Shown here one piece after another: positions 1 through 64,000 of a DNA stretch of 64,000 bases. Origin of the DNA: Candidatus Latescibacterota bacterium (lineage in GTDB: Bacteria > JAAXHH01); assembly GCA_022823465.1 (NCBI GenBank), contig JAJEHX010000025.1, positions 1-64,000 on the forward strand, given 5' to 3'. Below the pieces are notes generated by a model. The model did no database searches, was not told the DNA's origin, and saw only the letters and a list, made by a program, of their open reading frames with translations. The position numbers were made by a program, and so were the translations under genes. Each line of letters begins with the position of its first letter. Positions within the stretch are counted from its first letter, which is position 1.

Positions 1-474
1 ATGGAGAAATACTGGCTGCCCTGGCTGGTGGGCATGCCCGCTGAGACGTCCCGGGCGATCTGTTCCATGATCTTCGGCGGGGTGCTCGAGCGCCTCCCCG
101 ACCTGCGCGTGGCCTTTGCCCACGGCGGCGGATCCTTTCCAGCGACCATCGGACGGATCGACTACGGATTCCAGATCCGCCCGGACCTGTGCGCGGTGGA
201 CAACGACGTGCTGCCCAGCCACTACCTGGGCAGATTCTACCTGGATTCCCTCGTCCACGACAGCCGTATCCTGGACTACCTGATCCACCTCATCGGGCCG
301 GACCATATCGCCCTGGGTTCGGACTACCCCTTCCCCCTCGGCGAGGCTGTTCCAGGCCGGATGATCGAATCCATGGACCACCTGGACGATGACGTGAAAT
401 CCAGGCTGCTGTACCGCTCCGCCCTCGCCTGGCTCAACCTGGAAGCGGAACGGTTTTTCGATGGGAACGGTTAG
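1..474 (+). CDS. 2-amino-3-carboxymuconate-6-semialdehyde decarboxylase (ACMSD), C-terminal part
   Basis: C-terminal half of an amidohydrolase-family decarboxylase; the gene enters from beyond the left edge, so the true start is not visible. ACMSD removes CO2 from 2-amino-3-carboxymuconate semialdehyde, diverting kynurenine-pathway carbon from quinolinate to 2-aminomuconate. Visible family marks are the AHGGGSFP segment (metal-binding His of the TIM barrel) and GSDYPFPLGE, which carries the metal/catalytic Asp. It ends three bases before the kynureninase start, so the two are co-transcribed. The neighbouring kynU, kmo, semialdehyde dehydrogenase and 3-HAO genes make this assignment much safer than the fold alone would. 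Confidence 0.85.
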   Translation: MEKYWLPWLVGMPAETSRAICSMIFGGVLERLPDLRVAFAHGGGSFPATIGRIDYGFQIRPDLCAVDNDVLPSHYLGRFYLDSLVHDSRILDYLIHLIGPDHIALGSDYPFPLGEAVPGRMIESMDHLDDDVKSRLLYRSALAWLNLEAERFFDGNG

Positions 475-477
475 CCA

Positions 478-1758
478 ATGGATGATGCCGCGCTCGACCT
501 GCGAATGAACGCCGCCGAAATGGACACCCGGGACGAACTCTCGCCCTTCCGGTCGCGCTTTCATGTTCCCCGGGCCAAAAACGGAGCGGATACGGTCTAC
601 CTGGTGGGCCATTCGCTCGGACTCCAGCCGAAATCCGCCCGGGACTACGTGGACCGGGAGCTCGATGACTGGCGCAGGCTGGGCGTCGAGGGCCACTTCG
701 AGGGGGACAATCCCTGGATGCCCTACCACGAAGCACTGGCAGAGCCGCTGGCCCGCCTCGCGGGCGCCCTGCCCGGCGAAGTCGTGGCCATGAACACCCT
801 TACGGTGAACCTGCACCTGATGATGGTCTCCTTCTACCGTCCCACGCCGGAGCGCAACCGCATCCTCGTCGAGGGGTCCGCATTTCCCTCGGACCAGTAC
901 GCCGTCGCCTCGCAGGCCGCCTGGCACGGTTACGACCCCGCCGAATGCGTGATCGAATTGCATCCCCGGGAAGGGGAGGACGTCATCCGTACCGGGGATA
1001 TCGAGGACCTGCTCGAACGGGAGGGCGAGCAAATCGCGCTGGTCTTCCTGGGCGGGGTGAACTACCTGACCGGCCAGGCCTTCGACATGGAACGGATCAC
1101 CCGGGCGGGCCACCGGCAGGGATGCGTCGTGGGGTTCGACCTCGCCCATGCCATGGGCAACCTGGCGCTGAGTCTTCACGACTGGGACGTCGACTTTGCC
1201 GTCTGGTGTTCCTACAAGTACCTGAACGGAGGACCCGGATGCGTGGGCGGATGCTTCGTCCACGAAAAGCACGGCCGTCGAAACGACCTGCCTCGGTTCG
1301 CCGGATGGTGGGGCCACGACAAGTCCACCCGGTTCCGGATGCCCCCGGCTTTCGAGGCGATCCCGGGGGCGGAAGGCTGGCAGCTCAGCAACCCACCCAT
1401 CCTCCCCCTGGCGGCTCTGCGCGCCTCGCTGGAGCTCTTCGACGAGGCGGGCATGGACCGGCTGCGTGAGAAAAGCAAAAGACTGACCAGGTACCTGGAA
1501 CATCTGCTCCGGACCCGCTTTGCGGATGAACTGGCCGTCATCTCGCCGTCGGACCCGGAACAGCGGGGGTGCCAGCTTTCGCTCAGGACGGGGCCGAAAG
1601 GACAGCGCGTGCACGAGCACCTGTCGGAGCATGGCATCTGGTGCGACTGGCGGGAGCCTGACGTGATCCGTGTCGCCCCCGTGCCGCTCTACAACCGTTT
1701 TAAGGATGTCCATCGTTTCGTGGAGGTCATGGCGGAGGGGATGGAATCGGCCGGATGA
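478..1758 (+). CDS. kynU: Kynureninase
   Basis: PLP-dependent fold-type I hydrolase that cleaves 3-hydroxykynurenine or kynurenine to (3-hydroxy)anthranilate and alanine in the cytosol. The 426-residue length is normal. Recognisable are the N-terminal YLVGHSLG, the GFDLAHAMGN segment with the PLP-pyridine Asp, and WCSYKYLNGGPG with the Schiff-base lysine. The ATG lies three bases after the ACMSD stop and no strong ribosome site precedes it, which suits translational coupling. It feeds 3-hydroxyanthranilate to the dioxygenase encoded at 5221-5745. Confidence 0.93.
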   Translation: MDDAALDLRMNAAEMDTRDELSPFRSRFHVPRAKNGADTVYLVGHSLGLQPKSARDYVDRELDDWRRLGVEGHFEGDNPWMPYHEALAEPLARLAGALPGEVVAMNTLTVNLHLMMVSFYRPTPERNRILVEGSAFPSDQYAVASQAAWHGYDPAECVIELHPREGEDVIRTGDIEDLLEREGEQIALVFLGGVNYLTGQAFDMERITRAGHRQGCVVGFDLAHAMGNLALSLHDWDVDFAVWCSYKYLNGGPGCVGGCFVHEKHGRRNDLPRFAGWWGHDKSTRFRMPPAFEAIPGAEGWQLSNPPILPLAALRASLELFDEAGMDRLREKSKRLTRYLEHLLRTRFADELAVISPSDPEQRGCQLSLRTGPKGQRVHEHLSEHGIWCDWREPDVIRVAPVPLYNRFKDVHRFVEVMAEGMESAG

Positions 1759-1809
1759 CCCTGTTTTGTTCCGGGTTTCATACCGGTCCCAATCCGTTTG
1801 AGGGTGCCG

Positions 1810-3186
1810 ATGAGCATCAAGCGGGAAACCATAACCCTGGTAGGCGCGGGGCTTGCCGGATCCCTGCTGGCGGTCTTTCTCGCCCGCCGTGGATTCCGGA
1901 TCGAAGTATACGAAAAGCGGCCCGATATCCGGCGGGAATCGGCCGGAGCCGGCCAGGCCGGCCTGGCCGGCCGGTCGATCAACCTGGCCATGTCCGTCCG
2001 CGGTCTCCATGCCCTGCACCAGGTCGGCCTGAAGGACGAAGTCCTGGGCATGGCGATACCCATGGCGGGGCGGCTGATCCATCCCGTGGAAGGCGAAAAG
2101 GTCCTCCAGCCCTATGGCCAGCGGGACGAAGAGGTCATCTATTCCGTCTCCCGGGGCGAACTGAACCGGGTCCTGGTGAGCGCAGCGGAGCGGCAGGACG
2201 GCGTACGGCTTCATTTCAATGCCCGGTGCACCGGGGTGGAGTTCCGTACCGGCGTGCTGTACGTCCGCGACGACGCGACCAATCATGTCCACTCGCTCCG
2301 TCCGCGGCGGATCATCGGCGTGGACGGCTCCGCTTCTGCCATCCGGACCGCCATGATGAACGCGGGACGGTTCGATCTCTCCCAGCAGTACCTGACCCAC
2401 GGATACAAGGAACTGACCATTCCCGCCGGACCGGACGGCGCATACAGGATGGAGCCCAACGCCCTGCACATCTGGCCCCGGGGGCTGTACATGCTGATCG
2501 CGCTGCCCAACCTGGACGGCAGTTTCACCTGTACCCTCTTCTTTCCCCACGAAGGCGAATACAGTTTCGACAGCCTCCAGGATCCGGCGCAGGTGCTCGA
2601 CTTTTTCGGCCGACAGTTTCCCGACGCGACGGCGCTTATGCCCGACCTGCCCGCCCTGTACCGCGGCAATCCCACGGGCTCCCTGGTCACGCTCAAGTGT
2701 TTCCCCTGGCACTATCGCGACCGGGTCCTGCTCCTGGGTGACGCCGCCCACGCCATCGTGCCCTTCTTCGGCCAGGGCATGAACTGCGCCTTCGAAGACT
2801 GCACCGTCCTCGATGAATGTATCGAGGCATACTGGCCGGACTGGGGACAGGTATTCGAGTCCTTCGGGCAGCGCAGGAAGGAGAACACGGATGCCATCGC
2901 CGACATGGCGCTTGCGAATTACGTCGAGATGCGCGACCTGGTGAGCGACCCCGGTTTTCAGTTGCGTCAGAAGGTGGGCTTTCTGCTGGAGCAGAGGTTC
3001 CCCGACCTGTTCATCCCGCGGTATTCCATGGTGTCGTTCCACCGGTTTCCCTACAGCGAGGCCCTGCAGCGCGGCGAAATCCAGGACGGCATCCTGCGGG
3101 AGCTTTGCGCTTCCGTCTCCTCGGCGGAACAGGTCGACTGGAACAGGGCGGACCGCCTGGTCAGGGAGCGGCTCGGCACCAACTGA
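1810..3186 (+). CDS. kmo: Kynurenine 3-monooxygenase
   Basis: FAD- and NADPH-dependent hydroxylase making 3-hydroxykynurenine. The N-terminal dinucleotide fold VGAGLAGSLLAVFLARRG and the downstream GDAAHAIVPFFGQGMN motif (FAD ribityl contact and the kynurenine-site loop) are both present, and the length of about 458 residues fits the family. I start it at the ATG at 1810, which has GAGGG five bases upstream, rather than at an in-frame TTG 12 bases earlier. It follows kynU by about 50 bases and belongs to the same operon. The C-terminal third is typical of bacterial KMO, which may associate with the membrane. Confidence 0.92.
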   Translation: MSIKRETITLVGAGLAGSLLAVFLARRGFRIEVYEKRPDIRRESAGAGQAGLAGRSINLAMSVRGLHALHQVGLKDEVLGMAIPMAGRLIHPVEGEKVLQPYGQRDEEVIYSVSRGELNRVLVSAAERQDGVRLHFNARCTGVEFRTGVLYVRDDATNHVHSLRPRRIIGVDGSASAIRTAMMNAGRFDLSQQYLTHGYKELTIPAGPDGAYRMEPNALHIWPRGLYMLIALPNLDGSFTCTLFFPHEGEYSFDSLQDPAQVLDFFGRQFPDATALMPDLPALYRGNPTGSLVTLKCFPWHYRDRVLLLGDAAHAIVPFFGQGMNCAFEDCTVLDECIEAYWPDWGQVFESFGQRRKENTDAIADMALANYVEMRDLVSDPGFQLRQKVGFLLEQRFPDLFIPRYSMVSFHRFPYSEALQRGEIQDGILRELCASVSSAEQVDWNRADRLVRERLGTN

Positions 3187-3238
3187 CCGAAGCATGGCGG
3201 TACGCCGGAAAAGGCCGTGATGATCGGCGCCCGCCGGC

Positions 3239-3267
3239 TTGACAGGCCATCCGGCCAGGTCTACATT
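3239..3267 (+). promoter_or_regulatory. Sigma-70 promoter for the aminomuconate genes
   Basis: TTGACA, 17 bases, TACATT, placed about 70 bases ahead of the dehydrogenase start in the 152-base gap after kmo. Seen directly; the role is inferred. It implies that the lower half of the pathway has its own start in addition to any read-through. Confidence 0.6.
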
Positions 3268-3338
3268 GTATATTACCTTACGCGGCGCACAGGCCTGGCG
3301 CTTCCACCTCCACGTCTCCAACGGTTCTCTCCACAATA

Positions 3339-4778
3339 ATGCATGTACTGAACTACATTGGCGGCAAACTGCGCGAGCCTGCGGGCGGCGGCTACCTGGA
3401 CAACGTCGATCCCGCCACGGCCACCGTGCTGGGCAGGATTCCCGACTCGGACGCCCGGGACGTGGAAGAAGCGGTGAACGCGGCGGAAGACGCCTTCCCG
3501 GCCTGGTCGTCGCTGTCCGTGCAGGAACGTTCCGGGCATCTCCTCCGCATCGCCGACCTGATCGAGGAAAGGCGGGATGAACTGGCCCTGGCGGAATCGA
3601 ACGATACGGGCAAGCCGGTAACCCTGGCGGAGACGGTGGACATCCCCCGCGCCGCGAGCAACTTCCGTTTCTACGCCACGGCCATCGAGCACTTCTCCAG
3701 CGAGACCCACTCCATGGGGAAAGCCGCCTTCAATTACACCCTGCGCGCACCCATCGGCATCGCCGGGTGCATATCTCCCTGGAACCTGCCCCTCTACCTG
3801 CTGACGTGGAAGATCGCGCCGGCGCTCGCCGCGGGCAACTGCGTGATCGGCAAACCCTCGGAACTGACCCCCACGACCGCGTTCCTGCTGTCGGAGATCT
3901 GCAAGGAGGCGGGACTGCCGCCCGGCGTACTGAACATCGTGCACGGCTACGGGCACAGGGCGGGATCGGCGGTGGCGGACCATCCGCGTATCCCGGCCGT
4001 ATCCTTCACCGGCGGGACGGAAACGGGCAGGAAGATCGCAGCCGCGGCCGCCCCGCACTTCAAGCGGGTCTCCCTCGAACTGGGCGGAAAGAACCCGAAC
4101 ATCGTCTTCGCGGACTGTCCCTACGAGGAAGCGCTGCAGACCGCCCTGCCGTCCTCTTTCTCCAACCAGGGCGAGATCTGTCTGTGCGGCCCGCGCATCT
4201 TCATCGAACGTCCCCTCTACGATACCTTTCGCGACGATTTCGTCGAGCGGACCCGGCAACTGACCGTCGGCGATCCCCGGTCCGCGGGCAATCGGCTCGG
4301 CGCCGTGGTGTCGGAGACCCACATGGACAAGATCCTGTCCTACATCGAACTGGCCAGGGACGAAGGCGGACGGATCCTCTGCGGGGGTCACAGGGTTCGG
4401 GAAAAGGGGCGCTGCAGGGACGGATGGTTCGTGGCGCCCACGGTGATCGAAGGCCTGCCGCCGGACTGCCGGACCAACCAGGAGGAGATCTTCGGCCCCG
4501 TCGTGTCGCTCATGCCCTTCGATTCCGAGGATGAAGTAATAGCCCAGGCCAACGGCACGCCGTACGGTCTCGCCGCCATGCTGTGGACCGGCAGCCTGGG
4601 CCGGGCTCACCGCGTCGCCGAGCGACTGCACGCCGGCATCATCTGGATCAACTGCTGGATGCTGCGGGACCTTCGGACGCCCTTTGGCGGCATGAAGCAT
4701 TCGGGCGTGGGCCGCGAAGGGGGATTAGAGGCCCTTCGGTTCTTCACGGAACCCAAGAACGTGTGCATAAAAATGTAG
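3339..4778 (+). CDS. 2-aminomuconate 6-semialdehyde dehydrogenase
   Basis: NAD-dependent aldehyde dehydrogenase of 479 residues oxidising 2-aminomuconate semialdehyde to 2-aminomuconate. Family marks: SPWNLPLYLLTWK (NAD-binding), FTGGTETGRKI, the glutamate motif LELGGKNPN, the catalytic cysteine in NQGEICLCGPR, and EEIFGPVV. The closest subfamily by wording is the hydroxymuconic/aminomuconic semialdehyde dehydrogenases (AmnC/NbaE/XylG). The substrate assignment rests on position between kmo/ACMSD and the deaminase. It is separated by 12 bases from the next gene. Confidence 0.87.
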   Translation: MHVLNYIGGKLREPAGGGYLDNVDPATATVLGRIPDSDARDVEEAVNAAEDAFPAWSSLSVQERSGHLLRIADLIEERRDELALAESNDTGKPVTLAETVDIPRAASNFRFYATAIEHFSSETHSMGKAAFNYTLRAPIGIAGCISPWNLPLYLLTWKIAPALAAGNCVIGKPSELTPTTAFLLSEICKEAGLPPGVLNIVHGYGHRAGSAVADHPRIPAVSFTGGTETGRKIAAAAAPHFKRVSLELGGKNPNIVFADCPYEEALQTALPSSFSNQGEICLCGPRIFIERPLYDTFRDDFVERTRQLTVGDPRSAGNRLGAVVSETHMDKILSYIELARDEGGRILCGGHRVREKGRCRDGWFVAPTVIEGLPPDCRTNQEEIFGPVVSLMPFDSEDEVIAQANGTPYGLAAMLWTGSLGRAHRVAERLHAGIIWINCWMLRDLRTPFGGMKHSGVGREGGLEALRFFTEPKNVCIKM

Positions 4779-4790
4779 CGGAGAGTGGAA

Positions 4791-5204
4791 TTGCATAAAC
4801 ATTATGATTCCGACCGCGCACCCGAACCGGTGGGACCCTATCCCCACGCCCGCCGCGTGGGCAACCTGCTGTTTCTCTCGGGCATCGGTCCCCGCGCCAG
4901 GGGCCGGCGGGATATCCCGGGCGTGACCCTGGGACCGGACGGCGAGATCGCGTCCTACGATATCGAGGAACAGTGTCATTCGGTCTTCCATAACGTCCGC
5001 TGCATCCTCGAAGACGCGGGCAGCGCCTGGGAGAACCTGGTGGACATCACCGTGTACCTTACCGACATGGAAAGGGACTTCGCGGTATTCAACCGGATCT
5101 ACCGTGAGTATTTCAAAGAGAACCAGCCCTGCCGGACCACGGTTGGCGTTTCGCGGCTTCCCACCCGGATTGCCATCGAACTGAAATGCATCGCCACTAT
5201 CTGA
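4791..5204 (+). CDS. RidA-family 2-aminomuconate deaminase
   Basis: Small RidA/YjgF-fold protein of about 137 residues, expected to hydrolyse 2-aminomuconate to 4-oxalocrotonate and ammonia, as in the AmnD/NbaF branch. The pattern YPHARRVGNLLFLSGIGPR and the C-terminal RTTVGVSRLP segment are typical. Two non-ATG starts are possible: GTG at 4785 with GGAG only one base ahead, or TTG at 4791 with the same GGAG at seven bases. The TTG is chosen for that spacing. Other RidA proteins deaminate generic enamines, so specificity is from context. Confidence 0.8.
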   Translation: MHKHYDSDRAPEPVGPYPHARRVGNLLFLSGIGPRARGRRDIPGVTLGPDGEIASYDIEEQCHSVFHNVRCILEDAGSAWENLVDITVYLTDMERDFAVFNRIYREYFKENQPCRTTVGVSRLPTRIAIELKCIATI

Positions 5205-5220
5205 ACAAGGAGGTTCGATC

Positions 5221-5745
5221 ATGGCGGTAACGGCTCCATTCAACTTCAAGGCCTGGATAGACGAGCACAGGCATCTGCTCAAACCTCCGGTCGGCAACCA
5301 GTGCGTCTACACGGAAGCGGAGGACTTCATCGTCATGGTCGTCGGCGGACCGAACGCCCGCAAGGACTACCACTACAACGAGGGCGAGGAGTTCTTCTAC
5401 CAGGTGGAGGGTGACATCGTACTGAAGATCATCGACGACGGCAGGCCGGTGGACATCCAGATCCGGGAAGGGGAGATCTTCCTGCTGCCGGCCGGCGTGC
5501 CCCACTCGCCCCAGCGACCGGCGGACACCGTGGGGCTGGTCATGGAGACCAAACGGAGAAGCGGTGAAATCGACGGGTTCATGTGGTATTGCGAAAGCTG
5601 CGGAAAGAAACTCTACGAAGAACACTTCGAACTGGAAGACATCGTCAGCCAGTTGCCGCCCGTCATGAACCGGTTCTTCAGCAGCGAGGAAAACCGAACC
5701 TGCAGGCACTGCGGCGCGGTCATGCCGAAACCGGAAGGCGGGTGA
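5221..5745 (+). CDS. nbaC: 3-hydroxyanthranilate 3,4-dioxygenase
   Basis: Cupin dioxygenase of 174 residues that opens the ring of 3-hydroxyanthranilate with O2 to give the ACMSD substrate. The catalytic Fe(II) set is visible: the His and Glu in DYHYNEGEEFFY and the later His in VPHSPQRP. The C-terminus keeps the second, rubredoxin-like iron site as CESC and CRHC pairs, which bacterial enzymes have. AAGGAGG lies seven bases before the ATG. It closes the kynurenine cluster; tryptophan dioxygenase and formamidase are not in the window. Confidence 0.94.
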   Translation: MAVTAPFNFKAWIDEHRHLLKPPVGNQCVYTEAEDFIVMVVGGPNARKDYHYNEGEEFFYQVEGDIVLKIIDDGRPVDIQIREGEIFLLPAGVPHSPQRPADTVGLVMETKRRSGEIDGFMWYCESCGKKLYEEHFELEDIVSQLPPVMNRFFSSEENRTCRHCGAVMPKPEGG

Positions 5746-6021
5746 CTATAGGGTAAACGGGGCGCGAAGCCGGATTTCCAGGTTTTCCACGGTTTTCCAG
5801 ACCCTTTTCCGACTAAAAGGTTGAATAGCATCGAACAGCGCGTTACTGGGAATTCAGCGCTAAATCGCGGGAAAATCTCCCGCAAATCGCGGAATCCTCC
5901 CATAAACGCGGTGTCAGACCGGATTTTCTGAGCATAAAAAACGACAAAGAGTTGACAAGTCGCCGGTTTGTGCTTATCTTATGTTTAGTAATTCGGTGAT
6001 GCTTTCGGAAAGGGGTAGAGT
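5746..6021 (+). promoter_or_regulatory. Intergenic region with sigma-70 promoter for the 84-residue gene
   Basis: The gap holds a near-consensus promoter: TTGACA at 5952, 17 bases, TATCTT at 5975-5980, about 42 bases before the small gene. Upstream of it lie AT-richer sequence and a 6-bp perfect hairpin at 5867-5883 without a T tract. No further gene is seen. Confidence 0.6.
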
Positions 6022-6276
6022 ATGGTACTCATTTACCGCGGATTCGAAGGCAACAGGGTGTTCAAGTGGAGCCGGGGAAACTCGGACCGGGTTACCGTGA
6101 TGTTTCCGGCGAAACCGTTCTTCAACCGGTGCATCAGCCGCGTGCTTGACCAGACACGCGCCGGAAAATCGGTTCTGGCCTGGGGAGATCCCGAAGGCCT
6201 GTCCCGCCTGGGGCTCGCCCTGAACGAACGGCATATTCCGACCACGCCCTTTGGCGATAGCGTTGTCGGCCGGTAG
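6022..6276 (+). CDS. Small protein of unknown function (84 residues)
   Basis: Short basic, soluble-looking protein with no signal peptide or membrane segment and no motif I recognise. Support for its being real is the strong promoter 42 bases upstream, a purine-rich GGAAAGGGG ribosome site before the ATG, and the lack of any better frame here. It contains a single Cys and a GDPEGL turn near the middle. It converges on the porin gene with a 48-base gap. Nothing nearby indicates its job. Confidence 0.5.
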   Translation: MVLIYRGFEGNRVFKWSRGNSDRVTVMFPAKPFFNRCISRVLDQTRAGKSVLAWGDPEGLSRLGLALNERHIPTTPFGDSVVGR

Positions 6277-6324
6277 CCTGTGCCGAACGGCTGGACAGAA
6301 AGCGCAAGCGCACCTCGGCGAAGA

Positions 6325-7515
6325 TCAGAATTCCAAGCCGAGTTGAACGGTGAAGATATCCCCGTTCGCGCCGGTGCCTTCATAGGCGGTCCCGTAGTCC
6401 CGGTCGTGTACCCACTCGAAGGTACCAAAAAGCAACTCGTTCCACAGATCCACGCTGAGCACGGCGAGGTACCTTGAAGCGGGCAATCCCAGGCCCGACG
6501 CTTCGGAAGTTCCCTGGTAACCCAGCATGAAGTCCCCGGACCTGCCCGCCAGTTCGAACCCATAGGCGGCTTCGAACGACCACGCCGAAGGACGGGCGCC
6601 ACGGGCGCCGAATGCCAGCAACTCCGGCTCGAAACGGTTCTGGGCGATCATGTATTCTCCGGCCACCGACACTTCGCCTAGCGCCAGTTGAGTGGCCAGC
6701 GACCAGCCCGGCGCCCGGTCTTCGTTATAGACTGCGGTCGGTCCGTGCCCGCCGTCGGCCGATGACTCGTGTTGTTCGTACAATCCCTCCTGGAAACTGT
6801 CCAGCGTACCCAGGTCGTCGATATAAGACAGGTTGAAAGCCAACCCGCCTTCTTCTTCCTCGCCCTTCTTGTAGCCCAAAGCGGCGCCGAATCCGGTTCG
6901 CGGGTCATGGGTGCGTTCGTCGTCGCCGTAGTATCCATAGACATTCCCCAGAAACGGACCCATTGAAACGCCCAGCACCAGCGATTTCTCCCGCTTCGAG
7001 CCATACTCGAAGGACAAAGGATCGATTATCGCGCCGGTCTCGAACGGTCCGATGCTCGCATCGTGCACCGCATGGACTTCGGCCAGTTCAAACAGGGTGA
7101 AGGGAAGAAACTGGATACCGCCCTTCAACCACCACCAGCCGTCCGGTGGCCCGATGACGACTGTCGCCATGATGATCCCGATGCCGTGACCCGCTTCATG
7201 TTCTTCTTCGTCTTCTTCGTGTTCGTGTAGCCAGATGACCTCGGTACCGAACCAGTCATGGGGCTCGATACCGATTCCGAGTTCCAGTTGCTCGGCCGCC
7301 GTGGAAGTGGAAACCTCGTCCTCAAAAGACCTTTCGCGCGACGCCGAAAGCTCCACGACACCGCCGATTTCAATGTATTTCATCAACGATCCCGCTTCAG
7401 CCTCCCCCGAAGCTTCCTGGGCGCTCGCGGTACTGCACCAGAATGCGGCAAAAAGCAGGGCGATAAGCGCGACCGGGACTCGGTGTTCATGCAAATCGCT
7501 GCTGGCGTTACACAC
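6325..7515 (-). CDS. LbtU-like outer-membrane porin
   Basis: Secreted 396-residue protein: a hydrophobic signal segment at about residues 14-33 ends in ASAQ, followed by alternating aromatic/hydrophobic strands typical of a beta-barrel and a C-terminal strand ending in aromatic LEF. The wording IEIGGVVELSAS...LGIGIEPHDWFGTEVIW resembles the LbtU siderophore-porin family. An early loop at about residues 98-112 is very rich in His and Glu and could bind metal. Start is a GTG with AAGGAG upstream, immediately after three 11-bp repeats. It lies downstream of the cupin gene and of an iron-box type promoter, which agrees with a role in metal or siderophore passage. The family call is by resemblance only. 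Confidence 0.6.
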   Translation of the reverse strand: MCNASSDLHEHRVPVALIALLFAAFWCSTASAQEASGEAEAGSLMKYIEIGGVVELSASRERSFEDEVSTSTAAEQLELGIGIEPHDWFGTEVIWLHEHEEDEEEHEAGHGIGIIMATVVIGPPDGWWWLKGGIQFLPFTLFELAEVHAVHDASIGPFETGAIIDPLSFEYGSKREKSLVLGVSMGPFLGNVYGYYGDDERTHDPRTGFGAALGYKKGEEEEGGLAFNLSYIDDLGTLDSFQEGLYEQHESSADGGHGPTAVYNEDRAPGWSLATQLALGEVSVAGEYMIAQNRFEPELLAFGARGARPSAWSFEAAYGFELAGRSGDFMLGYQGTSEASGLGLPASRYLAVLSVDLWNELLFGTFEWVHDRDYGTAYEGTGANGDIFTVQLGLEF

Positions 7516-7532
7516 GTGGCTCGCTACTCCTT

Positions 7533-7565
7533 AGTATAGAATCAGTATAGAATCAGTATAGAATC
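7533..7565 (-). repeat. Three tandem 11-bp repeats carrying TATACT
   Basis: On the minus strand GATTCTATACT occurs three times head to tail, directly before the ribosome site of the porin gene. Each copy contains TATACT, a good -10 hexamer, so the array may be a multi-start promoter, a slippage-prone spacer, or a binding array. Confidence 0.8.
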
Positions 7566-7641
7566 GCGGCTGTTCGTTTCCGGACCACCGGGAAAAAATG
7601 GAATCGCCACCGTGCATTCCCGGCCTCGGTTTTCTCTCGAA

Positions 7642-7959
7642 TCAGGGATGGGGCGCCATGAATACCAGCACCACCAGCCGCTCTCCGCCTGAGTTCAGAA
7701 CGCCGTGATCCACCCCGGGGGGACACAGCACGGCCGTACCGGGAACACCCTTTACGGTTTCATCTCCGACCGTGAAATCTCCGTTACCTTCCAGCACGTA
7801 GTAGATCTTGTCGTTTTCGGCGTGACTGTGAGCCTTCTGTTCCTGTCCCGGCTCGAAACAGTAGATGTCGCAGAACATGCGTTCCGTGTCGAAGAGATTG
7901 ACCTTCTGGAACTTCTCTTTCGAAAACTGTTTCTGTTCCGGTACGAACGTCACCGGCAT
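7642..7959 (-). CDS. Cupin-domain protein
   Basis: Single-domain cupin of 105 residues. Cupin motif 1 is seen as the His-rich KAHSHAENDKIYYVLEG, and motif 2 as CPPGVDHGVLN, so a metal site of three His and a Glu/Asp is likely. AAAGGAG lies nine bases before the ATG. It is the first gene behind the iron-box promoter at 8231-8295, read toward the porin 126 bases further on. Such stand-alone cupins can be dioxygenases, isomerases or small-molecule sensors; nothing here decides which. A link to iron is inferred from its promoter. Confidence 0.75.
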   Translation of the reverse strand: MPVTFVPEQKQFSKEKFQKVNLFDTERMFCDIYCFEPGQEQKAHSHAENDKIYYVLEGNGDFTVGDETVKGVPGTAVLCPPGVDHGVLNSGGERLVVLVFMAPHP

Positions 7960-8365
7960 GACGGCACGCTCCTTTGGCGATTGGCGCCTGACTGATATCG
8001 AGTCATCTCGAAGTATCTGAAAACCAGGTACTCAGTCGTTGCAGGTCCAGGTGAAAGATGAATGCGGAACTCGATGCGGATGCCGGTCTCGGAATCCGGT
8101 GCGGAAGACAAACCACTTGCGACCGGACCGGATACCGCCTTAACTTCAACGCGGGCAACCGATCAGGACGCGAATCTATCTGCACATTTCGCCGTTGTCA
8201 ACTTCCAGTGGCGCGTGATATGGACTGTCGTAATTTTTAGTCTAGACTAAATATATAGTTATATAATATATGTGTCAATAATTAGATTAAGAAAACAGCA
8301 GGGCCGATCTGAACCGAAACCGGCAAGACCATGCCTGAGAAAACCAGTGGAGCCGCAACCAGTCC
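7960..8365. other. 406-base intergenic region between cupin and dus
   Basis: Contains the leftward iron-box promoter at 8231-8295 and a leader of roughly 280 bases running to the cupin gene. A 60-residue frame in the leader has no coding character that I can support. I see no clear sigma-70 promoter for the rightward dus gene beyond the AT-rich element itself. Confidence 0.6.
8231..8295 (-). promoter_or_regulatory. Leftward promoter with DtxR-type operator (copy 1)
   Basis: Read on the minus strand: TTGACA (8273-8278), 17 bases, TATATT (8250-8255), then the perfect 16-bp palindrome TTTAGTCTAGACTAAA (8236-8251), which overlaps the -10 and the likely start point. The 65-base stretch matches the promoter of the DtxR/feo operon at 27986-28050 at 57 positions. 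A palindrome overlapping the start site suits metal-dependent repression by the DtxR-type regulator at 28104. Confidence 0.8.
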
Positions 8366-9370
8366 ATGACCCGTGAAATCGCCATAGGCCCGCACCGCAT
8401 TACGTCGCTCAGGCCCGACATGCCGATCCTGACGCTGGCGCCCATGGCCGGGATCAGCAACTGGCCCTTCCGGTTGATCTGCGCGAGAATGGGCGCGCAG
8501 ATGGTCGGCGTGGAGTTCATCAACTGCAACGCCATTCTCCACCGGAACCCGAAGACGCTGCAGATGATGAACTTCTGCGACGCCGACATCTACCGCGATA
8601 CCGGGATGTCGCTGCTCGCGGCACAAATCTACGGGAACGACATCGGCCGCATGGTGGAAGGCGCGCTGGTCCTGGAGGAAAAAGGCGCGCAGATCATGGA
8701 CATCAACTTCGGCTGCTCGGTGCCCAAGATCCTGCGTTCCGACTCCGGCGCCGCCTTCCTCAAGGACATCGACAGGATGATGAACGCGGTGCGCAGCGTG
8801 GCCGACGCGGTCTCGATCCCGGTTATCATCAAGACGCGGCTGGGCTGGGACCACAACAACATCAGCATCCTGGAAGTGGTGAAACGCGCCGCGGATTCCG
8901 GCGCCCACGCCGTGGCCGTGCACGCACGGACCGTGGCGCAGAAGTTCAACGGGAACGCGGACTGGTCCTGGATCGCCCGGGCCGTGGAGGTCTCGCCCGT
9001 GCCGATCTTCGGCAACGGGGACGTGTTCACCTTTCGGGACGCGGTGCGCATGGTAGAAGAGACAGGGTGCGCCGGGGTGATGATCGCTCGGGCGGCCCGG
9101 GACAACCCCTACATCTTCTCCGGCGACGTGACGCCCACGTTTTCCGACCGGGTCAGGCTCGCCCGGGACCACCTGGGCATGATGGTGGAGTACAAAGGAG
9201 AGAAAGTCGGCGTGATGGAGATGCGGAAGTTCTTCGCTTCCTACTTCAAGGGCTTTCCCAACGCCTCCCACCTCAGAACCAGCCTCGTACAGGTGGACAC
9301 CGTCACGCAGGCCCACCGGATACTGGACGAGTGGGTGACTGATTCGGATCGTCGGTCCCATGATGCTTGA
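8366..9370 (+). CDS. dusB: tRNA-dihydrouridine synthase, DusB-like
   Basis: FMN-dependent enzyme of 334 residues that reduces uridines in the tRNA D-loop. The FMN barrel start LAPMAGISNWPFR, the active-site region DINFGCSVPKI with the catalytic Cys, the FMN/tRNA segment KTRLGWD, the HARTVAQ motif and the GNGDVFT loop all follow the Dus family. Its last 68 bases overlap, tail to tail, the end of phoU on the other strand. No strong ribosome site is seen before the ATG. DusA/DusC cannot be excluded from motifs alone, but the NFGC wording fits DusB best. Confidence 0.85.
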   Translation: MTREIAIGPHRITSLRPDMPILTLAPMAGISNWPFRLICARMGAQMVGVEFINCNAILHRNPKTLQMMNFCDADIYRDTGMSLLAAQIYGNDIGRMVEGALVLEEKGAQIMDINFGCSVPKILRSDSGAAFLKDIDRMMNAVRSVADAVSIPVIIKTRLGWDHNNISILEVVKRAADSGAHAVAVHARTVAQKFNGNADWSWIARAVEVSPVPIFGNGDVFTFRDAVRMVEETGCAGVMIARAARDNPYIFSGDVTPTFSDRVRLARDHLGMMVEYKGEKVGVMEMRKFFASYFKGFPNASHLRTSLVQVDTVTQAHRILDEWVTDSDRRSHDA

Positions 9371-10007
9371 TCACGCGGCCCTCTGAAAAATACACCACCC
9401 CTTCGGCGATGTTCGTGGCGTGATCGCCAAGCCGTTCGATGTGACGGGATATGAAGATCAACTGGAGGGCCTGGGGCACCGACCCGGAGTCCTCCACCAT
9501 GCAGGCCACCAGTTCCTGAAAGATCTGGTCCTGCAGTTGATTGACCTCTTCGTCCCTGGCGCACACGTCCATGGCCAGTTGCTCGTCTCCGCGGACGAAG
9601 GCGTTCAGGCTGTCCTTGACCATGGATTGGGAGAGGGCCGCCATCCGGGGCAGGTCAATGAGCGGTTTGAGATGCGGCATCCCGGAGAGCTTCCTCGTCT
9701 TCTTGGCGATGTTGACCGCGATATCGCCCATCCTCTCCAGGTCGATCGTGATCTTCATGCTGGCCGCCACGAAACGAAGGTCCCGCGCGATAGGATGCTG
9801 AAGGGCCAGCAGCCGGATACACTGGTCGTCGATCTCCAGTTCCATGGCGTCGATGGGCTGATCGCCGCGGATGACCTGCTCGCACAATTCGAAATCCCGC
9901 TCCACCAGCACCGTAATCGCCCGGGCGATCTGTTCCTCCACGAGCGACGCCATGCGCAGCAGGGCGGACTTCAACGCTTCCAACTGTTGTTGCAGGTGGG
10001 TTTCCAT
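9303..10007 (-). CDS. phoU: Phosphate signalling protein PhoU
   Basis: All-helical cytosolic protein of about 234 residues that couples the Pst transporter to the PhoR kinase and damps Pho signalling when phosphate is plentiful. Two PhoU repeats are visible, each with the acidic metal-binding helix pattern (DLRFVAASMKITIDLERMGDIAVNI in part, and FISRHIERLGDHATNIAEG). I start it at METHLQQQ (10007), the usual N-terminus; an in-frame start 14 codons earlier exists. It is the last gene of the receptor-pst operon and overlaps dusB tail to tail. Confidence 0.92.
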   Translation of the reverse strand: METHLQQQLEALKSALLRMASLVEEQIARAITVLVERDFELCEQVIRGDQPIDAMELEIDDQCIRLLALQHPIARDLRFVAASMKITIDLERMGDIAVNIAKKTRKLSGMPHLKPLIDLPRMAALSQSMVKDSLNAFVRGDEQLAMDVCARDEEVNQLQDQIFQELVACMVEDSGSVPQALQLIFISRHIERLGDHATNIAEGVVYFSEGRVIKHHGTDDPNQSPTRPVSGGPA

Positions 10008-10067
10008 GGTCGTCTGTTTCGTGAGAGGACTTCCGGCGCCGTCCTGCACGGCTCGTGACCGGCGGCG

Positions 10068-10865
10068 CTATCCCGCCCGGCCCGTGATGTAATCCTCCGT
10101 ACGACGGTCCCGGGGCGTGGTGAAGAGCACGTCGGTTACGCCCGTCTCCACCAGTTCACCCTCAAGCATGAAACCGGTGAAGTCCGATACACGGGCTGCC
10201 TGCTGCATATTGTGCGTAACGATAACAATGGTGTAATCGTCCTTCAGATCAAGCATTAATTCCTCGATCCTGGACGTGGCCACAGGGTCCAGCGACGAAC
10301 AGGGTTCGTCCATGAGCAGCACTTCCGGCTCGACGGCGACCGCCCGGGCGATGCAGAGCCGCTGTTGCTGTCCGGCGGAGAGCTTGAGGGCGCTTTCCTC
10401 GAGCTGGTCCTGGACTTCGTCCCACAATACGGCCCTGCGCAGGCACCGCTCCACGATCTCATCGAGGAATTCCCCCGACTTTACTCCGTGGATTCGGGGA
10501 CCGTAGGCTACGTTCTCGTAGATCGACTTGGGGAAGGGGTTCGGCTGCTGGAATACCATGCCCACGCGCCGGCGCAGTCGCGTTACGTCCACGTTCGCGC
10601 CATAGATGTCTTTCCCGTTCATCCGGATCGATCCCGTCATGCGGGTCTGGGGAACCAGGTCGTTCATGCGGTTCATCAGCCGCAGCAACGTCGTCTTGCC
10701 GCAACCGGACGGGCCTATATACGCCGTGATGCCGTGGCGGTCTATGGCCATGGAGACGTTGCGCAACGCGGCGTTTTCGCCGTACCAGAAGGAAACGTCC
10801 TGGATGTCGATCACCGGAAGATCCTGCACGATCTTCGGCGTGGACGGTTCGCGTGCTGTCGCCAT
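10068..10865 (-). CDS. pstB: Phosphate ABC transporter ATP-binding protein
   Basis: ATPase subunit of the high-affinity phosphate importer, 265 residues. Walker A is GPSGCGKTT at residues 51-59, the Q-loop is [10 protein letters not shown], the signature is LSAGQQQRL, Walker B is [12 protein letters not shown], and the switch His is in [14 protein letters not shown]. The signature has Ala where most PstB have Gly (LSGGQ), a mild deviation. It lies between pstA and phoU on the minus strand with short gaps, so it belongs to the same transcript. Confidence 0.95.
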
Positions 10866-10910
10866 GGAACTGAATTCCTTTGAGACGTGCGTGTCCTGAA
10901 GTCGGCCGGG

Positions 10911-12344
10911 TCAGGCCTGGGCCGCGGACAGTGAATACCGCCTTCTCAGTCGCGTGCGGAGTCCGATCGCCGCCGCGTTCAACACAGCCACGGTAACGAG
11001 CAGGAGCAGCGTAGTCGTATACGCCATCGGCAGCGCGGCCTCGCCGCCGGCCGGACGAAAACCGGTGTCGAATATGTGGTAGCCCAGGTGCATGAATTCC
11101 CGTTCCAGGTGTACGAAGGGCCAGACGCCGTCCACGGGCAGTTCAGGGGCAAAGGCGACCACCCCGATGATCATCAACGGCGCCACGGTACCGGCCGCCC
11201 GCGCCACGGACAGGATCAGACCCGTGAGTATGGAAGGCAGCACTACGGGCAGGACTACCCGCCACAGGGTCTCGAACCGTGTGGCACCCACCGCGTGGGA
11301 AGCTTCGCGCAGTGCAACGGGCACGGCGGCCAGACCCTCCTCCACGGCCACGATGACTACGGGCAGCGTGAGCAGGGCCAGGGTCAGCGCGCACCACAGG
11401 ATGCCGCCCCGGCCGAAGGTCGGCTCCGGCAAAGCCTCCTGGTAAAACACCCGGTCCAGGGTTCCCCCCAGAAAATACACGAAAAACCCGAGCCCGAAAA
11501 CCCCGAAGACGATGGACGGCACGCCGGCCAGGCTGTTGACGGCGACGCGCACGACGCCCAGCAGGGGTCCCGGCCTGCCGTATTCTCTCAGATAAAAGGC
11601 CGCGAGCACCCCGAAGGGCATCACGACGACCGCCATGATGACGACCATTACGGCGGTTCCGAAAATGGCCGGGTAGACCCCGCCCCGGCTGTTCCCGTCT
11701 CGTGGAGAAGCCCACAGGTACGTCCACGCCCCCGCCATGTAATGCCGGATCCTGTCCCATGCGCTCATTGCATTGGGACCGTACAGGCGAAGGACGTCCG
11801 ACAGGGGCACTGCGTACCTCCGTCCGTCCGCGGCAGACAGCTCGATGGACAGCGCCTGCTGCCTGCGCAGTCGTTCCAGCTCGGGAAACCGTTCCCGGTA
11901 CGCGGACCATACCGCCTCGTGTCCTTCGGCTACGATCCTGCCGTCGTCCACGAAGGACTCCAGGAAGCCGAAGACGTCTCCGCCCGCGGTCCGCTCGACG
12001 ACCACGGCCCGCCGTGGCGCATCCCGCGCTACGACCTGGCCTTCCTCGAACCAGGTGTGCCCGTTCGGATAAAGCGCCTGGTTCCCCGTCTTCACCCGGA
12101 TCCGGTACCCAAAGGTTGTGCCACCGGTACGATCCACTCCCCGGACGGTTTCATGGTACATTTCCTGGCCCAAAATGATCCGCCCGTCGCGCAGGACATA
12201 CCGGGTCAGGTCCTGGGGCCAGAAAAAACCCAGGCCGTGCACGGCAATTATCAGCACCAGTCCCGCGACCAACAGGAAAATGACGGCCAGGGTTCCGCCG
12301 GACAGCCAGACGAGGGCATCGTCCCCGGACCACTTCAAACGCAT
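10911..12344 (-). CDS. pstA: Phosphate ABC transporter permease PstA, long form
   Basis: Inner-membrane permease of 477 residues, clearly longer than the E. coli protein of about 300. One N-terminal membrane helix (about residues 13-37) is followed by roughly 170 residues of predicted periplasmic sequence, and then by the usual permease core with the EAA-type loop LREASHAVGATRFETLWRVVLP. Extended PstA proteins with such an N-terminal insert are known. AAGGAG precedes the ATG by five bases and overlaps the pstC stop region. Partner of PstC and PstB. Confidence 0.9.
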   Translation of the reverse strand: MRLKWSGDDALVWLSGGTLAVIFLLVAGLVLIIAVHGLGFFWPQDLTRYVLRDGRIILGQEMYHETVRGVDRTGGTTFGYRIRVKTGNQALYPNGHTWFEEGQVVARDAPRRAVVVERTAGGDVFGFLESFVDDGRIVAEGHEAVWSAYRERFPELERLRRQQALSIELSAADGRRYAVPLSDVLRLYGPNAMSAWDRIRHYMAGAWTYLWASPRDGNSRGGVYPAIFGTAVMVVIMAVVVMPFGVLAAFYLREYGRPGPLLGVVRVAVNSLAGVPSIVFGVFGLGFFVYFLGGTLDRVFYQEALPEPTFGRGGILWCALTLALLTLPVVIVAVEEGLAAVPVALREASHAVGATRFETLWRVVLPVVLPSILTGLILSVARAAGTVAPLMIIGVVAFAPELPVDGVWPFVHLEREFMHLGYHIFDTGFRPAGGEAALPMAYTTTLLLLVTVAVLNAAAIGLRTRLRRRYSLSAAQA

Positions 12345-12353
12345 CGAAACTCC

Positions 12354-13592
12354 TTACAATGAGGATGGGGCGGACGCCCGACGCATAAGCGGTCTCCTCA
12401 ACCGACGCCGGATCAGTTCCGCCAGGGTGTTAATCGTAAAAGTCGCAATGAGCAGCAAAAAAGCGGCAAAAAACATCACCTGGTACAGGACTCCCCCCTG
12501 TCCGGCATCCGGCAGTCCGAGGGCGATACCGGCCGAAAGCGCTCTGAATCCGGTGAAGACGGACCAATCCATGGCCGGTACGTTTCCCGATACGAACAGG
12601 ATGATCATGGTCTCGCCGATCGCCTTGCTGAATCCCAGCATGACCGCGGACAGGATGCCGGCGCCCGCCGTGGGAAGGACGATGCGCACCGCCGTCTGCC
12701 AGCGCGTGGCCCCCAGTGACAGCGAACCCGCCGTGTAGGAAGAGGGCACCGCGGACATGGCGTCCTCGGAAATCGTGAATATGATCGGGGTCACGGCGAG
12801 GCCCATGACCATGCCCACGACGATGGAGTTACGCTGGGCGAAATCAAGTCCCAGTACGTCAATGAACCGGGTACCGTCCTGTAAATACCGGGCCTCCAGC
12901 ATGGCCCCGCATTCGAATGCCATCCATCCGCCCGCCAGCACGGCCGCCGACAGTATCCAGATTTCCATCCCCGGCCGGTGACGGGGCCGGAACCAGGCCG
13001 GTGCGTAGTGCCTGATCATAAAGGCGGCCGCCACGACGCCGGAGATGAGGAGGGGCGCCAGGAAAAGGGCGATTACGTGATTCTCCAGGAACGGCGCGAG
13101 CCAGATGCCGCCAATGAAACCGAGGACGACACTGGGGACCGCTGCCATGATTTCCACCAGCGGTTTCAGGCGCTCCCGCAAGCCGCGCGGCATGAACTGC
13201 GAGGCATATAGCGCGGCGAGTACCGACAGGGGCACCGCGAAGAGCAGGGTGTACAGCGCCCCTTTCAGGGTCCCGAAGATCAGTGGCAACAGGCTGTATG
13301 CGCGTTCGACTCCTTCCGCGGTGTCCGAAGTCTGTCCGCGGTAGGACTCCTGTTGTGCCTCCACATCTTGTGCCCCCACCTCCACGGCCATCGATCGGAA
13401 TTCCGCACCGGTCCAATCGTCAAACAGAACAGCCGGAGATATAACCAACGGATGAATCACCCAGATGATCAGGGCGAAAACGGAAAGGATGGTCAGTACC
13501 AGGACGATGCCGCCCAGTGCGGCGAGGCGCCCGAACAGCAAGTCCAGCAGACGGCGCCGGTCAATACGGCGTCCTCGGGTTCGATCGGCCAT
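12354..13592 (-). CDS. pstC: Phosphate ABC transporter permease PstC
   Basis: Inner-membrane permease of 412 residues with an N-terminal helix at about 22-47, a periplasmic insert, and a C-terminal transport core carrying AGSLSLGATRWQTAVRIVLPTA, the EAA loop that contacts PstB. The segment SAVMLGFSKAIGETMIILFVSGN is characteristic of PstC. It begins 27 bases after the beta-helix protein stop. No pstS (periplasmic phosphate-binding protein) precedes it, which is unusual for a pst operon. Confidence 0.92.
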   Translation of the reverse strand: MADRTRGRRIDRRRLLDLLFGRLAALGGIVLVLTILSVFALIIWVIHPLVISPAVLFDDWTGAEFRSMAVEVGAQDVEAQQESYRGQTSDTAEGVERAYSLLPLIFGTLKGALYTLLFAVPLSVLAALYASQFMPRGLRERLKPLVEIMAAVPSVVLGFIGGIWLAPFLENHVIALFLAPLLISGVVAAAFMIRHYAPAWFRPRHRPGMEIWILSAAVLAGGWMAFECGAMLEARYLQDGTRFIDVLGLDFAQRNSIVVGMVMGLAVTPIIFTISEDAMSAVPSSYTAGSLSLGATRWQTAVRIVLPTAGAGILSAVMLGFSKAIGETMIILFVSGNVPAMDWSVFTGFRALSAGIALGLPDAGQGGVLYQVMFFAAFLLLIATFTINTLAELIRRRLRRPLMRRASAPSSL

Positions 13593-13619
13593 GGTGAAGT
13601 CCTGGATAAAGTGGCGGCA

Positions 13620-15347
13620 TCATTTCAACAAGGTCATCTTCCGGGTGGACACGTGCTCCGTACGGCCGTCGGCCGTGGCTTCGAGGCGAAACAGGTACAC
13701 TCCGCTCGAAAGGTCCCGCGCTTCCCAGGTCTCAGAGTAGTTCCCCGGAAGCCGGACCGCGTTTACCACCGTCGCCACCCGCTGTCCCAACAGGTTATAT
13801 ACCTCAATCAGAATGTGGCTCGTCGACGGTACCTCGTAATCGATATGCGTGGTCGCAGCGAAGGGGTTCGGACGGTTTTGCGACAGGCTGAACGCGCCGG
13901 TTATTTCTTCACCCGGTATTTCGGGTTCCGGCGGGACGGGAGGAGGCGCGGCACCGAAGTACCCCAGCGCCGAGAGCGCGGTCCAGCTCAACGCCCAGTT
14001 TTCGGCGCCGAAGGCGCCCGTGTAATCGACGTCCGTGAAGAACCCGCTCTCGCGCGGCTCATCCCTGAGCATGCCCGCGTCCCAGGCGGGACTGCTGCCG
14101 ACGGGCCGCGGATCCAGCCCCTGGTTACGGTTCCAACTGATGCCCTGAAGCATCGGATCCATGATACGGATGACGTTGGAGGCATCGGCAAGCAATGCCG
14201 CCGAGTGCGCGTCGCCGCCCAGCTCACTGGCCGTGCCGCCCCGACCGAATCTGCCCAGGATGTTGTACTGGAAGGCCAGGTCGCCCGCTTCGAGACGCGC
14301 CTTGCTGTCCTGCGAACCCTTTGTCGGGTCGAGGTCTTCGATCGAGAGCATGTGCCCTTTGAACTCCGTGAAGATGCTATTGAAATACATCCCTCCCGCG
14401 CTGTCCCGGAAGATAAGGGCGTTGTTCGACTTGCCGCCCGTGGCGTTCGCGCCGCGGCCGATATAGGTCGCGTTCAGAATGGCGGGACTGGCATACGGCG
14501 TCCCGTCCTCGGGGTCCGTACCTCCGTCGTGCTCTCCGGCGTGATCGCCCAGGGACGGGTCCTGGATCGAAAACCAGAACTGGTGCTCGCCGCGGAAGCC
14601 CTCGTCGTAGTCGAAGCTGTCATCACCGGCAAAGGCCGCCACGAGGTAGCGTGTGTTCACCGTGCCGCCGAACCACTCGAAACCGTCGTCCCTGTTGTAG
14701 AACACCTCCACGTACTCTATGGTCGTACCGCGGCCTACGCCGCCCATGGTCAGTCCGTTGATCTCGTTGTCCGCGCCGACGACCGCGCCGCCGTGACGGA
14801 TCGACACGTAACGGAAAACGCCCGAGTTGTCGTCGTCATCGGGGATTGCGCCACCGCCATAGATCCCCCGGGGCTCGGTCGTCGCGTCAATGCCTTCCAC
14901 GTTGTTCTCGCCCGTGGCCGTGTTGATGGACGCGCGGCCCAGGATGACGACCCCGCCCCAGAGACCTCTTGACGCGGCTGGAGATGAAAGGAGTATGTCG
15001 TCCGGATCATCCACGTCGTCGGCCTCGGCCGTGAAGATGATGGGGTTACTGGCCGTGCCGTCGGCGAGGATCCTGCCGCCACGGGCCACGATCAGCACCG
15101 AATCGTCGCCGGAGGTACCCGAGGGCCTGCCCTTGACGACCGTACCCGGCTCGATGGTCAAGGTCTCGCCTTCCTCGACGAAGACCAGGCCCGAGAGCAC
15201 GTAGACGGTATCGGCGGAGAAGGTGACGTTGCCGATGATATCGGCGTCGGTAACGGTGCGTACAGGTTTAGAGGCTGGCTGAGCGGCGGCGGGGAAAGGA
15301 ACGGTTAGCGTTAACGCGAAGGCAACAGGGAACAACCTGCTGAACAT
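13620..15347 (-). CDS. Secreted beta-helix protein with type IX-like C-terminal sorting domain
   Basis: 575 residues: signal peptide at 1-22 ending AAAQP, then a long region of short repeated strands (TLTIEPGTVVKG, GGRILADGTASNPIIFTA) of the right-handed parallel beta-helix kind seen in adhesin-like and lipoprotein families, and a C-terminal domain FSLSQNRPNPFAATT...VYNLLGQRVATV...SGVYLFRLEA, the type A sorting domain used by the type IX secretion system in FCB bacteria. Expected at the cell surface or outside. It sits between the TonB receptor and pstC in the Pho-controlled operon, so a role in capturing a phosphorus source is possible but unproven. Confidence 0.75.
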   Translation of the reverse strand: MFSRLFPVAFALTLTVPFPAAAQPASKPVRTVTDADIIGNVTFSADTVYVLSGLVFVEEGETLTIEPGTVVKGRPSGTSGDDSVLIVARGGRILADGTASNPIIFTAEADDVDDPDDILLSSPAASRGLWGGVVILGRASINTATGENNVEGIDATTEPRGIYGGGAIPDDDDNSGVFRYVSIRHGGAVVGADNEINGLTMGGVGRGTTIEYVEVFYNRDDGFEWFGGTVNTRYLVAAFAGDDSFDYDEGFRGEHQFWFSIQDPSLGDHAGEHDGGTDPEDGTPYASPAILNATYIGRGANATGGKSNNALIFRDSAGGMYFNSIFTEFKGHMLSIEDLDPTKGSQDSKARLEAGDLAFQYNILGRFGRGGTASELGGDAHSAALLADASNVIRIMDPMLQGISWNRNQGLDPRPVGSSPAWDAGMLRDEPRESGFFTDVDYTGAFGAENWALSWTALSALGYFGAAPPPVPPEPEIPGEEITGAFSLSQNRPNPFAATTHIDYEVPSTSHILIEVYNLLGQRVATVVNAVRLPGNYSETWEARDLSSGVYLFRLEATADGRTEHVSTRKMTLLK

Positions 15348-15418
15348 TTCACCTCCTCAATAGTGAGAACGGTTGGTCTTTCGGACTCGGATACCTTGCA
15401 TTGCGGAGGCCGCCGGGG

Positions 15419-18361
15419 TCAGATGCCATAGGAGAAGCCGATGGACAGGCTTCGTCCCCGCTGGTAAAGGGTACGGACAAACTCCTGGCCGTTGAACGGA
15501 TGAACTTTCTTGATGTCCGGGTTCAACAGGTTCTTGAGCGAAAACTTGAGGGTGACCCGGTTCCACAGGCGCTGCGATCCGGTGATATCGAGCATTCCGG
15601 CCGGTTGTTCGAATGCGTTTGGCGTACCGCCGGTACTCACTTCGGAAAGCCGTTCGCCGAAGATATTGTAGTGCAGGCTGAGCAGCGTGCCGGTATCCGG
15701 ATTGTCGTACATGGCGTCGATATTGACCACGTAGGGCGACTGCCCCTGCAGCTTGCGGGTATCCGCGGCCTGGGGATCGAGCGCTCGAATGACGGCCAGC
15801 TCGGAAGGTGCGATGTCTACCTGCGACCTGACTAAAGACAGGTTGCCGCTCAGCTGGAAGTTTCTCAGCGTGGGATGGAACTGATCCAGTTTCTTTCGGT
15901 ACTCGAGCTCGATACCCGAGACCATGGCCCGGTCCACGTTCTGGAACTGGATTTCTCCGTTCGTGGTCACGATCACGCGTTCGATGGGGTTTTCGAAGTC
16001 TTTGTAGAACAAGCTCACCGCATAGATCTCTCCCGGGCGGGTGAACCACTCCCAACGGATATCGTAGTTCTCGATCAGCGTGCGTTTCAACCCGCTGTTG
16101 CCGACGAAGATGAAGTCGCCCACGAAGAGGAAGGACGCGAATGGCGCCAGCTCGCGGAACGAGGGTCTCGCCAGCGTACGGCTGAACGCGCCGCGCAGGT
16201 TCATTTTGTCCGTGAGCTGATACACGGTGTTGAGTGAAGGCAGCCAGTCGTTTTCGTCCAGCTTGCCCGGCCTGAGCGAAGTTTCGTGGCTGGCCACGTT
16301 CAGCCGGGTCGCTTCGAACCGCGCGCCGCCGGTGACCTTGAAACGATCCGCGAGGGGCAGGTCGAGCATGACGTATCCGGCAAGTACATGCTGGTCTCCG
16401 TCGTAGTTGTTCTTCAGGTCGGAATCTTCGGTGATGAAACTGCCGAACCGGGTAAAACCCGGGGTGTCCTGGAGATATTCGGGCAGGATTCCGATCCGGT
16501 CGGAGGAGAAGAACAGATCGGGATCGTTCCGGTACCGCACGTTGTCCTGGTGGAATGAAAAGCGCCGCTCCCTGAAGGAATGGTCCTTGTCGAGATAGGC
16601 GCCGCCGAACTTGAGCCGCGCGGTCAGATCGGCCCATTGCCGGAACGGCAGGGTGACGTCCATGCTGAAGTCCCGGTTCGATTCGACCAGGTTCCTGAAG
16701 TACCGGGTGGGCGCCGAGTAATTGGACAGGGCGATCGTATAGCTGTCGAAGTCCGGAGCGCCTTCGCCCCGCGCGTCGACGGTCTGATACTCATTGGTAA
16801 AATAACGCAGGTCCGGCTCATCCTGGGTGGACCGGATGAAAGCGCCGGTCCATTCGATTTCCAGGCCCGACAGGTCTGGCAGGACGTGCTTGCCGCGGAG
16901 CTGCAGCGACCGCATCTCCCGCTCGGTAAAGGAGAGCACCCGGGTCTCGTACCGTACGTTCCCGCCAGGCAGGGAGGACGGCCAGGCGCCGGTCTGGTAT
17001 CTCGCCATCTTGTCGCCGCTTCGGTTATAAAGCAGGTTGGCGCCGATCTCGTGGGTAATGCCCGGCTGGTAGGTAATGTTCATCAGCCCGCCCCAGAGCG
17101 TTTCCTCCGACCCGCTCGTGTCCGTGGCGAACCGTTCCCTGTTCAGGTCCTCCGACTCCCTGGACACACGTTTCCATATTCCGGATACGCCGTTGTCGTA
17201 TGCCGAAATGTTGCGATTGAAGCTGACACTGCCGAGCAACCCCAGGGGACGATCGAAGACCGACGTCTGGTTGCCGACGGAAAAGGAATAGCTCTGGCCG
17301 AGGCCGCCCGGTTTCATGGACGGCGTCATCGTCTTGTCGGCGAAAGCCCTCGAGTAATGATCCAGCATCTGCGCCTTTTCCGGATCCCGAAGCGCGCTGG
17401 TGATGCTGGGTATCTCTACGTCCGGATTCCGAAGCGGCAGCGGAATATCCCGCGTGCCGTCGTCCACGCCGAGGTAATCGTAAGCCCCGCCTTCGTAACT
17501 CAGCATGTCCTTGAAGGAGGACTGGGAGTTGATCCTGGTGGACGAGGAGAAGTTCATGGTGAAGGATTCGGGGAGCGACTTGGTCTTCACGTTGACGCTG
17601 CCGCCGGTGAAGTTCCCGGGCTTGTCGGGCGTGAAGGTCTTTTCCGTGGTGATGTTGTCCAGGAGATTCGTCGCGAATATATCCATCTGGACCGACTTGC
17701 TGTTCGGATCGGCGCTCGGCAGCGCGGTCCCGTTCAACTGCGCGGTGCTGTACCGCTCGCCCAGTCCGCGAATATAGACGTATTTGCCGTCAACGACCGA
17801 CGCGCCGGTCACGCGGGTCATGGCCGACGCCACGTCGCCCTGAGCCGATCTGGAGATATCCTCGGCACTGATGGCGTCACTGATGGACAGGGCGTTCTGC
17901 CTCTGCTTCAACAGCGCCGCTTCCGTGTTTTCCAGGGCTTTTGCCGTTACTTCCACCACGTCCGCCACAATAAGCTCCTGCTCGACGACGATATCTATTC
18001 TGCTCACCTGGCCTGGCTCGACCAGGATCTCGGTGATCCGCTTCTGCGCAAACCCGATCATGGAGACAACGATCGCATGCTGTCCCGCGGGAACGCCTCG
18101 AATGAGATACCTGCCATCGATATCGGCCATCGCGCCAAGCTCGTATCCTGCCACCATCACCGTGGCGCCGATCAGGGGATCCCCTGTCTCCGCGTCGACG
18201 ACCGTACCCGATATGCGGCCTTCGAGCCCTTGTGCGCGGACCTCTGTCAACGTGACCGCAAACAGCGTTGCCACGGTCACCGCGGCGAGCATCGACCTGA
18301 TCATCCATCCGGGCACGATCTTCGAACATCTGGTTTCGGAGTGCAGGAACACCGACGTCAT
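15419..18361 (-). CDS. TonB-dependent outer-membrane receptor with carboxypeptidase-regulatory-like domain
   Basis: 980 residues. A signal segment (about 18-44) is followed by a CarboxypepD_reg-like beta domain (GRISGTVVDAETGDPLIGA..., residues about 48-130), a plug domain with VYIRGLGERYSTAQLNGT, and a C-terminal 22-strand barrel ending in an aromatic/hydrophobic strand (LSIGFSYGI). It imports a ligand by TonB energy; the ligand is not evident. AAAGGAG precedes the ATG. The promoter carries five 11-bp Pho-box-like repeats, and the gene heads the operon that continues through pstCAB-phoU, so a phosphate-containing ligand is the natural hypothesis. Confidence 0.88.
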   Translation of the reverse strand: MTSVFLHSETRCSKIVPGWMIRSMLAAVTVATLFAVTLTEVRAQGLEGRISGTVVDAETGDPLIGATVMVAGYELGAMADIDGRYLIRGVPAGQHAIVVSMIGFAQKRITEILVEPGQVSRIDIVVEQELIVADVVEVTAKALENTEAALLKQRQNALSISDAISAEDISRSAQGDVASAMTRVTGASVVDGKYVYIRGLGERYSTAQLNGTALPSADPNSKSVQMDIFATNLLDNITTEKTFTPDKPGNFTGGSVNVKTKSLPESFTMNFSSSTRINSQSSFKDMLSYEGGAYDYLGVDDGTRDIPLPLRNPDVEIPSITSALRDPEKAQMLDHYSRAFADKTMTPSMKPGGLGQSYSFSVGNQTSVFDRPLGLLGSVSFNRNISAYDNGVSGIWKRVSRESEDLNRERFATDTSGSEETLWGGLMNITYQPGITHEIGANLLYNRSGDKMARYQTGAWPSSLPGGNVRYETRVLSFTEREMRSLQLRGKHVLPDLSGLEIEWTGAFIRSTQDEPDLRYFTNEYQTVDARGEGAPDFDSYTIALSNYSAPTRYFRNLVESNRDFSMDVTLPFRQWADLTARLKFGGAYLDKDHSFRERRFSFHQDNVRYRNDPDLFFSSDRIGILPEYLQDTPGFTRFGSFITEDSDLKNNYDGDQHVLAGYVMLDLPLADRFKVTGGARFEATRLNVASHETSLRPGKLDENDWLPSLNTVYQLTDKMNLRGAFSRTLARPSFRELAPFASFLFVGDFIFVGNSGLKRTLIENYDIRWEWFTRPGEIYAVSLFYKDFENPIERVIVTTNGEIQFQNVDRAMVSGIELEYRKKLDQFHPTLRNFQLSGNLSLVRSQVDIAPSELAVIRALDPQAADTRKLQGQSPYVVNIDAMYDNPDTGTLLSLHYNIFGERLSEVSTGGTPNAFEQPAGMLDITGSQRLWNRVTLKFSLKNLLNPDIKKVHPFNGQEFVRTLYQRGRSLSIGFSYGI

Positions 18362-18438
18362 TCAACTTCTCCTTTCGGCTCGTTTAATAACCCGCCGGCG
18401 AGTACCTGGCCGCAGGCTGTAGTAAATCAACCGCGGAC

Positions 18439-18505
18439 AATATAAGGAGGCTGTTTGACGATTCTGTTACGAACAGTACACAAGACCATGACATTGACAG
18501 GACAA
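18439..18505 (-). promoter_or_regulatory. Pho-box array and -10 element of the receptor-pst operon
   Basis: On the minus strand five 11-base units in perfect phase (TTGTCCTGTCA, ATGTCATGGTC, TTGTGTACTGT, TCGTAACAGAA, TCGTCAAACAG) end six bases before TATATT (18439-18444); no -35 hexamer is present. Eleven-base direct repeats with a TGTCA core set this far from the -10 are the layout of PhoB-activated promoters. PhoB and PhoR are encoded nearby. Confidence 0.65.
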
Positions 18506-18553
18506 TATGACTTATTCGCTCTTGCACTGTGAGGTCGAGACGACAAAGACGGC

Positions 18554-18583
18554 TTGACAAATCCTCCATTTCTCTTGTTTTAT
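18554..18583 (+). promoter_or_regulatory. Possible promoter of ppk1
   Basis: TTGACA at 18554-18559 with TTTTAT 18 bases on; the -10 is weak. It would give a leader of about 220 bases before the ppk1 ATG. The divergent Pho-box array lies 50 bases upstream and could act on this side too. Confidence 0.35.
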
Positions 18584-18670
18584 TGTTACTCGGACCAGGA
18601 CGCGTACCCTGTCGATCCGGTGTTTATCCGGCCCGGTCTATTCCAGTCCGACCCGGTGTCGATCCGGTTC

Positions 18671-18717
18671 AGTCCGGTCCGGGGCGGCCCAGTCCGGTCC
18701 GGGGCGGCCCAGTCCGA
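18671..18717 (+). repeat. 20-bp tandem repeat in the ppk1 leader
   Basis: The unit AGTCCGGTCCGGGGCGGCCC occurs twice head to tail, followed by a partial third copy, inside a stretch (18620-18725) built of CCGGTCC-type words. It is very GC-rich and self-complementary, so the leader RNA will be strongly folded. Confidence 0.8.
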
Positions 18718-18814
18718 CCCGGGCCGCAGACATCTGAATCGGTTGTCGTGGCGCGGTACCGCGCGCCAGCCAGTTGCAGGCCCTGAGGCCATCTATCATT
18801 CCGGTGACTTGATT

Positions 18815-21067
18815 ATGCCAGCCGCAAACGGAAACAACGCCCGGACCGCCACGGTCCGAACCATCGCTTCGAGGAGAGCCGGCCGCCGGTTCACCCGAAA
18901 GCCCCGGCCGTCCACGGCGCCGCTGGTGACGAACTACTGGCGCCCGGAGCACTTCTTCAACCGGGAACTGAGCTGGATGGAATTCAACGCGCGGGTGCTG
19001 GAAGAAGCGCTCGACCCGACGGTCCCCCTGCTCGAACGGGTGAAGTTCCTGGCCATATTCAGTACCAACCTGGACGAATTCTTCATGATCCGGGTCGCCG
19101 GCGTGAAGAGGCAGATCGATGCGCAGATCCAGTCGACCCGGACGGCGGACGGCCTGAGTCCCCGGGAAGTCATGACCGCGCTTTCGGCCCGGATGCACGA
19201 ACTGGTCAACAAGCAGCACGGGCTGTTCATCAACGAGATCTTTCCGCAGCTCACCGCGCAGGGCATCGACATACTCAAGCCCGAGCAGCTCAGCCCCTCG
19301 CAGAGGGCGTATCTGGACGAGTACTTCCGGAAGACCATCCTGCCCGTGGTAACCCCTCTGGCGGTGGACCCCGGCCATCCATTCCCGTACCTGGCCAACG
19401 GCACGCTCTGTCTCGTGGCCGAAATCCGCAAGATCCAGCGGTCCGTATTCCCCCATACCAATCTCTCGGTCATCCACCTGCCCACCTCGGTCATGCCGCG
19501 GTTCCTCGAGCTACCGTCCGAAAACGGCCGGCAGGCGTTCTTCATGCTGGAGGACGTCATCCTCATGAACCTGGACCTGTTCTACAACGGCTACGAGGTG
19601 CTGAACTGCGCGTCGATCCGGGTGACGCGGGACGCCGACGTGGATTACGAGGAGGAAGGCGCGGAGGATCTGCTGACGGTCATCGAGGAAGGCATACGAA
19701 ACCGGCGCAACGGGGCCGCCGTCCGGCTGCAGTACGATCCGGACCTGTCTGCCCGCATACTGGATATCCTGGTGGATGAACTGGAGCTGGAGCCGGAGGA
19801 TCTCTACCCCACGGAGGGCTTCACCGCGTTCTCGGATCTCATCGAGTTCTACGATGCCATCGACCGGCCCGATCTGCTGGACGAGCCTTTTCCGCCCCAG
19901 CCGGCGACTTGCTTCGAGGGCGCCGTATCCCTGTGGGAAGCGATAAAAAAGGAAGACATTCTGCTGCACCACCCCTTCCATCAATTCAACGCGGTGGTCC
20001 GTTTCGTATCGGAGGCGGCGGTGGATCCTCACGTGCTGGCCATCAAGATGACCCTGTACCGGGTCAGCGCCAATTCGCCCATTACCCGGGCGCTGACCCG
20101 GGCGGCGGAGAACGGCAAGGAAGTATCGGTGCTGCTGGAACTGAAGGCCCGGTTCGACGAGGCGGCGAACATCCAGTGGGCGAGGCAGCTGGAGGAGGCT
20201 GGGGCCCATGTGATCTACGGCATTCCAGGCATCAAGGTCCATTGCAAGGCCTGCCTGGTCGTGCGCCGCGAGGGAGAAGGGATTCACCGCTACTGTCACC
20301 TGGGCACGGGGAATTACAATGACAAGACGGCGCGCATCTACGCAGATTTCGGCCTCTTCACGGCCAGGGAGGAATTCGGCGAGGACGTAACGCAGCTATT
20401 CAACCTGCTGACCGGCTACGCGCTGCCCTCGCATTTTCACCACCTCATTCTCTCACCCACGTCGATGCGGGAGGACATGGTGAAACGGCTGCGGCGGGAG
20501 AGCGAAAACGCGCGGGCGGGACGGCCGGCCCTTGTCATCGCCAAGATCAACTCCCTCGTCGACCCGGACATGATCGTGGAACTGTACCAGGCATCCCAGG
20601 CCGGCGTGCAGATTCAAACGATCATACGGGGCATATGCTGCCTGAGGCCGGGCGTTCCGGGGCTGAGCGAGAACATCAGCGTCATCAGTATCGTCGACCG
20701 GTTTCTAGAGCACGTCCGTCTCTTCTATTTCTACAACGACGGGGACCCGGAATACCTGTTTTCCAGCGCGGACTGGATGGATCGGAATCTCAACCGTCGC
20801 GTCGAAGTTTCCTTCCCGGTCCTGGACCGGGCGCTTCAGGCGGAACTTTGGGCGTATTTGAAGATACAGCTGAAGGACAACGTGAAAGCGCGGGAATTGC
20901 AGTCGGACGGAACGTACAGGTACGTGAAGAAAGCAGGAAGGCGTTTGCAGTCTCAGCGGGAATTGTACGAACTGGCCTGCGAGACGGTGCGGGTGAACGC
21001 GGGCATGAAACGCAATCGTACACGCGGGTCCCTGGAGGCCAGGACCCCGGAAGGACAAAAACGGTAG
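18815..21067 (+). CDS. ppk1: Polyphosphate kinase 1
   Basis: Makes polyphosphate from ATP through a phosphohistidine intermediate; membrane-associated. The N-domain start FNRELSWMEFNARVLEEA, the middle KFLAIFSTNLDEFFMIRVAG, and the two phospholipase D-like C-domains with KMTLYRVSANSPI, HCKACLVVRRE and HRYCHLGTGNYNDKT (autophosphorylated His region) are present. I place the start at the ATG at 18815 (750 residues, normal for PPK1). The frame stays open 87 codons further upstream, but that part translates a GC-rich repeat and reads as non-coding. Lies next to the Pho-controlled operon and phoBR. Confidence 0.94.
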   Translation: MPAANGNNARTATVRTIASRRAGRRFTRKPRPSTAPLVTNYWRPEHFFNRELSWMEFNARVLEEALDPTVPLLERVKFLAIFSTNLDEFFMIRVAGVKRQIDAQIQSTRTADGLSPREVMTALSARMHELVNKQHGLFINEIFPQLTAQGIDILKPEQLSPSQRAYLDEYFRKTILPVVTPLAVDPGHPFPYLANGTLCLVAEIRKIQRSVFPHTNLSVIHLPTSVMPRFLELPSENGRQAFFMLEDVILMNLDLFYNGYEVLNCASIRVTRDADVDYEEEGAEDLLTVIEEGIRNRRNGAAVRLQYDPDLSARILDILVDELELEPEDLYPTEGFTAFSDLIEFYDAIDRPDLLDEPFPPQPATCFEGAVSLWEAIKKEDILLHHPFHQFNAVVRFVSEAAVDPHVLAIKMTLYRVSANSPITRALTRAAENGKEVSVLLELKARFDEAANIQWARQLEEAGAHVIYGIPGIKVHCKACLVVRREGEGIHRYCHLGTGNYNDKTARIYADFGLFTAREEFGEDVTQLFNLLTGYALPSHFHHLILSPTSMREDMVKRLRRESENARAGRPALVIAKINSLVDPDMIVELYQASQAGVQIQTIIRGICCLRPGVPGLSENISVISIVDRFLEHVRLFYFYNDGDPEYLFSSADWMDRNLNRRVEVSFPVLDRALQAELWAYLKIQLKDNVKARELQSDGTYRYVKKAGRRLQSQRELYELACETVRVNAGMKRNRTRGSLEARTPEGQKR

Positions 21068-21095
21068 GAGACGGGGGAAACCCGCGAGGCAGTTA

Positions 21096-21157
21096 ACACA
21101 CAGGCGGACCGGGGCGTGCAATGATCTCCCCGGTCCGTCTGTTTCTGTGTGTGTGTT
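21096..21157. terminator. Bidirectional hairpin terminator between ppk1 and the membrane-protein gene
   Basis: A long interrupted inverted repeat: AACACACAG plus GCGGACCGGGG on one side, CCCCGGTCCGTC plus CTGTGTGTGTT on the other, with a loop of about 13 bases. It lies exactly between two convergent genes. The T tract is only moderate (TGTTTCTGTGTGTGTT), so efficiency is uncertain. Confidence 0.6.
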
Positions 21158-21485
21158 ATCCTCCGATGCGGGCCGCCACTCTCTTGACGAGAATGGTTGC
21201 GACACCGGCGTACAGGACCGTGCTGACCGGATCCATGATGGCATCCAGGGCACCGCCGATGGCCGGGATATTGCCGAGTACATCCATGCCCGCGGCCGCG
21301 CCGACGGCGATCGTAACCGCCAGGTAGCCCGTCGCGTCTTCCGCGTCAACCGCCATGTGCGCGTAAAGCAGGCCGAGAATCGCCAGCGCCATCATGGTCA
21401 GTGCCGATGAGATCAACGCACCGGGAAACAGCCCTTCGATTACTGCCAGGATGACAGAGATTATAACGACAAGCCGTGTTGCCAT
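21156..21485 (-). CDS. Small integral membrane protein, paralogue A
   Basis: 109 residues with three to four hydrophobic segments (about 3-25, 30-50, 55-78, 84-102). I do not recognise the family. It shares with the protein at 21584 the block VTIAVGAAAG.DVL.NIPAIGGALDA..DP.S..LYA followed by a basic C-terminus; the two arose by tandem duplication. AGGAGG precedes the ATG at close to ideal spacing. Situated between ppk1 and phoR, so a phosphate-related role is conceivable, but nothing in the sequence shows it. Confidence 0.75.
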   Translation of the reverse strand: MATRLVVIISVILAVIEGLFPGALISSALTMMALAILGLLYAHMAVDAEDATGYLAVTIAVGAAAGMDVLGNIPAIGGALDAIMDPVSTVLYAGVATILVKRVAARIGG

Positions 21486-21583
21486 ATACCTAACCTCCTG
21501 AATCGAAACTGCGACTCGTTACGTGAGTGTTCCGTGTGGGGACACCGCGCTTGCCGCGGCGTGAGTCCGCCGGATCGCGATCG

Positions 21584-21913
21584 TCAACCTTTGATCCGGT
21601 TTACCGTCCGCATGATCAGGATGGAAACCACGCTGGCATACAGGGCTGAACTGGCCGGATCGAGCATGGCGTCCAGGGCGCCGCCGATGGCCGGTATGTT
21701 GCTCAACACGTCCGCGCCCGCGGCCGCGCCGACCGCTATGGTCACGACGAGAAAATCCGTCGCGTTCTCCGCGTCGACTCCCATGAAACCGTAGATGATG
21801 CCCAGGACGACAATCAGGAGCATCATAACCCCGCCGTCATTCATCATGCCACCCGCTAAACCCTGAATAATCGCCAGCAGGGCGATTAAAATGACAACTA
21901 CTCTGGTCACCAT
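21584..21913 (-). CDS. Small integral membrane protein, paralogue B
   Basis: 109 residues, same length and topology as its downstream neighbour and conserved with it mainly from residue 45 on, including the acidic DAE.AT motif before the third helix. The N-terminal halves diverge (this one is Met- and Gly-rich around residues 20-30). AGGAGG lies seven bases upstream of the ATG. The leader from the nearest candidate promoter is about 250 bases. No known domain is recognised. Conserved glycine-rich VGAAAG and NIPAIGGALDA turns suggest a packed helical bundle, possibly an oligomer. Confidence 0.75.
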   Translation of the reverse strand: MVTRVVVILIALLAIIQGLAGGMMNDGGVMMLLIVVLGIIYGFMGVDAENATDFLVVTIAVGAAAGADVLSNIPAIGGALDAMLDPASSALYASVVSILIMRTVNRIKG

Positions 21914-22269
21914 GTCTACCTCCTAGAGGAGAGAGATTTTGCCACGGGCCGCGCGCACGCGCCCATGACGGGAAACGACGGCGGGACGAACCTGCGTCGC
22001 GTACGCACAGCAAACCCCACCTGTCGCTAACTTCCTTCGAAACGATCCAGTCAGACGTGCGCGTCCGCGCGTCATCGACTGCCTTCAGAAGCCTGGTCGG
22101 AGTCCTGCGGGATCGGGCCTGTTTCCCCGATGGTCCTATTGCATTTTTTGGGTTATGTAACCAATAAATATCGGTAGTACAGGACTGTCAAGGGTAATTG
22201 TGTGATTTACCCCAAAAAATGGGCCTGGCCTGAAGTGGCCGGAAGTGGAACCGGGGAAGAACTTGCTAT
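21914..22269 (-). promoter_or_regulatory. 356-base gap: candidate promoter and inverted repeat upstream of the membrane-protein pair
   Basis: On the minus strand TTGACA (22186-22191) is followed by TATTTA at a short spacing of 15, facing the membrane-protein genes. It is framed by an 11-base inverted repeat, CATTTTTTGGG at 22142-22152 and CCCAAAAAATG at 22211-22221. The rest (21950-22130) shows no gene and no riboswitch that I can recognise. Confidence 0.4.
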
Positions 22270-24132
22270 TTAAGTCATGCCGTCAGTTGAAGTTCCGGAG
22301 ACTGCCTCGCGGTCCGACTGAGGAAGTCGACCCGACTCGGCGGCGGTTTCATCTTCCGGCCAGGCGGGGAGCGAAAGGAAGAAGCTCGCGCCTTCGCCGA
22401 CCCGGCTCTCGACCCAGGCCCGTCCATTCAACAATTCCATGGTGTGGCGGACGATCGCAAGGCCGAGGCCGGTCCCCCCCAGCGCCCTTGATCGCGCCCG
22501 GTCCACCCGGAAGAATCGTTCGAAGATCCGCGGTAAGGCATCGGACGGAATACCGGGTCCCGTATCGGCTACGGACAGGACGATCTCCTCGCCCCGTTCC
22601 GCGATGCCTACGGTGATCAATCCGCCGTCCTCAGTATACTTGACGGCGTTGTCGACCAGGTTGGAGAGGGCCCGCTCCATCAGCGCGGCGTTACCGCGCG
22701 CGGGTTTTTTCGTTTCGAACCGGAGGGCAAACTTCAGATGCTTGCGGGCGATCTGTTCCGCGAATCCCTCCGCGACTCGTTCGGATATCCGGTCGAGGTG
22801 GCAGGCCGCAATTTCGACCTCATACTGTCCGGACTCGATCCGGGAGAGTTGGAGGAGGTCCTCGACCAGCGCCTGCAACCGGTCGGTATGGTGCAATATG
22901 GAGTTGACGAAGCGGCGCAACGCGGTCGTATCGTCCATGGCGCCGTCCAGCAGGGTCTCGACATAGCCCTTGATGGAGGTCAGGGGGGTCCTGAGCTCGT
23001 GGGACACGTTGGCCACGAAGTCCTTCCGAACCTGTTCGAGGCGCCGCAGTTCGGTCGCGTCGTGGAACACGGCGACCACGCCGTGAAGCCGCTCGCCGAT
23101 GCGTATGGGCGTCAGATGCACCTGGAAGATGCGCTGGCTCCATTCCAGGGTCAGGTCGAAGACGGTGTCCCCGTTCAGAGAGGGCGCGGAGTCGATCGCG
23201 GCGTCCACCGCGCTTTGCAGGTCATGGTTGCGCACCACCTCGATCGGCCGCTTGTTCAGGCACCAGGCGTCCACCTCCATCATGTGCTTGAATGCCGGGT
23301 TGACCATCAGGATCCGGCCATCGGCGGAGGTGACCATGACGCCTTCCGCCATGCCTGACAGCACGGCTTCGAGCTGGGCGTTCTCTTCCCGGATCTGCGA
23401 AATCCGCTCCTTTGACTGCTGGGCCATCTCGTTCAGGGCGGCGGCCAGCGAGGCCAGCTCGGCGTGGGCGGGCGCGGAGGCCGTGACCGTGAGATCGCCG
23501 GCGGCCTGACGGAGGGCGACTTCCGTCATGCGTTCGATGGGACGGGATACCAGCCTCTCCGTGGCCCAGCTCAGCACGACGCTCAACAAGAGGCCGATGC
23601 AAAGGGCGGCAAGCACGATCTTCCATATGTGAGACTCGATCCACTGGAACTGCTGAAGCGGCAGCGCGACGCGCACGACGCCCCGCGTTCCCTCGGCCTG
23701 GAAGGGTACCGCCACGTAAGCCATGTCGGTTTCCAGGGTATTGCTGTATCGGATGCTGTTGCCGACGCCCGACGCGACGGCCTCGGTGATTTCGGGCCGG
23801 TCGCCGTGGTTTTCCATAAAAGGAACGGCAGAAAGGGGGATGGATGAATCACCGGCCACGACGCCGTCTTCCGCCACTACGGTCACCCGGGCGCCGCACT
23901 GCTCCGCCAGGCGGTCCGCGATCGGATCGACCGTCCCGGGAGAAAGCGAAGGGAGCGGGGTGTTTTCGAGGTAGGACTGGATCAGGCGCGCGTCGTTGAG
24001 CAACTGCTGGCGGGTGTGGCCGCTTACGTCCCCGCGCAGGGACGTGTTCAGGTAAACGTACACCGCGCCTGCCACCAGGAGGGTGAAGGCAACGTAGCCG
24101 ACCAGAATCTTGGTTTGAAGCGAAAACCGCAT
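22270..24132 (-). CDS. phoR: Phosphate-regulon sensor histidine kinase PhoR
   Basis: 620 residues. Membrane helix at about 6-26, periplasmic domain, second helix near 165-185, HAMP, a PAS domain (VLSGMAEGVMVTSADGRILMVNPAF), the H-box FVANVSHELRTPLTSIKGY with the phosphorylated His, and the N/G boxes LVDNAVKYTEDGG, DTGPGIP and GGTGLGLAIV. The ATG at 24132 lies eight bases after the phoB stop; a longer upstream reading runs inside phoB and is rejected. The large periplasmic domain distinguishes it from the short E. coli type. Partner of PhoB and probably held in check by PstCAB-PhoU. Confidence 0.9.
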   Translation of the reverse strand: MRFSLQTKILVGYVAFTLLVAGAVYVYLNTSLRGDVSGHTRQQLLNDARLIQSYLENTPLPSLSPGTVDPIADRLAEQCGARVTVVAEDGVVAGDSSIPLSAVPFMENHGDRPEITEAVASGVGNSIRYSNTLETDMAYVAVPFQAEGTRGVVRVALPLQQFQWIESHIWKIVLAALCIGLLLSVVLSWATERLVSRPIERMTEVALRQAAGDLTVTASAPAHAELASLAAALNEMAQQSKERISQIREENAQLEAVLSGMAEGVMVTSADGRILMVNPAFKHMMEVDAWCLNKRPIEVVRNHDLQSAVDAAIDSAPSLNGDTVFDLTLEWSQRIFQVHLTPIRIGERLHGVVAVFHDATELRRLEQVRKDFVANVSHELRTPLTSIKGYVETLLDGAMDDTTALRRFVNSILHHTDRLQALVEDLLQLSRIESGQYEVEIAACHLDRISERVAEGFAEQIARKHLKFALRFETKKPARGNAALMERALSNLVDNAVKYTEDGGLITVGIAERGEEIVLSVADTGPGIPSDALPRIFERFFRVDRARSRALGGTGLGLAIVRHTMELLNGRAWVESRVGEGASFFLSLPAWPEDETAAESGRLPQSDREAVSGTSTDGMT

Positions 24133-24140
24133 GACGTGGC

Positions 24141-24824
24141 CTACCTGGTGAAGCGGTAGCCTACTCCGCGCACCGTTTCCACCATGCCGCTGGCCTCGCC
24201 GAGTTTCTCTCTCAGGCGCTTGATGTGGGCGTCCACGGTACGGCCGTACCCCATGTAGTCGTAGCCCCACACCACGTCGAGCAGTTCTTCCCGCGTCTGC
24301 ACTCGTCCCCGGCGCTGATAGAGGATGACCAGCAGTTTGAATTCGGTGGCCGTCAGGGAAACGGAACGGCCCGCTACGGACACGTGGTGACCTTCCACGT
24401 CGATGACGAGGGGGCCGACACGGGCCGGACCCTGGGTTTCGGGTACGGTACGCCGGCGCAGTATGTTGCGGATGCGCAGGGCGATCTCCCGGGGACTGAA
24501 GGGTTTGACCACGTAGTCGTCGGCGCCCAGTTCGAGACCGATGATCCGGTCGATTTCCTCGCTTTTGGCGGTCAGCATCAGGATGGGAATGGACCGCGTG
24601 CGTTCGTCCTGCTTCAGAATGCGGCAGACCTCGGTGCCTTCGAGTCCGGGCAGCATCAGGTCGAGCACGATGAGATCGGGCGTATCGTCACGGGCTTTCT
24701 CCAGGGCGGCGGGGCCGTCCGCCGCCACGATGACGTCAAAACCCGACTTCTCCAGGTTGTACTGGATGATTTCCACGATATCCGGTTCGTCGTCGACGAC
24801 CAGTATCGTCTGTCGCATCTTCAC
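24141..24824 (-). CDS. phoB: Phosphate-regulon response regulator PhoB
   Basis: 227 residues: receiver domain with the acidic DDEP pair near the N-terminus, phospho-accepting Asp in LIVLDLMLPG, Lys in VVKPFSPREIALR, and an OmpR-type winged-helix DNA-binding domain ending in RTVDAHIKRLREKLG...VRGVGYRF. Its order ahead of phoR, and the surrounding pst/phoU/ppk genes, support PhoB over other OmpR-family members. It is expected to bind the 11-bp repeat array at 18451-18505. Confidence 0.9.
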   Translation of the reverse strand: MKMRQTILVVDDEPDIVEIIQYNLEKSGFDVIVAADGPAALEKARDDTPDLIVLDLMLPGLEGTEVCRILKQDERTRSIPILMLTAKSEEIDRIIGLELGADDYVVKPFSPREIALRIRNILRRRTVPETQGPARVGPLVIDVEGHHVSVAGRSVSLTATEFKLLVILYQRRGRVQTREELLDVVWGYDYMGYGRTVDAHIKRLREKLGEASGMVETVRGVGYRFTR

Positions 24825-24921
24825 TCCCTGTCTCTCGCGGCCGGTACTATCAAGGTATCATAAATATATCTGGAGAGCGCCCTGTTGAAAACACAAAACA
24901 AGGCCGGATCGGAAACGGCGC

Positions 24922-25560
24922 CTACTTCGCCGAGGGGCAAAGATCGCTCAGCACGCATTCGTCGCACTTCGGCCGCCGGGCGACGCAAGTCTTCCGCCCG
25001 TGGCTCGCAAAGAGATGTCCCAGGCCCGTCCAGTCCGATTCGGGCACGATCTTCGCCAGGTCGGACTCGATCCGGTCCGGGTCGGCCTGTTTCGTGAAAC
25101 CGAGGAGAGCGGAGAGTCTTTTTACGTGGGTGTCCACGGCAATGCCCGGCATGCCGAAAGCGTTCCCTCGCACCACGTTGGCCGTTTTCCGGCCCACGCC
25201 GGCCAGGCTGGTGAGGTCCTCCATGCGCGCGGGAACCTCGCCGCCGTGGAGGTCGATCAACGCCTGACAGCATTTCCGGATATTGGCCGCCTTGTTGCGG
25301 TAGAATCCGGTGGTAAAGATATCCGCTTCAAGCGCTTCGGCGGGCGCGGCCAGATAGTGTCCCGGGGTGGGGTACTTTTCGAAGAGGGACGCCGTGACGA
25401 TGTTTACCCGGTGGTCCGTGCACTGCGCCGAAAGGATGGTCGCGATCAGCAGTTCGAAGGGCGTCGTGAAGTTGAGCGCAGGACCCACGTCGGGGTAGGT
25501 CTTCTTCAGGCGGTCCAGCACCTCCACCATCCGTTCACGCTGCGCTTTCCTGCTCGGCAT
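24922..25560 (-). CDS. nth: Endonuclease III
   Basis: DNA glycosylase/AP lyase for oxidised pyrimidines, 212 residues. The helix-hairpin-helix LAGVGRKTANVV with the catalytic Lys, the catalytic Asp in AVDTHVKRL, and the C-terminal 4Fe-4S loop with Cys spacing 6-2-5 (CVARRPKCDECVLSDLC) are complete. Separated by about 120 bases from the PolX-like gene on the same strand, so base-excision repair functions cluster here. Confidence 0.95.
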   Translation of the reverse strand: MPSRKAQRERMVEVLDRLKKTYPDVGPALNFTTPFELLIATILSAQCTDHRVNIVTASLFEKYPTPGHYLAAPAEALEADIFTTGFYRNKAANIRKCCQALIDLHGGEVPARMEDLTSLAGVGRKTANVVRGNAFGMPGIAVDTHVKRLSALLGFTKQADPDRIESDLAKIVPESDWTGLGHLFASHGRKTCVARRPKCDECVLSDLCPSAK

Positions 25561-25677
25561 GCTTCACGTCCTCCCCGCGGGAAGCGGCTGGCGCGGAGAC
25601 TACCGGGCCGTTCACGCCATGGTAGCCGGGACCGGGAAACCAGGACCGTTCACGCCGCGGTACCGGCCGCGGATCGT

Positions 25678-27399
25678 TCAACTCGCCGCCGTGCGGCGTT
25701 TTCCGGTCTTCTGCCGGATCAGCTCTTCCGCCGCCAGGTGGTTCAGGAGACGGTCCGCCGTCACGCCGCCCTTGCGGACCATGGAAAGCCCGTAGTCCAA
25801 GTAGTCCAGTTCGTCCACGTGATGGGCGTCGGGTCCGATGCTGAACCGGGCGCCCCTGGCCATGCCATAGTCGAGATGCCGCCAGTCCAGATCGAGCCGG
25901 TGGGGATTCGCGTTGACCTCGATGGCGACGTCGTGGGCGACCGCTTCGTCGACGAGGCGGCCCACGTCCACGGGATAACCGTCCCGGGCCAGCAGCAGGC
26001 GGCCCGTGGGGTGTCCCAGAATGGTGGTGTACGGGTTCCTGATCGCCCTGACGATGCGTTCGGTCATGTCCGCTTCGGACATGTTGAACACGGAATGCAC
26101 GGAGGCCACGACCAGGTCGAAAGTGGCCAGGACTTCATCTGGATAGTCCAGGCTTCCATCGGGCAGGATGTCGGACTCGATGCCTTTGAGGATTCGGAAA
26201 TCGTCGTACCGGGCGTTCAGGGCATCGATTTCCGCCTGTTGTTCCAATACCCGTTCGATGCTCAGTCCATGGGCATAGGCCGCGGTCCGGCTGTGGTCGC
26301 AGACCGCGATGTAGCCGAATCCCCTCGCCCGGGCGCCCTCGGCCATTTCATGGAGGCTGTGCATCCCGTCGCTGTAGGACGTATGGTTGTGGATCACGCC
26401 CTGGATATCCGCCCTGACCGGCAGGTCCGGCAGGCGGTTTGCCGCGGCCCTGGCAACCTCTTCGCCGCCTTCCCGCAGTTCCGGCGGAACGAACTGGAGG
26501 CCGAGCAGGTCATAGATCACGGGTTCGTCGGGACAAGGTATCACGGCGTGATCGCGTATGACGTGCCGGTCGGTAATGGTGATACCCCGGTCGTCGGCGT
26601 GCCGGGCGATACGGGTGCGGTGGTCGTCGCTGCCCGTCCAGTGATACAGCGTAACGGCAAAGGAGTCGTCCGGAACGCAGTGGACGCGTACGGGCAGTCC
26701 GGAAGGTCCGGTGACGGTCAGGTCCCGGCCGTCCTCCTCGTGAACCTGGCCGAAACGATGCAGGATGGGCCGGATCCTCTCCCGGTCGGGATGCCCTGCG
26801 ACGAGGTCTATTTCGCGGATCACTTCCATCCTGCGCCGGACGTCTCCCGCGATCTCCACGCGCCATACGTCCGGGTGGCGCAGCAGGTCGTCCACCAGGG
26901 ATCTGGCCTCGTTCAACGCGCGGTCCAGGAGGTGGAGCCCGCGGGACCGCTTGATCAGGTCGATGCCCTTCAACACGCGCTCCTGGGTCTTGGCGCCGAA
27001 TCCGTCCAGCTTGACAAGCCGGTTTTCCCGGCAGGCGTATTCCAGTTCCCCCACGGTGTCTATACCCAGATGGTCGTAAATCGACCGGATCTTCTTCGCG
27101 CCGAGCCCCGATATGGTGAGCATCTCCTGGAATCCGACCGGCACGGACTGAACGAGGGTCTGATGATAGCTCGACTGCCCGTCCCGGACGAGTTCGGTTA
27201 TATGACGCACCATGGACGCGCCCAGGCCGGGCACCTTGCCCAGCCGGTCCTCGTTCACCATGTCTTCCGCGGGTTCGGAAAGGGTTTCCACCCGGCGCGC
27301 GGCATTCGCGTAGGCGCGGGTCTTGAAGGTGTTCTCGCCCTGCAGGATCAGGAGCGATCCGATCTGGTTGAGGATCTTGCCGATCTGTTTGTTGGTCAT
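25678..27399 (-). CDS. PolX-family protein with PHP domain; polymerase active site degenerate
   Basis: 573 residues from the ATG at 27399 (MTNKQIGKILNQIG, the normal PolX start). N-terminal helix-hairpin-helix 8-kDa and palm-like regions are followed by a C-terminal PHP domain whose metal residues look complete: HNHTSYSDG, AVCDHS, GIESD, ASVHS, GHPTG, GPDAHH. In the polymerase half the first two catalytic acids read E196-I-D198 instead of Asp-x-Asp, and the third Asp, expected in a VDLRVV-like strand, is Arg238 (VRVHCV). So 3'-end processing by PHP is likely retained while nucleotide transfer is probably lost. Confidence 0.85.
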   Translation of the reverse strand: MTNKQIGKILNQIGSLLILQGENTFKTRAYANAARRVETLSEPAEDMVNEDRLGKVPGLGASMVRHITELVRDGQSSYHQTLVQSVPVGFQEMLTISGLGAKKIRSIYDHLGIDTVGELEYACRENRLVKLDGFGAKTQERVLKGIDLIKRSRGLHLLDRALNEARSLVDDLLRHPDVWRVEIAGDVRRRMEVIREIDLVAGHPDRERIRPILHRFGQVHEEDGRDLTVTGPSGLPVRVHCVPDDSFAVTLYHWTGSDDHRTRIARHADDRGITITDRHVIRDHAVIPCPDEPVIYDLLGLQFVPPELREGGEEVARAAANRLPDLPVRADIQGVIHNHTSYSDGMHSLHEMAEGARARGFGYIAVCDHSRTAAYAHGLSIERVLEQQAEIDALNARYDDFRILKGIESDILPDGSLDYPDEVLATFDLVVASVHSVFNMSEADMTERIVRAIRNPYTTILGHPTGRLLLARDGYPVDVGRLVDEAVAHDVAIEVNANPHRLDLDWRHLDYGMARGARFSIGPDAHHVDELDYLDYGLSMVRKGGVTADRLLNHLAAEELIRQKTGKRRTAAS

Positions 27400-27442
27400 G
27401 CCTGGATTCCGTCCTGGCGCGTGCTCGACGCGCTTTCCCGAT

Positions 27443-27838
27443 TCAACCCTGTGGGCGGGAAGTGCGGGCAGTCTGCAAACACGTTTCGATGAACTCCGGT
27501 AATCTTTTGACGAACTCCGACCTGGGCACGGCCCGTTCGCAGCCCGCAGCCCGGGCACGCTCGAAGGCTTCGGGCCGCGTATGCCGGCCGTAGGCCATCA
27601 TCGGCGTATTCTCGCTGGCTCTGCCAGCCCTCAGATGCGAAATCAAATCCACGGCGTCCGTACGCGACAGGTCGAGATCCACGATGATCGCGGCCGGCTT
27701 TCTGTCATCTGAATCATCCGGGATCTCGCCCACTTCCGCCGCGAAGAGTGGTTTGCCGCCAAGCTGACGAACGGTCTCCCCTATTTTCGAAGAGAAAAAC
27801 AGGTCGTCCACCACCACGAGTATGGTATGGTCGGTCAT
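27443..27838 (-). CDS. Receiver-like single-domain protein
   Basis: About 131 residues from MTDHTILVVVDD. The pattern of a CheY-like fold is recognisable: acidic pair DD at 10-11, a candidate phospho-Asp strand AIIVDLDLS, and the alternation of strands and helices up to a C-terminal helix, with no output domain. It departs from classical receivers in the loop after the acid pair (DDLFFSSKI) and lacks an obvious conserved Lys, so phosphorylation is uncertain. It lies 43 bases upstream of the PolX-like gene on the same strand. Partner unknown. Confidence 0.65.
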   Translation of the reverse strand: MTDHTILVVVDDLFFSSKIGETVRQLGGKPLFAAEVGEIPDDSDDRKPAAIIVDLDLSRTDAVDLISHLRAGRASENTPMMAYGRHTRPEAFERARAAGCERAVPRSEFVKRLPEFIETCLQTARTSRPQG

Positions 27839-27985
27839 TACGGCTCCAGGGTGGTTCCAAGCTGGCTGACAGCACTTCGGCATTCGAATATAAAGACGGG
27901 ATTCTACCGGAAACAAGCGTATTGTTCAGCCCTGCGACACATACCACGGATAGAACGGCCCGTATCAGTTCAGGCCGGCCTGGTA

Positions 27986-28050
27986 TTTTCTATATCTAAC
28001 TATTGACACATATATCATATAACTATATATTTAGTCCTGTCTAAAAATCA
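27986..28050 (+). promoter_or_regulatory. Promoter with DtxR-type operator (copy 2) of the feo operon
   Basis: TTGACA (28003-28008), 17 bases, TATATT (28026-28031), then TTTAGTCCTGTCTAAA (28030-28045), the same operator as at 8236 but with an imperfect centre. The operator covers the expected start point. It lies 60 bases ahead of the DtxR gene, indicating autoregulation together with the iron-uptake genes. Confidence 0.82.
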
Positions 28051-28103
28051 TGCCGCCTTCTGCCACTGCATGCGGCCGCCGAAATCGTTTACGGAAGTTT
28101 CCC

Positions 28104-28796
28104 ATGCCTACGCCAGCCACCGAAGATTATCTGAAGGCCATCTACAAGCTGCAGGAAAACGCGGAAGCCGCGTCGACCAATGCCATTGCGGACCGGATGG
28201 GGGTCTCGGCCGCCTCCGTCACCAACATGATGAAAAGACTGTCGGAGACCGGCCTGGTCGAGCACCGGCCCTACCAGGCGATCAGGCTGACCGACGCGGG
28301 AAGAAAGATCGCCCTGGAAATCATCCGTCACCACCGGTTGCTGGAGGTGTACATGGCGGAAGCGCTCGGGTTTACGTGGGACCAGGTGGACGCGGAGGCG
28401 GAACGGCTCGAGCACGTGATCTCCGAAGAGTTCGAGGACAAGATCGATGCCATGCTGGGATACCCGACGACGGATCCGCACGGATCGCCCATACCGGCAA
28501 AGGACGGGTCCATAGCCCGCGCGAACCACGACAGGCTGTCCGACATGGAACCCGGCCGTACCGTGGTCATTCGCAGGGTGACGGACACGGATCCCGCCTT
28601 GCTCCGTTACCTGGGGAAACTCGGTCTCCGGCCGGACAGCGTCGTGGGCGTATTGAATAAAGAGCCCTTTGAAGGGCCCATGCTTCTGCGTGTGGGCGGC
28701 GAGGAACACCACGTGGGGCACCAGGTCGCCTCCAGTGTCCTGGTTGAATGTGTGGCGGCCGGGCAAAAGGAAAACGACCGGCGGGCAGAATCATGA
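28104..28796 (+). CDS. DtxR-family metal-dependent repressor (MntR/IdeR type)
   Basis: About 230 residues. N-terminal winged helix (TEDYLKAIYKLQENAEAA...IADRMGVSAASVTNMMKRL), dimerisation and metal domain with the ligand-bearing IIRHHRLLEVYM and ERLEHVISEE segments, and a C-terminal SH3/FeoA-like domain. I start it at the ATG at 28104, which has GGAAG six bases upstream and gives the canonical N-terminus; an in-frame ATG at 28050 lies almost at the transcription start. It represses DNA binding targets when charged with Fe(II) or Mn(II). First gene of the feo operon; its stop overlaps the next start (ATGA). Confidence 0.9.
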   Translation: MPTPATEDYLKAIYKLQENAEAASTNAIADRMGVSAASVTNMMKRLSETGLVEHRPYQAIRLTDAGRKIALEIIRHHRLLEVYMAEALGFTWDQVDAEAERLEHVISEEFEDKIDAMLGYPTTDPHGSPIPAKDGSIARANHDRLSDMEPGRTVVIRRVTDTDPALLRYLGKLGLRPDSVVGVLNKEPFEGPMLLRVGGEEHHVGHQVASSVLVECVAAGQKENDRRAES

Positions 28797-29899
28797 CGGA
28801 AATCATCATACTCATTGCCATCGGCGCGCTTTTCCTGCCTCAATATGGCCTGTACTGGCGCCTGCGGCGCAGGCGGTGGCTGCATTTGAGGCAGGCCGTG
28901 GACGACGCCCTGGCCCATCTGCACCAGTTCCAGCACGACGGCCGGCAGGCGTCCGTGGAGTCCCTTTCAAACACCCTGGGCATATCGACGAAGCACACCC
29001 TGACCCTGGTCGACCGCATGGCGCAACTGGACCTCGTGGTCATGACGGGGCAGGGCATGCGACTCACGGCGGAAGGCCACCGCTGGGCGCTCCAGATCAT
29101 CCGGGCTCACCGGCTGTTCGAGCGGTATCTCGCCGACGAAACCTCCGTGCCCCGGGAAGAAATCCACGCCCGCGCCCACCAGCTGGAACACACGGTGACC
29201 GAAGCGCAGGTCGATAAGATGGACGCCGATATGGGACATCCCACCTTCGATCCCCAGGGAGATCCGATCCCGAACGCCGCCGGCGACATGAAGGAGATCG
29301 AAAGCCAGAAACTCGTCGACTGGCCGGATGGCAAACCGGCGCAGATCGTGCATATCGAGGACGAACCCCCGGAAGTGTATGCCCAGATCATCGCGGAGGA
29401 CCTCCATCCCGGCATGACCATCACGATCATGGACATGTCGCCCGTACGGGTCGTCATCGGCACACCGGACGCCGAACACGTACTGGCCCCGGTGGTCGCG
29501 GCGAACATTTCCGTGCGGGAGGCGCCCACTGACCGCATCGAACCGGCGGACGTCCCGCTCACGACGCTGAAACACGGCGAAGCGGGCCGCGTAGTCGGAC
29601 TGTCACCGGCCTGCCAGGGCCTGACCCGGCGGAGATTCCTCGACCTGGGTCTGACGCCCGGAGCGCGCATCGAGCGGGTCATGCAGAGCGCCTTCAGCGA
29701 TCCCACGGCCTACCGGGTCCGGAATACCCTGATCGCCCTCCGCCGCGAACAGTCCGATATGGTCCGGATCGAACGGGCCACGGGGACCGAAGGGTCCGAA
29801 CGGGCTGGACCGCCCGCGCTGAGCGCACAGGCCGACGGGATCGAACGGACCGGACCGCCTGCACAGCACGAACAGAACGAAAGGGAGATCGGAGCATGA
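28793..29899 (+). CDS. Membrane-anchored DtxR-like protein fused to a FeoA domain
   Basis: 368 residues. A short N-terminal membrane helix (about 2-19) and basic stretch RLRRRR, then a DtxR-type winged helix (SLSNTLGISTKHTLTLVDRMAQLDLV), a dimerisation/metal region paralogous to the upstream repressor (IIRAHRLFERYL, HQLEHTVTEAQVDKMDADMGHP), and a FeoA domain near 255-325 (LKHGEAGRVVGL...RRFLDLGLTPG...YRVRNTLIALRR). The tail is low-complexity. It takes the place of feoA between the repressor and feoB, with 4-base overlaps on both sides. A membrane-tethered metal sensor or a FeoB-associated adaptor are both possible. Confidence 0.75.
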   Translation: MTEIIILIAIGALFLPQYGLYWRLRRRRWLHLRQAVDDALAHLHQFQHDGRQASVESLSNTLGISTKHTLTLVDRMAQLDLVVMTGQGMRLTAEGHRWALQIIRAHRLFERYLADETSVPREEIHARAHQLEHTVTEAQVDKMDADMGHPTFDPQGDPIPNAAGDMKEIESQKLVDWPDGKPAQIVHIEDEPPEVYAQIIAEDLHPGMTITIMDMSPVRVVIGTPDAEHVLAPVVAANISVREAPTDRIEPADVPLTTLKHGEAGRVVGLSPACQGLTRRRFLDLGLTPGARIERVMQSAFSDPTAYRVRNTLIALRREQSDMVRIERATGTEGSERAGPPALSAQADGIERTGPPAQHEQNEREIGA

Positions 29900-30768
29900 G
29901 TACGGAATCCGCGCCGCCGGGACCACCGGGACCGAACGGTCCGCCTGCGTCGACCGGATCGCCTGCAACGTCTGCACCGAACGCGCCGCCGGGACATGAC
30001 TGCGCATCCTGTGCATTGCAGGAAAACCTGGTCCAGATGGGGATCACGCTGGACCGGTGGGACTATGTCATCGCCCTGGCGGGTAACCCGAACGTGGGAA
30101 AGAGCACGGTATTCAACGCCTTGACCGGTTTGAAGCAGCATACGGGGAACTGGCCGGGCAAGACGGTGATTCGGGCCGAGGGCGGCTTCGAGTTTAATGG
30201 CAGAAGGTACAAGATGATCGATCTGCCCGGCACGTATTCCCTCCTTTCGGCCTCCATAGACGAGGAGATCGCCCGGGACTTCATCCTCTTCGGACGTCCG
30301 GACTGCACGATGATCGTCGTCGACGCCACCATGCTCGAGCGCAATCTCAACCTGGCGCTCCAGGTGCTGGAGATAACGGACAGGGCGGTGGTCTGCCTGA
30401 ACCTGATGGACGAGGCCGAACACAAGGGCATCTCGGTGGATCACCGCGCGCTGTCGCGCGAACTGGGCGTGCCGGTCGTACCGGTAACGGCAAGGAAGAA
30501 GGAAGGGCTCGGCCTCCTGATGCGCACGGTCGCCGACGTGATCCAGGGGACGATCCGCAACGCGCCCCGGCGCATTACAGGCAACGGGGACCTCGACCGG
30601 ACAGTGGATACGATTACGGGCATGCTGCGCGAATCTTACCCGGACCTGCCGAACCCCCGCTGGATCGCCTTTCGGCTCCTCGACGGGGACTACCGGGTGC
30701 GCCAGGCCCTGGAGCTGGGAGATTTCAGCCGGATGGGCGCCCAGGCGGAACAACAGACACTGGAATGA
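29896..30768 (+). CDS. feoB: FeoB GTPase domain as a separate protein
   Basis: 290 residues: a Pro/Gly/Ser-rich N-terminal 35 residues and a CASC motif, then the FeoB G-domain with G1 GNPNVGKST, G2 region NWPGKTV, G3 DLPGTYSL, G4 NLMD and a G5-like VTARKKEG, and the helical guanine-dissociation-inhibitor region. No membrane segment follows; the protein stops where a normal FeoB would enter its membrane part. The start overlaps the preceding stop, and the stop overlaps the next start, so stoichiometric synthesis with the permease half is likely. Confidence 0.88.
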   Translation: MSTESAPPGPPGPNGPPASTGSPATSAPNAPPGHDCASCALQENLVQMGITLDRWDYVIALAGNPNVGKSTVFNALTGLKQHTGNWPGKTVIRAEGGFEFNGRRYKMIDLPGTYSLLSASIDEEIARDFILFGRPDCTMIVVDATMLERNLNLALQVLEITDRAVVCLNLMDEAEHKGISVDHRALSRELGVPVVPVTARKKEGLGLLMRTVADVIQGTIRNAPRRITGNGDLDRTVDTITGMLRESYPDLPNPRWIAFRLLDGDYRVRQALELGDFSRMGAQAEQQTLE

Positions 30769-32192
30769 GGGACATGAGCGACACCACGACTAAACCCCGT
30801 ACCGGGGAGGACATTCTCGGCCGGGTAGAAGAAATGCAACGGGGGCTGGAAGGGTCGTACCGGGACGAGATCGTCGAAGCCATCTACCAGGATGCCGAGG
30901 CCATCACCCGGAAGGTGGTCCGCACCGACGAAGAGACTTCCTATCCCTGGGACCAGAAGCTGGACCGCATCGTAACCTCGAAGGTCTGGGGGCTTCCCTT
31001 CATGGCCCTGCTTCTGGGTATCGTCTTCTGGGTCACGATTTCGGGGGCGAACGTGCCCTCCGCCATGCTGGCCGAAGGCCTTTTCTGGCTGGGCGCGCGG
31101 GGAGTCGAGTTATTCAATGCCCTGGGCATGCCCTGGTGGGTCACGGGATTCATCTGGCACGGCGTCTATCGGGGACTGGCCTGGGTGGTCTCCGTCATGC
31201 TTCCGCCCATGGCGATCTTCTTCCCCATATTCACCATTCTGGAAGACCTGGGGTACCTGCCCCGCGTGGCCTTCAACGTCGACGCGCTGTTCAAGAAGGC
31301 CGGCGCCCACGGCAAGCAGGCGCTCACCATGAGCATGGGGCTGGGCTGCAACGCGGCGGGCGTCGTGGCCTGCCGGGTCATCGATTCGCCCCGGGAGCGG
31401 CTGATCGCCATCCTCACCAACAACTTCATGCCCTGCAACGGCAGGTGGCCCACGCTGATCATACTCGCGACCCTGTTCGTGGCGGCAGCCTTCCCGCCCG
31501 CCTTCGCGGCCATGGCCGCGGCCGGCTCCCTGGTCCTCATCGTCCTGATCGGCGCCGCGACGACCCTGCTGGTATCGGCCATACTGTCCCGGTCCTTCCT
31601 GCGCGGCGAGGCCAGCAGCTTCACGCTGGAACTCCCGCCCTACCGCCGTCCCAGCATCCTGCGCGTGCTGTACACCTCACTCATAGACCGGACGATCTTC
31701 GTATTGTGGCGCGCGGTGGTCATGGCCGTGCCGGCGGGCGGGGTGATCTGGCTGCTGAGCAACATCTACGCCGGGGGACAGAGCCTGACGGTATGGGTCT
31801 CGCAGTGGCTGGAGCCCGTGGGGCGCGCCATTGGCCTCGACGGCGTCATCCTGCTGGCCTACGTCATCGCCATCCCCGCCAACGAAATCGTGGTCCCGAC
31901 CATCATCATGGCCTACACGGGCGCGGGCATGATGATCGAACTGGACACGATGGAGGAACTGCGGCATCTCCTGGTGGACCAGCAGGGATGGACCCTCCTC
32001 ACCGCCGTCTGCCTGATGCTCTTTTCCCTGCTGCACAACCCGTGTTCCACGACCATGTGGACGGTATACCGGGAGACCAGGAGCGTCAAATGGACCGTAG
32101 TCAGCGGTCTCATGCCCCTGGTCATCGCCTTCATCCTGCTCTTCATCGTCGCCCAGACCGTCTACTGGATCATGGGCCTGGCGGGATGGTGA
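30765..32192 (+). CDS. feoB: FeoB membrane (permease) domain as a separate protein
   Basis: 475 residues holding the ferrous-iron channel half of FeoB. About eight membrane helices and two Gate domains are visible, with the conserved MSMGLGCNAAGVVACRVIDSPRERLIA and LLHNPCSTTMWTVYRET segments that carry the channel cysteines. The first 65 residues are soluble and helical. Two starts are possible: the overlapping ATG at 30765 or one nine bases later with GAGG ahead of it. It ends four bases short of the convergent cysNC stop. Confidence 0.9.
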   Translation: MRDMSDTTTKPRTGEDILGRVEEMQRGLEGSYRDEIVEAIYQDAEAITRKVVRTDEETSYPWDQKLDRIVTSKVWGLPFMALLLGIVFWVTISGANVPSAMLAEGLFWLGARGVELFNALGMPWWVTGFIWHGVYRGLAWVVSVMLPPMAIFFPIFTILEDLGYLPRVAFNVDALFKKAGAHGKQALTMSMGLGCNAAGVVACRVIDSPRERLIAILTNNFMPCNGRWPTLIILATLFVAAAFPPAFAAMAAAGSLVLIVLIGAATTLLVSAILSRSFLRGEASSFTLELPPYRRPSILRVLYTSLIDRTIFVLWRAVVMAVPAGGVIWLLSNIYAGGQSLTVWVSQWLEPVGRAIGLDGVILLAYVIAIPANEIVVPTIIMAYTGAGMMIELDTMEELRHLLVDQQGWTLLTAVCLMLFSLLHNPCSTTMWTVYRETRSVKWTVVSGLMPLVIAFILLFIVAQTVYWIMGLAGW

Positions 32193-32196
32193 CGCA

Positions 32197-34110
32197 TTAC
32201 CGCCTGGGCAGCAGGTAGCCCCTTTCTTTCAACACCTCGACGATGCGGGAAACGGAACGATCGACCGGGTCGGTCTCCGATGAAACGGCCACCGCCGGAT
32301 CGCGGGGTTTTTCGTAGGGGTAATCAACCCCGGCGAGGTTGCGTAGCAGGCCCCGGTCGGATTTCTCATAACATCCCGTAGTATCGTGCTTCCGGCACCA
32401 GGCCAGCGACGCGTCGACGAAGACCTCCACGTACCGGCCGGTTCCGATCCGTTCGGCCACCTGGTGGCGGCCGTCCTCGCTCGGCGAGATGAACGAGGCG
32501 ATGACGATGAGACCCGCGTCGTTCATCACGGCCGCGCATTCGGCCACGCGACGCAGGTTCTCCGCCTGGTCCGCCGCCGAGAAGCCCAGGTCGCGGCTCA
32601 GCCCGCTGCGGACGACCGAACTGTCCAGCACCACCACGGAGTACCCCTCTTCATATAACGCGTTTTCCAGGGCATACGTGACGGAAGACTTCCCGGAGCC
32701 CACCAGGCCCGTGATCCAGATCGTGCACGGCTTCTGTCCATACCGCGCAATGCGCCGGTCCGGTTGCACCAGGCTGGACTGCTTCGATGTCGAGGCATGC
32801 GGTTCGGACTCGGCATCCAGGTCCATGGGCACGCGGTCTTCCGGCAGGCGATCGATGATCATGCCCGCGGCCACGGTATTGTTGGTCAGGTAATCCACCA
32901 GGATGAAGCTCCCGGTCAGCCGGTTGTTCTGATACGCGTCGTGAAAGAGGGGGCGGTTCGAGGTCAGGGCCACCCGGCCGATTTCGTTGAGCGCGAGCCG
33001 GGACGCGCCGACTTTGTGCAGGGTGTCGACGTCGATCCGGTAGTCGACGTGGTCGATGCTCACGCGGGCGGTCTGCGTGGTCTGCTTGATCAGGTAATGG
33101 CGGCCCGGGGCCATGGGTGCCTCGTCCATCCAGACCATCATGGCCTCGAACCTGCGCTCCACGTGGGGCAGGTTCTTCGGATGGACGATCATGTCGCCGC
33201 GGCTCACATCCACCTCGTCCTCGAGCTGAAGAGAAACGGACATGGGCGGATAGGCCTCGTCCAGGTCGCCGTCGAAACTGGAAACGGATTTCACCCGCGT
33301 CCGGTTCTGTCCGGGCAGGATCAGCACTTCGTCGCCAGGCCGTACGATTCCGGACAGGACCGTCCCCGCGTAGTACCGCGCGTCCTGGCCGGGGCGAATG
33401 ACGTACTGGACGGGAAAGCGCAGGTCGACCAGGTTGCGGTCGGTCAGGAACTGCACGTCCTCCAGGATATCCAGCACGGTCTGGCCGTGGTACCACGGCA
33501 TGCGGCCGCTCTTCTCCACCACGTTGTCGCCCAGGAGGGCGCTGACGGGAACGAGGCGGATGTCGCTCACGTTCAGCTTGGCGGCGTAGTCCAGGAACTC
33601 GCGGCGGATTTCATCGAAGATCCGCTCGCTGAATTCCACCATGTCCATCTTGTTCACGGCCACCACGAGATGCTGGATGCCGAGGAGAGACGTGATGAAG
33701 GCGTGGCGGCGGGTCTGCGTCAGCACGCCATTGCGCGCGTCTACCAGCACGATGGCCAGGTTGGCGCCGGACGCGCCGGTCGCCATGTTCCGAGTGTACT
33801 GTTCGTGGCCCGGCGTGTCGGCGATGATGAATTTGCGCCTGGGGGTCGAGAAATACCGGTAGGCCACGTCGATGGTGATGCCCTGCTCCCTTTCGGCCTT
33901 GAGGCCGTCCAGCAACAGGGCCAGGTCCGGGGCTTCGTCCTTGTGTGCCAGTTGCTTAAGCGAGGCGAGGTGGTCCTCGTAGATGTTCTTGGAGTCGGCC
34001 AGCAGCCGGCCGATGAGCGTGGATTTGCCGTCGTCCACGCTGCCCGCCGTGCTGAAGCGCAGCAGTTCCTTTTCTTCGTTCTGGGTCAGAAAGGTCTGAA
34101 TGTCGGTCAT
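32197..34110 (-). CDS. cysNC: Sulfate adenylyltransferase large subunit fused to an APS-kinase domain (CysNC)
   Basis: 637 residues. The N-terminal part is an EF-Tu-like GTPase ([35 protein letters not shown]) that drives ATP sulfurylation with CysD. The C-terminal part from about residue 460 is a CysC fold with an intact P-loop (GLVGSGKSS), but the usual LDGD reads L-D496-S497-S498, and the APS-loop KGLY...ARAGEI reads [12 protein letters not shown]. The kinase half may therefore be weak or inactive. A separate CysC with canonical motifs is encoded upstream in the same cluster. Lies 28 bases after cysD. Confidence 0.92.
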
Positions 34111-34138
34111 TTCGGGTCGGTGAGGTGTTGGATCGATG

Positions 34139-35044
34139 CTAGAAATAGCCTTCCCGCTTCTTGATTTCCATCGATCCTTCCTGGTCGTGATCGATGATGC
34201 GGGTGGACCGCTCGGAGATGCGTTCCACCATCATTTCCTCGATGATTTCTTCGACGGAAGTGGCGGTGGACCGCACGGCGCCGGTACATGGAGAGCAGCC
34301 CAGCGTGCGGAAACGGCAGACCATCGAACGGGGGGTTTCGCCGGGCAGGATGCGGGCCTGGCCCTCCACCGGAATCAGTTGTTCCCCGCGGACCACGACC
34401 TGGCGCTCCCGGGCGAAGTAAAGGGGCACGACCGGGATGTGTTCCCGGTGTATATACATCCAGATGTCCAGTTCGGTCCAGTTGGAGAGGGGAAAGACCC
34501 GGATGGATTCCTCCTGGCCGATACGGCAGTTGTACAGGTTCCACAGTTCCGGCCGCTGGTTCTTCGGATCCCACTGGCCGAACCGGTCCCGGAAGGAGAA
34601 GAACCGTTCCTTGGCCCGCGATTTCTCCTCCTCGCGGCGGGCGCCGCCCAGCGCGGCGTCGAAGCGCCCGGACTTGAGCCCGTCGAGCAGGGCCTGGGTC
34701 TTGAGCAGGCCGCAACAGCGCTGCGTGCCCAGGTCGTAAGGGTTGGCGCCGTCGGAGATGGCGTCCTCGTTGCGGTAGACGATCAGGTCCGCGTCGTATT
34801 CCCCGGCCATGCGCGCCCTGAAGTCGTACATCTCCTCGAACTTGTATCCCGTATCCACGTGCATGAGCGGGAAGGGGAGCTTCTGCGGATAGAAGGCCTT
34901 GCGCGCGAGGTGCAGCATGACCGAGGAATCCTTGCCGACCGAATAGAGCATCACCGGCCGTTCGAATTCAGCGACGACTTCGCGCATGACGTGGATGCTC
35001 TCGGCTTCGAGCTGCATCAAATGTGAAATGGAATACTGGGGCAT
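34139..35044 (-). CDS. cysD: Sulfate adenylyltransferase small subunit CysD
   Basis: 301 residues; PAPS-reductase-like ATP pyrophosphatase that makes adenosine 5'-phosphosulfate with CysN. The P-loop [31 protein letters not shown], the [14 protein letters not shown] block and the C-terminal [14 protein letters not shown] are all classic CysD. Read just ahead of cysNC on the same strand. No cysH or sulfite reductase is seen in the window, so the product may serve sulfation as well as, or instead of, assimilation. Confidence 0.96.
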
Positions 35045-35176
35045 GGGAGATTTAATGTCCGGCTTTATCAGGGGCGGGCTTAGAACCTATAAGTGAGTTT
35101 CACTCCTGCTTCCTGACATTGCCTGGTCTTGAGTCAACGGTCTTAAGTCAACGCGAATTCCTGGACGAAAACGTCG

Positions 35177-35728
35177 TTATATATAAGGCTCGATATGGTT
35201 CAATGCAACCGCCACGGATTCCTCCACGGTCAGACGCGAGGTGTCGATCGCCAGCTCGGGTCTTTCAGGTTCCTCATAGGGATGGTCTATACCGGTAAAT
35301 CCCTCGATTTCCCCGCGCCTCGATCTGGCGTACAGCCCCTTGACGTCCCGTGCCTCGCAGACCTCCAGCGGTGCGGATACATGCACTTCGAAAAACCGGC
35401 CGCAGCGTTGCCTCGCTTCGTCCCTGGCTTCCCTGTAAGGCGAAATGAGGGACACGATCGTACAGATACCGTTCCGTTCGAGGACCGATGCCAGATAACC
35501 CACCCGGGCGATATGGGCCATGCGCCCCGCTTTGTCAAAGCCCGTGTCGGGGAAAACGGCCCGGATTTCATCGCCGTCGAGGCGTTCCACCTTGATTTTT
35601 CTGTTCCTCAACGCATCGAAGACCCGGTCCGCAATGGTGCTTTTTCCCGATCCGGACAACCCGGTGAACCAGAGGACGAAGGGCCTGTGCGCCTCGCGCG
35701 GTATATCCACAGTGCCAGTCTCGTGCAT
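35177..35728 (-). CDS. cysC: Adenylyl-sulfate kinase, stand-alone
   Basis: 183 residues. P-loop FTGLSGSGKSTIADRVF, LDGDEIRAVFP, the segment SLISPYREARDEARQ, and the APS-binding EARDVKGLYARSRRGEIEGFTGIDHPYE are present, so this copy looks fully competent to make PAPS. It precedes cysD by 132 bases on the same strand. The DEIRAVF...GRMAHIARVGYLA wording is a little off the E. coli type and resembles the divergent CysC group found with nucleotide-sugar or sulfation clusters. Confidence 0.9.
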   Translation of the reverse strand: MHETGTVDIPREAHRPFVLWFTGLSGSGKSTIADRVFDALRNRKIKVERLDGDEIRAVFPDTGFDKAGRMAHIARVGYLASVLERNGICTIVSLISPYREARDEARQRCGRFFEVHVSAPLEVCEARDVKGLYARSRRGEIEGFTGIDHPYEEPERPELAIDTSRLTVEESVAVALNHIEPYI

Positions 35729-35818
35729 GCTCGTTTCTTACCGTACTCGGTGCGGTCCGTCATATGGCGCATACCATATTATGGATCGACGAAGGAATTG
35801 CAACTGATATATGCGCGA

Positions 35819-35870
35819 ATACGGGCCTCGGCGCGTCAGTATGGATACGGGCCTCGGCGCGTCAGCATGG
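35819..35870 (+). repeat. 26-bp direct tandem repeat
   Basis: Two head-to-tail copies of a 26-base unit whose core is ACGGGCCTCGGCGCGTCAG, with a one-base difference after the core, in the 290-base gap between cysC and the efflux operon. Each copy ends in an ATGG, so it creates spurious upstream start codons for the efflux frame. No protein role is evident. Confidence 0.8.
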
Positions 35871-36020
35871 AATCAATGGAAACGGACGGTTCACGGCCAT
35901 GATCCATACGTTAATTCGCTTGACTGCTTACCGGGATTTCCCGACTTTCCCGATGATGGACGCCGCATTTGCGTTACATGCGTACGAAGACACACTTACC
36001 TTGCCATGCAGGGGGCTTTT

Positions 36021-37478
36021 GTGAGAGCAGTCTGTGCCTTGCTCGCAACCGCAACGATCGTATCAGGTTGTGCTTCGGCGCCAGAACTGCGGCATCCTTC
36101 CCTCGAAACCCCTGTCCCCCCCGGGTGGACCGGCGCCCCGTCGGACGGTGGCCGGATCGGTGCGCACTGGTGGACGGATTTCAGCGACGCCCGGCTGGAT
36201 ACGCTCATCGACGAAGCCCTCTCCCGCAACTTCGAACTGAAATCCGCGACAGGCCGCATGCACGCGGCACAGGCCCAGGCCCGGATCGTGGGCGCTCCCC
36301 TGCTGCCCCAGGTCAGCCTGGACTTCAATCGATCGCGCACGCGTCGGAATTTCATCGGATTTCCTATTCCCGGCGGAAACGGCGGCGTGTTGAAGACCAC
36401 GTCGACGAACTACGGCGTATCGACCAACATAAACTGGGAGATCGACCTCTGGGGCCGTCTCGGTGATGACAAGGCCGCCGCGCTGGCCGATCTCCAGGGA
36501 TCACAGGCCGACCTGCACGGGGCCCGGTCATCCGTCGCCGGACAGACCGCCAAGGCGTGGTTCGCGGCCATCGAGGCCCAGCGCCAGCTCGAGCTGGCCC
36601 GGGCGACAAGAGACAATTTCAAGGTGGTGAACGAACGGATCGGGAACCGGTACGCGCGCGGGCTCAGACCCGCCCTCGACCTGCGCCTTTCGCTCTCCAA
36701 CGTGGCCGCGGCAGAGGCCGTGGTCCTTCAGCGGATGCAGGCCTTCGACAGCGTCGTCCGCCAGTTGGAGATCCTGCTCGGGAGGTATCCGTCGGCCGAA
36801 CTGGCCATAGCCTCAGACCTTCCTCCCGTACCTGAATCCATACCGGCGGGACTGCCCGCGGATCTTATCGCGCGGCGGCCGGACCTGATGCTGGCCGAGC
36901 GGCGGCTCGCGGCGGCCGGCGCCCGTATAGGGGTAGCGAAAAAAGCGCGGTATCCGGCCATTCGCCTGACCGGTTCCGGCGGGACGTCTTCGGCCGCGTT
37001 GACCGATCTGCTCGATGGCGATTTCATCGTCTGGAGCCTCGCGTCCAGCCTGCTGCAGCCCCTGTTCCAGGGCGGACGTCTCCGCGCGGGCGTCGACCTT
37101 GCCGAGGCCAACCGCGACCAGGTGGTCGCGAATTTCGCGGGCCAGGCTCTTCGGGCCTACGGAGAGGTGGAAACCGCCCTTGTGGCGGACGGGCTCCTCA
37201 AACAACGGGAAGCCGCCCTGCTGGAAGCGGCGACTCAGGCTACAGCCGCCCGCGAACTGGCGGAATCGCGATACAACAGCGGACTGAGCGACGTGATCAC
37301 CATGCTGGACGCCCAGCGGCGCGCCTTCGAGTCCCAAGGGCAGTACCTGGCCGTTAGGAGACAACGCCTGGAGGCCCGGGTTGACCTCTACCTGGCACTG
37401 GGCGGCGGATTTGAACGAAGGGGAACGGAAACCGGAGATACAGGAGATTTCGTAGATTTTGGAGAAAGACAGGAGTAG
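36021..37478 (+). CDS. Outer-membrane factor lipoprotein of an RND efflux system (NodT/OprM type)
   Basis: About 485 residues. The N-terminal signal ends in the lipobox IVSGC, so the mature protein is lipidated. Two OEP repeats follow, with the family marks WWTDFSDARLDTLIDEAL, TNINWEIDLWGRLGDD, IARRPDLMLAERRLAAAGARIGVAKK and a coiled second repeat with SRYNSGLSDVITMLDAQR. I choose the GTG at 36021 with AGGGGG five bases upstream; an ATG at 36006 is the alternative. It forms the outer-membrane duct for the adaptor and pump encoded next. Confidence 0.88.
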   Translation: MRAVCALLATATIVSGCASAPELRHPSLETPVPPGWTGAPSDGGRIGAHWWTDFSDARLDTLIDEALSRNFELKSATGRMHAAQAQARIVGAPLLPQVSLDFNRSRTRRNFIGFPIPGGNGGVLKTTSTNYGVSTNINWEIDLWGRLGDDKAAALADLQGSQADLHGARSSVAGQTAKAWFAAIEAQRQLELARATRDNFKVVNERIGNRYARGLRPALDLRLSLSNVAAAEAVVLQRMQAFDSVVRQLEILLGRYPSAELAIASDLPPVPESIPAGLPADLIARRPDLMLAERRLAAAGARIGVAKKARYPAIRLTGSGGTSSAALTDLLDGDFIVWSLASSLLQPLFQGGRLRAGVDLAEANRDQVVANFAGQALRAYGEVETALVADGLLKQREAALLEAATQATAARELAESRYNSGLSDVITMLDAQRRAFESQGQYLAVRRQRLEARVDLYLALGGGFERRGTETGDTGDFVDFGERQE

Positions 37479-37481
37479 TGG

Positions 37482-38690
37482 ATGAACAAGTGGCTTAGAA
37501 TATCCCTTCCGCTGGCCATTGTCGCGGGTTCCGTACTGATCATGGTCTTCCTGGTCCGCAGCCGGCCCGTGGTGGAAAGCAGGGCACCGGCCGTCCCGCC
37601 CCCTTTGGTTCGTACGGCCGTCGCAACGCTGGACACGGTCCGGCTTACGGTGCGGTCCCAGGGCGCGGTAATGCCGAGGACCGAGAGCGCGCTCTCTGCA
37701 GAGACGGACGGCCAGATCGTCTTCGTATCTCCTTCCTTCGTACCCGGCGGGTTCTTCGAGAGAGACGAGCTGCTGGTGCGCCTCGACCCGCGCGACGCGG
37801 AACTGGCGGTCACGCGGGCCGCCGCCGATACGGCCCGGTTCGCCACCGCGCTGCAGATCGAGCAGGAGGAAGCCCGTCTCGCCCAGGACGAATGGCAACG
37901 GCTGGGATCGGGCGCACCCATGCCGCTTGTCCTGAGAGAGCCTCAACTGGCCCAGGCCCGGGCCAACCTGGATGCGTCCGTCGCGGCGCTCCAGCAGGCG
38001 AAGCTCAACCTGGAACGCACGGAGATCCGCGCGCCTTATGCCGGCAGGGTGAGGAAGAAGAACGTGGACGTGGGCCAGTTCCTCCGGCGCGGTGAGGCGC
38101 TGGCGACCATCTACGCCATCAACTATGCCGAGATACGGCTGCCCATACCCGACGAAGAACTGGCGTTTTTCGACACGCCCATGCAGTTCCGCGGCGAGAC
38201 GTCCCGCGCCGCGGGTCCGCCGGTGGTGATCAGCGCCGAATTCGCCGGCCGCCTGCACCGGTGGGACGGCAGCGTGGTCCGCATGGAGGGCGAGATCGAC
38301 CCCATGAGCCGGATGGTCTACGCGGTAGCCAGAGTCCAGGACCCATACGGCCGGGGCGCGAATCCCGACCGGCCGCCCCTGGGCATCGGCATGTTCGTCG
38401 AGGCCGAGATCCTGGGCAAGCGCTATCCCGATGTGGCGGTATTGCCGCGGACGGCCTTGCATGGCGAGAACCGGATCGCCGTCGTCGATGACGAAAACCG
38501 GCTCCGGTTTCGACCGGTCGAGATCCTCCGCATAGCATCCGACCAGGTTTACATCCGAAGTGGAATCGAGACGGGCGAACGCGTCTGCCTGTCCGCCCTC
38601 GAAACCCAGGTGGACGGCATGGAAGTGCGCATGCTCGAATCGAATTCGTCCGGAGCCGTCGTACAGGAAGAGGAAGGCACGGGCAGATGA
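37482..38690 (+). CDS. RND efflux periplasmic adaptor (membrane-fusion protein)
   Basis: 402 residues. N-terminal membrane anchor at about 7-27, then biotinyl-lipoyl-like halves (SQGAVMPRTESALSAETDGQIVFVSP and YAGRVRKKNVDVGQFLRRGEALATIY) separated by an alpha-hairpin, and a beta-barrel/membrane-proximal region with PRTALHGENRIAVVDDENRLRFRPVEI. It bridges the pump and the outer-membrane duct. Starts three bases after the preceding gene and overlaps the pump gene by ATGA. Confidence 0.9.
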   Translation: MNKWLRISLPLAIVAGSVLIMVFLVRSRPVVESRAPAVPPPLVRTAVATLDTVRLTVRSQGAVMPRTESALSAETDGQIVFVSPSFVPGGFFERDELLVRLDPRDAELAVTRAAADTARFATALQIEQEEARLAQDEWQRLGSGAPMPLVLREPQLAQARANLDASVAALQQAKLNLERTEIRAPYAGRVRKKNVDVGQFLRRGEALATIYAINYAEIRLPIPDEELAFFDTPMQFRGETSRAAGPPVVISAEFAGRLHRWDGSVVRMEGEIDPMSRMVYAVARVQDPYGRGANPDRPPLGIGMFVEAEILGKRYPDVAVLPRTALHGENRIAVVDDENRLRFRPVEILRIASDQVYIRSGIETGERVCLSALETQVDGMEVRMLESNSSGAVVQEEEGTGR

Positions 38691-41600
38691 ATTACGTACT
38701 GGCCTGGTTCGCACGGAACAACGTGGCGGCCAACCTGCTCATGATGACGATCATCGTGGGCGGACTGCTGATGATATCACGGCTGAAGGTCGAGATCTTC
38801 CCCGAGTTCGAGACCGATATCGTCATCATCACGGTCCCCTACCTGGGCGCGGCGCCGGCCGAAGTGGAAGAAGCGGTCTGCGTCCGGGTGGAAGAAGCCA
38901 TTCAGGACCTGGACGGCATAAAGAAACTGAGCTCCACCGCGTCGGAGGGGGTCGGCAGGATCCAGGTCGAGGTGGACCCCGACGCCGACGCCCGCACGCT
39001 GCTCCATGACCTGAAGTCTCGCGTGGACGCCATCGACACCTTCCCCGAGGAAACAGAAAAACCGGTGATCCGGGAGATCATATTCCGGCGCCAGGTCATT
39101 GACGTCGCCGTGGCCGGGAGGCTGGACGAATCGTCCATGAAGCGGCTGGCCGAAGAGATCCGGGAAGACCTGCTGGCCATGCCGGAGATCAGCCATGTGA
39201 ACCTGGCGAGCGTCCGGCCGTACGAGATATCGATCGAGGTTTCCGAAGCCGCGCTCCGGCGCTATGGACTGACGTTCTCCGAGGTCGTCAGCGCCGTGCG
39301 GAATTCCTCCCTCGACCTGCCCGGGGGCTCGGTGAAGACTCCGGGCGGAGAGATCCTGCTCCGATCGAAGGGGCAGGCCCTGGTCGGATCCGAATTCGAC
39401 CAGATCGTGCTGCGGTCCCGCTCCGATGGTACGCGGCTTCTCCTCAGCCACGTGGCCCGGGTCGTCGACGGATTCGCGGAAACGGACGTCTTCTCACGGT
39501 TCGACGGTAAACCGGCCGCCCTGGTGAAGGTCTTCCGCGTGGGCAACGAGAACATCCTCGACGTCTCCGGCGCCGTGCATCGGTACGTGGCCGCCAGGCA
39601 GGCGGAGTTGCCGGATGGCGTCGAACTGATCACCTGGCAGGACCAGTCCCGGCTCCTCGAAAGCCGGCTCGACCTGATGATCAACAACGGACAACTGGGT
39701 TTCATGCTTGTATTCCTCTGCCTTGCCCTGTTCCTGCGCATCCGGCTGGCGTTCTGGGTCGCCCTGGGCATCGTCATCTGCTTTTTAGGTACTTTCTGGA
39801 TGATGCCGCTGTTAGGCGCTTCCATCAACATGCTCTCGCTTTTCGCCTTCATCATGGTGCTCGGTATCGTGGTGGACGACGCCATTATCGCCGGGGAGAA
39901 CATCTATGCGCACCAGGAAAGGGGGACGGAACCCGCGACGGCCGCGCGAATGGGCGTCCAGGAGATCGCCAAGCCCATAACCTTCGCGGTCCTGACGACG
40001 ATCGTCGCCTTTATGCCCATGTTCTTCGTGGAGGGGCTCATGGGGAAATTCTTCGAGATTTTCCCCATCGTGATCATTCTCATGCTGCTCTTCTCCCTGA
40101 TCGAGTCCCTGCTCATTCTGCCCACCCACCTGCGCCACGGTCAGCCGCAGAAGAAGGAAAGTCCTTTGCCCCGTACGTTCCTGCTGATCAGGCCATTCTA
40201 CCTCGTGCTCTTCTACGCCGACAAGTGGCTGTACGAACTGCAGGACAACGTTGCCCGGCATCTCCGGCGATTCGTGGAGGGCGTCTATGTTCCCCTGTTG
40301 AAGAATGCCCTCTCCTGGCGGTACCTCACCCTGTCCATCGGCGTCGGCGCGATCATCCTCACCACCGGGCTCGTGGCCGGCGGCATCCTCCGCTTCGTGT
40401 TTTTTCCGACCGTGGAGAACGAATTCGTCTCGGCGCACCTTACCCTGGCCGAGGGTACGCCCGCCGAAATCACCGACCGGTATATCGCGCTGATCGAGGA
40501 AAGCGCTGTACTGCTGCAGAGACAGGTTGGCGACGAAATCGCCCGCGATGACCCCGGGAGCGATACCGAAGTCATACGGAACATCATGGCGGCCATCGGC
40601 GAACAGCCGAACGCCGCCCGGGCACAGCAGAACGCGGGGGGCATAATCGGGTCCGCCCGGTCCTCGCACATCGGTGAAGTCGTGCTGGGACTGTCCCCGT
40701 CGGAAACCCGGAACATCAGCGGCGAGGAAATCGTGAACCGCTGGCGGGAGCTCATCGGTCCGATTCCCGACGTCGTGGAACTCTCGTTTACCTCCTCCCT
40801 GTTCAACGCGGGCGAGGCGATCAACATCGAACTGTCCAGCGCCGATCCCGAGGCGCTGCTGCTGGCGACCGCCGAGTTGAAAGGCACGGTGGCGAATTAC
40901 GACGGCGTCATGGACGTCGCGGACGATTTCAGGCCGGGCAAGCAGGAAATCAGGCTGAACGTAACGCCCGAAGGCGAGGCCCTCGGCATCACCATGGCAG
41001 GGCTCTCGCGTCAGGTCCGGCAGGCCTTCTTCGGTCAGGAAGCCCAGAGGATCCAGCGGGGCCGGGACGACGTCCGCGTGATGGTGCGTTATCCCGAATC
41101 GGACAGGCGTTCCCTGGGCGACATGGAAAACATGCGCATTCGCACGCCGGCCGGCATCGAAGTGCCCTTCTCGCTCGCGGCGCAGGCGGAGATGGGAAGG
41201 GGTTATTCCAACATACGGCGGACGGACCGGAGGCGCGTCATCACCGTCACCGCCGACGTGAACGACGCCGTCGCCAGTTCCAATGACATTCTGAACGACC
41301 TCACGTCGTCCTACCTGCCGTCGCTGATGGCCAGGTACCCCGGCCTGACCTACACGCTGGAGGGACAGCAGCGCAACCAGCAGGAGTCTATCGAAAGCCT
41401 GAGCTTCGGATTCCTGGTCGCCCTGCTCGTGATCTACGGACTGCTGGCCATCCCCTTCAAGTCCTACGTGCAGCCCATGATCATCATGAGCGTCATACCC
41501 TTCGGCATTGTGGGGGCGGTCCTGGGTCATCTGATCATGGGATTCGCAATTTCGCTGCTTTCCCTATTCGGCATCGTCGCGCTGTCCGGCGTCGTAGTGA

Positions 41601-41968
41601 ACAACAGCCTAGTGCTGGTGGACTTCATCAACCGCGGACGTGAACGCGCGGGGCCCGACGCGGACCTGCACGAGATCATCCGGAACGCGGGGGTCGCCCG
41701 GTTCCGGCCCGTGCTGCTTACCTCGCTCACGACCTTTGCCGGGCTTATTCCGATCCTGATGGAGAGAAGCCTCCAGGCGCAGTTCCTCATCCCCATGGCC
41801 ATATCCCTCGGATTCGGCGTATTGTTCGCGACCGCCATCACGCTGATCCTGGTCCCCATCTGCTACTATATCCTGGAAGATGGACTCGCCGTCCTGTCAG
41901 GCGTCCGCAACCGACTGAGCGGACGGGTCCTGGAGCCGGGCGAAGCGGCCGAATCGCCGGCTTCCTGA
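38687..41968 (+). CDS. RND efflux pump, HAE/AcrB-like family
   Basis: 1093-residue inner-membrane proton-driven exporter with the usual 12 helices and two large periplasmic loops. N-terminus FARNNVAANLLMMTIIVGG, helix 4 with FIMVLGIVVDDAIIAGE carrying the proton-relay acids, and a C-terminal half with LFGIVALSGVVVNNSLVLVDF. The general wording (IFPEFETDIVIITVPYLGAAPAEVEE) is that of the uncharacterised HAE-2-like Gram-negative exporters, so drug specificity cannot be told. Last gene of a three-gene operon. Confidence 0.92.
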   Translation: MNYVLAWFARNNVAANLLMMTIIVGGLLMISRLKVEIFPEFETDIVIITVPYLGAAPAEVEEAVCVRVEEAIQDLDGIKKLSSTASEGVGRIQVEVDPDADARTLLHDLKSRVDAIDTFPEETEKPVIREIIFRRQVIDVAVAGRLDESSMKRLAEEIREDLLAMPEISHVNLASVRPYEISIEVSEAALRRYGLTFSEVVSAVRNSSLDLPGGSVKTPGGEILLRSKGQALVGSEFDQIVLRSRSDGTRLLLSHVARVVDGFAETDVFSRFDGKPAALVKVFRVGNENILDVSGAVHRYVAARQAELPDGVELITWQDQSRLLESRLDLMINNGQLGFMLVFLCLALFLRIRLAFWVALGIVICFLGTFWMMPLLGASINMLSLFAFIMVLGIVVDDAIIAGENIYAHQERGTEPATAARMGVQEIAKPITFAVLTTIVAFMPMFFVEGLMGKFFEIFPIVIILMLLFSLIESLLILPTHLRHGQPQKKESPLPRTFLLIRPFYLVLFYADKWLYELQDNVARHLRRFVEGVYVPLLKNALSWRYLTLSIGVGAIILTTGLVAGGILRFVFFPTVENEFVSAHLTLAEGTPAEITDRYIALIEESAVLLQRQVGDEIARDDPGSDTEVIRNIMAAIGEQPNAARAQQNAGGIIGSARSSHIGEVVLGLSPSETRNISGEEIVNRWRELIGPIPDVVELSFTSSLFNAGEAINIELSSADPEALLLATAELKGTVANYDGVMDVADDFRPGKQEIRLNVTPEGEALGITMAGLSRQVRQAFFGQEAQRIQRGRDDVRVMVRYPESDRRSLGDMENMRIRTPAGIEVPFSLAAQAEMGRGYSNIRRTDRRRVITVTADVNDAVASSNDILNDLTSSYLPSLMARYPGLTYTLEGQQRNQQESIESLSFGFLVALLVIYGLLAIPFKSYVQPMIIMSVIPFGIVGAVLGHLIMGFAISLLSLFGIVALSGVVVNNSLVLVDFINRGRERAGPDADLHEIIRNAGVARFRPVLLTSLTTFAGLIPILMERSLQAQFLIPMAISLGFGVLFATAITLILVPICYYILEDGLAVLSGVRNRLSGRVLEPGEAAESPAS

Positions 41969-42123
41969 CCGCGGGCCCCAGGCCGCGCGGCCCATACAAA
42001 CTCCTTGCCCGCACCCGCGTATTCCCCCATCTTTCCAACAGGTGCGGTATATCCTGAAAGCACGCTGGATCGGACGATCCAGGCTGGGGGAAACCGCGAC
42101 GGGCCAGCGGACAGGAGGCTTCC

Positions 42124-45100
42124 TTGCCTTTTCACGCCGATCTGCATCTCCACTCCCACTACTCCCGGGCGACCAGCAAGAACCTGAACCTGGAGCACCT
42201 GTACAAGTGGGCCCAGTTGAAGGGCATCCGGGTGGTGGGTACCGGGGACTTTGTCCATCCGGGCTGGATGGATGAACTGGAGGAGAAACTGCAACCGGCC
42301 GAGGAAGGGCTGTTCCGGCTGAAACCCGAACACGAGAACGCGATGCGGGACCAGGTGCCGGCCGCCTGCCGGGCGCCGGTCCGCTTCATGCTGACGGTCG
42401 AGATTTCGAACATCTACAAGCGGCTCGGCCGCGTCCGGAAGGTGCACAACATCATCCTGGCGCCGGGATTCGAAGCCGCCAAAACAATTCAGGCCCGGCT
42501 GGGCGCCATCGGCAACATCCGGTCGGACGGACGGCCCATCCTGGGCCTGGACTCCCGGGACCTTCTGGAGATCACCCTCGAAACCGACCCGATGGCCTGC
42601 CTCATACCGGCACACGTCTGGACTCCCTGGTTTTCGGCCCTGGGATCCAGGGGAGGCTTCGACCTCATATCGGATTGCTACGGGGACCTCACGGAGCATA
42701 TCTTCGCCGTCGAAACCGGGCTCTCCTCGGATCCACTGATGAACTGGCGGCTGGAACAACTCGATCCCTACGCGCTTGTCTCGAACTCCGACGCTCATTC
42801 ACCCGGAAAGCTCGGCCGGGAGACCACCCTGTTCGACACTTCCTGCAGCTATCCCGCGATCTACAGCGCCCTCTCCGACCCGGAAGAAGACGGGCTTACG
42901 GGGACGGTGGAGTTCTATCCCGAAGAAGGCAAATACCACTATGACGGACATCGGAAATGCCGGAGAAGGATGCATCCGAGGGAGACCATCGCCGAAAAGG
43001 GGATATGCCCCGACTGCGGCAAGCCGGTTACTGTAGGCGTCATGGCCCGCGTGGAAGAGCTCGCGGACCGGGAAGAGGGTAAGAGGCCTCCCCGCGCGCG
43101 CCATTTCTTCAGCGTAATACCCCTGCCCGAGATCATCGGCGAGGCGAAGCAGGTGGGGCCCGGTACCAAAACGGTGGATACGATTTACCAGGCCATGGTC
43201 TCGCGTCTCGGCAGCGAACTCGGCATTCTCCTGGAAATACCCGAAGACGACATCGCGCAGGTGGCCGGGCCATTGATCGCCGAAGGCATTCGACGCATGC
43301 GGTTCGGAGAGGTGGATATCCTCCCGGGCTATGACGGGGACTACGGAGTGATCAAGTTGTTTAACCCGGCGGACCGCCTGGGCGGCGACAGGCAGATCGC
43401 CCTGCTGGACGAACTGCCCGTGGAGCCGAAAACGCCGTTGCGAAAGGAACCGGTGCGGGACGATGCATCGGAGATGGAAGAAGAGGCGCCGATTCGCGCC
43501 AACGGAACGGTCGAAGTCACAGCACCCCCGCCGTTCGTACCGGAGATGCCGGAATCCGTGGACCAGGCTGTCGTGGATGCTTCGCCGGAGCCCCATGAGT
43601 CCGCACCTTCCGTGACCGTGGCCGAAGCGCCTGAACCGCGCGAAGACGCGTCATTGATGGACATACCCTTGAACGAAGATCAAAGAAAGGCCGTACGTCA
43701 CCGCGAGGGCCATCTTCTGATCGTGGCCGGACCCGGTACTGGAAAGACCCACACCCTGACCCACCGGATGGCCTGCCTGGCGCGGCAGGACACCACGCCC
43801 GACCGGATGCTGGCCGTGACCTTCACCAACAAGGCCGCCGGAGAGTTGAAGTCGCGACTGGGAGACTTGCTCGACAGTGAGGCGCGGCATGCCATGGTCG
43901 GCACGTTCCACGGCATCTGCCTTGCCCTGATGCGCCAGTGGTCCCGCCACGTGAGCATCCCGTTCAGCTTGAGTGTGGCAACGCCCGACGACCAGGACCG
44001 GGTGGCCCGCGCACAGTGGCCGCTGGATAATACCACGCAACGGAGGAGGAGGCTGGAGGAGGTCGCCAGATGGAAGGCGTCGGGACGAACCGGTGAGATA
44101 CCGGAAGCGGTTTCAGCCTACACGCGCCTTCTGCGCAGACATGGGCTGCTGGATTTCGACGATGTCATCCTGGAGACCACGAAGCTGCTGCACTCGGACG
44201 AGCGGTTCAGGCAGAGCGTACACGAGCGGTTCCGCTACGTTTTCGTGGACGAGTACCAGGACATCAACCCGGCCCAGCACGCCTTGCTGAAGATCCTCGT
44301 GGAAGGCGGCGCCCGGATTACGGCCATCGGCGACCCCAACCAGGCCATTTATGGTTTTCGCGGAGCGGACACCCGTTACTTTCACTCCTTCGAGGACGAT
44401 TTTCCCGGTGCGAAGGTACAGTACCTGAAGGAGAACTACCGGTCGGCGGCTTCTCTGCTCGACGCCTCGTCGCAGGTCATGGGCGCTTCCGACGTTACCG
44501 CTGCGCCGCCGCTGGTCGCCGCGCTCTATGTCCAGGGACACCTGGTCATTCGGGAGACCCGGTCCGACAAGGCCGAAGCCGAGTACGTCGTGCACCAGAT
44601 CGAACGAATGGTGGGTGGAACCAGCCATTTCTCCCAGGATTCGGGGCGGTTGGAAGACGGGGCGGATCCGGGCGAGGAACGTTCCTTCGGGGACATTGCC
44701 GTCCTTTACCGGATGAACAGTCAGCATACCGCCGTGGTGGAAGCCCTTGATCGCAGCGGTATACCATACCAGGTCGCAGGAGATACGTCCCTCATCAACA
44801 GGCCGGGCGTGCAGGAAATGGTTACCCTGCTGCAACTCGGCGATGGCCGGACCGTGACCACCGGTTCGGCGCTCCGGTGCCTGTCGTCGACGATCGACGG
44901 GCTGGGAGACCGGACCGTGGAACTCATCGAAGACCTGTGGAAACAACGCACGCAGATCACGATCGACCACGTGGGGGAGCTGATGGATCACCCGCGCCTG
45001 CTCATGAAGCGATCCAGGATCGGCGTGGAAGCCCTGATGAGTGACCTGAAGACGATGAATTCCGACCTGGAGAAACGCACCGCGGCCGACATCTTGAAGA

Positions 45101-45627
45101 ACCTGGCGCGCACATCCATCTGGGACAAACTGAAGTGGCGCTATCCCAGGGCGGATGAAAGCCTGCGCGAGTTGACCCGGTACGCCCGAATCGAGACGGA
45201 ATTGCCGGTACTGCTGGACAGGCTGCTGCTCAGCCAGGAATACGACGCCTACGGCCAGGCGTCGGAGCACGTGAATCTCATGACCCTGCACGCGGCCAAG
45301 GGGCTGGAATTCCCGGTCGTCTTCGTCGTGGGCTGTGAGGACGGCCTGGTGCCCTTGCAACACGACGGCATGGAGTCCGACCTGGACGAAGAACGCCGTC
45401 TGTTTTACGTGGCCATGACCCGGGCAAAGGAACGGCTTTACCTGGTCCGATCCAAAAAGCGCATGCTGTTCGGCGAGACGCGCTCGACCCGGCCATCACC
45501 CTTCCTGACAGATATCGAAGAACAGTTGAAACAGTACGACGATCCCCGTGGAACGCAAAATCCGGACCGGCGCCGGCGGAAAAAGAAAAAACCGAAACCG
45601 TCGAACCAACTGGGCCTGTTCGGATAG
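42124..45627 (+). CDS. Endonuclease Q-like PHP nuclease fused to UvrD/PcrA-type helicase
   Basis: 1167 residues from a TTG start with AGGAGG five bases upstream. Residues 1-430 are a PHP nuclease of the TIGR00375/EndoQ kind: HADLHLHSHYSRATS, a zinc-finger-like region with GHRKC (Cys279) and CPDC (296-299), and RVEELADREEGKRPP. After an acidic, Pro-rich linker (about 430-512) comes an SF1A helicase with motif I GPGTGKT near 536, Ia FTNKAAGELKSRL, II VDEYQDI near 709, III GDPNQAIYGFRGAD, IV ENYRS, V MTLHAAKGLEFPVVF and VI EERRLFYVAMTRAKERL. A basic stretch then ends in QLGLF at 1162-1166, resembling a beta-clamp motif. EndoQ cuts 5' of deaminated bases and AP sites; the helicase would open the nick. 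Confidence 0.85.
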   Translation: MPFHADLHLHSHYSRATSKNLNLEHLYKWAQLKGIRVVGTGDFVHPGWMDELEEKLQPAEEGLFRLKPEHENAMRDQVPAACRAPVRFMLTVEISNIYKRLGRVRKVHNIILAPGFEAAKTIQARLGAIGNIRSDGRPILGLDSRDLLEITLETDPMACLIPAHVWTPWFSALGSRGGFDLISDCYGDLTEHIFAVETGLSSDPLMNWRLEQLDPYALVSNSDAHSPGKLGRETTLFDTSCSYPAIYSALSDPEEDGLTGTVEFYPEEGKYHYDGHRKCRRRMHPRETIAEKGICPDCGKPVTVGVMARVEELADREEGKRPPRARHFFSVIPLPEIIGEAKQVGPGTKTVDTIYQAMVSRLGSELGILLEIPEDDIAQVAGPLIAEGIRRMRFGEVDILPGYDGDYGVIKLFNPADRLGGDRQIALLDELPVEPKTPLRKEPVRDDASEMEEEAPIRANGTVEVTAPPPFVPEMPESVDQAVVDASPEPHESAPSVTVAEAPEPREDASLMDIPLNEDQRKAVRHREGHLLIVAGPGTGKTHTLTHRMACLARQDTTPDRMLAVTFTNKAAGELKSRLGDLLDSEARHAMVGTFHGICLALMRQWSRHVSIPFSLSVATPDDQDRVARAQWPLDNTTQRRRRLEEVARWKASGRTGEIPEAVSAYTRLLRRHGLLDFDDVILETTKLLHSDERFRQSVHERFRYVFVDEYQDINPAQHALLKILVEGGARITAIGDPNQAIYGFRGADTRYFHSFEDDFPGAKVQYLKENYRSAASLLDASSQVMGASDVTAAPPLVAALYVQGHLVIRETRSDKAEAEYVVHQIERMVGGTSHFSQDSGRLEDGADPGEERSFGDIAVLYRMNSQHTAVVEALDRSGIPYQVAGDTSLINRPGVQEMVTLLQLGDGRTVTTGSALRCLSSTIDGLGDRTVELIEDLWKQRTQITIDHVGELMDHPRLLMKRSRIGVEALMSDLKTMNSDLEKRTAADILKNLARTSIWDKLKWRYPRADESLRELTRYARIETELPVLLDRLLLSQEYDAYGQASEHVNLMTLHAAKGLEFPVVFVVGCEDGLVPLQHDGMESDLDEERRLFYVAMTRAKERLYLVRSKKRMLFGETRSTRPSPFLTDIEEQLKQYDDPRGTQNPDRRRRKKKKPKPSNQLGLFG

Positions 45628-45681
45628 AACCGGTCTCCCGAGAGAAACCGGGCGGACCCGTTCATCAAGAAAGGAGACACC

Positions 45682-46326
45682 ATGTTCAATAAAAAGCACA
45701 CCCTGCCGATCGCGTTCATCGCGGGCCTGCTCGCGTTTACCGTGTACACCGTGGCCAGGTCCGGCGGCGAACCGGCGCCTCAATCCGGCGAGGCCGCGCA
45801 GGCCGGGCAATACGCGGTGGCGACCTTCGCCGGTGGCTGTTTCTGGTGCATGGAGCCGCCCTATGACGAACTGGACGGTGTCATTTCCACCATCGTGGGA
45901 TACACCGGCGGGCATCTGCGCAATCCGACCTACGGAGAGGTGACCGCGGGCAATACCGGGCACACGGAAGCCATGGAAGTTCGCTACGATCCCTCGAAGA
46001 TAACCTACCAGGAACTGCTGGACGTCTTCTGGGTAAACATCGATCCCACGGTGGACGACCGCCAGTTCTGCGACAGGGGCAGCCAGTACCGCGCGGGGAT
46101 ATTCTATCATGACGCCGAACAGAAAGCGCTGGCCGAGGCGTCGAAGCAGAAAGTGATCGATTCCGGACGTTTTGATCGCGTGGTGACCGAGGTGACCCCG
46201 GCGTCGACCTTTTACGAGGCGGAAGATTACCACCAGGACTACTACAAGAAAAACCCTTTGAGATACAAGTTCTACCGGTACAATTGTGGTAGGGACAGGC
46301 GTCTTGAGGAACTCTGGGGCAATTGA
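45682..46326 (+). CDS. msrA: Peptide-methionine (S)-S-oxide reductase, exported form
   Basis: 214 residues. A hydrophobic N-terminus (about 8-28) suggests export or membrane anchoring, then the MsrA fold with the catalytic GGCFWCMEPPYDELDG, YTGG, the GHTEAMEV strand, NIDPTVDDRQFCDRGSQYR, and EDYHQDYYKKNP. Resolving Cys candidates are at CDRGSQ and near the C-terminus (NCGRDRR). AAAGGAG precedes the ATG. It repairs oxidised methionine, presumably in the envelope. It shares a transcript with the GerW-like and DUF2953 genes. Confidence 0.93.
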   Translation: MFNKKHTLPIAFIAGLLAFTVYTVARSGGEPAPQSGEAAQAGQYAVATFAGGCFWCMEPPYDELDGVISTIVGYTGGHLRNPTYGEVTAGNTGHTEAMEVRYDPSKITYQELLDVFWVNIDPTVDDRQFCDRGSQYRAGIFYHDAEQKALAEASKQKVIDSGRFDRVVTEVTPASTFYEAEDYHQDYYKKNPLRYKFYRYNCGRDRRLEELWGN

Positions 46327-46367
46327 CCGTACCTTCATCGCAATCGAAAACTCACAGGAGCATGGGC

Positions 46368-46724
46368 ATGGCTGAACTGGAGGATCTGGTCAAAACCACC
46401 CTGGGCGAGCTCAGGGAGGTGGCCAAAGCGCAGTCCGTTGTCGGCGACCCCGTCGAAATGGGAGATACGAAGGTCATCCCCCTGGTCAAACTGGGTTTTG
46501 GCTTCGGCGGCGGCGGGACGTCGGGCAAAGACGGATCACGGAGCGGCAGTGGAGGAGGAGGCGGTGTTCAACCGGTCGCCGTGCTGGTCGTCAGGGATGG
46601 AGAAGTCCGGCTGGAGCGGATGTCGGGACAGTCGGGCGTATCCTCGGCCACACATACCGTGGTCGACCTGCTGAAGTCCGTGCTGGACAGATTCACAAAG
46701 CCGGGCGAACGTAAAGAAAGCTAA
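46368..46724 (+). CDS. GerW/YtfJ-family protein
   Basis: About 118 residues from the ATG at 46368, which has AGGAG seven bases ahead (an ATG six bases earlier is too close to it). The family marks are clear: LVKTTLGELREVAKAQSVVGDPVE, VIPLVKLGFGFGGGG, a Gly/Ser-rich loop, and VAVLVVRDGEVRLERM. In Bacillus the homologue YtfJ/GerW is needed for spore germination, but the family is widespread in bacteria that make no spores and its molecular role is unknown. It is followed by its usual partner, a DUF2953 protein. Confidence 0.88.
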   Translation: MAELEDLVKTTLGELREVAKAQSVVGDPVEMGDTKVIPLVKLGFGFGGGGTSGKDGSRSGSGGGGGVQPVAVLVVRDGEVRLERMSGQSGVSSATHTVVDLLKSVLDRFTKPGERKES

Positions 46725-46727
46725 GCC

Positions 46728-47366
46728 GTGCTCCCGACCTTCGAACCCTATCTTCTCATACCTGTCGCCGTTCTGCTCTCGGTGCTGTTGCTCCTCGCAA
46801 TTCCCGTGACGATCTCCTTCTCGGTCGTTCGCCGGGAGGCGTTATCGGGCAGGATCACGATCGGGTGGTTGTTCGGACTGCTCCAATTCACTCCTTCTAA
46901 ACCCGGAAGCACAGCTCGTACCCCAAAAAAGCGCAGGCCGGCCGCCGATCGGGCTCAACCGGATGATTCCCCGGGGAAAACGCCGTCCGCGGCGCCGCGG
47001 ACGGCGGCGAAACGTTTCATGGCGTTGCTGAAGAGTAAGGGATTCATGCGGGGCGTGCTGAAGTGCACGCGTGGCATGGCGACGCGCGTGCGGTTCGTAT
47101 CTCTGCGTATCGCCGGGCGGTTCGGGCTCGGGAATCCCTATGACACGGGCCGCCTCTGGGGCTATATCTGCGCATTCACCGGGTTTCTTCATGGCGCCGA
47201 CCGCGTCCGGCTGCTTGTCGAACCCGAATTTGACGAAGCCATATTGGAGTTCGATGGAGAAGGCGAGCTTCGCGTCGTTCCCGTCACCCTGTTCTGGCCT
47301 GCCGCGCGGTTCGTTCTTTCTCCCGCCACGCTTCGCGCGGCCTGGACGGCGGCGAGGCGCCGGTAA
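46728..47366 (+). CDS. DUF2953-like membrane protein, partner of GerW
   Basis: 212 residues from a GTG start three bases after the GerW-like stop. N-terminal membrane helix at about 7-33, a basic Pro-rich cytosolic or periplasmic region (60-95), and a C-terminal domain with RFVSLRIAGRFGLGNPYDTGRLWGY and LVEPEFDEAILEFDGEGELRVVP, the DUF2953 wording. In Bacillus ytfI (DUF2953) stands next to ytfJ, so the pairing supports both calls. Function unknown; a membrane platform for the GerW protein is an inference. Confidence 0.75.
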   Translation: MLPTFEPYLLIPVAVLLSVLLLLAIPVTISFSVVRREALSGRITIGWLFGLLQFTPSKPGSTARTPKKRRPAADRAQPDDSPGKTPSAAPRTAAKRFMALLKSKGFMRGVLKCTRGMATRVRFVSLRIAGRFGLGNPYDTGRLWGYICAFTGFLHGADRVRLLVEPEFDEAILEFDGEGELRVVPVTLFWPAARFVLSPATLRAAWTAARRR

Positions 47367-47399
47367 TCCGAGGACCATCCACAGATTTCAGGAGCATAC

Positions 47400-49115
47400 A
47401 TGTCATCCCCCCTTCGCAGCACCCAGTGGTTCGGCCCCAAAGACAAAGTGGGATTCATCCACCGAAGCTGGATGAAGAACCAGGGGCTTCCGGATCACGT
47501 CTTCGACGGCCGGCCCGTCATCGGCATCTGCAACACCTGGTCGGAACTGACGCCATGCAACGCCCATTTCCGCATCATCGCGGAACGGGTCCGACGCGGC
47601 GTATACGAAGCGGGCGGGTTCCCGGTGGAATTCCCCGTCATGTCCCTGGGCGAGCCCCTTATGCGGCCCACGACCATGCTGTTCCGCAACCTGGTCAGCA
47701 TGGACGTGGAGGAGACCATCCGGGCAAATCCCCTCGACGGGGTCATATTGCTCGTCGGTTGCGACAAGACCACCCCGGCCCTGCTCATGGGCGCGGCAAG
47801 CTGCGATCTGCCCACCCTGGCGATTTCAGGCGGCCCCATGCTCAACGGCCGGTTCAGAGGCAGGAATATCGGTTCCGGCACGGACGTCTACAAGTTCAGC
47901 GACGAGGTGCGCGCCGGGACGATGAGCGAAGAGGAGTTCCTTGAAGCGGAATCCTGCATGAACCGGTCCACCGGCCACTGCATGACCATGGGTACGGCCT
48001 CGACCATGGCCAGTGTCGTGGAAGCGCTGGGCCTGGGCATGCCCGGCAACGCCGCCATACCCGCGGCCGATGCCCGGCGGATGAAGCTGGCTCACGAGGC
48101 GGGCCGCCGCGTGGTGGAGATGGTCCGCGAGGACCTGCGCATGTCCAGGGTCGTCACGCGCAAGGCCCTCGAGAACGCCATCCGGGTGGTCGGGGCCATC
48201 GGCGGTTCCACCAACTCGGTCGTGCACCTGCTGGCCATCGCGGGCCGCCTCGGCGTCGACCTCTCCCTGGAGGACTGGGACCGCCTGGGCTGCGACATCC
48301 CGTGCATCGTGAACCTGATGCCGTCGGGCCAGTACCTGATGGAAGATTTCTATTACGCGGGCGGGTTGCCCGCCGTGATACGGGAACTGGGCGGCCTGAT
48401 CCATCGCGACGCCCTGACCGTGAACGGCAGGACCATCGGTGAAAACACGGCCGACGCGCCTTGCCACGACCGGGATGTGATCCGTACCCTGGACGCCCCG
48501 CTGACCCCGACCGGCGGACTCGCCGTGCTCAAGGGCAATCTGTGTCCGGGCGGCGCCATCATCAAGCCCTCGGCGGCATCGCGTGAACTGATGCGGCACC
48601 GCGGCCGCGCCGTGGTTTTCGAAAACATCGAAGACCTCCATGACCGCATCGACGATCCGGACCTGGACGTGGACGCGGACAGCGTCCTGGTGCTGAAGAA
48701 CTGCGGGCCCAAGGGCTATCCGGGCATGGCCGAAGTGGGAAACATGCCTCTGCCGTCGAAACTGCTCCAGCAGGGCGTCACGGACATGGTCCGCATCTCC
48801 GACGCGCGCATGAGCGGCACGGCCTACGGCACGGTCGTGCTCCACACGGCGCCTGAGGCCGCGGCGGGCGGCACGCTGGCCCTCGTGCAGGACGGCGACA
48901 TGATCGAACTTGACGTCGGCGAGCGGTGCCTCGAACTCGATGTGCCCGGGGATGAGCTGGCCCGTAGACGAGCCCGCTGGACGCCGCCCGAACCGGCGAC
49001 CGACCGGGGATACTGCCGGCTGTACGTGGACCACGTGCTCCAGGCCGACCGGGGCGTGGACTTCGATTTTCTGGTCGGCGGCAGCGGCGCGCCGGTCGCG
49101 AGGGATTCACACTAG
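47400..49115 (+). CDS. IlvD/Edd-family sugar-acid dehydratase
   Basis: 571 residues. Fe-S enzyme that removes water from an aldonate to give a 2-keto-3-deoxy acid, or from dihydroxy acids in branched-chain synthesis. The cluster cysteines are C53 (NTWSELTPCN), C121 (GCDKTTPA) and C194 (TGHCMTMGTAST); their spacing of 68 and 73 and the length of 571 match the pentonate dehydratases better than IlvD. The active-site Ser region RMSGTAYGT is present. It precedes a PhyH oxygenase and a sugar isomerase/epimerase, which favours a catabolic role. Substrate not determined. Confidence 0.85.
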   Translation: MSSPLRSTQWFGPKDKVGFIHRSWMKNQGLPDHVFDGRPVIGICNTWSELTPCNAHFRIIAERVRRGVYEAGGFPVEFPVMSLGEPLMRPTTMLFRNLVSMDVEETIRANPLDGVILLVGCDKTTPALLMGAASCDLPTLAISGGPMLNGRFRGRNIGSGTDVYKFSDEVRAGTMSEEEFLEAESCMNRSTGHCMTMGTASTMASVVEALGLGMPGNAAIPAADARRMKLAHEAGRRVVEMVREDLRMSRVVTRKALENAIRVVGAIGGSTNSVVHLLAIAGRLGVDLSLEDWDRLGCDIPCIVNLMPSGQYLMEDFYYAGGLPAVIRELGGLIHRDALTVNGRTIGENTADAPCHDRDVIRTLDAPLTPTGGLAVLKGNLCPGGAIIKPSAASRELMRHRGRAVVFENIEDLHDRIDDPDLDVDADSVLVLKNCGPKGYPGMAEVGNMPLPSKLLQQGVTDMVRISDARMSGTAYGTVVLHTAPEAAAGGTLALVQDGDMIELDVGERCLELDVPGDELARRRARWTPPEPATDRGYCRLYVDHVLQADRGVDFDFLVGGSGAPVARDSH

Positions 49116-49132
49116 CCTGCCGGGAGGCTGTA

Positions 49133-49813
49133 ATGCTTAAGGTGCCGGACGACGCCTCTTCATGCTTCGCGGAGAACGGCTTTATTATGGCCGAAGCCGT
49201 GTTCACGCCAGAAGAAATGGCGGCGTGCAAGACCATCGCGAAAGATCTCGTGGAAAACACGTCGGGGCCGTCGGGCGTGCAGGTCTGGATGTGCGACACC
49301 ATCCCGACCCTCTTCGAATCGATCTCGTGCGACCCGCGGATGGCGGCCATCCTGCGGCCTTTGATCGGTCCCCGCATCGAGTTCCTCAGCGCGAAGCCCG
49401 TCTTCAAGTCCTCCCGCATCCACTTCGCCTCGCCCTGGCACCAGGACCAGGCGTACTGGGGCGGCGCGACCAAGTACTCCGCCTGGATCGCCCTCGAAGA
49501 CGCGACGCCGGAAAACGGCTGCCTGCGGGTCATCCCCGGCTCCCATCGCCGGACGCGGGACCATGCGTCCGTGCGGGACGCCAGGGGGTTCACCAACCGC
49601 GTTTCAGACGAGGAGCTCAAGGGCGAGCGGATGGTGGACGTGGAAATGAAATGCGGAGACGTGCTGGTGTTTCACGACAGGCTGCTGCACAGTTCCCATG
49701 CGAACCGGTCCGGCCGGGACCGCTGGTCCTTCATTCCCACGTACAGAAACGCGGATGTGCCTGATACTTCGACGGTCTGGGCCAAATCGAAACGCATCGG
49801 CGATGTAGTTTGA
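49133..49813 (+). CDS. Phytanoyl-CoA dioxygenase (PhyH) family oxygenase
   Basis: 226 residues; Fe(II)/2-oxoglutarate oxygenase fold. The metal facial triad is visible as H-x-D in WHQDQAYWGG and the distal His in FHDRLLHSSHAN, with the 2-oxoglutarate Arg in RSGRDRWSF. Substrates of this family are very diverse and none is indicated here. Starts 18 bases after the dehydratase stop and is followed by a 93-base gap with repeats and then a sugar isomerase/epimerase gene, so a small carbohydrate or osmolyte pathway is plausible. Confidence 0.88.
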   Translation: MLKVPDDASSCFAENGFIMAEAVFTPEEMAACKTIAKDLVENTSGPSGVQVWMCDTIPTLFESISCDPRMAAILRPLIGPRIEFLSAKPVFKSSRIHFASPWHQDQAYWGGATKYSAWIALEDATPENGCLRVIPGSHRRTRDHASVRDARGFTNRVSDEELKGERMVDVEMKCGDVLVFHDRLLHSSHANRSGRDRWSFIPTYRNADVPDTSTVWAKSKRIGDVV

Positions 49814-49834
49814 CGTCGAGACGCATTGGCGACA

Positions 49835-49892
49835 CAGCCTGACGACGACGCGGTTTGACGACGCAGTCTGACGACGACACGGTTTCACCATG
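49835..49892 (+). repeat. 29-bp direct repeat between PhyH and epimerase genes
   Basis: Two adjacent copies of a 29-base unit with core CTGACGACGACGCGGTTT (second copy has ACACGG), in a short gap rich in GACGAC. It ends just before the ribosome site of the epimerase gene. Probably slippage-derived spacer. Confidence 0.7.
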
Positions 49893-49906
49893 ATCAAGGA
49901 GAAGAG

Positions 49907-50722
49907 ATGAAAATCGCCCTGCAGGAAGGCCTGCTCCCCGGGAGCACACTCGATGAAAAACTGGACTTCGCCGAATCCCTGAACGTGGAAGGACTCGAAA
50001 TATCCGGGCGGGGTCCGGCACGGCGGATCGAGGAGCTGGAATCCGCGTTGCGGAATCGCACCATACGGCTGGTCTCGCTGTGCGGCCAGGGCACCTTCGA
50101 TTTTCTGGATCCCGATACAGACAAGCGGAATCACAGCATCGCCGAGGCGAAAGAGAACCTGGAGGTATGCGGACATTTCAAGGCCGTCGGCCTGATCCTG
50201 CCCCCCATATTCGGACCGCCGCGCATCCCGGATCTCACGCCGCTGGCCGACGCCATCACCCTGGAAATGCAGTTGCTGACGGAGATTGTCCGGGACCTGG
50301 CCGAATGCGCCGCGGAGCAGAACACGAAGGTCTTGCTGGAGCCGTTGAACCGCTACGAGGAACACCTGCTGAAGCAGCAGGAACGGGGTATCGAAATCAT
50401 CAGGGGGGCCGGCGACCCGCCGTCCGCCAGCCTGCTGTGCGACTTCTTCCACATGCATATCGAGGAGACGGACACGCCCGCCACGCTGCGACGAGCCGGA
50501 CGCCGGTACGTCGGTCACGTGCACATGGCCGACAACACCCGCCAGGAGCCGGGCTCCGGGGACATCGACTGGAAAGCGGGGCTGTCCGCCCTCCGGGACA
50601 TCGGATTCGACGGATACCTGGCCTATGAATGCGGCATTACAGGAGACAGCGAAGCGGAAAGGCGGGATACCCTGGAGCGTTCCGTGAAGTTCATCCAAGG
50701 TGTAATCGGGGATTTGTCCTGA
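49907..50722 (+). CDS. Sugar phosphate isomerase/epimerase-like TIM-barrel protein
   Basis: 271 residues of the xylose-isomerase-like AP-endonuclease-2 fold. Metal ligands are placed as Glu in LLEPLNRYE, Asp-His in CDFFHMHIEET, His in GHVHMAD and Glu in LAYECGIT. Family members isomerise or epimerise free or phosphorylated sugars, keto acids or inosose. AAGGAGAAGAG lies before the ATG. Groups with the sugar-acid dehydratase upstream. Confidence 0.85.
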   Translation: MKIALQEGLLPGSTLDEKLDFAESLNVEGLEISGRGPARRIEELESALRNRTIRLVSLCGQGTFDFLDPDTDKRNHSIAEAKENLEVCGHFKAVGLILPPIFGPPRIPDLTPLADAITLEMQLLTEIVRDLAECAAEQNTKVLLEPLNRYEEHLLKQQERGIEIIRGAGDPPSASLLCDFFHMHIEETDTPATLRRAGRRYVGHVHMADNTRQEPGSGDIDWKAGLSALRDIGFDGYLAYECGITGDSEAERRDTLERSVKFIQGVIGDLS

Positions 50723-50807
50723 CCGGGGTGGACCAGGCGGGCTGGATTAACAGTGCCGTTGACGGCGCGCGAACTTCCGGTCCACGAACTTCCGGCCGAT
50801 GTACCCG

Positions 50808-51437
50808 TCACGGCAGGATGATGTCCCGGTTCTCGAAACGCAGCCTCATCAGGAATTCGGGACCGAGGGTCTTCCAGATACGCGTGACAGAAGCCCGTGC
50901 CTCGACATGGAGGGGGTCCAGGGAGATCGCCTCCACGTAGGCGTCGTGGGCCTCTTCCAGTTTATTCAGCTTCTCCAGGGTACGGCCCAGATCGAAGTAG
51001 CTTTCTACGGCCCATAACCGGTCTTTGTCCCGGGAGATCGCCTCCCGGAATTCGTTTACCGCCGCTTCGTACTGCCCGGCGGAGGCGTACAGACGGGCGG
51101 CCATCAGCCAGGAGGGCACGTAGTCCGCATCCCGTATCCTGGCCATGTGCACGTATCGAATGGCCTCCTTCACATCGCCCCGTTCAAAAAAGAGGCGGCT
51201 CATTCCCACGTAGGCCGGCGCGTAACGGTCATCGAGCTGCATCGTACTGCGCAACGCCGCTTCCGCCTGGTCGAGCGCGCCTGATTCCAGCAGACCAAGC
51301 GCCTTCGCATACTCGGCCTCAGGGGTATTGAGCGAATCCGAAAACTGCATGGTATTCGCACCGCACCGCGCGAACACCAGCACCATGATGACCAGGACCA
51401 GGCAAACCGCCGACCGGCGCACGGAAACCTCCCTCAT
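50808..51437 (-). CDS. TPR-repeat lipoprotein-like protein
   Basis: 209 residues. A hydrophobic N-terminal segment (about 8-24) ends in FARCGAN, a poor but possible lipobox, so it may be exported. About four tetratricopeptide repeats follow (ALGLLESGALDQAEAALRS, YAPAYVGMSRLFFERGDVKEAIRY, YVPSWLMAARLYASAGQYEAAVNEF, LWAVESYFDLGRTLEKLNKLEEA). A protein-interaction scaffold; partner unknown. It starts right after the tRNA-Gly terminator on the same strand, and converges on the epimerase gene with an 85-base gap that holds a duplicated CGAACTTCCGG. Confidence 0.75.
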   Translation of the reverse strand: MREVSVRRSAVCLVLVIMVLVFARCGANTMQFSDSLNTPEAEYAKALGLLESGALDQAEAALRSTMQLDDRYAPAYVGMSRLFFERGDVKEAIRYVHMARIRDADYVPSWLMAARLYASAGQYEAAVNEFREAISRDKDRLWAVESYFDLGRTLEKLNKLEEAHDAYVEAISLDPLHVEARASVTRIWKTLGPEFLMRLRFENRDIILP

Positions 51438-51440
51438 AAG

Positions 51441-51472
51441 AAAACGCCCCGCGGATAGACAAACCGCAGGGC
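51441..51472 (-). terminator. Rho-independent terminator of tRNA-Gly
   Basis: Nine-base-pair stem (arms 51464-51472 and 51446-51454, one G-T pair) with a nine-base loop and TTTT following on the minus strand. It lies seven bases after the tRNA and directly before the TPR gene. Confidence 0.8.
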
Positions 51473-51478
51473 TGCCAG

Positions 51479-51550
51479 GCGGGAAACGGGGCTCGAACCC
51501 GCGACCCTCAGCTTGGGAAGCTGATGCTCTGCCAACTGAGCTATTCCCGC
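51479..51550 (-). tRNA. tRNA-Gly, anticodon CCC
   Basis: Folds as a complete cloverleaf on the minus strand: acceptor GCGGGAA with TTCCCGC, D-stem GCTC/GAGC with AGTTGGCA loop, anticodon stem TCAGC/GCTGA around TTCCCAA (anticodon CCC, reads GGG), and T-stem GCGGG/CCCGT with loop TTCGAGC. CCA is not encoded. The next genomic base, which would be position 73, is C, whereas bacterial tRNA-Gly normally has U. Confidence 0.95.
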
Positions 51551-51588
51551 GGGATACGCAGAAGCCTTAGATGGCCGCTGCCTACCAT

Positions 51589-51618
51589 ATTCTACCCTGG
51601 CACCCCGCACCGTGTCAA
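51589..51618 (-). promoter_or_regulatory. Promoter of tRNA-Gly
   Basis: On the minus strand TTGACA (51613-51618), 18 bases, TAGAAT (51589-51594), about 38 bases before the tRNA 5' end. The spacer is GC-rich, common for stable-RNA promoters. Confidence 0.7.
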
Positions 51619-51639
51619 GCGAAATCCGGCACGGTCCGT

Positions 51640-51740
51640 ACCCCGGGTTTCCGGTCCGTCAAGGCAGTTCCAGGTCAGGCCAAGTCGGTCCGGGCCATGT
51701 CAGGACAAGTCAGCCCAGGCCAGGCAGGACCATCCATTCA
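51640..51740. repeat. Degenerate short-word array between ddl and tRNA-Gly
   Basis: A run of loosely repeated GGTCAGGC/AAGTC/GGTCCGGGCC words about 10-13 bases apart, with no coding potential. Similar CCGGTCC-type sequence occurs in the ppk1 leader and around the feoB 5' end. Confidence 0.5.
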
Positions 51741-51744
51741 CAGG

Positions 51745-52833
51745 TTACGTTTCAAGCGATTTCTCTTCGTCGAATCTTTCCAGCGCGAGCTGGATCAACC
51801 GGTCGATCAGATCGCCGTAGGAGACTCCGGCGACCTCCCAGAGCTTGGGAAACATGCTGATCCGGGTGAATCCGGGGATGGTATTGAGTTCGTTTACCAG
51901 GACTTCACCGTCATCCTTAAGGAAAAAATCGACGCGGGACATGCCCTCGCAGGCCAGGACCCTGTGGGCTTCCACGGCTGTCGCGCGGATCCGCTCCGTC
52001 AATTCGGGCGGCAACGCAGCCGGAATCTCCAACTCCGCGCCGTGCTCGTCGATGTACTTCGCCTCGTAGGAGTAGAATTCGTGGGCGGGCCGGACTTCAC
52101 CGAGGCCGGACGCCTCGGGCCGGGCGTTCCCCAGCACCGCGCATTCGATTTCGCGACCGCTCACGTATTCCTCGACCAGGATCTTCCGGTCATATCGAAA
52201 AGCCTCCCGGACCCCCGCTTCGAATTCCCCGGCATCGTGGGCCTTGGTGATGCCGACGGATGAACCCAGGTTGGCGGGCTTAATGAAGCAGGGCATGCCC
52301 AGGCGACCGCGGACGGCATTGAAATCGACCTTGTCCCTGTCGGAGGATATGTACGTCATGAAATCGGGCGTGGCGATGCCGGCCTCCCGCAACAGACGCT
52401 TCATCACGTCCTTGTCCATGGATACCGCCGAACCCAGGACGCCGGAGCCCACGTAAGGCAGATTGGCCAGCTTCAGGAGGCCCTGAACCGTGCCGTCCTC
52501 GCCGAAGGGTCCATGGAGAACGGGAAATATGACGTCGATGTTTCCGGCCGGCCGGTGTGTGGTCCGGGTCGCCATCTGGTCGACGGGCGCGCCGGGTGCG
52601 AGGGTCACGGTTTCGCTGAGGCGGTTCAGGGCGATCAGCTTGGGATCGTGGGCGTCGAGCAGGAATTCCGCCGAGTCGCCCAGGTGCCACTGTCCGGTAC
52701 GGTCGATGCCGATCAGGACGACCTCGTACCGGTTCCGGTCGATGGCGTCGACAATGTTCCGGGCCGACTGAAGCGAGACCTGGTGTTCCGCCGATCGGCC
52801 TCCGCACAGGACCCCTACCCTGATTTTCTTCAT
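51745..52833 (-). CDS. ddl: D-alanine--D-alanine ligase
   Basis: About 362 residues from MKKIRVGVLCGG (an upstream in-frame start would add 33 non-conserved residues). Cytosolic ATP-grasp enzyme making the D-Ala-D-Ala dipeptide of peptidoglycan. Family marks: GGRSAEHQVSLQSA, HGPFGEDGTVQGLL, KPANLGSSVGITKA, EYVSGREIECAVLGN and DFFLKDDGEVLVNELNTIPGFT with the metal-binding Glu and Asn. Downstream of hemW on the same strand with a 41-base gap. Confidence 0.95.
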   Translation of the reverse strand: MKKIRVGVLCGGRSAEHQVSLQSARNIVDAIDRNRYEVVLIGIDRTGQWHLGDSAEFLLDAHDPKLIALNRLSETVTLAPGAPVDQMATRTTHRPAGNIDVIFPVLHGPFGEDGTVQGLLKLANLPYVGSGVLGSAVSMDKDVMKRLLREAGIATPDFMTYISSDRDKVDFNAVRGRLGMPCFIKPANLGSSVGITKAHDAGEFEAGVREAFRYDRKILVEEYVSGREIECAVLGNARPEASGLGEVRPAHEFYSYEAKYIDEHGAELEIPAALPPELTERIRATAVEAHRVLACEGMSRVDFFLKDDGEVLVNELNTIPGFTRISMFPKLWEVAGVSYGDLIDRLIQLALERFDEEKSLET

Positions 52834-52874
52834 GATGCCGTCTCTTTCGGTTTGCGCACCGGCCTGAAGGCCGG

Positions 52875-54008
52875 CTACATGAGGTACGCGCAGACACTGT
52901 CCGCGAGGGCCAGCCCCTTTCGAGTCAGGCAAATCCGTGATCCGCGCTCCGCCAGCAGCCCTTCCTCGGCCAGGGTATGGATTGCCGGGTCCCGTTTGCC
53001 CATGGCGTCGTCCCCGAATCGGTCTCGAAAGACCCCGGTATCCATACCCTCGACGGATCGCAGGCGCAACAGGATATACTCGTGTATACGTTCGTCCACC
53101 GTGAGCGTTTCATCCATATCAATGGCCTCTCCCCGCGCATCCATGGCCGACAGGTAATCGGCGAGGCCCCGTGTGTTGGCCAGCCTCCGTCCGGCCACGT
53201 GCGAGTGGGCCGACGGTCCCAGCCCCAGATAGTCGCCGCCGTTCCAGGAAGAAACATTATGCCTGCATGCGAAGCCGGGCTTCGACAGGTTGGAAACCTC
53301 GTAGTGCCGGTACCCCGCGGTAGAGAGCCGGTCAAGAGCCTGATAATAGCAGGCCACGTGACGCGCTTCGTCCGGCAGGCCCAACAGACCCTCCTTCTCC
53401 ATCCGGTCGAACTCGGTGCCCGGTTCGACCGTCAGTCCATACACCGACACGTGCTCCGGATCGAGGGAAACCGCGCGCTCCAGCGTATCCGCCCAGTCCA
53501 GCGCCGCCTGACCGGGCACACCGAACATCAGGTCGAGATTGACGTTTTCGAAACCGGCTTCTCTCGCGAGCACGATCGCCCGTACGGCCTGGTCCGCCGT
53601 ATGGCGACGCCCGAGCCGCCGCAGGATTTCATCGGAAAAGGACTGAACGCCGATGCTGAGCCGGTTGACGCCCAGGGCGCGAAGCCGTCGCAGTTTGGAA
53701 GTCCTGACCGTTTCCGGATTCGCTTCAACCGTGATTTCGGCGTCAGGGTCGACGCGGAAGGAATCATGGATCATTCTGAAGACGCGGTCCAGCTGACGAT
53801 CCGTAAGGCAGGTGGGGGTGCCTCCGCCCAGGAAGACCGTGTCGACGACGGTGTCCGGCCAGGGAGGTTCGCGGCCACGACGCTCGGCCTCCGCTTCCAG
53901 GGCCGCCAGCAACCGGCCCACCCGGCCGTCTCTAAGCAGCTCAAAGGAGAAATCGCAATAAGGGCAGGCGTGGGTACAGAAGGGGATGTGAATGTATAGA
54001 CCGGCCAT
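52875..54008 (-). CDS. hemW: Radical SAM haem chaperone HemW / coproporphyrinogen oxidase-like
   Basis: About 377 residues from MAGLYIHIPFC. The radical-SAM cysteines are C11, C15 and C18 (CTHACPYC), lacking the extra Cys right after the motif that true HemN has (here F), so HemW is the better call. Also visible are FLGGGTPTCL, GVNRLSIGVQSF, DLMFGVPGQ and the C-terminal haem-binding/wing domain. It lies in the lepA-lepB-hemW-ddl series. A longer in-frame N-terminus overlaps lepB and is rejected. Confidence 0.88.
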   Translation of the reverse strand: MAGLYIHIPFCTHACPYCDFSFELLRDGRVGRLLAALEAEAERRGREPPWPDTVVDTVFLGGGTPTCLTDRQLDRVFRMIHDSFRVDPDAEITVEANPETVRTSKLRRLRALGVNRLSIGVQSFSDEILRRLGRRHTADQAVRAIVLAREAGFENVNLDLMFGVPGQAALDWADTLERAVSLDPEHVSVYGLTVEPGTEFDRMEKEGLLGLPDEARHVACYYQALDRLSTAGYRHYEVSNLSKPGFACRHNVSSWNGGDYLGLGPSAHSHVAGRRLANTRGLADYLSAMDARGEAIDMDETLTVDERIHEYILLRLRSVEGMDTGVFRDRFGDDAMGKRDPAIHTLAEEGLLAERGSRICLTRKGLALADSVCAYLM

Positions 54009-54025
54009 CGTGTTTGCGTCCCGAT

Positions 54026-54733
54026 CTACATGACGATTCTGCCGATGCGGTTCCAGCGAACCCGCCACGGAACGTGGGCGATGTTGTAACCCAGCACGTA
54101 GGCCAGCGAGGCGACGCTCTCCAGGGGCCTGGATGATTGCCACACCAGTTCGGGGTCGTTCCGGTGCCGTTCCCAGGACCAGTAGATGACGAAGGCGTTG
54201 CCCACAACGTCCTTCGTGTCTACGAATCCCCAGTACCTGCTGTCCGAGCTGTAGTCCCGGTTGTCCCCCATGACGAACAGGGTGCCCGCCGGAACGATCT
54301 TGGGTCCCCAGTTGTCCCGCGTACTTCGGGGGGCCGCCCTTACCGTGGGATCGTCAAACTTGACGTGCGGGGGATTCTCCACCAGCACGTCGTCCACGTA
54401 TACGCGCTTGTCCCGGATCTCCACCTTCTGTCCGGCGACGGCGATACATCGCTTGATAAACATCTGTGCCGGGTTCCGGGGATAGGGAAACACCAGGATA
54501 TCGCCGGGTTCCGGATCGCGCCAGGCGGGCATACGTATATCCGTGAAAGGAATGCCGGGGCCGTAAATGAACTTGTTGACCAGCAGGAAATCACCCACCT
54601 GGAGAGTGGCTTCCATGGATTCCGACGGAATGCGAAAAGCCTGAACGACCTCCGCCCGGATTACAATAAAGAGCAACACGGTGAACAGCACGATTTCCGC
54701 GTACTCTCGAAGCAGGGACTTGTTTTTTGCCAA
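54026..54733 (-). CDS. lepB: Signal peptidase I
   Basis: 235 residues. A single N-terminal membrane helix (about 11-30), the catalytic Ser39 in IPSESM, and the general-base Lys94 in MFIKRCIA, followed by GDNRDYSSDSRYWGFV. Cleaves signal peptides on the periplasmic side of the inner membrane. The spacing of 55 residues between Ser and Lys is normal. Lies 55 bases after lepA and 17 bases before hemW, as in many genomes. Confidence 0.95.
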   Translation of the reverse strand: MAKNKSLLREYAEIVLFTVLLFIVIRAEVVQAFRIPSESMEATLQVGDFLLVNKFIYGPGIPFTDIRMPAWRDPEPGDILVFPYPRNPAQMFIKRCIAVAGQKVEIRDKRVYVDDVLVENPPHVKFDDPTVRAAPRSTRDNWGPKIVPAGTLFVMGDNRDYSSDSRYWGFVDTKDVVGNAFVIYWSWERHRNDPELVWQSSRPLESVASLAYVLGYNIAHVPWRVRWNRIGRIVM

Positions 54734-54788
54734 GGATGGATATCCTCTGAAGTGCTGGACTGTCCGGCATGAAACCGGTCTCTGGCGC

Positions 54789-56606
54789 CTATCCTCCGAC
54801 GGCCGCGCCCTCGCCCCGGATATCGAGCACCGCCAGAAAGGCTTCCTGCGGCAATTCGACGTTCCCGACCTGCTTCATGCGCCGTTTGCCTTCCTTCTGC
54901 CTTTCCAGGAGCTTCCGCTTCCGGGTGATGTCGCCTCCGTAACACTTGGCCGTGACGTTCTTGCGCAGGGGACGGATCGATTCCCGCGCGATGACCCTGC
55001 CGCCGATGGCGGCCTGGACGGCGACCTCGAACATTTGCCGCGGTATGATCTTGCGCAGCCGCTGGCATAACTCGCGGCCCCACTCGTAGGCCTTGTCCTT
55101 GTGGATGATGATCGAAAGGGCGTCCACCAGGTCGCCGTTGAGGAGCAGGTTCAGCCTGACCAGGGGCGATGCGCGGTATTCCAGGAAGTCGTAGTCGAAA
55201 GAGGCATACCCGCGGCTGATCGACTTCAACCGGTCGTAGAAATCGAATACGATCTCCGACAGCGGCAGTTCATACTGCAGGGCGACCCGGGTCGGGTCGA
55301 GGTATTCCATGGCCTTGTAAACGCCTCGCCGGTCCCGGGTCAGCTTCATGATATTGCCGATATAGTCGTGCGGCACCACGATCTGGGCCTGGATGAATGG
55401 TTCTTCCACACTATCGATGAGCGAGGCGTCGGGCATGTCGGCGGGATTGTCCACCATGAGGACCTCGCCCGCGGTGGTCGTGATCCGGTACTCCACGCTG
55501 GGCATGGTGGCCAGGATCGTAAGTCCGTATTCCCGCTCGAGGCGCTCCTGTACGACCTCCATGTGCAGGAGTCCCAGGAAACCGCAGCGAAAACCGAATC
55601 CAAGCGCGATGGAAGTTTCGGGTTCGTACACCAGGGCCGCGTCGTTCAACTGGTATTTTTCCAGGGCTTCTTTGAGCGGTTCGTAGTCTTCCGACATTGC
55701 CGGGTAGAGTCCGCTGAACACCATGGACTTAGCCTCCCGGTAACCGGGAAGGGGTGCGTCGCAGGGACGGGAGGCGTCGGTAATCGTGTCCCCCACGCTG
55801 GCGTCGGCCACGTTTCGGATATTCCCGATCAAATAGCCTACTTCCCCTGCCGTGAGCGCGTCCACCGGCGCCTTGTCAAAACGCAGGATACCGGTCTCCG
55901 CCACCTCGAATCGCTTGCCGTTGGAACACATCATGATGTCCATGCCCGGCCTGATTTCACCGCTCATGACGCGCACGTAGGGCACCGCGCCGCGGTATTG
56001 ATCGAAAATCGAATCGAAGACGAGGGCCCGCAGCGGACTGTCGTCGGGCTCCGGGGACGGGATGCGGTCGAGGATGGCCCGCAGCACCTGTTCGACCCCG
56101 ATTCCGTCTCGGGCGCTGGTCAATATGACGTCATCGGGCTCGATGCCCAGGAGGTCCACGATCTGTCCGGTAACGACGTCGACCCGGGCGTTGGGCAGAT
56201 CGATCTTGTTGATGACGGGGATAATGGTCAGATCGTTCTCAAGAGCCAGGTACAGATTACTGATCGTTTGCGCCTCGATGCCCTGCACCGCGTCGACGAT
56301 CAGAAGCGCGCCCTCGCAGGCCGCGAGGCTGCGGGATACCTCGTAGGAGAAATCGACGTGCCCCGGGGTGTCGATCAGGTTGAGGGAGTAAGCCTGTCCG
56401 TCCGGACATTCGTAGGACATGCGGATCGCGTGGGCCTTGATCGTGATGCCCCGTTCCCTCTCCAGGTCCAGGTTGTCCAGCATCTGGGCACGCATCTTCA
56501 GTGGAGATATGGTGCCGGTCATCTCCAGCAGCCGATCCGCCAGCGTCGACTTGCCGTGGTCGATATGGGCGATTATGGAGAAGTTTCGAATATGTTCCGT
56601 GGACAT
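54789..56606 (-). CDS. lepA: Elongation factor 4 (LepA)
   Basis: 605 residues, full family length. Ribosome-bound GTPase that can back-translocate or remodel stalled ribosomes. G1 [16 protein letters not shown]3 [19 protein letters not shown]4 NKIDLPNA, and the LepA-specific C-terminal domain with [26 protein letters not shown] are all present. First gene of the lepA-lepB-hemW-ddl series, with its own promoter. Confidence 0.97.
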
Positions 56607-56674
56607 GGAATCCCCGCGTGGTCATCCGGAAGGCCGGAAAACCGTTTCAATGCAAGTCGCATGTAACGGGGTGA

Positions 56675-56703
56675 AATAAAACGATGAACGCGCGAAAAGT
56701 CAA
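56675..56703 (-). promoter_or_regulatory. Promoter of the lepA series
   Basis: Minus strand TTGACT (56698-56703), 17 bases, TTTATT (56675-56680), about 70 bases before the lepA ATG. Confidence 0.55.
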
Positions 56704-56800
56704 CAAGTATGCGGGTTGTCGAGGACCCGTTTCAAAGGCGGGGATCTTCGTGTTTCCCGGCTCAGAGGCCGCGGCGATCCGGTACAGGCGTGTCGGAAAT

Positions 56801-57385
56801 CTAATACCGCCTGCCGGCCTGTATATCCGGGTTTCCGACGCCCAGCGTCTCGGCCGTGCGCACCAGCACGTAACCGACTGCCAGCGTAGTGACCACCAGC
56901 AGCAGGGAGCCCCAGTCGAGAGAGGTGGATATCGGCTCGGGCAGGCTTTCCGCCACCGCGGCGACCTGTGTCTGGACGTAAGCCTGGAGGTCGCCGATCA
57001 CAGTCGCCACCGGTCCGATTACAGCCTGTACGGGCAGGAAATTCCCCACGAGTTCGGCAAATACCTCGCGGTACAGCCAGATCAGCGCCGCGGCCACCAG
57101 CGTTGCGGCAAAGGCCACGCGGGGAAAGACCACGGACGGCGCGAACCGCGGCGACGGCTCAGGCGCGGGAAGGCTGGCCATCACGTTGGCCAGGAAAGCG
57201 TCGGAGGGTTCCGCCGGAGGGGTCGTCTCCACCGTCTCGATCAGGGCGTCGAGCACGGCCATCTCCGCCCTGCAGCGTTCGCACCCGGTCAGATGGGTAT
57301 CGACCAGACGGCGCTCGTCCGGGGCAAGCGTCCGGTCGACGGCTTCATACATCAGTCGTTGTGTGGATTCGCAGTTCATAATCAT
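56801..57385 (-). CDS. Zinc-finger anti-sigma factor
   Basis: 194 residues. The N-terminal ZAS motif is complete (HLTGCERC, His-x3-Cys-x2-Cys, with an upstream Cys in NCES), followed by one membrane helix near 105-122 and a second hydrophobic segment near 158-176, so the sensor is tethered in the inner membrane with a short loop outside. It would hold the sigma factor encoded 25 bases upstream until an envelope signal arrives. No protease or co-sensor gene is adjacent. Confidence 0.85.
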   Translation of the reverse strand: MIMNCESTQRLMYEAVDRTLAPDERRLVDTHLTGCERCRAEMAVLDALIETVETTPPAEPSDAFLANVMASLPAPEPSPRFAPSVVFPRVAFAATLVAAALIWLYREVFAELVGNFLPVQAVIGPVATVIGDLQAYVQTQVAAVAESLPEPISTSLDWGSLLLVVTTLAVGYVLVRTAETLGVGNPDIQAGRRY

Positions 57386-57410
57386 TCGACTCCGGGACCC
57401 CGTGCCCGTA

Positions 57411-58010
57411 TCAACTCAGCGAATCAGGCTCCATGGACCGGCTGACCAGGTTTCTCAACGCGGCGCGGGCGCGGAAAAGCCGGGCCTTGACGGTGCCTAT
57501 CGGCAGTTCCAGCGCTTCCGAGATCTCGTCATAGGACAGGCTTTGGATATGATACATCGAAATCACCGCGCTGTAAATAGGCGGAAGCGCCGACACCAGA
57601 TTTCTCACCTGTTCCCTGTATTCAGCCTGCTCGAACCTTTCCGCGGGATTCGCCGACGTATCCGGAATCTGCATCGGCAATCCATCGTCGTCATCTTCCG
57701 GCTCCGAAAGGGAAGAGGTAGACAGGTCCCGCCGGGAACGCCGGGCCGAACTCAGGCTTACATTCACGGCAATCCGATAAAGCCACGTGGCAAACCGGGC
57801 ATCTCCGCGGAACCTGTCAAGACTCCGGAAAGCCCGGACGAATACGTCCTGCGCCGCCTCTTCGGCGTCTTCCCGGTTTCCAACGATCCTGAGAGTCAGG
57901 TTGAACACGGAAACCCGGTGCCGGTCAACGAGTTGGGCGAATGCCGGCCTGTCACCCTTCCGGGCCCTTGCGACGAGTTCTTCATCGCTCAAATCCATGG
58001 GTCGCCTCAT
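57411..58010 (-). CDS. ECF-family RNA polymerase sigma factor
   Basis: 199 residues. Region 2 (DEELVARARKGDRPAFAQLVDRHR, EEAAQDVFVRAFRSLDRF, FATWLYRIAVN) and region 4 (LSYDEISEALELPIGTVKARLFRARAAL) are joined by a somewhat long acidic linker (about 100-135). Wording is of the RpoE/SigW-like group. Its own promoter at 58103-58132 has an ECF-type layout, consistent with autoregulation, and a similar promoter faces the divergent membrane genes. Confidence 0.93.
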   Translation of the reverse strand: MRRPMDLSDEELVARARKGDRPAFAQLVDRHRVSVFNLTLRIVGNREDAEEAAQDVFVRAFRSLDRFRGDARFATWLYRIAVNVSLSSARRSRRDLSTSSLSEPEDDDDGLPMQIPDTSANPAERFEQAEYREQVRNLVSALPPIYSAVISMYHIQSLSYDEISEALELPIGTVKARLFRARAALRNLVSRSMEPDSLS

Positions 58011-58102
58011 CCTGCCACAAGCGAGTCTCAGCCGCTTACAGGGCCGTTTCGCCGGACAGATTCGACCCCTTGAAGAAGCCCGGTCGGTCCCCTTCTCATT
58101 AA

Positions 58103-58132
58103 TAAGACTACCGGGAATCTACAAATGTTTCA
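58103..58132 (-). promoter_or_regulatory. ECF-type promoter of the sigma/anti-sigma operon
   Basis: Minus strand TGAAAC (58127-58132), 18 bases, GTCTTA (58103-58108). The GAAAC...GTC pattern is typical of group ECF promoters, and the same spacing is seen in the divergent promoter at 58214. Confidence 0.55.
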
Positions 58133-58157
58133 ATATATGAGTATACTTTTCCCGCGA

Positions 58158-58194
58158 CAATACCTGTAAATTTCCGTGGGCAATACCTGTAAAT
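58158..58194. repeat. 14-bp direct repeat between divergent ECF promoters
   Basis: CAATACCTGTAAAT occurs at 58158-58171 and 58181-58194, period 23 bases, that is roughly two helical turns. It lies midway between the two divergent promoters. A regulator site is possible. Confidence 0.7.
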
Positions 58195-58213
58195 CGGATT
58201 AATTTTCAGTTTC

Positions 58214-58243
58214 CGAAACAAAACGGCGAAATTTTGTGTCGAA
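58214..58243 (+). promoter_or_regulatory. ECF-type promoter of the membrane/PspC genes
   Basis: CGAAAC (58214-58219), 18 bases, GTCGAA (58238-58243), about 65 bases before the ATG at 58309. Same pattern and spacing as the sigma-factor promoter on the other strand. Confidence 0.5.
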
Positions 58244-58308
58244 ATCTTGAGCGGTAATGCCAGACAGCCGATGCGAATGAAAAAGCGGGATCCATTTGGA
58301 GGCAGGTT

Positions 58309-58869
58309 ATGGATAGCTGGAAAGCCTGGGCGGTTTTTTTCCTGAGCGTATGCGTCATGGTTGTGGTCCTCGCCGATCAGGATTACGAGGGAGCAGCCAT
58401 TTTGACGATTGCCGTTTCCTTCGGACTGGGCATCGTCTGCGCGTTCCTGGGGTATCTGAAAAGGGGCAGGGAAATCAGGCACCACGAACGTCTGGCGATG
58501 ATCGAGAAAGGGATCTACTTCAAAGCCAGACAGCACGAGTCCGGCGTGCCTTCTCTTATCGTGGTGCTCCTGGTGGGCATCGGACTGGCCACGGTCATCG
58601 CCAGCGACGTGGAATTCTTCGGCTTCGTGCTGCTGTTCGTAGGCATCGGACTGATTGTGCGCTCCCGGCTGCTGCACAACAGGAACCAGGAATCTACCAG
58701 CCTTCAGCAGGCTCAACCAGGGACCGATTCCGGACCCGATCCCGGCGGTCCTGATCCCGGTGGTCCCGATCCCGGCGGTCCCAATCCCGGCGCCCCCGAT
58801 CCCGGGCCCGATCCCGGGCCCGATTCCGGCGCCGAAGAACAGACGACGACAGGGAAAGACGGAGGGTAA
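58309..58869 (+). CDS. Membrane protein, DUF6249-like, with Pro-Asp-Pro-Gly repeats
   Basis: 186 residues. Three hydrophobic segments (about 6-22, 27-46, 79-118) with the charged RHHERLAMIEKGIYF motif between them, which recalls the DUF6249 group often found beside ECF sigma factors. The last 45 residues are repeats of PDPGG/PDPGP, a rigid extended tail likely facing the solvent. GGAGG precedes the ATG. Co-transcribed with the PspC-domain gene that starts eight bases after its stop. Confidence 0.75.
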   Translation: MDSWKAWAVFFLSVCVMVVVLADQDYEGAAILTIAVSFGLGIVCAFLGYLKRGREIRHHERLAMIEKGIYFKARQHESGVPSLIVVLLVGIGLATVIASDVEFFGFVLLFVGIGLIVRSRLLHNRNQESTSLQQAQPGTDSGPDPGGPDPGGPDPGGPNPGAPDPGPDPGPDSGAEEQTTTGKDGG

Positions 58870-58876
58870 GGGATCC

Positions 58877-59599
58877 GTGCCTAAGAGAGTCCTCTACAGA
58901 TCCTCTTCCAACAGGATGATAAGCGGCATATGCGGCGGCCTGGCCGAATACTTCGACGTGGATTCCTCCGTAATCCGGATCGCCCTCGTCGCCTTCACGG
59001 TCATTACCCTGCCCGCTTTCGGCCCTTTCGTCTTCCTGGCGTACCTGGTGTGCGTTTTCATCATACCCCGGAATCCGGACCCGACGCCTGTGAATTCGGC
59101 CGATGTGCCGGCGGCTTCCGGGAAATCGGACCAAGCTGAACAGGCGGGCGGTGCGGAACAGGCCGGCCAGGTGATCAGACAAATCCAGGGCTACCCGAAC
59201 ACACCCCGGAACAACAACACGGTCTGGGGCATCCTGCTGATCCTGCTGGCCGTGATCGTGCTGACTTATTCATACACTCCGGACTTCGGGCGATTCTCCT
59301 TCATCCTTCCGCTGGTTCCCATCCTGGCGATCGCCGCCGCGGTCTTCATCCTGTTTGTTTACAAAGGGCAGATCATGGAGTTCTTCAGACACCGACGACT
59401 GTACAGGCTGAATGAAGGCAAGAAGATCTTCGGCGTGTGCAACGGTCTCGCGGATGCATTCGACCTGGACCCGACCCTGGTGCGCATCGGGTTCTTCATC
59501 GCCTTTCTGTTTTCCGTGGGAACGGTAACCCTGCTCTATCTCTTCATGGCTTTCGTCATGCCCGTGGGCCGTCCCGAAAGTCCCGTTGAGAACGCGTGA
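58877..59599 (+). CDS. Double PspC-domain membrane protein
   Basis: 240 residues from a GTG start (MPKRVLYRSS). Two PspC modules are visible: RVLYRSSSNRMISGICGGLAEYFDVDSSVIRIA with its helix to about 62, and RRLYRLNEGKKIFGVCNGLADAFDLDPTLVRIGFF near 175-235. Between them are a linker and two more hydrophobic helices (about 115-160). PspC proteins act in membrane-stress responses. Its place behind an ECF-type promoter, opposite a sigma/anti-sigma pair, suggests an envelope-stress target. Confidence 0.82.
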   Translation: MPKRVLYRSSSNRMISGICGGLAEYFDVDSSVIRIALVAFTVITLPAFGPFVFLAYLVCVFIIPRNPDPTPVNSADVPAASGKSDQAEQAGGAEQAGQVIRQIQGYPNTPRNNNTVWGILLILLAVIVLTYSYTPDFGRFSFILPLVPILAIAAAVFILFVYKGQIMEFFRHRRLYRLNEGKKIFGVCNGLADAFDLDPTLVRIGFFIAFLFSVGTVTLLYLFMAFVMPVGRPESPVENA

Positions 59600-59665
59600 T
59601 GCGTGATGACTGTCGTTGATGGTCCGCACGCCCCTCCGGCTTTAGTCCAAGTCCCCCGAATGGGC

Positions 59666-59694
59666 TTGACAACCGGTACTCAGACGCCTAGAAT
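59666..59694 (+). promoter_or_regulatory. Sigma-70 promoter upstream of the 77-residue gene and surE
   Basis: TTGACA (59666-59671), 17 bases, TAGAAT (59689-59694), 57 bases before the next start codon. Confidence 0.7.
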
Positions 59695-59751
59695 ATACCG
59701 CGATCAGTCAGCTTCCGGGACCGGTCGCTTTTTACATTCCATATCGGCGAC

Positions 59752-59985
59752 ATGGGTATGAGAAGAAAGCACAATCTGCGTCTGGCCCGCACCATTCAGT
59801 GGATCAGCGGCGGGCTTGCCATCATCGTTATCTACCCTGTATTCCGCCTGATCTATCCCTGCTGGCGCAGGATAAGAGGAACCGGCAAACTCCGGGAAGC
59901 GGGCGTCCCGCGCTCATCCGCTTCGGCCCATTTATCTGAAGCACGCTACACCCCATCCGGAAAATCCATTCCCCAGGACAAGTAG
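59752..59985 (+). CDS. Small single-helix membrane protein (77 residues)
   Basis: Basic N-terminus, one hydrophobic stretch (about 17-36) and a basic tail. No family recognised. It stands between a good promoter and surE, ending six bases before the surE start, so it is either a real leader gene of that operon or a translated spacer. ATGs at 59752 and 59758 are both possible. Confidence 0.5.
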   Translation: MGMRRKHNLRLARTIQWISGGLAIIVIYPVFRLIYPCWRRIRGTGKLREAGVPRSSASAHLSEARYTPSGKSIPQDK

Positions 59986-59991
59986 ACCGCG

Positions 59992-60675
59992 GTGAAACTG
60001 ATTGTTACCAACGACGACGGCATCGAGGCGCAGGGCCTGGCGACGCTCGCCGGCCTGGCGTCGCACTGGGGCGACGTGGTCGTGGTCGCGCCGGCGGAAT
60101 TGCAGTCCGGCGCCAGCCACCAGTTGACCAACAACAGACCTATTCGCGTGGACGAACTCTCCGGCGGCCGGTTCAGGGTATGGGGTACGCCGGCCGACTG
60201 CGCGCGCCTGGCGCTCAACCGCCTGGCGACCGATGGAGACTGGGTGCTGTCCGGCATCAACCACGGGGGCAATCTCGGGGTGGACGTCTACGAATCCGGC
60301 ACCGTGGCCGCCGCCAGGGAGGCCGCTATCCACGGATGCAAGGCCATGGCGCTGTCCCACTACACGGCGGATGGCCGGGAGATCGACTGGCCGCTGGCCG
60401 CGGAACGGCTGCGACCGGTCCTGGAACGGCTGCTGCGCGAGGACCTGGATGCCGGTTTTTTCTTCAATGTCAACCTGCCCCACCCGGAACACGACGAAAC
60501 CCGACTGGAAACGAAAACCGTCCCGGTGGATCCCAGTCCCTTCAGAATTACGTTCACCCCCACCGGGAACGGGTATCGACACACCGGGATCTACCATGAT
60601 CGACACCGAAAACCCGGCAGCGATATCGATCAATGTTTCAGCGGACACATCTCCCTGTCGAAGGTAAGTGTCTGA
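59992..60675 (+). CDS. surE: 5'-nucleotidase SurE
   Basis: 227 residues from a GTG start. Metal-dependent phosphatase for nucleoside 5'- and 3'-monophosphates and short polyphosphates. The N-terminal TNDDGIEAQGL acid pair, APAELQSGASH, and SGINHGGNLGVDVYESGTVAAAREA are all family hallmarks, and the length is usual. Confidence 0.93.
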   Translation: MKLIVTNDDGIEAQGLATLAGLASHWGDVVVVAPAELQSGASHQLTNNRPIRVDELSGGRFRVWGTPADCARLALNRLATDGDWVLSGINHGGNLGVDVYESGTVAAAREAAIHGCKAMALSHYTADGREIDWPLAAERLRPVLERLLREDLDAGFFFNVNLPHPEHDETRLETKTVPVDPSPFRITFTPTGNGYRHTGIYHDRHRKPGSDIDQCFSGHISLSKVSV

Positions 60676-60776
60676 CCGGTGACGACGCAACACCTTGACA
60701 TGCGACGCTGCCGGAGTGACATGCGTCACTGCCATTGCCGGCAGACTGTAACCGGTTTAACCGGTTGACAAGCATC

Positions 60777-61496
60777 ATGCCCGTCATCACCATAATCGGC
60801 CGTGGCCACTCCGGTACGCGGGCCATGTCGCACACGCTCTATACGAGCGGCGTGTTCATGGGCCGGACGATCAATCCATCGGGCGACAAGGTGCCGCCCG
60901 GCGACCTGTACGACGCCTGCCGCGTCTTCGCGAAGTACGTCGATTGGACGGGCGGGTCGTCCTGGGATTTCTCACGGGTGCTGGAAATGGACATCGACCC
61001 GGAATTCGTGGAGAAGGTGGAAACCTACCTGGCCGATGTGCTGGAAAACCGGAACCCGAACCGCGGTTGGAAACTGCCGGAAACGACGCTCATCTATCCC
61101 TGGATCGTCCGCTTGTTTCCCGACATCCGGTATATTCACTGGGTCCGGGATCCCCGGGACGGCATCCTCGCCGACCACAAGACAGACGACCTCGGGAAAT
61201 TCGGGATCGAATATCCCGCAACAGAGGATATACGGAGACAGCGGGCCATTTCCTGGCTGTACCAGTACAGGCTCATGAAGGCGACGCCAAAACCCGACAA
61301 CGTGCTGTCCGTCCGATTCGAAGACTTCGTGTTGAACCAGGCGGAAACACTGCGACGCCTTGAAGCATTTCTTGGAATACCCCTGAGCAGAATCGTCGTT
61401 CGGCCCGAGGCGGTCGGGCGTTGGCGGAAAGTGGAAGGCGATCTTCAACTGGACCTGCTGGGGGAAGCGCTGGCGGAACTGGGATATGAAACCTGA
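60777..61496 (+). CDS. Sulfotransferase-family protein
   Basis: 239 residues from the ATG at 60777. An N-terminal P-loop-like PAPS-binding segment (IIGRGHSGTRAMSHTL), a second contact region with RDPRDGIL, and a C-terminal VRFEDFVLNQAETLRRLEAFLGI follow bacterial sulfotransferases of the Sulfotransfer_3 kind. The acceptor is unknown. The CysC kinase at 35177 could supply PAPS. Follows surE after about 100 bases without a clear promoter. Confidence 0.78.
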   Translation: MPVITIIGRGHSGTRAMSHTLYTSGVFMGRTINPSGDKVPPGDLYDACRVFAKYVDWTGGSSWDFSRVLEMDIDPEFVEKVETYLADVLENRNPNRGWKLPETTLIYPWIVRLFPDIRYIHWVRDPRDGILADHKTDDLGKFGIEYPATEDIRRQRAISWLYQYRLMKATPKPDNVLSVRFEDFVLNQAETLRRLEAFLGIPLSRIVVRPEAVGRWRKVEGDLQLDLLGEALAELGYET

Positions 61497-61519
61497 TCCT
61501 GGCGCCCGCCTGAAGGTAT

Positions 61520-62716
61520 CTACCCTTCCCGCCGCACCATTTCCCTCAACTTGTCCACGCACCGGTCGATCTCGTCCGTCGTGACGTAGTAGTGGGTGGA
61601 GATGCGCAGGCCCTGGTGACCGTCCCGGTCATGGTCGTCGACGTGGAGAAACGATTCGGCTTCCATGGGACCGCGCCACCGCGCCGCGTTGATCCCCTCG
61701 AATTCGAAGATGGTGGAACCGGGCGAAGAGATGTCGTGGGCCCGGCTGGTGAGCAGCCTCAACCGGGGGACGTCCAGCAAGGCTTGCCGCAGGTAATCCG
61801 ACAGCATGCGTAGGCGTTTCTCTATATTGCCTATTCCGATGCGGTTCAGGAAATCGAGGGCGGTGCCGAGTGCCGCGCGCACGGGAAGATCGTAGGTCCC
61901 CTGGGTTTCGAAACGGCGGGCATCGTCCCCGGGATCGTCCGCGGTTGCGTACAGGGAAGTGAAGGACGGCTGCATGGCGCGGTTGACGTAGAGAAAACCC
62001 GTACCGGCCGGACCGAGGAACCACTTGTGCAGGCTGTTGGTGTACAGGTCGCATTCGATCCCGGCCACGTCGACGTCCAGCATCCCCACCGCCTGGGCGC
62101 CGTCGATGGCGGATATCAGCCCCCGCTTACTGGCCAACGCGCTCAGCCGCTTCACGGGATACAGGTATCCGCCGCGGGTGACGTGGCAGAAGAAGAGGAC
62201 TTTGGTGCGTTCTTCGATCGCCGCGGATATCCGCTCGACGACATCGTCTTCACTGACGAGCGGGCTGGGGATGTAGACTTCCTTGATCTCGATCCCGTCC
62301 CGTTCCGCTCTGACTCGCCAGGGCCGCACCGCGCTGGGATGCTCCTGGGTCGTCATCAGTATCTGGTCGCCTGACGACAGATCCAGTCCGTTGATGATGT
62401 GATAGAGCCCCTCCGTCGCGTTCCGCGCCAGGGCGATCTCTCCGGACTGCACTCCGAGGAAGGCCGCCAGAGACGGCCTGAGTTCGTCCTCTATATAGTC
62501 GTGAAAGACCCTCTTGGCCCTGGAAGGGTTCTCCGACATCAGGCGAAAACCGTCGGCGACGGCGTCGCCAACCGGTTTGGGCGGCATGCCGATCGCGGCG
62601 TTGTTGAGATAGGCGTGTCCCTTTTCGAGCATGAAGTGGGATCGGACCTGGGACCAGTACGCATGATCGCAGGGGTCTATCTGCCGGGACTGGGGCGCGG
62701 TGATGGAAGTAAGCAT
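61520..62716 (-). CDS. Class V aminotransferase (isopenicillin N epimerase-like)
   Basis: About 398 residues from MLTSITAPQS. PLP enzyme of the cysteine desulfurase/isopenicillin-epimerase fold: AYLNNAAIGMPP at the N-terminus, NATEGLYHIINGL, the Asp in IDGAQAVGMLDVD, and the Schiff-base Lys in NSLHKWFLGPAGTGFLY. Reaction not determined; epimerase, lyase and desulfurase activities occur in this group. The longer in-frame reading upstream is out of character and crosses the next gene. Confidence 0.82.
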   Translation of the reverse strand: MLTSITAPQSRQIDPCDHAYWSQVRSHFMLEKGHAYLNNAAIGMPPKPVGDAVADGFRLMSENPSRAKRVFHDYIEDELRPSLAAFLGVQSGEIALARNATEGLYHIINGLDLSSGDQILMTTQEHPSAVRPWRVRAERDGIEIKEVYIPSPLVSEDDVVERISAAIEERTKVLFFCHVTRGGYLYPVKRLSALASKRGLISAIDGAQAVGMLDVDVAGIECDLYTNSLHKWFLGPAGTGFLYVNRAMQPSFTSLYATADDPGDDARRFETQGTYDLPVRAALGTALDFLNRIGIGNIEKRLRMLSDYLRQALLDVPRLRLLTSRAHDISSPGSTIFEFEGINAARWRGPMEAESFLHVDDHDRDGHQGLRISTHYYVTTDEIDRCVDKLREMVRREG

Positions 62717-62805
62717 GTGTGGTCTCGATTTCCTGGTCCGGGGTTGGCGTGCCTGACAAGCGCCAGGGTTCCCGTGACGGAGATGGGTATCTGGTTGACT
62801 CTGGG

Positions 62806-63660
62806 TCAGATCCCTTCGAAATGGTCCCGGAAGAGCCATCCGTTCTTGCCATCCGGCAGCCTGATTCTCATCCAGCCCCCGCGGCGTTCGACCAGTTGGA
62901 CCCTGGCGCCCTCGTGCAGCGTGAATACCGGATCGGAACCCTCGTCCGGGCTCGTCCTGACCGCGGCTGTCGGGCTCAGGACGATCCCCTCCTCGTTTGT
63001 CACGCTGTCGTAGATCTTGATCCCCGTAAACCCGATGGCGGCCAAAGAAACCAGGCAGGCGGCAAAAAGCGCGTAACCTGCCAGGGTACGCATGTTTGTC
63101 CGTCTGGCAAGCAGGTAGCATACCAGCGCCAAAGAAGCGATGAACGCGGTGGTCGTGGAGGCGATCGTGGCTTCGTTCACCGTCACGCCGTCCAGCGCCT
63201 GCCTGCCGAACCAAGGCACGTCGCCCGTGATCTGGTCTGCCGTCCTTTCGTTCGCCAGGTCTAGATTGGTGTGCAGGTCCCCGTCCCGGGGCATCAGGCG
63301 GGAAGCTCTTTCGTAGGCCAGGATGGCCCGGCCGATCCGGTCCTGCTTGTAATACGCGTTGCCCAGGTTGTAGTACACGTGCCCGTTACGTACGCCACGC
63401 TCGATAATGCGTTCGTAGGTCCGGCTCGCTTCCGCGTATTTCCCTTCTTCGTATAACTGGTTGCCCTGGCGGTACAACTCCCGGGTCTGCCTGTCTGCCG
63501 GGTCGCCGGCGCAACCGGCAGACAGAAACCCGATGGCCGTTACGACGAGAATCAGCCGTAAGGCTGCGCGACGGCCACGGGCTTCCGGGTCGCCCTTCGG
63601 TATCGAAGCGGGCCCGGCAATGCGTTCTGCGCGCTGGATGCGTGTAGCGGTGGTAGTCAA
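62806..63660 (-). CDS. BatE-like lipoprotein with TPR repeats and SH3 domain
   Basis: 284 residues from a TTG start that overlaps the preceding stop (TTGA). Signal segment with lipobox FLSAGC near residue 50 (the first 30 residues are unusually long and basic), two to three TPRs (LYRQGNQLYEEGKYAEASRTYERII, VYYNLGNAYYKQDRIGRAILAYERA), two membrane helices (about 168-215), and a bacterial SH3 domain (VRTSPDEGSDPVFTLHEGARVQLVERRGGWMRIRL). Matches the BatE position of Bat (aerotolerance) operons. Confidence 0.78.
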   Translation of the reverse strand: MTTTATRIQRAERIAGPASIPKGDPEARGRRAALRLILVVTAIGFLSAGCAGDPADRQTRELYRQGNQLYEEGKYAEASRTYERIIERGVRNGHVYYNLGNAYYKQDRIGRAILAYERASRLMPRDGDLHTNLDLANERTADQITGDVPWFGRQALDGVTVNEATIASTTTAFIASLALVCYLLARRTNMRTLAGYALFAACLVSLAAIGFTGIKIYDSVTNEEGIVLSPTAAVRTSPDEGSDPVFTLHEGARVQLVERRGGWMRIRLPDGKNGWLFRDHFEGI

Positions 63661-64000
63661 CGTTCTTTCGTAATCTGCGGTTCGATGGATTCGATTGCCT
63701 TAAGGGCTTTGCCCAGTACGTCTTCCGTGTGTTCCGCAGTGAGCGTCGTCGGGGCGAACCGGGCCATGTCACAGGCTTCCAGGCAGTCTTTGACCAGCCC
63801 CACCGTAACGTCATCAACGCCCCGTTCCCCAAGGAGTTCGACGACGCGGGGCGAAGTCAGGCCGGCGGCCGGCTGGTTGCATTTGTCGGCGACGTAACCG
63901 TAAATCGCGTTTGAAATACCGGTAAATGCCTGGTCAAAAGCACCCTGTTTCAGCTTCTGTCTTGACTGGTGCAATTCGCTCCGGGCGTCGCTATCCGCCC
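63657..64000 (-). CDS. BatD-like protein, C-terminal part
   Basis: The frame is open to the right edge, so only the last 114 residues are seen. The wording AFTGISNAIYGYVADKCNQPAAGLTSPRVVELLGERGVDD...CLEACDMARFAP is that of the BatD C-terminal cytosolic segment. Its stop overlaps the start of the BatE-like gene, which supports the operon. The BatA/BatB von Willebrand proteins would lie outside the window. Confidence 0.72.
   Translation of the reverse strand, partial: ADSDARSELHQSRQKLKQGAFDQAFTGISNAIYGYVADKCNQPAAGLTSPRVVELLGERGVDDVTVGLVKDCLEACDMARFAPTTLTAEHTEDVLGKALKAIESIEPQITKER

Follow-up and report, generated by a model that had tools for sequence, protein, structure and literature searches.

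Does the palindromic operator that lies ahead of a small cupin gene and an outer-membrane porin gene place these genes under the same control as the Fe(II) uptake operon, and what would pass through the porin? The question arises in the window analysed here, the whole 64,000-nucleotide stretch from a Candidatus Latescibacterota bacterium (contig 19 of a 3.86-Mb assembly). Our principal reading, to which we assign a probability of roughly 60%, is that one promoter-operator cassette puts both FeoB and the porin under a DtxR-type repressor, that the two proteins would take iron across the inner and the outer membrane, respectively, and that the control of the porin arose by duplication of the feo region.

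A promoter-operator cassette at the porin and feo loci

The putative DtxR-type operator TTTAGTCTAGACTAAA (8236–8251, minus strand) overlaps the -10 hexamer and the expected transcription start of a sigma-70-like promoter, TTGACA-17-TATATT, which has 11 of 12 consensus bases and runs into the operator on the minus strand (8278–8250). The initial annotation had described this operator as a perfect palindrome and its feo counterpart as an imperfect one, with a promoter facing a cupin and an LbtU-like barrel protein, and each of these points is borne out: 8 of 8 dyad positions pair in the porin-side copy against 6 of 8 in the window's feo copy, and the two proteins match Pfam PF07883 and NCBIfam NF033652 (152.3 bits), respectively. 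The feo copy, TTTAGTCCTGTCTAAA at 28030–28045 before the DtxR/feo genes, is the sole other match to TTTAGTCTAGACTAAA in the window at up to 3 mismatches, with 0.02 expected by chance. Note that the palindrome by itself is weak evidence, because the window contains six perfect 16-bp palindromes as compared to 0–5 in 20 shuffles; it is the longer shared cassette that carries the case. The block common to the two sites spans about 50 bp, much longer than the operator. The porin-side cassette (8225–8292, minus strand) scored 66.3 bits (E 8.5e-18) with cassette model R1, this copy being itself among those used to build the model, and the feo cassette (27989–28055, plus strand) scored 68.6 bits.

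The feo site encodes a DtxR-family protein directly at the cassette. This presumed regulator (28050–28796, plus strand) is a DtxR-type metal-dependent repressor fused to a FeoA domain (Pfam Fe_dep_repress, PF01325; Fe_dep_repr_C, PF02742; FeoA). Downstream on the same strand are a second DtxR-like/FeoA protein (28748–29899; Fe_dep_repr_C and FeoA), which has an N-terminal hydrophobic segment (hydropathy 2.05 over 19 residues from residue 12) and may be membrane-anchored, and the GTPase half (29896–30768; FeoB_N) and membrane half (30765–32192; Gate and FeoB_C) of FeoB. The splitting of FeoB into GTPase and membrane ORFs is not peculiar to the window, separate matches being found also in the relatives examined, including two genomes of other genera (G012 and G013).

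The arrangement resembles DtxR/IdeR-type regulons in combining a repressor that has HTH and metal/dimerisation domains with a palindromic TTTAG...CTAAA operator over the promoter. It differs from them in its half-site, TTTAGTC as opposed to the TTAGG core of DtxR operators, and in having only two strong sites per genome. The classical core TTAGG-N6-CCTAA was searched for separately and rejected as a description of the site: the window has 6 matches at 2 mismatches versus 8.9 expected, none of them at the site.

Distribution of the cassette within the order

We surveyed 16 genomes of the order, 12 of which belong to the genus of the window. The cassette was found before dtxR-feo in all 12 genus genomes (one of these copies is interrupted by contig ends), and 9 of the 12 also carry it at the porin locus; within the genus the conserved palindromic operator overlaps the promoter at both loci. 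Twenty copies from 11 genomes, 18 of them from relatives, could be aligned without gaps over 70 columns, 24 of which are invariant (alignment A2). The perfect palindrome, which the initial annotation took as possibly marking the tighter site, is not conserved but unique to the window genome, as the other 8 porin-side copies pair at 5–7 of 8 positions and the 11 feo copies at 5–6 of 8.

A search of all 16 genomes with the cassette model returned 20 strong copies (at least 51.9 bits) in 11 of the 12 genus genomes, these being the same copies from which the model was built. The remaining genome, G006, gave two partial matches, both located where a contig ends and one at the dtxR start, which we read as a single cut feo copy. 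No strong copy was found in the 16 genomes beyond the feo and porin loci, and because the next match after the 20 strong copies reached only 22.4 bits, the model indicates no third strong member of the regulon. This next-best match lies before dtxR in another genus and contains the operator TTTAGTCATGGCTAAA; a weak match of 10.6 bits was found before dtxR in a third genus. G006 alone has an operon for di-haem cytochrome-like, Rieske-like and barrel proteins with an operator-like sequence, TTTAGTATAGGCTAAA, upstream (L041:3669-6600). This operon was set aside as a third regulon member, its di-haem protein being present in 1 of 12 genomes.

The initial annotation had suggested following the synteny of cupin, porin and operator through related genomes. 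For porin and operator this synteny holds: of the 9 porin-bearing relatives, 7 have the operator 70–90 bp upstream of the first porin codon in the alignment. The cassette is directly before the porin in seven relatives; in four of these (G001, G005, G007 and G010) it is situated between cupin and porin, and the other three (G002, G003 and G008) have no cupin. G004 has its cassette after the cupin, on a contig that stops short of any porin. G006 and G011 contain both cupin and porin, with the cassette neither between nor before them, and these two genomes speak against joint control. The window genome stands alone in having the cassette upstream of the cupin.

The cupin is probably a bystander

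The small cupin (105 aa; 7642–7959, minus strand; Cupin_2, 61.2 bits) had been proposed as a co-regulated member of the DtxR regulon. This proposal was not supported, as the operator before the cupin is not conserved in the relatives; in those with a cassette at this locus, it stands after the cupin or is found without it. The cupin also has a promoter of its own, TTGACA-17-TAGATT (8173–8201, minus strand), which is conserved along with the leader in cupin-bearing relatives. Cupin orthologs of at least 73% identity were detected in 11 of the 16 genomes of the order. In G013 and G015, which belong to other genera and have no porin, the cupin adjoins dus, and the small ORF that lies beyond the porin in the genus is next to the cupin in G015 and G012. 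This suggests that the porin entered an older neighbourhood, and the cupin is therefore most simply viewed as a bystander. A stretch of the cupin leader, TCGCAAG...TTTGTC (8107–8122), was present in 10 of 10 aligned genomes, three of which lack the cupin, and it gave no Rfam match.

A potential concern is whether the cassette has come to control only the cupin in the window genome, the porin being transcribed from another promoter so that porin and feo are not co-regulated there. The cupin does separate cassette from porin in this genome, three tandem 12-mers containing TATACT are found just before the porin start (7533–7565, minus strand), and the porin lies on a long branch (see below). Against this, neither the approximately 280-base leader nor the cupin-porin interval contains an intrinsic terminator-like site, no further sigma-70-like match precedes the porin, and the gap between cupin and porin is short. 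We therefore regard separate control of the window porin as unlikely and favor read-through from the cassette. In Rfam searches, the window yielded a single tRNA and the leader no match even at E 10.

Origin of the porin promoter

A receiver-like ORF (27443–27916, minus strand; named by eye, without a Pfam match) lies upstream of feo. Decayed, colinear pieces of this ORF were found beside the porin cassette in six of the nine genomes with a cassette at this locus (G001, G002, G003, G004, G007 and G010), and for each of these six flanks none of 200 dinucleotide shuffles scored as high. The flank of G008 was borderline (5 of 200 shuffles), and no remnant was found in the porin flanks of the window genome (G000) and G005, for which 148 and 86 of 200 shuffles, respectively, scored as high. 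On account of the remnants in six of nine genomes, the porin probably captured a duplicated upstream region of feo together with its promoter. The placement of the window cassette in a tree of 130 bp had a support of 0.49 only, as between recapture from feo and a simple move.

Gene trees also bear on the history of the locus. The window porin sits on a much longer branch than the porins of the relatives, with core genes that are close, which suggests fast change or replacement. The porins of G006 and G011 cluster together, contrary to the core-gene tree. The long branch and this grouping lead us to suggest that the porin locus has recombined or changed fast.

The porin belongs to the LbtU family

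The porin (396 aa; 6325–7515, minus strand) matched NF033652, the NCBIfam model for LbtU family siderophore porins, well above the cut-off of 90 bits and over model positions 3–327 of 327. Members above cut-off were found in 10 of the 12 genus genomes and in none of the four genomes that represent the rest of the order; among the genus genomes, no porin was found in G009, which is 87% complete. The genus porins carry a His/Glu-rich loop resembling HEHEEDxxEEEEGH, the same place being occupied by EDxTExVxxDEG in the proteins of G128, G250 and G112 (alignment A6, three genus members and four from outside). REHEE replaces HEHE in 3 of the 10 genus members. The loop is a candidate metal-binding site.

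Structure prediction gave a barrel of 16 strands with a mean pLDDT of 46, a low-confidence model built from six sequences. Its best matches were the OmpF/OmpC porins at a TM score of about 0.5, and fold matches are supportive at most given such a pLDDT. A sequence search of solved structures returned unrelated proteins, the best at E 0.14.

LbtU-family porins outside the genus and the nature of the cargo

At an E-value threshold of 1e-10, NF033652 had matches in 26 of 384 genomes, 10 of them in the genus and 16 elsewhere. In two of the 16 unrelated genomes the porin is located in a dtxR-feoA-feoB cluster. The order in G128, on one strand, is dtxR, porin, feoA, a FeoA-like stretch identified by eye, and feoB, and a palindrome, GTTAGACTCGTCTAAC, with a plan similar to that of the window site is found upstream of dtxR. 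In G250 a DtxR-FeoA protein is followed by feoB and then, 1.2 kb on, by the porin. The number of LbtU loci expected within 5 kb of feo is 0.075, and the probability of two or more is about 0.003. One additional LbtU genome, G390, was recovered from the phyla or class of G128, G250 and G271 (7, 2 and 7 genomes covered, respectively). FeoB was searched for in all 16 outside genomes, and no feo link was found in the other 14; in six of these 14, the neighbourhoods of eight LbtU loci were annotated for 20 ORFs. The surroundings of one LbtU copy in G279 are siderophore-like, with a TonB receptor and a Peripla_BP_2 protein adjacent. The absence of a feo link in 14 of the 16 genomes and the setting in G279 indicate that the LbtU family is not uniform.

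This lack of uniformity matters for the cargo, because the porin could instead act as a receptor, independent of TonB, for a ferri-siderophore that neighbours produce, in which case the co-regulation of the porin with feo would simply reflect a shared response to iron starvation. Consistent with such a role are its membership in the family above the curated cut-off, the siderophore-like setting in G279, and the precedent of Legionella pneumophila, in which LbtU imports ferri-rhizoferrin and lbtU and feo are both Fur-regulated (accessible text of PMC11705809). The window porin resembles LbtU also in being, by context, an iron-regulated outer-membrane protein, but it is preceded by a putative DtxR-type site whereas Legionella lbtU is under Fur. 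Two findings count against a siderophore receptor. The order lacks a cognate synthetase of the NIS (LbtA) type, with IucA/IucC (PF04183) found in 0 of 16 genomes by a search that covered the NIS type as distinct from NRPS pathways, and the porin is linked to feoAB in two unrelated genomes. We consider a receptor for foreign siderophores improbable. Of the outer-membrane metal or siderophore pathway envisaged in the initial annotation as co-regulated with Fe(II) uptake, the porin part is upheld by conservation across the genus, and the cupin and siderophore parts are not.

The crossing of the outer membrane by Fe(II) in bacteria with Feo systems is usually ascribed to general porins. A clear exception is FupA of Francisella (PMC5378763), which, going by the accessible portions of the reports, provides high-affinity passage of Fe(II) over the outer membrane and works with FeoB (PMC5378763, PMC7432831). 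The pairing of an outer-membrane pore with FeoB for Fe(II), established by assay in Francisella, would have its counterpart here, with the difference that FupA is under a different regulator. Given that the porin is linked to feo, that no IucA/IucC synthetase was found in the 16 genomes of the order and that FupA and FeoB set a precedent, Fe(II) is more likely than a siderophore to be the cargo of the porin.

A model for joint control of FeoB and the porin

The sequences establish the shared cassette and its two sites, the remnants of duplication, the place of the porin in the LbtU family and the link to feo in two unrelated genomes; from these we infer that joint control would operate as follows. 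The repressor encoded at 28050–28796 would control two units, namely the operon that contains its own gene and the split feoB, and the porin of the LbtU family. Under ample supply of the metal, most likely Fe(II), this protein would occupy the palindrome over the -10 region and start site and so block both promoters; when the metal is scarce, the inner-membrane FeoB and the outer-membrane porin would be made together, the porin acting as an entry for iron, probably as Fe(II). The porin would have come under feo control when part of the DNA upstream of feo was duplicated in front of it. In the window genome alone, where the cassette is upstream of the cupin, the cupin would be carried along and the porin probably read through.

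The identity of the metal is a point on which the repressor itself gives a different indication, its best NCBIfam match being the Thermus-type MntR model (213.7 bits, below the cut-off of 350). The repressor could accordingly be MntR-like and the cassette Mn-responsive, with FeoB and the porin serving Mn(II) or both metals. We judge this to be quite unlikely, since the products of the controlled operon include FeoA domains and FeoB, and the porin's family is known in connection with iron (PMC8891985 and PMC11705809, in their accessible parts). That the two sites are merely similar AT-rich promoters lacking a common operator is very improbable: short palindromes do occur by chance in the window, but the chance expectation for the second match, the retention of the cassette, with its invariant columns, at feo and porin across the genus, and the operator kept before dtxR in another genus all argue against it.

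In the mostly open-access literature on LbtU, DtxR/feo, FupA, iron in Latescibacterota and promoter capture, including PMC7005843, we found in the accessible text no LbtU porin described as DtxR-controlled or as part of a feo operon. Beyond joint control in this genus, we offer a broader proposal as tentative, somewhat short of even odds: LbtU-family porins may include a distinct class that provides dedicated outer-membrane entry of Fe(II) for Feo systems and whose genes, across several unrelated phyla, lie with feoAB or share their regulation, with wiring in Latescibacterota by capture of the feo promoter region and with the His/Glu-rich loop as a metal-selecting element. If this is true, a porin family connected with feoAB through operator, operon and promoter capture in lineages far apart would make the outer-membrane step of Fe(II) uptake testable, and NCBI's name for the LbtU family, 'siderophore porin', may be misleading for some of its members. 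The porin locus would also be a legible case of entry into a regulon by way of a copied promoter accompanied by scraps of that promoter's neighbour gene.

Elsewhere in the window, a run of ORFs (478–5745) resembles genes of kynurenine catabolism; the one tested, at 5221–5745, encodes a 3-hydroxyanthranilate dioxygenase (Pfam PF06052).

Follow-up and report, generated by a model that had tools for sequence, protein, structure and literature searches.

In the phoA promoter of Escherichia coli an isolated -10 box lies six bases past the last unit, and the view that a PhoB-bound unit replaces the -35 element derives from the structure of the PhoB complex. The PhoP boxes of Bacillus are TTAACA repeats. 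Pho boxes are defined as direct repeat units of 11 nt, and both the head-to-tail arrangement of PhoB and the replacement of the -35 contact by a unit are implied via the known structure of the complex (reviewed in PMC4415409). Low-phosphate pairs of a TonB-dependent receptor (TBDR) and a secreted protein have been described in Flavobacterium and Caulobacter. In the phoBR cluster of Flavobacterium johnsoniae the TBDR Fjoh_0545 and the FII lipoprotein Fjoh_0546 are strongly induced on phosphate depletion; the FI-FIII proteins are described there as weakly similar to pectate lyases and polygalacturonases and as related to a Caulobacter low-phosphate lipoprotein, and plant-associated Bacteroidetes are reported to be without PstSABC (PMC8115612). 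In Caulobacter crescentus the extracellular phosphate-starvation lipoprotein ElpS (CC0170) adjoins the TBDR CC0171, reported to be constitutive, and genes for type II secretion, in a cluster without reported pst genes (PMC2996285).

The window (the whole 64-kb stretch of DNA that was analysed) contains a probable Pho promoter ahead of a receptor gene. Reading the minus strand from 18505 to 18439, TTGTCCTGTCA, ATGTCATGGTC, TTGTGTACTGT, TCGTAACAGAA and TCGTCAAACAG abut, followed by CCTCCT and then TATATT. The elements are as follows.

18495..18505, minus strand: unit 1, TTGTCCTGTCA; a half-site in the window genome only
18484..18494, minus strand: unit 2, ATGTCATGGTC; GTCATG kept in 12/12 genus genomes
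18473..18483, minus strand: unit 3, TTGTGTACTGT; the weakest half-site; TTGT kept in 12/12, next base G/A/C
18462..18472, minus strand: unit 4, TCGTAACAGAA; 11/11 letters kept in 12/12 genomes
18451..18461, minus strand: unit 5, TCGTCAAACAG; the promoter-adjacent half-site, at the place expected of a -35 element
18439..18444, minus strand: -10 box TATATT, 6 bp past unit 5; TATAAT in most relatives
18464..18476, no strand: 13-bp inverted repeat CTGTTCGTAACAG (CTGTT-CGT-AACAG) spanning units 3 and 4; near-invariant in the genus

The five abutting 11-mers ending 6 bp before TATATT, as described in the first-pass annotation, are thus confirmed on the minus strand, and the absence of a -35 hexamer is borne out, no sigma-70 -35/-10 pair being found within 18300-18900. 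The T/C-GT-C/A core assigned there to every unit holds for four of them; unit 3 reads TTGTG and so falls outside it, and in the genus it is TTGTA in five of 12 genomes and TTGTC in one. The half-sites TGTCA, CGTCA and CGTAA are of the classical PhoB type. In its 11-nt direct half-sites with a TGTCA-like core, the replaced -35 element and the isolated -10 box, the promoter is the same as those of the phoA/pstS type in E. coli. It is unlike them in having four conserved units plus one that is lineage-specific, a weak third unit and a palindrome across units 3 and 4, and its spacers are less A/T-rich than those of E. coli Pho boxes.

Units 2-5, the 6-bp gap and a TATAAT or TATATT box are kept in all 12 genomes of the window's Latescibacterota genus. 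Among the close relatives of the window genome, those with names are either Latescibacterota MAGs or MAGs that carry the label Gemmatimonadetes. The block GTCATG....TTGT...CTGTTCGTAACAGAATCGTCAAA, with the six bases that follow and the -10 box, is preserved nearly letter for letter in 12/12, and the DNA farther upstream has diverged. A half-site matrix was derived from 15 same-genus promoters, leaving out that of the window. Against this independent matrix unit 3 scores poorly as a half-site. Unit 1 scores 5.7, the level of the conserved outer units and one reached by 0.2% of window positions. A fifth conserved unit was sought across the 12 genus genomes and not found. Because unit 1 is confined to the window genome and unit 3 is a poor half-site, the ancestral count is taken as four and not five, with unit 1 a local extension that has a good half-site score. 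The stress laid in the first-pass annotation on five half-sites, against the usual two to four, is therefore not borne out as the defining trait: four are conserved, and homologous arrays range from two to six.

The array precedes an operon whose genes, with those nearby, are listed here.

15419..18361, minus strand: TonB-dependent receptor (P0001), 980 aa; heads the operon, with a 5' UTR of about 70 nt predicted
13620..15347, minus strand: secreted protein (P0002), 575 aa; T9SS type A sorting domain, ElpS/FII-like
12354..13592, minus strand: pstC; TIGR02138 above cut-off
10911..12344, minus strand: pstA; TIGR00974 above cut-off
10068..10865, minus strand: pstB; TIGR00972 above cut-off
9303..10049, minus strand: phoU; TIGR02135 above cut-off
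18815..21067, plus strand: ppk1, encoding polyphosphate kinase; divergent from the operon, its start codon picked by eye inside the ORF 18554-21067
24141..24824, minus strand: phoB-type response regulator (P0004); among the models listed, PhoB fits best
22270..24270, minus strand: phoR/pnpS-type histidine kinase; longest ORF, start probably near 24133, right after phoB

The receptor has plug and beta-barrel domains (PF07715 and PF00593, both above cut-off), and the six genes of the order TBDR-secreted protein-pstC-pstA-pstB-phoU are separated by gaps of 71, 27, 9, 45 and 18 bp. The TonB receptor had been named as the target; it does follow the array, but this undersold the locus, since the receptor heads TBDR-secreted protein-pstCAB-phoU. 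The PhoB placed 6 kb away is present, as part of phoB-phoR at 22270-24824. P0004 scores 257 with the PhoB model, below the NCBIfam equivalog cut-off of 296. The phoB-phoR genes adjoin the operon in every genus locus long enough to include them, and gene order is the same in the four relatives with long enough loci. The sole pstS-like gene found lies on a different contig (contig 39), and no convincing array was found directly upstream of it. The ORF at 8282-9361 was rejected as a gene of the operon; it is without a family match and is probably not a gene. Two adjacent, similar predicted membrane proteins of 109 aa lie between phoR and ppk1 (21156-21485 and 21584-21913, minus strand); the one tested, at 21584-21913, gave no match in Pfam. 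In the ppk1 leader region, at about 18650-18720, there are short direct repeats resembling GGACCGGACTGGGCCGCCCC.

How general is this geometry? Genomes were searched with the pattern YGTMA-6-YGTMA-11-TANNNT (two half-sites 11 bp apart and a TANNNT box) together with a control pattern. In the window's own genome there are two matches, the window promoter and one at a PorV-family gene, versus none for the control; across the 12 genus genomes there are 33 versus three. The geometry is found at few loci per genome, with 29 of the 33 matches at three recurring loci: 12 at the window operon, 12 of the PorV type and five between ppk1 and the receptor gene. The others are one SulP match (G001) and three singletons. 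For nine of the PorV-type matches the PorV frame itself was read; another sits at the very end of its contig, and the remaining two were assigned from only the matched sequence. Neighbouring genera in the order gave few or zero matches.

The PorV/PorQ-family outer-membrane protein gene is preceded by a three-unit candidate Pho promoter of the same geometry (G000:C48:82890-82933, minus strand; L011, L079), and sites matching it, likewise with the 6-bp gap to the -10 box, are found in 12/12 genus genomes. L099, L100, L103, L105 and L109 (G009, G001, G011, G007 and G004, respectively) have a further three-unit candidate Pho promoter in the interval from ppk1 to the receptor gene; in G009 and G004 it precedes a small gene (about 161-181 aa) without a Pfam match, which was not seen in G001, G007 and G011. 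A near-copy of the receptor promoter, inner block included, stands ahead of a gene for a SulP-family transporter that has STAS and cNMP-binding domains (L125, G001:C4:45698-45742). At G000:C31:11435-11472 (L009) three TTGTCA units, all perfect and phased at 11 bp, occur with a weaker fourth, flanked by a gene for 261 aa and a PLP-dependent (threonine-dehydratase-like) gene, and also in G009:C238. This triple was rejected as a Pho promoter; the PLP-dependent gene is on the opposite strand, and only one other genus genome has the array.

Arrays of this kind are not restricted to the genus. Loci with the receptor/secreted-protein pair carry the labels KSB1, Zixibacteria, Ignavibacteria, Calditrichaeota, Verrucomicrobia, Gemmatimonadaceae, Deltaproteobacteria and Gammaproteobacteria, and phoB, phoR or pstS is often close by. 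In most distant loci a generic degenerate half-site score could not tell arrays from the AT-rich background; for the loci named below, scans specific to the TTAACA or TGTCA motif, controlled for period and by shuffling, could. Six distant loci have a TTAACA array ahead of the receptor gene, and in each of them 11 is the best four-unit period among 8-14. The TTAACA-like 11-bp arrays, found in KSB1, Zixibacteria, Ignavibacteria and Calditrichota loci before the homologous pair, resemble Bacillus PhoP boxes, but occur in other phyla, and the half-site letters of the window itself differ. One Ignavibacteria MAG has six uninterrupted TTAACA-type 11-bp units before its receptor gene (L023:3470-3560), with 33/36 letters matching; the array stops five bases short of TAGATTTG, which we take to resemble the -7 element of Bacteroidota. 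In the Alteromonas-group loci TGTAA-6-TGTCA-11-TANNNT precedes the first gene of the pair in 8/8, again with the 6-bp gap to the box, and only one further match turned up in the roughly 180 kb that these loci span. With two units in the Alteromonas group and six in the Ignavibacteria MAG, array length is therefore variable, from two to six.

The window promoter has the traits of a Pho promoter: at least two phased 11-bp TGTCA-like half-sites, a unit in the -35 position and a fixed gap to the -10 box, with PhoB/PhoR in the genome and the phosphate-acquisition genes pstC, pstA, pstB and phoU downstream. Very probably, then, the array marks a promoter at which PhoB activates an operon for phosphate acquisition. 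The PhoB-type control proposed in the first-pass annotation is upheld by the geometry, the genus-wide conservation, the controlled genome-wide count, the pst-phoU operon, the adjacent phoB-phoR and the cross-phylum arrays. The design is that of a typical Pho promoter, newly described in an uncultured phylum, and is well supported as such. On phosphate scarcity PhoR would phosphorylate PhoB, presumably P0004, whose phosphorylated monomers would bind head to tail on the 11-bp half-sites along one face of the DNA. PhoB-P on unit 5, at the place of the -35 element, would hold region 4 of sigma-70, so that RNA polymerase could use the isolated -10 box, with a start point about 70 nt ahead of the TBDR start codon. 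A single transcript would then carry the receptor, its T9SS-tailed partner and PstC-PstA-PstB-PhoU, so that the outer-membrane step, the inner-membrane step and the PhoU brake would be induced jointly. Counting against PhoB control are the score of P0004 below the equivalog cut-off, the weak unit 3, the lack of a convincing array at pstS and the conserved inner palindrome, which exceeds what PhoB half-sites alone require.

Could the array be a chance periodicity of intergenic DNA? When the 300 bp ahead of the receptor gene are shuffled by dinucleotides, 0.3-0.7% of the shuffles yield an 11-bp TGTCA array as good as the observed one (p about 0.003-0.007). When the whole 64-kb window was scanned on both strands with the independent matrix (about 127,900 positions), the best four-unit 11-bp array started at 18505 on the minus strand (7.0; next non-overlapping -1.3), and the best of five units was 18505-18451 on the minus strand (12.6; next non-overlapping -12.6), while 60 shuffled windows gave a five-unit maximum of 7.6. 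Yet one shuffled window topped the four-unit score, with 15.6, and at another place in the window there is a period-9 array with a similar score (12.9), so that the window by itself would not be conclusive. A search for TGTCA-TGTCA-TGTCA with three mismatches allowed gave matches no better than the control. The matter is settled by genus-wide conservation: the array is kept in 12/12 genomes against diverged upstream DNA, and such arrays recur in other phyla, which makes chance hardly credible.

A site for another response regulator of the OmpR/PhoB family, in place of the PhoB of 24141-24824, is a closer alternative. Such regulators likewise bind 10-11-bp direct repeats, several OmpR-family models score well on P0004, which misses the PhoB equivalog cut-off, and a genome of 3.9 Mb can be expected to encode paralogues. 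However, classical PhoB half-sites, a pst-phoU target with phoB-phoR alongside in all genus loci reaching them, and arrays at phosphate-linked pairs across phyla make it quite improbable. That PhoB mainly represses here, or that the site serves ppk1, whose start is about 310 bp off on the other strand, is more improbable still, since the half-site orientation and the 6-bp gap to the -10 box point toward the TBDR operon and the -10 box is as well conserved as the half-sites. The 13-bp inverted repeat would fit a composite operator, in which a second regulator recognizes the palindrome CTGTTCGTAACAG over units 3-4, joining another signal to PhoB. All 11 letters of unit 4 are the same in 12/12 genomes, even at spacer positions that PhoB has no need to read, and the inner block occurs once per genome, except for the G001 SulP promoter and one match with two mismatches. 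On the other hand, the palindrome form is found at only three places in its own genome, hence without a regulon, and as a regulon-wide operator it was rejected. At the SulP promoter, the only paralogous one, the arms are mismatched (CTGTCCGTAACTG) and the phased half-sites kept, which speaks against a palindrome-binding regulator there. We regard a composite operator as unlikely; nevertheless CTGTTCGTAACAG at the window operon is conserved beyond the needs of the half-sites.

With PhoB as the probable activator, the operon can be set beside the described pairs. Its TBDR and secreted protein, which look homologous, would correspond to the low-phosphate pairs of Flavobacterium and Caulobacter. 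Like F. johnsoniae PUSIV, to which it is likened by gene pair and context, the locus has a TBDR and a secreted protein beside phoBR, but here the pair heads pstCAB-phoU. The likeness to Caulobacter ElpS, a secreted protein with an adjacent TBDR, is one of gene order and runs via a plasmid-borne P0002 homologue in Indioceanicola (36% over 57% of the query; order elpS-like/TBDR/T2SS), whereas P0002 has a T9SS tail and ElpS is a type II-secreted lipoprotein. Sequence comparison with solved structures found no relative of P0002. Its structure model is moderate (mean pLDDT 78.6) and has many short strands; pectate lyases and tailspikes are among the best fold matches, which are weak, with low query TM-scores.

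The tie of the receptor/secreted pair to PhoB-type control across phyla strengthens the case that this poorly understood pair may take up phosphorus compounds. More speculatively, the TBDR and its ElpS-like partner might form a widespread system for phosphate or organophosphate uptake at the outer membrane, directly controlled by PhoB in many phyla, here fused with pstCAB-phoU and with the palindrome as a second input, a proposal to which we give a low probability. If true, import across the outer membrane, import across the inner membrane and the PhoU brake would all be set by one phased-array promoter. The binding grammar and its targets provide a testable Pho regulon for an uncultured phylum, and the conserved grammar could be used for reading Pho regulons in further metagenome-assembled genomes. 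Some loci show variation in the pair itself. The T9SS-protein frame is much longer in L014:13032-15545 and L015:13032-16703, with two or three secreted-domain repeats; the receptor reading frame of L056 (G006:C17:70108-72975) has one internal TAA; and a Zixibacteria MAG (L022) carries two receptor/secreted-protein pairs in tandem.
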